Below, in pieces: positions 1 through 25,124 of a stretch of 25,124 nt of DNA. A program made the translations under genes and the position numbers. The first letter of the stretch is position 1. Each line of letters begins with the position of its first letter. Source of the DNA: a virus; IMG/VR virus record IMGVR_UViG_3300037264_007625, positions 1 to 25,124 of that record; one strand, written 5' to 3'. The notes beneath the pieces are model-generated. The model was given only the letters and a program-made list of their open reading frames with translations, was not told the origin of the DNA and made no database searches.

Positions 1-174
1 ACTAACGCCTAAGAGAGCACCAAGAAAGACATCAACTGCTAAAATGGTACCCACAATCTGCTCAGAATATGGTAAACTCCAAATCTGGGCCAAACCAAAA
101 TATAAAGTAGCCGATGCTGGAAGTACATATTGAGCCACGAATTTTAGAACATTATAAACTTTATCTGGTAACAT
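1..174 (-). CDS. Holin, small phage type (partial, runs off the left edge)
   Basis: The 58 codons read MLPDKVYNVLKFVAQYVLPA, then a hydrophobic stretch, a short polar turn (SLPYSEQ) and a second hydrophobic stretch (IVGTILAVDVFLGALLGVS) that reaches the window edge without a stop. Two membrane segments around an 'LPYxEQ-VGTI' turn are what I know from small holins of Firmicutes phages (r1t-like type). Such proteins form lesions in the host membrane and release the endolysin. The ATG at 174 follows an AAGGAG site 8 bases upstream. Its place after the tail genes, at the presumed start of the lysis cassette, fits. The family name is from memory; the remaining C-terminus and the endolysin should lie to the left. 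Confidence 0.75.
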   Translation of the reverse strand, partial: MLPDKVYNVLKFVAQYVLPASATLYFGLAQIWSLPYSEQIVGTILAVDVFLGALLGVS

Positions 175-196
175 AAATCATTCTCCTTATCAATTT

Positions 197-643
197 TTAG
201 TCATCGTCGTTACAATCATTTAGATCTTCTTCGTTAAACTTAAATACCGGAATCGATCCAAGTTCTTCAATTTGAATAATTAATCGACGTGCTCCTCTCA
301 CTAATTGACGAATTTTACGACCTTGTTTTTCTAATCTTATTTCCAATTCTCCTTGTTTTATTAGCCAGTTTTTCTCTCTAATTTCCCTATCTGTTTCCGC
401 CTTTACAAGACGCTCGTCCAATTTTTTAATTTGTTCTTGAAGATCCTTGGCAAGTTTGTCATAGGCGCCAACAAGTTTTTCTGCAGCACTAGCCTCAGTT
501 TCTTTTACCTCGGCCATACTTTTTTCTCGAGATTTTCTTTGTGCTAGAGCAGAAATAAATACAGGTATACCAGTAATTAAAGCAGGAACAATAACAATAA
601 AAAAGACTTGCCATGATGTGAAATTACCAAGTTCGTCCATCAT
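197..643 (-). CDS. Small membrane-anchored coiled-coil protein
   Basis: A 148-residue protein with one N-terminal membrane segment (about residues 11-34), then a long charged helical region rich in K, E, Q and A (about 38-120) that looks like a coiled coil. It ends in a conserved-looking 'LIIQIEELGSIPVF' stretch and a very acidic tail. I know similar anchored coiled-coil proteins with a 'LIxQLxxLGxxPVW' ending just before the holin in many Firmicutes phages; their role is not established. The start could be M1 (643) or M2 (640). Either overlaps the TGA stop of the preceding gene, so translation is probably coupled, and no strong SD is seen. It may assist lysis or lie near the tail tip, but the sequence does not decide. 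Confidence 0.7.
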   Translation of the reverse strand: MMDELGNFTSWQVFFIVIVPALITGIPVFISALAQRKSREKSMAEVKETEASAAEKLVGAYDKLAKDLQEQIKKLDERLVKAETDREIREKNWLIKQGELEIRLEKQGRKIRQLVRGARRLIIQIEELGSIPVFKFNEEDLNDCNDDD

Positions 644-975
644 TTTTTACCATTACTTATAACAGATTTTGGTAATAGCCAGTTCATAGTTGAATTCGAC
701 AAAAGCCAAGTTACATAAAACATAGTAATTACACCATGCAGACGCTGTATTGTACTCCAAATAATGTGAGCATCATCAATTAAATGAGCATTAGTTATAT
801 CTCCTACAAGAATAACTCCATAGAAAAATGTTAAATGAGCTGCCCAAAAAGTTATTGGAAAAATCACAAGCCATTTATCAGGAGTTTTAATAGTTAAACC
901 TATTGTGTAGGCTAACATAGTTAATCCAAGTACAAAAATAAGCATATCTACTAAATCAAAGGGATTCCATGTCAT
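640..975 (-). CDS. Small integral membrane protein, unknown function
   Basis: A 111-residue hydrophobic protein with three likely membrane helices (about residues 8-28, 35-57 and 78-97) and a short basic C-terminus (NGKK). I do not recognise a named family. The SD AGGAGG lies 4-5 bases before the ATG and begins within the stop codon of the preceding baseplate gene. The stop overlaps the start of the next gene. Position between the last tail gene and the holin suggests a lysis-accessory or membrane-interaction role. This is inference from context only. Confidence 0.65.
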   Translation of the reverse strand: MTWNPFDLVDMLIFVLGLTMLAYTIGLTIKTPDKWLVIFPITFWAAHLTFFYGVILVGDITNAHLIDDAHIIWSTIQRLHGVITMFYVTWLLSNSTMNWLLPKSVISNGKK

Positions 976-983
976 TATGCCTC

Positions 984-2192
984 CTAATTGAAGCCATAAA
1001 GACTAAATAAACTACCAGTACCTGGTTTATATGTAGCACTCATACTACCAGTAAGGCGATTAATAGCAACAGTACTATTCCAATAAGTATGAGCAAATGC
1101 AAAACCTCCGGTCCAAATCGCAAAATGGATCGCTGTTTTATATAAAGTAGTTCCTTTATAATTTGGAAAGACTACTAAACCTGAGCCGCTAAGAAGAGTA
1201 GTATTAGCTGGTAACATTCCAGCATGCATTCCCATTGCATGAGGATTAGTACCTGTTGACCACTGCCAATGCTCGGCCACAGGAGACTGATGACTATGAT
1301 AGTCAATAGTACGATAATTAGCTGCTACATCTCCATTTATTCGCATCCAAAAATCATCCTCACCAGCCGAGTTACGTGTACTAAGTCCATTATATATTAG
1401 TAATAAATTAGTAAAAGTTTGAGGTATAGAGCTCCAATCAGGAAGATTAACCCCATCCCCTACAAATTCAAAAAGCTTTTGAAAACGCAGAGTGGCTGCA
1501 AGTTTTAATAAAGATATAGCTCCATCAAGTAAACCACCTGTTGGAATTTGCGTATAAAGTGTATCAGTATGATCATGCTCGAGAATTTGGGCTTGCAAAT
1601 TGGCTGCTTGATTAGCATCTAATTCGTTTTGTAAAAAGGTAAACCAAGTTTCAAAATCGTCTTCCCACTGTGCAACAAGTATATCTATATCTAAAGTCTC
1701 AAGAATACCAGTCACAAATGGGCAATCTGTAGTGCCAATCATATTAGTAATGTTTTGTTGAACAATTTGAGTACTTGAATGAATTACTAAAACATAGGCT
1801 AACGGGTATTGATTAACACTCGACGTATGTGTTAAAGTTGGTGGAACTGGAGAAGAAGCAGGAGTACCAGCTATAACTTTAATACTATTTGCTCTGGTGC
1901 CTTGATCTGAGTTAGTTTCCAAAACCACAGCATCAATTCTATCTAATACTGCATGCGGTGTAGTAATATCGAGTACTAGGCTCGAATCGTTGTAGGTCCA
2001 AGTGTGATCAAACCATGCTCTTCCCATTCCTACTGCCACATGCAAACCCGTTCCAGCAGTTACTGCTAATGCTTGACCAATAGATAGAAAAACACCATCG
2101 CGAATAATTGAATCAAGCAAAGCTGAAAATTGCATTGCATTATAGCGTCTATCTTGATTAAGCGAATCGTAAAATCCGTATGTTACAGTCAT
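984..2192 (-). CDS. Baseplate/receptor-binding-type structural protein
   Basis: A 402-residue protein. The N-terminal 190 residues begin MTVTYGFYDSLNQDRRYNAM and contain 'GTGLHVAVGMGRAWFDHTWT', 'RIDAVVLETNSDQGTRANSIKVIAGTPA' (in two parts) and 'CPFVTGILETLDIDILVAQW'. I recognise this as the common N-terminal baseplate-attachment module of Firmicutes siphophage structural proteins. A short helical linker (about 190-215) leads to a C-terminal beta-rich region (about 255-402) with 'WMRINGDVAANY', resembling tail-fibre receptor-binding tips. It follows the tail hub gene directly, with AAGGAG 7 bases before the ATG and overlapping the end of the upstream stop. It is the best candidate in the window for the tail-tip host-recognition protein, but the receptor cannot be inferred. 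Confidence 0.78.
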   Translation of the reverse strand: MTVTYGFYDSLNQDRRYNAMQFSALLDSIIRDGVFLSIGQALAVTAGTGLHVAVGMGRAWFDHTWTYNDSSLVLDITTPHAVLDRIDAVVLETNSDQGTRANSIKVIAGTPASSPVPPTLTHTSSVNQYPLAYVLVIHSSTQIVQQNITNMIGTTDCPFVTGILETLDIDILVAQWEDDFETWFTFLQNELDANQAANLQAQILEHDHTDTLYTQIPTGGLLDGAISLLKLAATLRFQKLFEFVGDGVNLPDWSSIPQTFTNLLLIYNGLSTRNSAGEDDFWMRINGDVAANYRTIDYHSHQSPVAEHWQWSTGTNPHAMGMHAGMLPANTTLLSGSGLVVFPNYKGTTLYKTAIHFAIWTGGFAFAHTYWNSTVAINRLTGSMSATYKPGTGSLFSLYGFN

Positions 2193-2203
2193 ATAATCTC
2201 TCC

Positions 2204-3457
2204 TTAATCGAATCGTCCATTTGCTGATAAATCTAAAAATATGATAAAATCAATAATTTCATGACATCCCAAGAAGAATTTTAATGACTTTCCAAGAGTA
2301 ACATTTTCAGAAATATCCTTAGGGCACGAAATAGTTAAAGATTTATCAAGATAAACAAGTTCATCAATATTTTGACTTTCAGGAACAACGGCAAATATTG
2401 GATAAATTTTAAATCCGGATCCATCTTGACAACGAACGACCTCTATAACTCTAGATTTTCCTTCATAACCATATTCATTAGCAACTTGTAACACGTCTCC
2501 AAGAAAAAAGTCTCTGCCAAAAACAAATTCACCAGTTGGATCAACTTCGCTAGCAAATGTTTCAATAACAATGTTTTTAGCAAGCTCTTCAAGTCCTTTT
2601 TGATATAAATGCGCAAAATATTCTTCCTCAGTTATTTGATTTCCACTTTGGTCAATTCTTGATATACTTTGAGCATCTAAAAACAATTCTTTTCTATAAA
2701 GACTTGATGTCGATCCTTGAGATGGATCAACTTCCATGGCTAATTGGGCATTTCCAACACCCTTTTCTCCGGCCAATAAGGCTGCTGTTTTTAAAAGTCT
2801 ACTTGACAACATATACTCGGAATTTTTAAGATTTTCTAGATTTGGACCAAAAACAACATATGGATTTTCAATCTGATTATAGGATCTATCAATTCCAGAA
2901 TATAATGTAATTATGTACTTTCCTTGCTCGTTTAGAGTTATTTTTAATCCAATATTATTAGAAAAGCATAAATCTACTATAACAGTATATAAATTGTCTC
3001 CCCAATATTGATTGGAAATTTTAATTGAAAGAACTACCGAATCAGTAGAAAATTGAAATTCTAAATCATCTATTTTTCTTGAAACATTAAGAGGATTTAT
3101 AGCATGTTCATTAAGTAAGGTGAATATGGCATATTGAATCGGCTCACTCTCAAATTTAATAGGATCCCATATAATTCGTCTGTCAAGAATGGATTCAAAC
3201 GATCGTCCTTTTGTAATTAATTTATTTCCGTTAATAGGATCCGTTTTAATATGCAAATCTTCGATGATCATAAGATGATCGGATTCTTCAATTGCAGCGT
3301 AACTACCTTGACTTAAAATGGATAAAATGCTTTGAGTTGGGGAGGTTAATAATTCAAAATCCCCAGCTGCATAATATCTATCGGTCCAAATAAGCGATTC
3401 GAAAGTGTCGATAATGCCTATTTTTATAAAGGCGCTATTTAGAATTAACAGATCCAT
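2204..3457 (-). CDS. Tail hub protein, ReqiPepy6 Gp37-like (Tal position)
   Basis: A 417-residue protein starting MDLLILNSAFIKIGIIDTFE, then 'SLIWTDRYYAAGDFEL'. This N-terminal signature belongs to the siphovirus ReqiPepy6 Gp37-like family, which sits at the tail tip in the place of Tal/gpJ hub proteins. Further family-like features are 'GRSFESILDRRI' (about 84-95) and the C-terminal 'VFGRDFFLGDVLQVANEYG' region (about 315-333). No peptidase or lysozyme domain is visible, so cell-wall degradation is not suggested by this protein. It follows Dit by 2 bases (GAAGGGAT site before the ATG). The order tape measure, Dit, hub, receptor-binding protein is the standard siphoviral tail-tip order. Confidence 0.85.
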   Translation of the reverse strand: MDLLILNSAFIKIGIIDTFESLIWTDRYYAAGDFELLTSPTQSILSILSQGSYAAIEESDHLMIIEDLHIKTDPINGNKLITKGRSFESILDRRIIWDPIKFESEPIQYAIFTLLNEHAINPLNVSRKIDDLEFQFSTDSVVLSIKISNQYWGDNLYTVIVDLCFSNNIGLKITLNEQGKYIITLYSGIDRSYNQIENPYVVFGPNLENLKNSEYMLSSRLLKTAALLAGEKGVGNAQLAMEVDPSQGSTSSLYRKELFLDAQSISRIDQSGNQITEEEYFAHLYQKGLEELAKNIVIETFASEVDPTGEFVFGRDFFLGDVLQVANEYGYEGKSRVIEVVRCQDGSGFKIYPIFAVVPESQNIDELVYLDKSLTISCPKDISENVTLGKSLKFFLGCHEIIDFIIFLDLSANGRFD

Positions 3458-3459
3458 AT

Positions 3460-4395
3460 TTAAATCCCTTCATAGGCAATTTGATTATCGATTTTAAATT
3501 GCAAATTGGTCTCCCCAACTTCGGCTGTATAAGTAAAAATATTATCGCCACGTGAAAGTTGAATCCAATCAGGATATTTATCGAGACAATTAAGAATATT
3601 AATTGTTTCTCCATCTCTTATTAAAACGGCATATTTATTACCTTTAACCGTTGATATAATAATATCATCACCAGAATGAAATCCTTCTCCCGTCATTGCA
3701 AGGAGACGATCTGTATTTATTTTTATACTTTCAACCGGTTCAGGTTCTAATTTAAAAATTTCGACAGTTTCAACATCTCCGACCGCATGCACAGTCATTA
3801 TCATACCAATTTCTGCATCACCTGTGTAGCTAATCGTTCTTGTTGTGTAGCCACTAATGGTTGAAAATTCTAATAGCTTTAATGTTAATGATTCATTACC
3901 AAATGGAAATTCAAACATAGGATCGATGGTAGCAAAAGTGGTCCTATTTGTTTCCGTTGAGAACAAATATGAATCTGGACAAAGAATTGATATAACTGTT
4001 CCGGCACTGTTACTAAATATATCTGGTGTATTAAATTCAACATATCCATATGTTTCGCAAGAACGTTCATCAGTTTCAATAACAAGTTTTACACGTTTTT
4101 TCAAAGGAAAATATTTATAAGATTTTTGACGTGTTATTTCAATTCCTCCTGTTTGATCAAGTGAATATTCTTGTGGGAATAAAAACTTAAGTGAAACTAC
4201 TATGTTTCTAGATTGGGCACGTCCGGAATTATAGACCGCACCATCCATCAACGACATTTCTGTCATTTCGATATTTGCTTTTGGTGGACCGAGTCCATCA
4301 ACAAAACGAACGACGAACCCAGATTGCTCCGGGCTCGTCATTGTTAGAGTGATCGATTCGTCGAGATGATTGGTAATAGTTATAGACTTTATCAT
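3460..4395 (-). CDS. Distal tail protein (Dit)
   Basis: A 311-residue protein immediately after the tape measure, with an ATGA overlap (4392-4395). The N-terminal half contains 'FVVRFVDGLGPPKANIEMTE' and 'GAVYNSGRAQSRNIVVSLKF', typical of the siphovirus tail component/Dit family. Dit forms the hexameric ring that joins the tail tube to the tail-tip hub. The C-terminal part (about 190-311) is beta-rich and ends in 'GDNIFTYTAEVGETNLQFKI', a closing motif common in Dit C-terminal domains. Length is in the usual range. Function is assigned from family resemblance and position, both of which agree. Confidence 0.88.
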   Translation of the reverse strand: MIKSITITNHLDESITLTMTSPEQSGFVVRFVDGLGPPKANIEMTEMSLMDGAVYNSGRAQSRNIVVSLKFLFPQEYSLDQTGGIEITRQKSYKYFPLKKRVKLVIETDERSCETYGYVEFNTPDIFSNSAGTVISILCPDSYLFSTETNRTTFATIDPMFEFPFGNESLTLKLLEFSTISGYTTRTISYTGDAEIGMIMTVHAVGDVETVEIFKLEPEPVESIKINTDRLLAMTGEGFHSGDDIIISTVKGNKYAVLIRDGETINILNCLDKYPDWIQLSRGDNIFTYTAEVGETNLQFKIDNQIAYEGI

Positions 4396-7300
4396 TCGCT
4401 TATGACCAATCCTTTCAACATTAATAATTGATTTCGTGTTTCTCTATAGATTTCAAATGGCGATAAAGCTTTTGGTGAAGTGTTAGTTTGATTAAAAGTT
4501 ATGATAGTACCTGTCTTTTCTGCTTGGTTTATCTGTGTTCCACTTCCATTTTGATTCATTCTAGCAGCTGCAAGTGAAAGATTATTCATACTTCCTGATA
4601 ACTGAATACCTTTATTTCCAAAGATACTATCAATACTTCTTCCGCTTCCTTCAACATTTGTTAAATCGACAACTGGTCGAATAACAGGATTCATATCAAG
4701 GTTACTATTAAGAGCATCATTAATTCGACTTATTGCACTATTCATACCTAATATTGCTTTATTACCCATCTTCTTAGCAGCACTCTCAACACGATCCGAA
4801 TCTTTTATCAAACCATTTGCAAAACCACGATCAAGGTTCCGACCCATTGCATATGTCACTGTTGAAGGCGAAGCAATACCCAATAGTGTTTTAAGTGCAC
4901 TAATAATACCACTACCTATTTTGCCAATAGCTTTTGTAATTTCGCCAATTCCCCCAAGAAGACCGTCGGTAAGACCCTTAATAATTGCTTTGGCAAGATC
5001 ACCAATCGCAGTCATTAACTCGGGTCCTTGATCCTTAACAGCTTTTGTTATTCCTTCAATGAAAGATATTAGTAAATTAAAGCCCGATTTAATAATGTCA
5101 GGTAATTTTGCAGCTACAGCATCAATAAATTCTGTAACTATTTCTATTGCCACAGTTACAACTTCACCAATGTTATCACGAATACCTTTTAGAAAACCTA
5201 TCAGCATATCAAAAGCAGCTTGTACAAATTCTGGAATCTTCAATGCTATAGATTTTAGCATCTCTCCAAGAACATACAAAAACGTATCTACTGCTGTTGG
5301 TACATTATCTCTAATTACTTGGAAAATAGCCTGTAATAATGCTGTGAAAGCTTTAGCAGCTAAAGGAATTATCTCAATAACTTTGGTAAGCATTGAGATT
5401 ATAACCTGGCCAAATGCATTAGTAATTATAGGAGCTTGCTGAGCTATTAATGTTGCAAATAAAACCATTCCAGCTACAACTGCTGTAATCACTAATGGAA
5501 GAATTCCCAGCAGCGTCGTTATAATGGCAGTAAGTGCAATAGCTCCTGCAGCTCCAGATACAGCTAATGCCGCCATACCTGCTGAAAATAGTAATACTCC
5601 ACCTCCAATTGCAGCAACTGCGATTCCAAGTAATCCTATAGCAAGAGCTAAGGCAAGTAAAACAGGAACAAGTGGAGTTAATAAAAGTCCTGCAATTCCA
5701 ATAACAAGAAATACACCAGCTAAAACTCCAAGAGCTATAGCTACTTGACTAATATTCATTGCCCCTAAAGCTTTTAAAACAGGAACAAGTAAAGTCAAAG
5801 CAGCAGCGACTATTAAGAGTGACACAGCACCAGGAAGAGCTCCTTGCATAGCATACATGGCTATACTTATCACAAGTAGAGAACTAGCTAATGCTGCAAG
5901 ACCTTTTCCGATTTCGTCCCAAGTAAAATTACCCATTTTTTGTATAACTAGTGCTAATAGAAGCAAACCACCAGAAAGTATCACAATTCCAACAGCTGTT
6001 GTGAGTAAATTAGCACCATTTCCTGTTAATTTAGTAAATGCTCCTAACGCTACTAAAATAGCTCCAAGTGTTATTAAACCTTGTTTTAGAACATTAAGAT
6101 CCATATTTCCAAATTCATAAACAGCATCTGCTAATAACAGTATACCTTTAGAGATAAGGAGAAGACCTGCTCCTTTAGAGACTCCCATTTTATCAGTACT
6201 ACTTATTTTCATAAAAATTGAAAGCTCGGCAAGTGTTGCTCCAATGGCAATTAAACCATTTTTCACAACTTCTGGTTTAACAGTTCCTATATCTTTAATT
6301 ACATTAATTATTTGTTGAAGAGCAAATCCTAAAATAATAAGACTAAGAGCGGTGCCTATAAAATCTTTTCCAGATGTCATTGTTTGACTAAATACAACTA
6401 AACCTGCACTTATAGCAGTTAATGCAAGTAAACCAGTTTTTATTTCCTCTGGATCAATTTCAGATAATCTTCTAACAGCAGCACTTAGTAATAACAACGC
6501 CAAACTTATCCCAACAAGTGTTACAGTTAAACCCACAACTCCGCCAATACCCTTACCACCAATATTTGAAAGGGCATTCATTGAAATTACTAAATCTGCA
6601 AACATGGCGGTTACTGCCACTAATGCTACTGTAAGTTTTCCGGAATCAACCATAGATAAAGCTATTAATGAAATTGCTAAAATTCCTATTGCTATAGCAA
6701 TGGTCAATAAAGTTTTTGCCTGAATACTTTTTTGATAGCTTACAAGACAACCTCTAACACTATCTAATATTCCAACAATTCCTTTTGGAATTGCAGCAAA
6801 TCCTTCAAACATTCCTATTATACTTTTTCCAATTCCACTACCACTCTTTAGAAAACCAGTAATAGCTTTAACTAAAATGGCAAGTAAACCAATATTTGCA
6901 ATGTCTTTAACATTATCAAATTTTACCCCTTTAAGACCATCATTAATAGCTGTTCCAATTCCACTTAGAAAATCTGTAATCTTTTGCTTTATACCTGAAA
7001 GATCTGGAAGTGACTTATTTATATCAGTTCTTTTTTCTTTAAGGGTAGAAGCTAAATTATTAAAAAAGTTTATAAGGGGATCAAATCGAATTTTGTAATT
7101 AGTTAGAAAAGTAGTAACTCCACTTAGATCAATTTTGGTCAAAGAAGAAAATGAAGAAAGTAAACCTGCAAAGGCTAATTTAATCTTTTCAAAGAAACTA
7201 TTAATTTTAGTAACATCAAAGTTCTTAGGACCAAAAAGTTCTTTAAATATGGTTCCAAAACTTTTAAATGATTCAGTAAATGCTGTTACACTGACTCCAA

Positions 7301-8909
7301 ATTTACTAAAATTTAATTTAACTGCGTTTATAAAGGCTATAATACTAGCTTTTGCATCGCTAATAAAAGTTTTTATTCTTTGGATTGCTACACCAAAACC
7401 ATCAGTAGCTTTAATCGCATCTCTAAGCTTTATAGGATACATTGCCCACATAGATAACTGGACAAGCATATTACTAAGAAATGGCTTTAATCCGCTAGTA
7501 TTAATGCTAGTAAAACCACCAAGTAAAGCTTTAATTGCCATTACACCTATATCAAAAATGGCAAATAATCCTTTAAAAATAGCCTTTACTCTTAAAGCAG
7601 TACCCGATCCCATTTGAAGATTTTTAGTAAAATCTCTTATGGACATCGTTATTTCCTTTAGATTCCAACCAGCAAACTTCTCTTTAGGAAATATTTCGCT
7701 CCAAGCAGAACCAATTGTTTTCATCATATTAAGAATAGATTCTAATACATTCTTTAATGCCTCAACAGCAAGTTCTCGTCCTCCAAAATTTTTCCAACCT
7801 TGTAATACTTCATTACGTGCATTAGAAGAAGCTAGAACAAGACCACCAAAGGTCTCACTCAAATATGTAAAAAATGCTTTAGCTTCTTCAAAATCACCAG
7901 CAATAAGTTGCCAAGTTCTAGCCCATCCGGATGAAAGACCTTCTTGAAGAGTTTCTTTCAACTGGGATAACGTTTTTACTTTAGTCGCGGCATCATTTGC
8001 CATCTCACCAAGTTTTTGAATTTCAATTATTTGCTCTTCAGTATATCCAATTGATCTTAATTGTTCTGCAGAAAGATCGCCAGTAAACTTTGCTAATGTT
8101 TCAGTTAATATACTACTAGATAACCAGCCAGTTGATAAAGATTCTCTAAAAGAACCTTCCTTTTTAATTATACTATCAATAGCAATTCCATGAACACGAG
8201 CAGATTCAATAAGAGCATTTTTAAATACTTCGCCACCCATACCAGCAGAATTAACCGAATTCCAGTCCATCAATCTTACTGTGCCTGAAGCTAAGGCCTG
8301 AGATAACTGATACATAGCTGTGGAAGCTTGTTGAGAGTTTGAACCAGAAATAGCAGCTAAATTTCCGATACCCTTAATAGCTGCCGCTGATGTTTGCAAA
8401 TCAACTCCTGCCGCGGTAAACGTACCAATATTCTTAGCCATTTCTGCAAAATTATAAATTGTTTTGTCAGCATATAAATTTAATTCTTCTAGTACCGCGT
8501 TAACTTGCTCTAATGTAGTACCTTTTGACGCAGTGTTTGCCATAATTGTTTGAATGGCATTCATCTGAATCTCATATTCGTTAAAACCTTTTTTGGCAGG
8601 GGAAACTATTGAAGCCCATAACTTCTGTCCAAATTGAATGGCAGCATTAGTAAGATTTTGCAGAACGGTCATCCCAATAATTCCAAAAGCTGAAAATCTA
8701 TTAGCTAGACTTTGAACACCATCAGATATATTACTTAAATTAAATGATTTTCCAGCATTGGAAAGATTTTGCAAAGACTTAGCTTGTTCGTTAAGATCTA
8801 ATCCTTTTTTCAGTTTGTCCAAAGATTCTACACTGGTTTTAACACCGCTTTCAAACTGTTTATTATCAAATCCTAACTGAACAGCTCTATTATCAATAGT
8901 GTTACTCAT
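4392..8909 (-). CDS. Tape measure protein
   Basis: A 1505-residue protein, by far the longest tail gene, between the chaperones and Dit. I chose the ATG at 8909, not an in-frame upstream codon at 8930, because AAGGAGGTG lies about 10 bases before it and it makes an ATGA overlap with the upstream gene. The N-terminus (1-40) is 'MSNTIDNRAVQLGFDNKQFE', and residues 175-240 hold the tape-measure block 'GIGNLAAISGSNSQQASTAM' and 'MDWNSVNSAGMGG'. Residues 327-350 hold 'SGWARTWQLIAGDFEEAK'. Residues 730-1160 are very hydrophobic with tandem repeats of about 59 residues. The C-terminus has 'GIASPSTVTYAMGRNLDRGF' (1344-1363). No wall-degrading domain is seen. Tail length roughly tracks tape-measure length (about 1.5 angstrom per residue), which would suggest a tail near 200 nm. 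Confidence 0.95.
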   Translation of the reverse strand: MSNTIDNRAVQLGFDNKQFESGVKTSVESLDKLKKGLDLNEQAKSLQNLSNAGKSFNLSNISDGVQSLANRFSAFGIIGMTVLQNLTNAAIQFGQKLWASIVSPAKKGFNEYEIQMNAIQTIMANTASKGTTLEQVNAVLEELNLYADKTIYNFAEMAKNIGTFTAAGVDLQTSAAAIKGIGNLAAISGSNSQQASTAMYQLSQALASGTVRLMDWNSVNSAGMGGEVFKNALIESARVHGIAIDSIIKKEGSFRESLSTGWLSSSILTETLAKFTGDLSAEQLRSIGYTEEQIIEIQKLGEMANDAATKVKTLSQLKETLQEGLSSGWARTWQLIAGDFEEAKAFFTYLSETFGGLVLASSNARNEVLQGWKNFGGRELAVEALKNVLESILNMMKTIGSAWSEIFPKEKFAGWNLKEITMSIRDFTKNLQMGSGTALRVKAIFKGLFAIFDIGVMAIKALLGGFTSINTSGLKPFLSNMLVQLSMWAMYPIKLRDAIKATDGFGVAIQRIKTFISDAKASIIAFINAVKLNFSKFGVSVTAFTESFKSFGTIFKELFGPKNFDVTKINSFFEKIKLAFAGLLSSFSSLTKIDLSGVTTFLTNYKIRFDPLINFFNNLASTLKEKRTDINKSLPDLSGIKQKITDFLSGIGTAINDGLKGVKFDNVKDIANIGLLAILVKAITGFLKSGSGIGKSIIGMFEGFAAIPKGIVGILDSVRGCLVSYQKSIQAKTLLTIAIAIGILAISLIALSMVDSGKLTVALVAVTAMFADLVISMNALSNIGGKGIGGVVGLTVTLVGISLALLLLSAAVRRLSEIDPEEIKTGLLALTAISAGLVVFSQTMTSGKDFIGTALSLIILGFALQQIINVIKDIGTVKPEVVKNGLIAIGATLAELSIFMKISSTDKMGVSKGAGLLLISKGILLLADAVYEFGNMDLNVLKQGLITLGAILVALGAFTKLTGNGANLLTTAVGIVILSGGLLLLALVIQKMGNFTWDEIGKGLAALASSLLVISIAMYAMQGALPGAVSLLIVAAALTLLVPVLKALGAMNISQVAIALGVLAGVFLVIGIAGLLLTPLVPVLLALALAIGLLGIAVAAIGGGVLLFSAGMAALAVSGAAGAIALTAIITTLLGILPLVITAVVAGMVLFATLIAQQAPIITNAFGQVIISMLTKVIEIIPLAAKAFTALLQAIFQVIRDNVPTAVDTFLYVLGEMLKSIALKIPEFVQAAFDMLIGFLKGIRDNIGEVVTVAIEIVTEFIDAVAAKLPDIIKSGFNLLISFIEGITKAVKDQGPELMTAIGDLAKAIIKGLTDGLLGGIGEITKAIGKIGSGIISALKTLLGIASPSTVTYAMGRNLDRGFANGLIKDSDRVESAAKKMGNKAILGMNSAISRINDALNSNLDMNPVIRPVVDLTNVEGSGRSIDSIFGNKGIQLSGSMNNLSLAAARMNQNGSGTQINQAEKTGTIITFNQTNTSPKALSPFEIYRETRNQLLMLKGLVISE
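5700..6641 (-). repeat. About 59-residue tandem repeats in the tape measure
   Basis: Residues 757-1070 of the tape measure contain successive units that begin with a short polar segment followed by a 'GLxALxA'-type helix. Examples are EEIKTGLLALTA (821), EVVKNGLIAIGA (880), NVLKQGLITLGA (939) and DEIGKGLAALAS (998), with a weaker unit from about 757 and another at about 1054. The three central spacings are exactly 59 residues (177 bases), with 64 before and about 56 after. Each unit holds two hydrophobic helices. Confidence 0.75.
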
Positions 8910-9286
8910 AACTTGCACACCTCCTTCCAAATATCATCTGAAATACCATCTAATATAGGGCGAATCGCAGGATTAATATAATCAATACCTGGAACATACG
9001 TACCACCTCTCGTTCCATGCCCGTATTGAATAAGGAATGCTGGCTTTATACCGTTTTCTTCATGCGAATTATACCAACCTATAGAATAACTAGTACCACT
9101 TACTTCAATTTTATAACTCCATGCAGCAGCAGTTTGTCCCGTATCTCTCGGTGTTGCTATGGCTAAAGCATTGACACCTTTTGGTCCATAACTTTCAAGA
9201 ATCCTGCGTATTGATTCTAATTTTTGAGCATTTCTAAAGAATCGTTCAGTATTACTAAAATCTCCCTTTTGAGTAATGGTAATCAT
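8906..9286 (-). CDS. HK97 gp10-like neck/minor tail protein
   Basis: A 126-residue protein containing 'GPKGVNALAIATPRDTGQTA' (about 35-54), then 'AAWSYKIEVSG', and 'FLIQYGHGTRGGTYVPGIDY' (about 84-103). This pattern (A-T-P-x-D-T-G then Q-Y-G-H-G-T) marks the HK97 gp10-like/minor tail family, which acts at the head-tail interface in HK97-type phages. Here it lies between the second chaperone gene and the tape measure, whereas the canonical place is between head closure and tail terminator. It begins one base after the upstream stop with only a weak AGGT site, and its TGA overlaps the tape-measure ATG. Family is fairly sure; the precise role at this position is inference. Confidence 0.72.
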   Translation of the reverse strand: MITITQKGDFSNTERFFRNAQKLESIRRILESYGPKGVNALAIATPRDTGQTAAAWSYKIEVSGTSYSIGWYNSHEENGIKPAFLIQYGHGTRGGTYVPGIDYINPAIRPILDGISDDIWKEVCKL

Positions 9287-9287
9287 G

Positions 9288-9827
9288 TCAACCTGTCGTG
9301 TTTAAACGTTCTCGTCGAGAAGCATTAAGAGCCGCATTACGAGATAATATTTCTCTTTTAGAAGTCTTCTTGGGCTGGTTCTTAATGTTACACACATTAA
9401 TAAGGGTAAGTAACCTATTAAGATGCCACTTTTGGCATTCAAATGGGATATTAAGTGCTACCATCCAATAATAAATAATCTCCGCTGTGATTATTTCTCT
9501 ATTGATAACATTTTTATTATCATTAGTAAATGTGGTAGCAGTCATGGGTGCTTCAATATATACACTTACTTGCTCAACAATTTCATTACTAATACTATTA
9601 TATGCATTATTATCAACGTTTTGAGTTATCGTCATACAACGAATATAATCGATTGTTTCTTCGGAAGTCTTTTCTATTTTTGACATAAATGGTTTACACC
9701 ACTTTGACTCCCACTTTGATAAGGAGACTAGAGAATGTTCTAACTGCAAAATTTGTTCTCTCGTTTGAACAAACTGATTAGTTTTCTCATCCCATAGTTC
9801 AGAAGCAGGAATAGTTATCTGCAACAT
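9288..9827 (-). CDS. Tail assembly chaperone, second component (gpT-like)
   Basis: A 179-residue protein with 'LWDEKTNQFV' (11-20), 'LQLEHSLVSLSKWESKWCKP' (27-46), 'PMTATTF', 'EIIYYWMVALNIPF' and 'KWHLNRLLTLINVCN', ending in a basic tail 'AALNASRRERLNTTG'. I recognise this conserved phage protein from the slot just upstream of the tape measure, where the tail assembly chaperone T-like component is encoded. Such proteins coat the tape measure while the tube polymerises and are not in the mature virion. It has its own AAGGAGA site 7 bases before ATG 9827. It lies in the same frame as the upstream chaperone gene, separated only by a TAG and seven sense codons. Confidence 0.78.
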   Translation of the reverse strand: MLQITIPASELWDEKTNQFVQTREQILQLEHSLVSLSKWESKWCKPFMSKIEKTSEETIDYIRCMTITQNVDNNAYNSISNEIVEQVSVYIEAPMTATTFTNDNKNVINREIITAEIIYYWMVALNIPFECQKWHLNRLLTLINVCNIKNQPKKTSKREILSRNAALNASRRERLNTTG

Positions 9828-9848
9828 CTCTAGTCTCCTTATAATTTT

Positions 9849-10235
9849 CTATGGTTTAACTGATGGATTAACCATGTTAGCAGGTATAATACCATTCATA
9901 AAAGCCGCTGCAGCTCCAGCATCCGTAGACAACTCTACAAACAAGTCACTATATGCCTGCGTAGCCATGAAAGCATCGCGAACTTGATCATTCTTTACAA
10001 AGTATTTACCATCTGCAGACTTCTCACCGTAGGCTTTGCCAATAATTTCTTTGAATAACTTAATAATAGTTGCATTATCTTGAGCTTCAACTATTTTATT
10101 AATCTTAGCAGTCAGTCCACCACCTTCTTCCGAGAGTTCCAATTCGGTAATTTCAGCCTGAGTAAGATTAAAATAGAAGGTTTCTTCTCGTGGATTGCCA
10201 TCAAAATCTATGTATTTAATTATCTTTTTAAGCAT
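9849..10235 (-). CDS. Tail assembly chaperone, first component (gpG-like)
   Basis: A 128-residue protein: 'FYFNLTQAEITELELSEEGG' (21-40), 'FKEIIGKAYGEKSADGKYFV' and 'FMATQAYSDLFVELSTDAGA', then 'AFMNGIIP'. This is the usual make-up of the small tail assembly chaperone of Firmicutes siphophages, found directly after the tail tube region and before the tape measure. The AAAGGAG site lies 6 bases before the ATG. Most phages make a G-T fusion by a -1 frameshift. I see no in-phase slippery heptamer near the 3' end here. The TAG at 9849-9851 is followed in frame by seven sense codons and then the ATG of the next chaperone gene. Confidence 0.8.
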   Translation of the reverse strand: MLKKIIKYIDFDGNPREETFYFNLTQAEITELELSEEGGGLTAKINKIVEAQDNATIIKLFKEIIGKAYGEKSADGKYFVKNDQVRDAFMATQAYSDLFVELSTDAGAAAAFMNGIIPANMVNPSVKP

Positions 10236-10255
10236 GAAAAACTCCTTTCAAGATT

Positions 10256-10555
10256 TTATTTAGTTTCTATTATAACTAGATTGTATGCATTTGCAATTGC
10301 ATTTTCAATTACGCAACCTCTGGCTTTTCTCCAGCCAGGACCAAAATAGACAATATCTGCTTTAGACAGGAAAAGTATGGATTGGCCAAGATACCAAATT
10401 GGATTAGCATTATGCGGAGCATTTTTTACGAAAGAATCAATTAGAGTAATTTCATCGCCGTAAGTTTCTTTTACTTCTTTTAGAATTTTATCTCTTACTT
10501 CGAGAATTTCCTCATCCGTTTTGCCATTCATTGGTTGACTAATAAATAGTTTCAT
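10256..10555 (-). CDS. DUF4406 protein, nucleoside 2-deoxyribosyltransferase-like fold
   Basis: A 99-residue protein with the N-terminal signature 'MKLFISQPMNGKTDEEI', 'LSKADIVYFGPGWRKARGCV' and 'IENAIANAYNLVII'. The [FI]SQPMxGK start, the A-D-x-V-x-F-x-x-G-W-x-x-A-R-G-C-x-x-E core (E84) and a final hydrophobic strand mark the DUF4406 family, related to nucleoside 2-deoxyribosyltransferases. Members are common in phages, but no reaction is established for this short form. It is cytoplasmic, with no membrane segment. It sits between the tail tube gene and the chaperones, after an intrinsic terminator, with its own strong SD (AAAAGGAG, 9 bases before the ATG). It does not look structural, so I read it as a cargo ('moron'-like) gene. 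Confidence 0.78.
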   Translation of the reverse strand: MKLFISQPMNGKTDEEILEVRDKILKEVKETYGDEITLIDSFVKNAPHNANPIWYLGQSILFLSKADIVYFGPGWRKARGCVIENAIANAYNLVIIETK

Positions 10556-10572
10556 CGCATACTTCTCCTTTT

Positions 10573-10616
10573 AAAAAAATAATAAAGGAGCCCTGGAATA
10601 TCCAAGGCTCCTTTTT
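10573..10616 (-). terminator. Intrinsic terminator after the tail tube gene
   Basis: On the minus strand a 9-bp perfect stem (GGAGCC core, arms 10584-10592 and 10606-10614) with an inner 4-bp extension is followed by ATTATTTTTTT (10583-10573). It lies 6 bases after the tail tube stop codon. The plus-strand side also ends in a short T-run, so it could work in both directions. Only about 17 bases separate it from the next ATG, so downstream tail genes must depend on read-through or on a promoter inside the hairpin region, which I do not see. Confidence 0.8.
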
Positions 10617-10620
10617 AAAA

Positions 10621-11286
10621 TTATACAGTTTGTAACAGGGTTTTCACTGCATCTGGAAGTGGAAGATTTGCAACGCCAGTTGTAGCGTCACCAAATAGTT
10701 CGTCATTAAGAGCAGCAAGACCATTAACAGATGCTTGCGTTGAGTCCACAATAAGCACCGAAGTTGGTAGAAAACCAGTAACATTCACTGGGGTAGTAGC
10801 AATCTCCCAACTGAAGGTAATCGCTTCTGGAGAATCATTCACTGTAGCATATGCTTTCTCGGACGGTGATGCCAGACAACCATAGATTAAATGCAATTTA
10901 TAACCAAGATCCTGGCCACCGACATCATTACCAAGTTTAGTACGATAAACTAAACCAAATTTCTTTCGAGCCTGCTGAGCAATCCAACCGCCAATACCAG
11001 TTGCTAATTCCTTAGAACCATCGCATTCTGCAAAAGCCTCGGGATAAGTATAAGCTTCTAGGGTAGCAGCAAATTCTTCAGCCGACATCAAAGTCAAATA
11101 CTTAATGTTATCGGCATATAATGGCGTTGGTTCAGCACCAGAAGGACTTTCCGTAACCGCAGTTAAACCATTCCACGGTACTCCCAAAGGATATGCCCCA
11201 TTAGCATCCATAACATACAGAACGCCTTTGTCAACGCCCGTTTCGAAAAAACGTTTACCAGTATCATCCCAAACGAGTAGAGTCAT
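10621..11286 (-). CDS. Major tail tube protein
   Basis: A 221-residue protein with 'GAYPLGVPWNGLTAVTESPS', 'GAEPTPLYADNIKYLTLMSA', 'FAATLEAYTYPEAFAECDGS' and 'FSWEIATTPVNV'. I recognise this pattern from the major tail tube proteins of Firmicutes siphophages; hexamers stack to form the tube through which DNA passes. It is placed between the tail terminator and the chaperones as expected. Start ATG 11286 has an AAGGA site 9 bases upstream, at the end of the previous gene. A terminator directly after it would raise its transcript level relative to downstream genes, fitting a protein needed in many copies. The C-terminus 'LPLPDAVKTLLQTV' looks complete. Confidence 0.9.
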   Translation of the reverse strand: MTLLVWDDTGKRFFETGVDKGVLYVMDANGAYPLGVPWNGLTAVTESPSGAEPTPLYADNIKYLTLMSAEEFAATLEAYTYPEAFAECDGSKELATGIGGWIAQQARKKFGLVYRTKLGNDVGGQDLGYKLHLIYGCLASPSEKAYATVNDSPEAITFSWEIATTPVNVTGFLPTSVLIVDSTQASVNGLAALNDELFGDATTGVANLPLPDAVKTLLQTV

Positions 11287-11301
11287 TATGTTTTTTCCTT
11301 T

Positions 11302-11607
11302 TTAAAAATAAACTATAAAAATATTGTGATTAAGGTTTTCGCTGATAAAATGTCGATCAAACTGACATTTTTGTAGTGTAGCAACTTTGTCGGGAATTGG
11401 ACTATCAGGATCTTTGTCTATAACTGTCAACGAATAACGTTTTTCAATACTATATGGATAATTATCAGCATACTTTGTATCCATATTATCTAGATTATAG
11501 ACTATACACGGATATCCCATTTCTAAAGTTGGAGGGGGTTGGAAATATACATTTCTAGAACCCAACAACGTTTCAAGAAGACTTTGCAAACTGGTTCTAG
11601 TTCCCAT
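11302..11607 (-). CDS. Tail terminator/tail completion protein
   Basis: I place the start at ATG 11607 (MGTRTSLQSLLETLLGSRNV) rather than the in-frame codon at 11622, because a GGAGG site (11616-11620) lies 8 bases before it and inside the 3' end of the upstream gene. The 101-residue protein has 'LLGSRNVYFQPPPTLEMGYP', 'CIVYNLDNMDTKYADN', 'KRYSLTVIDKDPDSPIPDKV' and a beta-rich C-terminus. This matches the gpU/SPP1 gp17-like tail terminator set found right before tail tube genes. It caps the tube after tail growth and docks to the head connector. The assignment rests on the pattern plus position. Confidence 0.78.
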   Translation of the reverse strand: MGTRTSLQSLLETLLGSRNVYFQPPPTLEMGYPCIVYNLDNMDTKYADNYPYSIEKRYSLTVIDKDPDSPIPDKVATLQKCQFDRHFISENLNHNIFIVYF

Positions 11608-11920
11608 TGTACACCCCTCCAACTGTTAAAATAATACGGGGTCTCTGGATTTCAAACGATGTTATTTTCCAAAGAGACCCCTGTATGTTCAAATACCGCA
11701 TAACTTGGACATTACTAATGGCGAATTCATCAGCGATAATACTAAAACGATTGTCAATAGTTAAATTATCATTGACTCTTTCTCCAGTTTCCCAACGTTT
11801 CGTGTTACGAAGAATATCTCCACTGCATGGGCGCTCCGTAACTACTTCGTTATACACTCCTGGCGCAGTTTCGCTTTCTTCACTTTTAACATATCCAATT
11901 ACTCCGTGAAACTTTGCCAT
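11597..11920 (-). CDS. Head closure/head-tail connector protein
   Basis: A 107-residue beta-rich protein with 'EVVTERPCSGDILRNTKRWE', 'VNDNLTIDNRFSIIADEFA', 'IQGSLWKITSFEIQRPRIIL' and 'TVGGVYNGN'. This resembles the SPP1 gp16-type head closure proteins of Firmicutes phages, which seal the portal after packaging and receive the tail. It follows the capsid gene after 18 bases (AAAGGAG site before the ATG) and overlaps the tail terminator gene by 11 bases. No separate adaptor gene (gp6/gp15-like) lies between it and the capsid gene, so it could also carry part of that role; that is inference. Confidence 0.75.
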   Translation of the reverse strand: MAKFHGVIGYVKSEESETAPGVYNEVVTERPCSGDILRNTKRWETGERVNDNLTIDNRFSIIADEFAISNVQVMRYLNIQGSLWKITSFEIQRPRIILTVGGVYNGN

Positions 11921-11938
11921 GTTAGCTCCTTTAAATCA

Positions 11939-13696
11939 CTATACCTGCGCGCGCTCGATAACCAAAGCAGCCTTAGGCAGAGTCAAAGCACCAGAGCAGC
12001 GAGTCTCGATCAAATACTTGTACTGATTGTAATCGATATCGAAATCGTCAAACATCGATACATTGCCACCCTTGTCGGCGCCAATAGTGTAATCAAAGAG
12101 ATTGACAATGATACCGAGCAGATCATATTCAACAGTATCAGTACGATGTAAACCTTCCATGATGGGGACTTCAACAATTGCAGAAACACGCAAAGCCGCA
12201 GATAAATCTGCTTCCGTCTTGTAAACGCGATAACCAAGACTGTCTTTAATCAGAAGCATTTGGGTCAAGAAAGTAGGACTTACAAAGAGACTCGGTCTTC
12301 CAGATCCTTTGTAATTGGTGCGTCCTAGAATAATCTTATCCATAACTTCTTCGGGAAGATTATCAGTGGACGGAAGTTGCAGTTTGTGCGAATATAGAAC
12401 ATCATCCTTCCAAATATTCCGCATGCATGTTTCATCGATCTTATCTTCTGAAGCTTGTGAACGACCATCACCTACCAGCACTGCACGAGCAATTTCCTCG
12501 TCCAGCATAACGCGCATCTCTGCCTTCAACCATGCTACAATATCCAAATCAGTAATATCTAAAATATCATTCCGATCCAGTTTCTGTTTCTTGTAGATTG
12601 TGGTTGGACCAGTTGATCGCTTCAAAAGACCAAATACCTCATCGTGCTTTTGAGCGCCGGTAACATAACCCATGGCTCGAGCAGTTTCAACTGTAACATC
12701 AGCATACACACTCTTAATACGAGCAAATGGAGTGTGCTTAGTCCCGCTCATAACAGGGGCAACCCAAGTAGTTTCACGTTTAAGAAAAGCTGGTGAATCA
12801 GCTAAAAGGCGGGCATCGGGAAATAGATAATCAATATTGTCAATACCATAAGTCCCAGCATGCGCCAGAATGGATTGCTTAAGCGATCCAAATTTCCAAG
12901 CATCGGCGATAACCTCTGTAAGTTGATCGTGACTAAGATACTGGCGATTGCTACCACTAATTGCGGATCCGTCAAATACGTTGTTTTTCATTATACCTTG
13001 ATCTCCTTCATCTTCAAAATTGTCGGATTGTTGTATAGATGTATCTACTGATTCTTCAGAAATAGCACCTATAATAGCATAAACAGCAGTCTTTTGTTTT
13101 TCGTTAAGGGTATTAAAAACATCCTCAACAGTTTCATCATCTGCACTAGGTGCAGGCGCATCAGCATGCTCAACAACAGGAGCAACTGGTTTCATTGGCT
13201 TTTCTGGTTTTACTGGCTTTTCTTCCTCTATTTCCAATCCTAAACCAGTATAAATAACTGCTTCTTCTTCAATCTTATCATAAGTACCATCGCCATGATC
13301 CAAAGCTAAATTATCAATCACAGCCCCAGGGTTGGCTCCGGCTAAAACAAGACTGATTTCACGAATCATACCATGAATAACATTCTTAGATTTCTCAATT
13401 AATTGATTCGCGTAAATCGATAGATATGATACATCGCCATGCTCAACCAGAATTCTAGCATTCTTTCCAGGTTCAGTATCATTAAATACACAATACGCAT
13501 AAACACCATCGTCACGATTTTCTAGTAATGCATGTCCTAGAACATTGGACGGTTCGTTATGTTGATGCTGCCAAACTAATGGTACTGTCTGACCATCATT
13601 TTCCTTAAATGCATCCTTAAGAATTGTTCGCCCATCCGTGCATTTAAGGCCGTTTTTAGTGGCCCAGCCACCAAAATCGTATTTAGGTTTACCCAT
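11939..13696 (-). CDS. Prohead protease-major capsid protein fusion (HK97 type)
   Basis: A 585-residue protein joining two head proteins. Residues 1-135 are a HK97-type (S78) prohead protease: 'VWQHQHNEPSNVLGHA' with the catalytic His candidate (H44 or H46), 'DVSYLSIYAN' with the likely nucleophile S93, and 'IREISLVLAGANPGAVI' (111-127). Residues 155-185 are a Pro/Glu/Lys-rich linker, and 186-215 a helical segment 'ETVEDVFNTLNEKQKTAVYA', resembling a delta/scaffold region. Residues about 236-585 are an HK97-fold major capsid protein ('VTVETARAMGYVTGAQKHDE', then 'IARAVLVGDGR'). An internal ATG at 12991 (M236) with AAGGAGA upstream could give free capsid protein. Upstream SD AAGGAG sits in the last codons of the portal gene. 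Protease and capsid identities are strong; how the two products are made is inferred. Confidence 0.9.
   Translation of the reverse strand: MGKPKYDFGGWATKNGLKCTDGRTILKDAFKENDGQTVPLVWQHQHNEPSNVLGHALLENRDDGVYAYCVFNDTEPGKNARILVEHGDVSYLSIYANQLIEKSKNVIHGMIREISLVLAGANPGAVIDNLALDHGDGTYDKIEEEAVIYTGLGLEIEEEKPVKPEKPMKPVAPVVEHADAPAPSADDETVEDVFNTLNEKQKTAVYAIIGAISEESVDTSIQQSDNFEDEGDQGIMKNNVFDGSAISGSNRQYLSHDQLTEVIADAWKFGSLKQSILAHAGTYGIDNIDYLFPDARLLADSPAFLKRETTWVAPVMSGTKHTPFARIKSVYADVTVETARAMGYVTGAQKHDEVFGLLKRSTGPTTIYKKQKLDRNDILDITDLDIVAWLKAEMRVMLDEEIARAVLVGDGRSQASEDKIDETCMRNIWKDDVLYSHKLQLPSTDNLPEEVMDKIILGRTNYKGSGRPSLFVSPTFLTQMLLIKDSLGYRVYKTEADLSAALRVSAIVEVPIMEGLHRTDTVEYDLLGIIVNLFDYTIGADKGGNVSMFDDFDIDYNQYKYLIETRCSGALTLPKAALVIERAQV
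12989..13008 (-). promoter_or_regulatory. Internal ribosome binding site and start for free capsid protein
   Basis: Inside the protease-capsid gene, AAGGAGA (13008-13002) precedes an in-frame ATG (12991-12989) by 10 bases, as strong as the SD sites of the other genes. Starting here gives a 350-residue protein (11939..12991) that begins MKNNVFDGSAISG and covers exactly the capsid domain. No sequencing or protein data confirm its use. Confidence 0.6.
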
Positions 13697-13699
13697 TAT

Positions 13700-15007
13700 T
13701 TATAAACTCCTTCCATTTTGATTAGTATTAACTAAATTACTCCAACTAAGATTATAAGGTGCCTCTGGTTCAGCACTTACTTCTGGCGTTGGTTCCGGTT
13801 CGGACACTGGTTCTGGTGCTGATTGTGGTTGATTAAGATTCTTATTACGTAATTCATCAGCACCAGTCTGATCACTGGGCTTACGTCCAACAATCTGACG
13901 AATTTCATTAGAACTTAGAACCTCATTCCGAGTAAATTTGTCAGCTATGTCAGCAATTTGACTAACCGGAACAAGTTTAAACGGATCTCTAAGCCCCATA
14001 ATAGATTGACCTTGCGTCCGACCAGTTTTTGTGATGAACACACGCCTCATTGCATCTACAACTGCAGCAAGAATGGGTTCAATTGATCGATTGTAATAAT
14101 TGATCATTTCTTTTTCGTCTGCCGTACCATCAAAGACAGCTTTCGTTAATCCTAACTGGCTGTAAAGCATACTCGTCAGGAATTCAATCTGTCCCATCAG
14201 GTTATTTTCGGCAGGTCGATTCAATTGGGTAACCCTTTCTGTGCCATCTGTATACGCAATGCCATACTTTGAACCTTTTAATTGATCTTCAATATCTTTT
14301 CTTCGGTTCTCGGCTTGCTGTTTTCGTGCCTCAGTTTTGATTACATATGGTAATTGAATAATTAAATCCAATTTTCCCGATCCACTTTGACTATCTATTA
14401 CATCTAACAAATTTAATTTTGTTATAAGACGTTGTAACGTGGAGTTTGGTTCATTCATTACTTGATAAAGTGGATTTTCAACAATAGCAACTATAGATTT
14501 AGGAAGTGTAATATCTTGTTTATATCCAGTTTCATCATTATAAACATTAACACGTACATGTTTTGGATACCATCCAACAATTTTTGCTGTTCGCATAGTT
14601 GAAATATCATATGATCCAGTAACATTAGGATTCAATGTAGTATCAATAGGAACTATTGCCACAACCCCTTCATCGCACATGGACATCACTACATCTTGTA
14701 TAAATGCACGACCTGTTTGATCTATATTTGCTTCTAACGTAAGACAATTATTAAGACCAGATTCGATAGTCTCAATGTATCTTTCATCATCATCTAAGCG
14801 AACATGTTGAATAGGAATTGAAGCTACATCTATACCAATTCGAGTATAAATAGAAGAAACAATTGAAGTTTCTGTTCCCATTCTTGAACGATATAAATCT
14901 GGTCTAATGCTATAAGCAGGTCCAATATTTGTATATGCTTGCTGTGACTCGCCGTATCGGATGGCATTCCATGCATGTTTTAAACGATCACCAAATGTAT
15001 TTGGCAC
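13700..15007 (-). CDS. Portal protein (HK97 family)
   Basis: A 435-residue protein. Features include N-terminal 'SSIYTRIGIDVASIPIQHVR' (51-70), the helical 'MGQIEFLTSMLYSQLGLTKA' with 'VFDGTADEKEMINYYNRSIE' following, and the C-terminal 'NEVLSSNEIRQIVGRKPSDQ' with 'GADELRNKNLNQP'. These are typical of HK97-type portals, the dodecameric ring through which DNA enters and leaves the head. The C-terminus (about 393-417) is a Pro/Glu-rich linker, then 'YNLSWSNLVNTNQNG'. The start is a GTG at 15007, chosen because AAGGAGG lies 9 bases upstream. It is followed after 3 bases by the protease-capsid gene, the normal order. Confidence 0.9.
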   Translation of the reverse strand: MPNTFGDRLKHAWNAIRYGESQQAYTNIGPAYSIRPDLYRSRMGTETSIVSSIYTRIGIDVASIPIQHVRLDDDERYIETIESGLNNCLTLEANIDQTGRAFIQDVVMSMCDEGVVAIVPIDTTLNPNVTGSYDISTMRTAKIVGWYPKHVRVNVYNDETGYKQDITLPKSIVAIVENPLYQVMNEPNSTLQRLITKLNLLDVIDSQSGSGKLDLIIQLPYVIKTEARKQQAENRRKDIEDQLKGSKYGIAYTDGTERVTQLNRPAENNLMGQIEFLTSMLYSQLGLTKAVFDGTADEKEMINYYNRSIEPILAAVVDAMRRVFITKTGRTQGQSIMGLRDPFKLVPVSQIADIADKFTRNEVLSSNEIRQIVGRKPSDQTGADELRNKNLNQPQSAPEPVSEPEPTPEVSAEPEAPYNLSWSNLVNTNQNGRSL

Positions 15008-15016
15008 TACACACCA

Positions 15017-15073
15017 CCTCCTTAATTAAAATATATTCTTTAAAGAACATACATAGTTTGCTAAATCCTCCTT
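15017..15073 (-). promoter_or_regulatory. Portal leader: two SD sites and a 12-bp palindrome
   Basis: The short gap before portal holds AAGGAGG (15023-15017), which serves the GTG start at 15007, and a second AAAGGAGG (15074-15067) that serves no annotated gene. The latter is followed by ATG codons at 15054 (a 4-codon frame) and 15050 (a 20-codon frame ending inside portal at 14988). TTCTTTAAAGAA (15036-15047) is a perfect palindrome between them. It may be a tiny leader frame or leftover sequence. Confidence 0.4.
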
Positions 15074-16009
15074 TTAGAAAGCGCTACCAAGAGAAACACG
15101 ACGCCAATTTTTATCAACTACCGTATTATCCGCGGAGGCAATATACAAATATGTAGCATCAACCATAGGCTGACCATGTATCCCTATGGTTCCATTTATT
15201 CCACCGGCCATTTTTACTGCAGCTCCAGTAAACGCTCCATTAGTCATTGTTTCAGCAAGTGCAATATTATTAGCAGCAACACCAGCTACATCCGCAGTCA
15301 AAAGTACGTCAGTACCTGAGCCATTAGATGCAGTAACGCCCTGAGTATCATTAGCATTGATTACTGTAACAAGATGTGATTGCGCATTTGCAGCAGAACA
15401 ATTTGTTCCACCTGCTAATGCTGTTAAACTAAAAACATTTGAACCAGATGTAAAGTTTTCTGTAGTTGCAATTGAATTGCCGACAGTTCCACCAACTAAG
15501 GCAGTAATAGCACTTACATCTCCTGCAAATGTAGCAGCACTAACTAGTGGATGAGGAGTATTGTGTCCATCAGTACCATTAATGGCGGCCACAATAGCTA
15601 ATTTAGCACTTGCCAAACTGGTTGCAACGCTAATCTCTGTATCCAAATTATCAGTACCATTGGGAACAAATACATAAATTTTTGCCCCGATGGTCATTGT
15701 ATCACCGGCGGTAGGTTGAACGGCGATGGTTAAATTATCGGTAGCATGCGCTGCATGATCCGAAATATCAATTGCAATATTCGTTGGAAGAGTCTTGGTC
15801 AAAGCAGTATCAGCGCAAAATTCATATTTCTGGGTTCCAATACTTACAGTTTCACTATCAACTGCTACACCAGATACTCCCAATGTCATCGTTGCATTAA
15901 CAGCATTTACTGGAGTTCCATACCCTCCTAACATTCTTAATTTTTCATGAAAATCAATCTTTGCTCCTGAGAAGTAAGCAAGATCCTCATATGTTAAATC
16001 TGTAGTCAT
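15074..16009 (-). CDS. Beta-repeat virion protein, likely head decoration or fibre
   Basis: A 311-residue protein rich in A, T, G, N and V, with few charged residues. After a 40-residue N-terminus (MTTDLTYEDLAYFSGAKIDF) it holds repeating beta units of the type 'GDTMTIGAKIYVFVPNGTDN', 'AAINGTDGHNTPHPLVSAAT' and 'GGTVGNSIATTENFTSGSNV', with a second partial copy ('QSHLVTVINANDTQGVTASN', then 'NNIALAETMTNGAFTGA'). I know this 'GKxYxF…GNxIATTE' unit from phage structural proteins of unassigned position. The ending 'YLYIASADNTVVDKNWRRVS' plus LGSAF is a common C-terminal cap in such proteins. It starts in an ATGA overlap with the previous gene (GGAG 10 bases upstream). Placement before portal favours a head-associated role; this is inferred. 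Confidence 0.65.
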   Translation of the reverse strand: MTTDLTYEDLAYFSGAKIDFHEKLRMLGGYGTPVNAVNATMTLGVSGVAVDSETVSIGTQKYEFCADTALTKTLPTNIAIDISDHAAHATDNLTIAVQPTAGDTMTIGAKIYVFVPNGTDNLDTEISVATSLASAKLAIVAAINGTDGHNTPHPLVSAATFAGDVSAITALVGGTVGNSIATTENFTSGSNVFSLTALAGGTNCSAANAQSHLVTVINANDTQGVTASNGSGTDVLLTADVAGVAANNIALAETMTNGAFTGAAVKMAGGINGTIGIHGQPMVDATYLYIASADNTVVDKNWRRVSLGSAF

Positions 16010-16380
16010 TTGATATTTTCTCCTTCAGTTTTTGGTTCTTCTGCTGTTAGTTCTTCAACTTCTGGCTCTTCAACTTTTGTTGCTTTTGTTACTTTTACTA
16101 CTTTTACTGCTTTTACTACTTTTGGTTCTCCAGCACTTCTATAAGCTTTAACAAAATCCATTACAATTTCATTGGAATCAACTAACTGTTCAAATTCTTT
16201 ATAAGAATATACTTTTTGAAATTGAACAGCGCTCACGGTTTTAGCATTTTTTTCCCAATCCACTGCAACTGTCTCTTTTTTCTTATCACTTACAATACTG
16301 ACATTTCCTCCCATTGAGGCTTCAATACGCTCAACAGTCGTTCTAACAACCCTATCAAAATATCCTACAGTAGTAAACAT
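16006..16380 (-). CDS. Small protein with Lys/Val repeat tail, unknown function
   Basis: A 124-residue protein I do not recognise. Residues 1-85 look folded (MFTTVGYFDRVVRTTVERIE, then 'FQKVYSYKEFEQLVDSNEIV'). Residues 87-124 are low complexity: six copies of a [PVT]-K-[VA]-type tripeptide and then an acidic Glu-rich end (EEPEVEELTAEEP). It has a TAGGAG site before the ATG and an ATGA overlap with the next gene. Its place among putative virion proteins suggests a structural or assembly part, perhaps with a flexible tail for binding a partner, but there is no direct evidence. Confidence 0.6.
   Translation of the reverse strand: MFTTVGYFDRVVRTTVERIEASMGGNVSIVSDKKKETVAVDWEKNAKTVSAVQFQKVYSYKEFEQLVDSNEIVMDFVKAYRSAGEPKVVKAVKVVKVTKATKVEEPEVEELTAEEPKTEGENIK
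16072..16125 (-). repeat. Six 9-base tandem repeats coding for K/V/A/T tripeptides
   Basis: On the minus strand six consecutive 9-base units of the form [CGA][CT]AAAAG[TC][AT] fill exactly 54 bases and encode P-K-V, V-K-A, V-K-V, V-K-V, T-K-A and T-K-V. Copy number could vary by slippage. Confidence 0.75.
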
Positions 16381-16399
16381 GTATTTTCTCCTATATACT

Positions 16400-16759
16400 T
16401 TAATTTTCTCTTACTGGAATAATAATAGTTTTATCTAAAGTTCTACCATCATCAGTAGTAATTCGGCAAGTTATTGGATAATCTTTATTGGCTACTCCAC
16501 CTTCTAGCCAAATAGTGCAGACAGTATTTATTGGATAGTCAACTCCTGCTATAGTAACAGCATTTTGATTAGAACTTTTTTTAACTAATTCTGGTGGATC
16601 ATTTACTGGCATAATCCATGAAACTGTTGATATGGTTCCTCCTTGGAGTTCACCATGATCATTTTTCATTCCATCATTACGACCAGTTTCTGTATCACAC
16701 CAAACAACAAAATATGGTTCTTCGTTATCGGGATCTTTACTTGGTAATAATGTTTGCAT
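16400..16759 (-). CDS. Small all-beta phage structural protein ('KDPxE' type)
   Basis: A 119-residue protein from ATG 16759. The in-frame TTG just upstream would leave too short a gap to the AAGGAGG site. It contains 'LLPSKDPDNEEPYFVVW', 'GGTISTVSWIMP', 'TVCTIWLEGGVANKDYPITC' and 'RITTDDGRTLDKTIIIPV'. The K-D-P-x-x-x-x-x-Y start, the T-I-S-x-x-x-W core and the 'VWLxGGxxxxxYxVTxxIxTxxGR' finish are known to me from a widespread family of about 110-130-residue phage proteins with an Ig-like beta fold, often near head or fibre genes and without assigned function. It follows the fibre gene after 9 bases. Family recognition is fair; the role is inferred. Confidence 0.65.
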   Translation of the reverse strand: MQTLLPSKDPDNEEPYFVVWCDTETGRNDGMKNDHGELQGGTISTVSWIMPVNDPPELVKKSSNQNAVTIAGVDYPINTVCTIWLEGGVANKDYPITCRITTDDGRTLDKTIIIPVREN

Positions 16760-16768
16760 CAAACCTCC

Positions 16769-19700
16769 TTACTTATTTGACCGTTTATCTCGCCAATTAA
16801 TCGAAGCACGTTTATCTCGCCAATTAACTGATGCACGTTTATCACGGAATAATACTGTTATAGAATGATTTCCATCATTATATACATATAACGATGGTGG
16901 TTCAGCTATAATTGATTTATATTGGTTCAAATTAATATTACTATAACCAATTAAAACAGTTATAATAGTTGCAATATCTATTCTTCCAAGTTCAACCTGT
17001 TCAAAAATGGTTGGACTATCGACTAATATTAATTGATTATTACGTTGTAAATTAATATTTTCTAATAGATATCGACTATCAAAAACTACTAAACCATATA
17101 ACTGAGATAAAGTTATTAACTCAGGTATTACTATCTGTGAATTAGTAATTAATCCATTAAATTTATTAACGGTGATATTCTCGTTAGCAATACTTTCTGA
17201 AATAATACTTAATCCACTAGATTTAGAAAATATCAAGTTATTAAAAATTTGACATTGTTCAGCAATAGTTATTCCGTTTAATCGATCAAATATCAAACTA
17301 TTATATACTTTACTTTGCTCGATAATACTTATTCCATTTAATCGATTAACACTTACACTTTCAGTTACATGACTTATTCCTTCTTGTAATACTGTTAATC
17401 CGATAAAACGATCAAATATTACACTCTCACTATATTGTCCCCTTGTCTCTTCAGTTATAATTATTCGAATAAATTTTGCTAAAGAGAAATAATCGTTAAC
17501 TTGACATTGTGTTGTTCCACTTATTTCAGTTAATCGATTTAAAATTAAATTATCATTGACTTGACATTGCGTTGTTCCACTTATTCCAATTAATCGATTT
17601 AAAACCGTATTATCATTAACTTGGCATTGTGCATCTGTGTTTATACCAATCAATCGATTAATACTTATATTTTCATTTACATGACTTATTCCTTCTTGTA
17701 ATACTGTTATAGCAATAGAACGTGCTAATATAACAGTTTCATTAATAAAACCTTGCGTTTCTTCTAGTACTGTTATATCAATAAATTTTGCTAAACTAAC
17801 TGCATCTTTTTCATTCGTCTGTGTCTCACTAGTTTGTGTGTTAGAGCGTGAAAGGATAAGTGTTTCCAGAATAGTAGGTCTCTCACTCGTTGCTCCAATA
17901 CCTATAAAACCCACTAGCGTTATCCCATCTCCGATAACTAGTTGATTAACAACAGTGATACCGATGAACTTCACTAGTGTCACAGATTCTTCAATTGTTG
18001 GTCGTGCACCTTCTGAGGCCAAATCTGCAGAATATAAAAGAATAACTGTTTCCAAAATAGTAGGTCTGGCACTCGTCGTTGTAATACCTACAAAACGCAC
18101 TAATGTCGCTAGATCTTCGATAATTACTTGACTAGGAGCCGTAATACCGATGAACTTTGCTAGTGTCGCCCCATCTCCAATAACCAGTTGATTAAGAGCA
18201 CTAATACCTTTGAAATTTGCTAATATTACAGATTCTTCAATTGCTGCTCGTACACCTTCTGACGTCAAACCCCCAGAACGTGTTAGTGTAAATAATTCGA
18301 GAAAAGTCTTTATTTCAAAAATAGAAACGCCATCAAACTTGGCCAACGATGTTACATCGAAAACATTCACATTTGTTAGTGCACTAATACTTTTAAACTT
18401 CGCTAACGATACTGCGCCTTGTACGATTACCTGTTCCGAGACAGAAACGCCTTTATGTACAGTAAGTGTCGTTCCATCTTCGGTACCGGAGAATGGTTGA
18501 GTAACCTTCAGGATCTTACCAAGCGAGACAGACTCTTCTGTTCCTGCTGGGCCAGCGATTTTGAATGTTGCGATCATCGCAAGCCAACCAGCATCGTAAG
18601 TCTGTGTGAATGTAGCATTGTAAACGTCTATGGCCGATACAACTCTATCTTCTGTTCCAATTATATTTGTAAAGTTCCCATCAGTATATACATTTCGTAA
18701 ACGATAATTCGATCCTGGATTGGGATGCATAAAGGTACTTGCATAGGGAGTAAACGCCCCAACTAGCAACTCCTGTGCTTGTACTGTTGCGGTTGTATTT
18801 CCACTATTAGGAGTAGTACCACTAGTTGCTTGATCACCATGATTCTTGTCAAGTGGATCCGAGGTAGTTAACCCAGGGTACTCATGGATTACAATCGTAA
18901 TCGACGGAGTGTCGGCACCTGCAAACGTTACAGTAGTTGCGCCTCCGGTGACATTATACGCGTAATACATCCCAAGATGCAGAGCACTATCCCCAGAATA
19001 AGTAAGTACCGAACCGATCAGTGTGTATGTATTCGAGTGATTATCACTGATCGCAGTTGCCCCCATGATAGTACCACCGTACTGTGCAATCATTACAACA
19101 ATCACATTGCCTGTAGTTACATTTTTCTTAAAAGAGCATGGTACGGAGTTTGCCATGAGCCAGTATTGATTAGACTGAACAATGTTATCAGTAAAATTTA
19201 GTGCAGTTCGTAAAGCATACCACCAGCGGATCGCAATCATATAACTATGGGGTTGACCAAAGTGAATACCAGTAAGTTCGCTAGCCTTGATGTCTGCGAA
19301 ATCAGGTCCAGTCAACACATGACTATTGTCACCCCATGCAGTATTAATAGCATTGTTTACTGCTGTATTGTCTGCTACGTAAGGCGGATTGTCCATATTG
19401 AAAATCGTACACGGCATAAGTTTGCAACCCAAATCCGTCCAAATCGCATCAGCAAGAGAATCCATAGCAGTATTGTAATTTGCCTCTGTCGTTTCCTGAA
19501 GGGCATCATCTTCACCCTGCCAATACAGAACTGCATTGACTCCACCTGACTGAATCGATCGATAGACCATCGAACCATACAATGTTGCTCGATCCTGATG
19601 ATCTGTTCCAGGTTGCCAACTAGCGATACTAGTTGAGGTCAATGCACAAGGTATAAACTCCACTGGAATGCCAGTAGCTTGCAAAATATAAGTTGATAGG

Positions 19701-20176
19701 ATTGTCCATGCCGATCCATTGCAACTCGCATCGAGTGATACAGTGTCAACCTGATTTGTAGCATCATCTGATGGATCAAGTAACTCCTTCCAATTGTAAT
19801 CATTGCCAAATAATGTTGGCATAATACCAGAAGCGGAGTAGTAATAGTTCGGACCGTTACCATATCCAGCTGCGTTTGATTGTCCTGCAATTGCGAATCT
19901 ATATCCAACACCAATGAGAGTGACAGACGCATTTTCTCCGACATCATTTGTGAAACGAACCGTTAAAGTTCCTTGCCCAACAGATTGACTCGAAAGCGTA
20001 CCCGAATACGTTCCTCCCGATGGAGAAGCAACAATTGTAGCATATGCACCACCATTAAAAGATGCCTCAATCGCAGTGGGCGTTCCTGTATACGTACCTG
20101 AAATCGCGATGTCGCCAATAGCGCCATTCGATTTGAATGTTCGCTTAGTTACCGGAGATGTAATTGTGATCGCCAT
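16769..20176 (-). CDS. SGNH esterase-repeat fibre protein (putative virion adhesin)
   Basis: A 1135-residue modular protein. Residues 1-90 form an Ig-like beta domain. Residues 91-325 form an SGNH/sialate O-acetylesterase-like domain: 'AIAGQSNAAGYG' with nucleophile S100, 'SIASWQPG', 'VLYWQGEDDA' (216-225) and 'LTGIHFGQPHS' with H305. The residue three before H305 is Thr where Asp is usual. Residues 330-545 form a second beta domain ('VTTGNVIVVMIAQYGG', 'VIHEYPGL') of a type seen in adhesins. Residues 585-1070 hold about 24 units of 20-22 residues built around [LV]x[KR][FL]xGI. The end (1109-1135) has three RDKR units. The likely job is removing acetyl groups from a host surface glycan while displayed on a fibre. 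SD GGAG lies in the last codons of the preceding gene. The esterase domain is fairly sure; the virion location is inferred. Confidence 0.78.
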   Translation of the reverse strand: MAITITSPVTKRTFKSNGAIGDIAISGTYTGTPTAIEASFNGGAYATIVASPSGGTYSGTLSSQSVGQGTLTVRFTNDVGENASVTLIGVGYRFAIAGQSNAAGYGNGPNYYYSASGIMPTLFGNDYNWKELLDPSDDATNQVDTVSLDASCNGSAWTILSTYILQATGIPVEFIPCALTSTSIASWQPGTDHQDRATLYGSMVYRSIQSGGVNAVLYWQGEDDALQETTEANYNTAMDSLADAIWTDLGCKLMPCTIFNMDNPPYVADNTAVNNAINTAWGDNSHVLTGPDFADIKASELTGIHFGQPHSYMIAIRWWYALRTALNFTDNIVQSNQYWLMANSVPCSFKKNVTTGNVIVVMIAQYGGTIMGATAISDNHSNTYTLIGSVLTYSGDSALHLGMYYAYNVTGGATTVTFAGADTPSITIVIHEYPGLTTSDPLDKNHGDQATSGTTPNSGNTTATVQAQELLVGAFTPYASTFMHPNPGSNYRLRNVYTDGNFTNIIGTEDRVVSAIDVYNATFTQTYDAGWLAMIATFKIAGPAGTEESVSLGKILKVTQPFSGTEDGTTLTVHKGVSVSEQVIVQGAVSLAKFKSISALTNVNVFDVTSLAKFDGVSIFEIKTFLELFTLTRSGGLTSEGVRAAIEESVILANFKGISALNQLVIGDGATLAKFIGITAPSQVIIEDLATLVRFVGITTTSARPTILETVILLYSADLASEGARPTIEESVTLVKFIGITVVNQLVIGDGITLVGFIGIGATSERPTILETLILSRSNTQTSETQTNEKDAVSLAKFIDITVLEETQGFINETVILARSIAITVLQEGISHVNENISINRLIGINTDAQCQVNDNTVLNRLIGISGTTQCQVNDNLILNRLTEISGTTQCQVNDYFSLAKFIRIIITEETRGQYSESVIFDRFIGLTVLQEGISHVTESVSVNRLNGISIIEQSKVYNSLIFDRLNGITIAEQCQIFNNLIFSKSSGLSIISESIANENITVNKFNGLITNSQIVIPELITLSQLYGLVVFDSRYLLENINLQRNNQLILVDSPTIFEQVELGRIDIATIITVLIGYSNINLNQYKSIIAEPPSLYVYNDGNHSITVLFRDKRASVNWRDKRASINWRDKRSNK
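16782..16853 (-). repeat. 27-base tandem repeat coding for the RDKRASxNW tail
   Basis: Two nearly identical 27-base units (16782-16808 and 16809-16835) and a diverged partial third (16836-16853) encode R-D-K-R-A-S-[VI]-N-W twice, in the reading order RDKRASVNW, RDKRASINW, RDKRSNK. They form the extreme C-terminus of the fibre protein. Confidence 0.85.
16967..18424 (-). repeat. About 24 tandem 60-66-base units in the fibre gene
   Basis: Core motifs start at residues 591, 611, 631, 652, 672, 692, 713, 734, 754, 775, 796, 817, 839, 859, 879, 899, 921, 943, 963, 983, 1003, 1023, 1043 and 1063. Typical units read 'LAKFIGITAPSQVIIEDLAT' and 'LNRLIGISGTTQCQVNDNLI'. Some adjacent copies are close at the DNA level: 17497-17556 and 17557-17616 differ at 8 of 60 bases by my count. 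Alternating hydrophobic residues suggest a beta-solenoid or beta-rod. Confidence 0.85.
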
Positions 20177-20178
20177 GA

Positions 20179-20979
20179 CTAAGCTCCATATAACGTTTCA
20201 AAATATGATCTACCTTCGATAGTAGATAATCCAAGAAACTTATTCGCCGCAGAAGTCTCGTCAACCGTCGTAATCCAGCTCACGATAACCTGGCCGTTAC
20301 CACCAGTACCACCTACTCGATTTACACCAGTCGTAGTATTCGAACGTCCAGCACCTCCACCACCAGCGCCAGCAGCAGTACGCCAGTTATTACCATTAGC
20401 ATTCCTTGCACCACCATTACCACCGGAACCACCACCTCCAGCTCCAGTCGCACCCGTCACTGTAGTAACAGGAACATCATTTCCTGCAGCAGCGTTACCT
20501 GCTCCTGCGCCTGCTCCTGCTCCGATGCTCGCACCGCCATTATTAGCACCATTGCCACCTTTGTAAGATGTGATGCCCCCACCAGAAATATTAGCAGCTC
20601 CACCTAGACCTGCCTTATTGCCAGTGTTAGCTCCATGAATACCAAAGCCACCACCATTCGCAGAAACGATTGTGGCCGTATTACCACCCGAGTTATTGTT
20701 AAAGACAGTCGAACCACCCCCAGTACCATTTACATTTCCAGTACCACCGCCTCCACCAGCACCAATAGAAAATCCGTGGATATTACCTGCTACAAGTCCA
20801 CTTACAACTATTTTAGAATAAGCTCCACCACCAGCACCACCAGCACCACCAGCAGTAGAATTATTATTGGATCCGCCACCTCCTCCACCAGCACCCCAAA
20901 TCTCAACTGTAACCTGAGTAACACCAGTAGGAACGGTCCAAGTTCCAGCACCACTAATCGTGTAAGTGTTGTTAGGCAT
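20179..20979 (-). CDS. Glycine-rich virion protein, putative fibre or adhesin
   Basis: A 266-residue protein from ATG 20979 (MPNNTYTISGAGTWTVPTGV). It overlaps the glycosyltransferase stop by 8 bases. A GTG at 20985 is in frame, but the GTGGGG site is better placed for the ATG. Residues 10-35 ('WTVPTGVTQVTVEIWGAGGG') match the start of the glycine-rich surface-protein domain seen in phage tail and bacterial exported proteins. Residues 30-230 are dominated by G, A, N, S and T with GGGG runs, probably a polyglycine helix bundle or beta structure. The last 28 residues (DETSAANKFLGLSTIEGRSY, then FETLYGA) match one unit of the repeat in the next gene. It is likely displayed on the particle and may bind host surfaces. 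Whether it sits on head or tail is unknown. Confidence 0.7.
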   Translation of the reverse strand: MPNNTYTISGAGTWTVPTGVTQVTVEIWGAGGGGGGSNNNSTAGGAGGAGGGAYSKIVVSGLVAGNIHGFSIGAGGGGGTGNVNGTGGGSTVFNNNSGGNTATIVSANGGGFGIHGANTGNKAGLGGAANISGGGITSYKGGNGANNGGASIGAGAGAGAGNAAAGNDVPVTTVTGATGAGGGGSGGNGGARNANGNNWRTAAGAGGGGAGRSNTTTGVNRVGGTGGNGQVIVSWITTVDETSAANKFLGLSTIEGRSYFETLYGA

Positions 20980-21646
20980 GAACACCCCACTGATCTAAGA
21001 TTCCACGCATCTGCACAACCTTCTCTTCGGTTGTCATCGTATACTGGTGCCATAAATAATTACCAGTATCGCCGAGTTCTTTCATTAAACCTAACAACGT
21101 CTTAAATTTTAATCCAAATCGAGCAATATTCCTCGAAAGAATATAATCATCGATTAAATGCTCTCGCGTAATTACAGAATTCAATTCTACCTGTATCGGA
21201 AAAATATTCAACAGTGCCTGCTCATAACTTATGTCATCTAGCGGATGCCATAAATCGATACACCAGTCCGATGCAACCGTAAACCAGTTGCACGATCCAA
21301 TATGACGACCATCGCGTCGAAAGTAATTATCATACTTCCACCGATTATTAGCTAAATCTACGCCATTATGCATTACTGTATCTTTTCCGATAAACTCTGT
21401 CGCATCAAACAAATCAGGATGAACAAGAGCATCTGAATCAATGTATATATTCCAATCAGAATTTTGACCAAGATTAAAAATTTGTAATTTCTCATAGACA
21501 GGTGGTAGGGACGGATATTTACGATCGGTTATGACGTGAAAATCCGCCCCTATCTTATGAGCATATCTTTTAAAAAGCGGATAAGTAAGAGCGGTAATTT
21601 CAGGAGCATAGCCGTCTACATTTAATGTAAACAGCGTTTTCTTCAT
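20972..21646 (-). CDS. GT-A-type glycosyltransferase
   Basis: A 224-residue cytoplasmic-type protein with no signal or membrane segment. 'MKKTLFTLNVDGYAPEITAL' begins a Rossmann-like nucleotide-sugar fold. 'WNIYIDSDALVHPD' (65-78) carries the D-x-D motif (D70, D72) that binds the metal and nucleotide sugar in GT-A enzymes. 'GSCNWFTVASDWCIDLW' (117-133), 'IDDYILSRNIARFG' (165-178) and 'YLWHQYT' (H200) are in the order expected for acceptor and metal-binding elements of GT8/GT34-like enzymes. The exact family and sugar are unknown. It is wedged between structural genes: one base after the 188-residue gene (weak SD, so coupled) and overlapping the glycine-rich gene. This context suggests it sugars a neighbouring virion protein, though host-glycan modification is possible. 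Confidence 0.8.
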   Translation of the reverse strand: MKKTLFTLNVDGYAPEITALTYPLFKRYAHKIGADFHVITDRKYPSLPPVYEKLQIFNLGQNSDWNIYIDSDALVHPDLFDATEFIGKDTVMHNGVDLANNRWKYDNYFRRDGRHIGSCNWFTVASDWCIDLWHPLDDISYEQALLNIFPIQVELNSVITREHLIDDYILSRNIARFGLKFKTLLGLMKELGDTGNYLWHQYTMTTEEKVVQMRGILDQWGVHA

Positions 21647-21647
21647 A

Positions 21648-22214
21648 TTAACTCGCAGCAGCAGTACAAGTAATGGTTACATTCAGAACATCATTGTCAA
21701 CCAATGCACGATTCTGAGAGAATACTCCACCACCATACAGAATACCAGTCGTGCCACCCTTATTATTGGTAGTAACAATAAAAGCACCACCCAAAGTTAC
21801 GGTACCCGAGATCGTAAAGACTGCTTTACTAGCTGAATTGTCAACGCTCTTACCAGCTACAGTACCAAGAGTTAACACGGGACGGGTTGCTTCATCATAA
21901 GTAGTTTGCTCAGTCCAGCCCGCATGTGCACCGCTCATGGTATCAGCCGCAGCAAAAGTTGGAGTAGCACCAACCACACCAACATACCAAGCAGCCGTAT
22001 AAGCAGAACCCTTCAAATGCTTATCCAAAGAGTCATTCAATCCAACATCGACTACAAGATTGTCAAATTCCTCAGTCCACAAAAGTTCGCCATCTCGAAA
22101 TGCTTCAACTTTATAACGATTTTTCAAAAATTTCTCAATATTAAGTGTTCCTGGATTAGCAACAACACTGGCACTTACATTAATATCATTTGAACGATCT
22201 TGACTTTCACTCAT
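21648..22214 (-). CDS. Beta-rich phage structural protein (decoration/fibre type)
   Basis: A 188-residue protein. 'NRYKVEAFRDGELLWTEEFD', 'NLVVDVGLNDSLDKHLKG', 'AAWYVGVVGATPTFAAADTM' and 'SGAHAGWTEQTTYDEATRPV' make a pattern I know from a widespread phage protein family ('DGxLLWTEEFxNLVxxxGLN…WYVGLxGxxPTFAAADTM…GWTE'). It is usually annotated as a structural or hypothetical protein. The rest is beta-rich with small residues (GTVTLGGAFIVTTNNKGG) and ends TAAAS. It starts 25 bases after the terminase stop with a TAGGAGA site. It is probably a virion surface component; position in the head block suggests head decoration, but this is inferred. Confidence 0.7.
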   Translation of the reverse strand: MSESQDRSNDINVSASVVANPGTLNIEKFLKNRYKVEAFRDGELLWTEEFDNLVVDVGLNDSLDKHLKGSAYTAAWYVGVVGATPTFAAADTMSGAHAGWTEQTTYDEATRPVLTLGTVAGKSVDNSASKAVFTISGTVTLGGAFIVTTNNKGGTTGILYGGGVFSQNRALVDNDVLNVTITCTAAAS

Positions 22215-22239
22215 TTCTAAATTCTCCTATTGAAATATG

Positions 22240-23985
22240 TTATTCGAATTGATCTTTATTAGCTTTATACGCTACATATGCGTCCATCATGGCCGCAACA
22301 GGATCAATCTTCTGTTCGTAGCGCTTTTTCAAAAGTTTTCTATTACCATTAGTATCTTCAAGTGTTATGGCATTACCCATTGCAAACGTCATAAGCTCTT
22401 GATCAAAAATAAGCATACGTTCTTCTGAAAGGGTCTTTAATTCACCAAGTGGCACAGATTCAGTTTTTGCCCCCTGGATAACTTTTTCTATAGCATAAGA
22501 TCCATTTTCCCTTTCCCATCTCTCAATGAATTCTTTTGCATTATAGGGATCAAATCCTACACAGCGAACATCATAACTTGAATCGACTATAAAGTTATCT
22601 AAATCGTCATAAACCTCCATCATGTCCAGAACAGTACATTCAAGAACCTGTAAACTAGTTTCTTCAATGAATTGTTCGTATTTCATTCTCATCGCACCTG
22701 GTAATTTCTTTAAGGTTAATGAAGAAATATAGCAACGAGTCTTAATCCCAAATGACCCATTTGCTAATGGAAATAAGAATAAGAAAGCGCAGAAATCATC
22801 TCCTTGCGAAAGATCGAATCCCAATGCACACGGCAGAGACCAAAAATCTCTATGTCTATGTGTAAGTGTCTCTTCATAGGTAAAGAAATAGGTATAACCC
22901 TCCATGGGAATTCCAAATCGTTTGGCAAGAATATCGTTTCTTGTAGAAGGTACTTTTTCAGCCCTTTCAACATCCAACTGATAGGTCTCATAAGTTACAG
23001 TTCTTCCAAGATTGGGATTAGCCTTCAGCCACATTCTTGGATCGTTCACTTCTTGAACATCGTCGAGTTTGTAATACCAAATCGATACATGGGGATTAAT
23101 GTAATCACCTTTTAAGATGTCCATTAATTCCATTTTGATTGTGTCACCACTACTGTTACGAATAGTACCTTCTGAACTCATTGCAACGATCAAATAGTTA
23201 TCTAACTTAGAAGCACCCTGTTCAATGGCTCCAACTACATCTTCTCGAATATCTCCGGATAACCATTCATCAATTGTGGCAATCATAGGACGTAATCCTT
23301 GAAGTTTATCTATAGACATAGGACGTACTTCAAGTAACGAACCAGTCAGAAAATTTTCAATTCCCTTCTTTGTAGATGCCAACTTTTGACGCATCACTCG
23401 TGAACCCGTAGTATTTTGTAATGACCCTTCAGTTAAGAATTTAAATAAAGGACCACGCGATCGAGTAATTGAAGTTCGTATAGGTGACATAACTTCTTCC
23501 GCCTGCTTCATCGTGGGCGCGGTGGTAATTTGATGAGTTGTTGCTGTATCAACATTTAAAAAATAATTATGTATACAAGAAGCATACATTGATTTAGCAG
23601 CACCACGAGCAACAATCAAGTATTGTTTATTAACTAGACGTTTTTTAATTCGTTTACGTATATACTTTCCACCATGATTACTAGGAGTTGGTACGTAGAC
23701 ACTTCGTTCAACAAAGTAATACCATCCAAAAATTTGCTCTGCCCATAATTTAAAAGTATCAAGTAAAGTTAAGTCACTTCCATCAGTTAGAGTAAGTTCA
23801 GATTCACAGTATTTTACAAAGCCTTCTACAGCTTGATCATCATAGAAAACTCCAGGGTTCTCTATTAACTGATCGATCCTATTCATTTCCATGGAGATTT
23901 CTTTGCATACGGGAATTTCTCCTTTTAAAACTTTTTTACGAAATTCACCATAATAAATAGGAATTGCTGTATTTAATAAAGACAT
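22240..23985 (-). CDS. terL: Terminase large subunit (HK97-type)
   Basis: A 581-residue DNA-packaging motor protein. The ATPase half has 'YLIVARGAAKSMYAS' (122-136) as a Walker A variant, 'TTAPTMKQAEEV' (154-165), 'RPMIATIDEW' (232-241) as Walker B with D239 and E240, and 'LIVAMSSEG' (265-273) as the coupling motif. The nuclease half has 'ALGFDLSQGDD' (387-397, D391), 'CVGFDPYNA' (475-483, D479) and 'KIDPVAAMMDAYVAY' (559-573), giving the acidic metal-binding set. Length is normal for the family. It cuts concatemeric DNA and drives it into the prohead through the portal. There is no clear SD before the ATG; the upstream gene ends 5 bases earlier, so coupled translation is likely. The small terminase is not in the window. 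Confidence 0.95.
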   Translation of the reverse strand: MSLLNTAIPIYYGEFRKKVLKGEIPVCKEISMEMNRIDQLIENPGVFYDDQAVEGFVKYCESELTLTDGSDLTLLDTFKLWAEQIFGWYYFVERSVYVPTPSNHGGKYIRKRIKKRLVNKQYLIVARGAAKSMYASCIHNYFLNVDTATTHQITTAPTMKQAEEVMSPIRTSITRSRGPLFKFLTEGSLQNTTGSRVMRQKLASTKKGIENFLTGSLLEVRPMSIDKLQGLRPMIATIDEWLSGDIREDVVGAIEQGASKLDNYLIVAMSSEGTIRNSSGDTIKMELMDILKGDYINPHVSIWYYKLDDVQEVNDPRMWLKANPNLGRTVTYETYQLDVERAEKVPSTRNDILAKRFGIPMEGYTYFFTYEETLTHRHRDFWSLPCALGFDLSQGDDFCAFLFLFPLANGSFGIKTRCYISSLTLKKLPGAMRMKYEQFIEETSLQVLECTVLDMMEVYDDLDNFIVDSSYDVRCVGFDPYNAKEFIERWERENGSYAIEKVIQGAKTESVPLGELKTLSEERMLIFDQELMTFAMGNAITLEDTNGNRKLLKKRYEQKIDPVAAMMDAYVAYKANKDQFE

Positions 23986-23990
23986 ATTAT

Positions 23991-24356
23991 TTACCCAAGA
24001 ACTCTCTTCGCTATAGGGTAACTGGTACCCAGAAAAATATCAATTAATTTCATAGTACCTAATACAGCCATGGTGGCAGCTACAGCTTTTTGGCCAGTAC
24101 TTAATGAATTCCAATATTTTTCACCTGGTGTTAATTCGTTCATTTTTAAATTTTGTACTTTTTTTAACGAACTTTGTATATGTTGTTTAGATACTGGTTT
24201 ACCTCTTATTGTGGTCATCTCGGATACTGGTTTGCCTCTTATTGTAGTCGTTCTAGGCACTGGTTTACCTCTTACCGTGGTATTTCCAGCACTTCTACGT
24301 GTACCCCATCGCATTCCCACAACACCGACATGCTGCAAATATTCTTTATCAACCAT
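23991..24356 (-). CDS. HVGVxGMxWG-motif protein B with RGKPV repeats, unknown function
   Basis: A 121-residue basic protein. Residues 8-21 hold QHVGVVGMRWGTRR, the H-x-G-x-x-G-x-[KR]-W-G-x-R-R motif shared with the upstream gene and seen, in my knowledge, in many phage structural proteins without a known role. Residues 25-57 are three 11-residue repeats (NTTVRGKPVPR, TTTIRGKPVSE, MTTIRGKPVSK). Residues about 87-110 (GQKAVAATMAVLGTMKLIDI) are hydrophobic enough for one membrane helix. SD AAGGAG precedes ATG 24356. It lies directly upstream of the large terminase. It could be a head-internal or membrane-contacting protein; nothing in the sequence decides. Confidence 0.6.
   Translation of the reverse strand: MVDKEYLQHVGVVGMRWGTRRSAGNTTVRGKPVPRTTTIRGKPVSEMTTIRGKPVSKQHIQSSLKKVQNLKMNELTPGEKYWNSLSTGQKAVAATMAVLGTMKLIDIFLGTSYPIAKRVLG
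24186..24284 (-). repeat. Three 33-base tandem repeats coding for TTxRGKPV units
   Basis: Three adjoining 33-base units encode 11 residues each with the shared core T-T-[VI]-R-G-K-P-V. The period is exact across all three copies (for example the shared ACTGGTTT element recurs every 33 bases). They are coding repeats in an open frame, not a CRISPR. Confidence 0.85.
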
Positions 24357-24379
24357 CTAATAACTCCTTATTTAAAATT

Positions 24380-24853
24380 TTATACGATCATGTCACCAAC
24401 AGCAGCTAAAAGATCTTCAACTTTATTTTGAACTCTTGTCATTCTATCTTTACTTCGTTTAATATCTTTTACTTTAATACTTCCCTTAAAAAAATTTTCC
24501 CAGTATTGTCTATCTTTTTTAACACTAAATTTCTTTCCACGTCGTGCTGCACTAGTTATTCCTTCTTGAACTAAACTATCAATTGCACCCTTCACATCTT
24601 TTGAACGCTTTCTAGCTTGTTCTAGATTCTTTTTAAAACGTTCTCTTTCTTTCGCTTTTACTGCTGTTCGTAATTCGTTAGCTTTTCCTTTTTCACTTAA
24701 AGCTTTTCGATGTGCACTTTCTGAAAGCCCTTTTAGACCTACTGATCCTAAATTCTTAGACCAACGTTCTGAAAGAGCTGAACGCCTATCAGCACGACGT
24801 ACCCCCCATTTCATTCCTATAACTCCAACATGTTCTAATTTATCATCTTTCAT
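24380..24853 (-). CDS. HVGVxGMxWG-motif protein A, highly basic, unknown function
   Basis: A 157-residue protein with the motif EHVGVIGMKWGVRR at residues 7-20 and a strongly basic, helical body rich in K, R, E and S (for example 'KAKERERFKKNLEQARKRSK', about 86-105). It ends in a short hydrophobic stretch (LLAAVGDMIV). SD AGGAGG lies in the last codons of the upstream gene, about 11 bases before the ATG. The motif and position just before a second motif protein and the terminase suggest a head-related phage protein, perhaps one that binds DNA or scaffold given its charge. I cannot name a function. Confidence 0.6.
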   Translation of the reverse strand: MKDDKLEHVGVIGMKWGVRRADRRSALSERWSKNLGSVGLKGLSESAHRKALSEKGKANELRTAVKAKERERFKKNLEQARKRSKDVKGAIDSLVQEGITSAARRGKKFSVKKDRQYWENFFKGSIKVKDIKRSKDRMTRVQNKVEDLLAAVGDMIV

Positions 24854-24859
24854 AATATT

Positions 24860-25124
24860 TTATCCTCCTAAGACGGCTTTAGCGGCTACAAGAGCAGCTT
24901 TACGAGCTACGGCATACTCGAGTACTTTTTTGCCAGTAACAGCTAATACAGTTACAGAACCAATTATTCCTGCTGTTTTAGCAACTCCTGAAAATACACC
25001 TTCAATTTTTTTCTTACCCTTAGCAACTTTAGTAGGATTAAGATCTTTATAACGTTTTTCAAGTTCCATACGTTTAGCAATTTTTTGAAGTTCTTCATTG
25101 CTTAATTCACCTGCACGCTTTGCT
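24860..25124 (-). CDS. Phage structural-type protein, C-terminal part (5' end cut)
   Basis: The frame is open to the right edge: the codons before an internal Met at 25069 read AKRAGELSNEELQKIAKR, so the visible 87 residues are the C-terminal part of a longer gene. 'LSNEELQKIAKRMELEKRYK' is a pattern I know from longer phage proteins that also carry the H-x-G-x-x-G-x-K-W-G motif at their start, often followed by a 'NPDGxLTxxGxxRY' box; if so, this is a third motif gene. Residues after 'DLNPTKVAKGKKKIEG' are small and hydrophobic (GVAKTAGIIGSVTVLAVTGK), possibly one membrane helix, ending KAVLGG. Confidence 0.6.
   Translation of the reverse strand, partial: AKRAGELSNEELQKIAKRMELEKRYKDLNPTKVAKGKKKIEGVFSGVAKTAGIIGSVTVLAVTGKKVLEYAVARKAALVAAKAVLGG

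What the first reader, a model, noticed from the sequence alone, without database searches (positions are those of the whole stretch)
15074..22214. Seven-gene accessory block between terminase and portal: a possible head-fibre module
In most HK97-type siphophages, portal follows the large terminase directly. Here about 7 kb of decoration-like, fibre-like and enzyme genes lie between them, while the tail already has its own receptor-binding-type protein at 984-2192. This suggests a second, head-borne set of host- or mucus-interacting fibres with esterase activity and sugar modification, possibly an undescribed combination.
Basis: inference. Interest (0 to 1): 0.6.

Follow-up and report, generated by a model that had tools for sequence, protein, structure and literature searches.

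The report
Phage fibre cassette between terminase and portal
A long-tailed phage carries, between its DNA-packaging genes, a plug-in set of genes that most likely builds an extra beaded fibre, probably mounted on the neck between head and tail and tipped with a sugar-trimming enzyme; the same kind of set recurs in many unrelated phages, and its position on the virus is still unproven.

Summary
In detail: seven collinear ORFs (15074-22214, minus strand) fill a 7.2 kb gap between TerL and portal. The premise needs correction: in this TerL family the interval is a variable accessory locus, and portal lies within 100 bp of TerL in only 20 of 59 IMG/VR and 21 of 68 genome loci.

The block is not one unit. 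Its core is a trio: g1 (21648-22214), the long fibre g4 (16769-20176) and g5 (16400-16762). g5 belongs to Pfam Gp77, the fibre-tail adaptor of podophage GP4. The g1 model resembles the GP4 fibre I chain in 8JOU (Z 9.1). g4 has a variable N-terminal payload (an SASA esterase only here), a 20-residue repeat shaft and a conserved C-terminus. The trio matches the unplaced three-protein virion module of siphophage LSH1 (PMC13243795).

Best reading: a bead-on-rope accessory fibre, more likely neck-borne than capsid-borne or tail-tip. Location is inferred, not shown; some relatives sit in tail genes. g3 is a companion adhesin with a C-terminal tag; the glycosyltransferase call for g2 is unproven. New variant of a recently described kind.

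The parts
21648..22214 (-). g1, 188 aa, phrog_8123; proposed bead subunit of the fibre
   Evidence: phrog_8123 E 1e-27; KPP25 ORF007 homologue in PDB 26la/44nx, E 3e-11; AF2 model pLDDT 86 resembles 8jou_a 'Fiber I and fiber-tail-adaptor of phage GP4' Z 9.1, rmsd 3.0, 119 of 136 aligned
20972..21646 (-). g2, 224 aa, glycosyltransferase-like (motif only); optional gene
   Evidence: no Pfam, PHROG, NCBIfam or significant PDB sequence match; DxD-like IDSD motif (recalled); present in several relatives
20179..20985 (-). g3, 268 aa, glycine-rich adhesin-like protein ending in a rope-like stub and the tag ETLYGA
   Evidence: Pfam Gly_rich_2 E 5e-13; fused to the rope in L094 at 62% identity; tag in 8 of 2934 distinct ORFs, all in g1 loci
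16769..20176 (-). g4, 1135 aa, fibre: N-terminal payload, repeat shaft, conserved C-terminal anchor
19349..19897 (-). SASA carbohydrate-esterase domain of g4 (residues 94-276)
   Evidence: Pfam SASA E 3e-20, 73.2 bits against cut-off 24.8; no match to g4 residues 1-300 in 12 homologous fibres
16997..18544 (-). repeat shaft ('rope') of g4, residues 545-1060, period 20
   Evidence: hydropathy autocorrelation 0.32 at lag 20; largest in 500 shuffles 0.17
16772..16870 (-). C-terminal tandem FRDKR-type decamers of g4, proposed anchor
   Evidence: last 110 aa match 12 of 12 homologous fibres
16400..16762 (-). g5, 120 aa, Gp77-family fibre-tail adaptor (ring protein in GP4)
   Evidence: Pfam Gp77 E 3e-13, 50.6 bits against cut-off 27; profile against 8jou_D E 6e-8
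16006..16380 (-). g6, 124 aa, unknown, found only in this window
   Evidence: no family match above cut-off; no homologue in the fetched loci
15074..16009 (-). g7, 311 aa, tandem surface-exposed-type domains; separate accessory gene
   Evidence: AF2 pLDDT 91; about 90-residue stretches resemble insertion domains of tail sheaths, T7-type tails and flagellins, Z 8-11; alone before portal in many loci
22240..23985 (-). TerL (upstream boundary)
   Evidence: Pfam TerL_nuclease E 2e-35, phrog_9 E 8e-111
13700..15007 (-). portal (downstream boundary)
   Evidence: Pfam Phage_portal E 3e-14, phrog_12 E 4e-41

Best explanation
The core of the block (g1, g4, g5) is an accessory beaded-rope fibre cassette of the GP4 fibre I / LSH1 gp34-36 kind, inserted in the variable TerL-portal locus of a siphophage. 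Proposed assembly: g5 (Gp77 family) forms a collar; the conserved C-terminus of g4 docks on it; copies of g1 sit as beads along the 20-residue repeats of g4; the N-terminal SASA esterase is the free end that removes acetyl groups from host or matrix glycans. g3 is a companion adhesin. The most likely site is the neck, close to portal and head-tail adaptor. Shown: gene content, family membership of g5, fold resemblance of g1, repeat shaft, conserved C-terminus and variable N-terminus of g4, recurrence of the cassette. Inferred: ring formation, bead threading, which end is anchored, neck position, enzyme activity.
For: g5 is Gp77 by Pfam and by profile to 8jou_D. g1's model resembles chain a of the same entry, 8JOU, and chains of the Bas63 connector (Z 7.1) and Sf14 neck (Z 6.9). 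Sf14 whiskers are made of two proteins in dimers, one chain threading through, encoded just after portal (PMC11821841 passages). In podophage BcepMigl a Pfam Gp80 gene, a 246-aa protein and, one gene on, the Gp77 gene follow an SU10-type adaptor. Gp77 occurs in 30 of 77 g1 records against 2 of 50 TerL relatives without g1 (Fisher p 5e-6). For 12 of 17 non-lineage loci with both g1 and g5 I annotated neighbours: 9 lie by TerL, portal or a head protease, 2 by tail-tip/baseplate genes, 1 unclear. g4 homologues: C-terminus matched in 12 of 12, N-terminal 300 residues in 0 of 12. LSH1 gp34-36 are described as a virion module with gp35 matching 8JOU_g, gp36 an Ig fold and gp34 a payload plus poorly predicted region (PMC13243795 section 16).
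Against: g1 has no detectable sequence relation to Gp80: no Pfam hit, hhalign to BcepMigl gp29 probability 0.4%; plain Foldseek gave no match at E <= 0.001, and the top structural hit was an HFTV1 tail protein (Z 9.8), not GP4. Gp77-like proteins also occur among tail-tip genes in Gordonia phage Vivi2 and Mycobacterium phage Baudelaire, and two IMG/VR cassettes lie by baseplate or central-fibre genes, so neck position is not fixed. 47 of 77 g1 records lack Gp77 (some are truncated). The rope-bead contact was not modelled. The SASA DxxH position reads TGIH (motif recalled), so catalysis is uncertain.
Confidence: 0.62

Rival explanations
1. Same beaded fibre, but mounted on the tail tip or baseplate; its place in the head gene cluster is only where the accessory locus happens to be.
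For: Gp77-like genes lie in the tail-tip region of Vivi2 and Baudelaire; cassettes L119 and L120 follow baseplate hub or central tail fibre genes; LSH1's module lies downstream of lysis genes, position unknown.
Against: 9 of 12 annotated non-lineage cassettes adjoin TerL, portal or protease; structural relatives of g1 include neck components.
Confidence: 0.25
2. True capsid head fibres or decorations spread over the capsid lattice (phi29- or Hoc-like).
For: Head gene neighbourhood; g7 resembles surface-exposed insertion domains.
Against: No Pfam head-fibre family hit for any block protein; g5 is a fibre-tail adaptor family. g7's relatives sit on tail and flagellar tubes, and g7 lies beside the major tail protein gene in some loci (L188, L191, L211).
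Confidence: 0.07
3. The block is a loose pile of independent accessory genes with no joint assembly.
For: g2, g3, g6 and g7 are each optional; the TerL-portal interval holds quite different genes in other loci, such as KWGVRR-motif genes.
Against: g1, fibre and g5 recur together in unrelated phages; LSH1's three genes always appear together in its relatives.
Confidence: 0.06

Closest known systems
Ralstonia podophage GP4 fibre I and fibre-tail adaptor (Gp80/Gp77, PDB 8JOU)
   Same: g5 in the Gp77 family; g1 fold like the 8JOU fibre chain; bead, candidate rope, ring gene order comparable in relative BcepMigl
   Different: Siphophage; g1 has no sequence match to Gp80; g4 joins payload and rope in one long chain; located between TerL and portal
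Alishewanella siphophage LSH1 gp34-36 module (PMC13243795)
   Same: three genes: N-terminal carbohydrate-active payload plus poorly predicted repeat-like region, GP4-fibril-like protein, Ig-fold protein; the paper counts them among the virion proteins found by mass spectrometry
   Different: Payload is lyase-like there, SASA esterase here; downstream of lysis there, TerL-portal here; LSH1 sequence not available for direct comparison
Shigella myophage Sf14 neck whiskers gp30/gp31 (PDB 9C39)
   Same: dimeric neck appendage proteins, a threading chain, genes next to portal; g1 model resembles chain 9c39_K, Z 6.9
   Different: Short whiskers without enzyme payload; which gene product chain K is was not checked
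Anabaena myophage A-1(L) bead-chain neck fibres gp80-gp82 (PMC10966104)
   Same: works alike: neck anchor, many beads, distal carbohydrate module
   Different: trimeric beads; no homologue of g1, g5 or g7 among 248 ORFs of the A-1(L) genome record
Rhodococcus phage ReqiPepy6 TerL-portal interval
   Same: same TerL family (77% identity); seven genes gp15-gp21 between TerL and portal, one called structural
   Different: no block homologue found by BLAST

Membership tests
GP4-type fibre I apparatus (Gp80 beads, rope, Gp77 adaptor) | Gp77-family adaptor protein | tested here: met
   g5: Pfam PF23148 50.6 bits against 27; 8jou_D E 6e-8
GP4-type fibre I apparatus (Gp80 beads, rope, Gp77 adaptor) | Gp80-type bead protein | tested here: inconclusive
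   fold: 8jou_a Z 9.1; sequence: no Pfam Gp80 hit, hhalign 0.4%; Foldseek no E <= 0.001
GP4-type fibre I apparatus (Gp80 beads, rope, Gp77 adaptor) | elongated rope protein threading the beads | tested here: inconclusive
   g4 has period-20 repeats; similarity to BcepMigl gp28 seen by eye only; gp28 had no significant PDB sequence match
GP4-type fibre I apparatus (Gp80 beads, rope, Gp77 adaptor) | 15-fold ring around the head-tail adaptor | not testable with these tools
   GP4 symmetry recalled from its abstract; DEV paper passage cites 15:12 mismatch 'like in the podophage GP4'
LSH1 gp34-36 virion module | three co-occurring genes: payload with repeats, GP4-fibril-like bead, Ig-like protein | tested here: inconclusive
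   architecture agrees with section 16 of PMC13243795; LSH1 sequences not held
LSH1 gp34-36 virion module | present in virions by mass spectrometry | not testable with these tools
   no virion of this phage is available
SASA carbohydrate esterase | SASA domain above the Pfam cut-off | tested here: met
   g4 residues 94-276, 73.2 bits against 24.8
SASA carbohydrate esterase | complete SGNH-type catalytic residues | tested here: inconclusive
   GQSN and WQGEDD present; expected DxxH reads TGIH; motifs recalled
phi29-type head fibre | match to a Pfam head-fibre family | tested here: not met
   no such family among hits at E <= 1 for the block or for 8 g7 relatives
GT-A glycosyltransferase (g2) | family or structure match | tested here: inconclusive
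   no match, nothing significant in 109; only a DxD-like motif
A-1(L) bead-chain neck fibre | homology to gp80-gp82 | tested here: not met
   no hit of g1, g5 or g7 profiles at E <= 1 in 248 ORFs; sequence only

The most novel reading that the evidence does not exclude
A portable, plug-in neck-fibre system shared by sipho-, podo- and myophages: a Gp77 collar holds a rope by its C-terminus, opposite to the usual N-terminal anchoring of tail fibres; g1-type beads stiffen the rope; swappable enzymes sit at the free N-terminus. Companion adhesins sharing the rope repeats and a C-terminal (E)ETLYGA-like tag co-assemble on the same chain, so one phage displays several carbohydrate-binding or -cutting heads besides its tail-tip receptor-binding protein.
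Probability: 0.35. Interest if true: 0.7.

Novelty: new variant of a known kind. Interest (0 to 1): 0.5.

Why it matters
If right, it gives the unplaced LSH1-type module a candidate attachment site and an anatomy that can be tested. It also explains its badly predicted region as a bead-binding rope, gives a rule for spotting such cassettes (phrog_8123 + Gp77 + a fibre with a conserved C-terminus), and identifies a variable locus in a widespread TerL family where enzyme-tipped accessory fibres are swapped.

Tried and rejected
Rejected: 'block moves as one unit' (only g1, the fibre and g5 recur). Rejected as unproven: glycosyl transfer by g2. Considered: a capsid-lattice head fibre (no family support).

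Led nowhere: g4 against named phages (no match); g1 against Gp80 by sequence and against CRP-345 gp56; BcepMigl gp28 against PDB (nothing significant); no g1 or g5 in 80 GTDB loci, so no cultured host for the cassette; KPP25 structure entries 26la/44nx/26fb found by sequence but no paper found. VIA-align listed no phi29-type head fibre for g7, which does not exclude one. Literature: the phrase 'fiber-tail adaptor' occurs in none of the papers listed; searches for siphovirus head fibre with esterase and for siphophage neck fibres listed no paper on this TerL-portal cassette, judged from titles and abstract starts except for the papers cited. The library lacks most subscription papers.

Rows dropped: alignments for modelling used 60 of 62 g1, 49 of 59 g7 and 22 of 25 g5 sequences plus the window's own. 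Neighbour annotation covered 12 of 17 non-lineage loci with g1 and g5; L109, L112, L130, L139 and L145 were not annotated. The Gp77 control used 50 of 74 TerL relatives without g1. Several loci are the same contig fetched twice (for example L002/L091/L170 and L012/L101).
Full report
Observation. The window is a 25,124 bp IMG/VR virus fragment. One search lists seven consecutive minus-strand ORFs between TerL (22240-23985) and portal (13700-15007); I call them g1 to g7 in order of transcription. TerL, portal and the fused protease-capsid gene are confirmed. The gap is 7232 bp.

The locus. Portal directly after TerL is not the rule in this TerL family. Of loci with both genes, 20 of 59 IMG/VR and 21 of 68 GTDB loci have at most 100 bp between them; medians are 504 and 536.5 bp, maxima 8037 and 7988 bp. 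Among named isolates, ReqiPepy6 has seven genes there, Rima three, RosaAsantewaa none. Contents differ: other loci hold KWGVRR-motif genes, g7 alone or the fibre cassette. It is an accessory hotspot.

The core trio. Close relatives show TerL - g1 - optional genes - fibre - g5 - g7 or another gene - portal (L002, L093, L094, L097, L107, L229, and L214 as far as its fragment goes; L012, L099, L100 and L105 with a 416-424 aa gene instead of g7). g5 is a Gp77-family protein, the fibre-tail adaptor of podophage GP4 (Pfam E 3e-13; profile against 8jou_D E 6e-8). g1 (phrog_8123) has a sequence homologue of 171 aa in KPP25, whose structure is deposited (26la, 44nx), the latter entry also holding KPP25 ORF006. 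Named podophages and an archaeal virus encode g1 relatives directly after a gene of the PHROG 'head closure Hc3' family (KPP25, AP1, ctwe8250 and one of the two MetMV copies); in VS-ABTNL-3 the preceding gene had no PHROG match.

Fold of g1. The AF2 model (mean pLDDT 86.2) gave no Foldseek match at E <= 0.001. VIA-align re-ranking put first 9h4p_BD (HFTV1 tail, Z 9.8, 136 aligned) and second 8jou_a (GP4 fibre I and fibre-tail-adaptor, Z 9.1, rmsd 3.0, 119 of 136), then Bas63 connector 9mt4_K (7.1) and Sf14 neck 9c39_K (6.9). The first two are tied (under 1 apart) and, by the tool's own note, Z under 8 may mean only a common arrangement. Sequence comparison with Gp80 found nothing. So the GP4 link is firm for g5 and moderate for g1. 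Two partners of one solved assembly recurring side by side adds weight.

The fibre g4. Its domains are SASA (residues 94-276), a further region and a repeat shaft (545-1060) with hydropathy autocorrelation 0.32 at lag 20; the largest value in 500 shuffles was 0.17. Fibres next to g1 in unrelated phages mostly show lags of 20 or 40 and end in tandem decamers with an xR motif. Against 12 homologous fibres, the window's residues 1-300 matched 0, the shaft 12 and the last 110 residues 12. The N-terminus is thus swapped and the C-terminus kept. I infer that the C-terminus is the anchor.

Companion adhesin. g3 is a glycine-rich protein that ends in a rope-like stub and ETLYGA. In L094 its domain is fused to the rope. 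A C-terminal ETL[YWF] tag occurs in 8 of 2934 distinct ORFs from the fetched loci, all 8 in loci with g1, on several different N-terminal types. Those loci were chosen through TerL, g1 and g7 searches, so this is not an unbiased sample.

Does the trio travel together? Gp77 is present in 30 of 77 records fetched by g1 and in 2 of 50 TerL relatives without g1 (Fisher p 5e-6). Records are fragments and related to each other, so p is only indicative. For 12 of 17 non-lineage loci holding both g1 and g5, PHROG scans of neighbours put 9 near TerL, portal or a head protease (L108, L110, L115, L118, L125, L129, L131, L142, L148), 2 near baseplate or central tail fibre genes (L119, L120) and 1 unclear (L124). 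L148's protease match is weak; its portal match is strong.

Where on the virion? For the neck: gene neighbourhood; g1's resemblance to neck chains; Sf14 whiskers built of gp30 and gp31 dimers with a threading chain, encoded after portal (PMC11821841, passages); DEV's 15:12 collar 'like in the podophage GP4' (PMC10925440, passages). I recall from the GP4 abstract, not seen here, that the 15-fold adaptor rings the head-tail adaptor and that fibre I also touches the head vertex. Against: Gp77-like genes in the tail-tip regions of Vivi2 (no g1 detected) and Baudelaire and cassettes L119 and L120. I put neck at roughly two chances in three given that the trio is a fibre.

g7 and the rest. The g7 model (pLDDT 91.3) contains domains like surface insertions of tail sheaths, T7-type tails and flagellins (best Z 11.4 over 91 residues). 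It is a separate accessory gene, usually just before portal, sometimes next to the major tail protein. g6 has no relatives here. g2 remains unidentified.

Compared with the literature. The June 2026 LSH1 paper (PMC13243795: section 16 whole, other passages) describes a three-gene virion module in a siphophage: gp34 with an N-terminal lyase-like payload and a poorly predicted remainder, gp35 matching 8JOU_g by HHpred (E 0.0075) and an Ig-fold gp36, position unknown. Its working model (gp36 attaches, gp35 fibril, gp34 payload) agrees with mine. A-1(L) neck fibres (PMC10966104, section 8 and passages) show that bead-chain neck fibres with a distal carbohydrate module exist, but no sequence relation was found. 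What this case adds: an SASA payload, placement in the TerL-portal hotspot, the 20-residue rope with conserved C-terminal decamers, companion adhesins with a shared tag, and frequent head-gene neighbourhood across phages.

Verdict. Position and enzyme activity need experiment.

Noticed in passing
window 23991-24356 and 24380-24853; L003:2582-4100; L312:10569-12139; L273:4306-7075: Several genes just upstream of TerL or within the TerL-portal region begin with an H-x-G-(V/I)-x-G-x-KWG(V/I)R motif in otherwise different proteins; function unknown.
   Followed up: partly
L025:5694-7516 and L053:3580-5162: Another recurring motif, HYNHNHDALGRF, near the N-termini of tandem genes in the same interval.
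   Followed up: no
L012:9048-10298 (a gene of similar length also in L099, L100, L103): A 416-aa protein with GNHD and GHIH motifs (metallophosphoesterase-like, motifs recalled) takes the place of g7 before portal.
   Followed up: no
window 11939-13696: Prohead protease and major capsid protein are fused in one ORF (phrog_3270 E 7e-217), as annotated in Streptomyces phage RosaAsantewaa.
   Followed up: no
window 10256-10555: A small nucleoside 2-deoxyribosyltransferase-like gene (phrog_355 E 1e-11) sits inside the tail gene cluster.
   Followed up: no
L129:4116-5681 and L125:3752-5131: In phages of other lineages the g5 gene is directly followed by the head protease or portal gene.
   Followed up: partly
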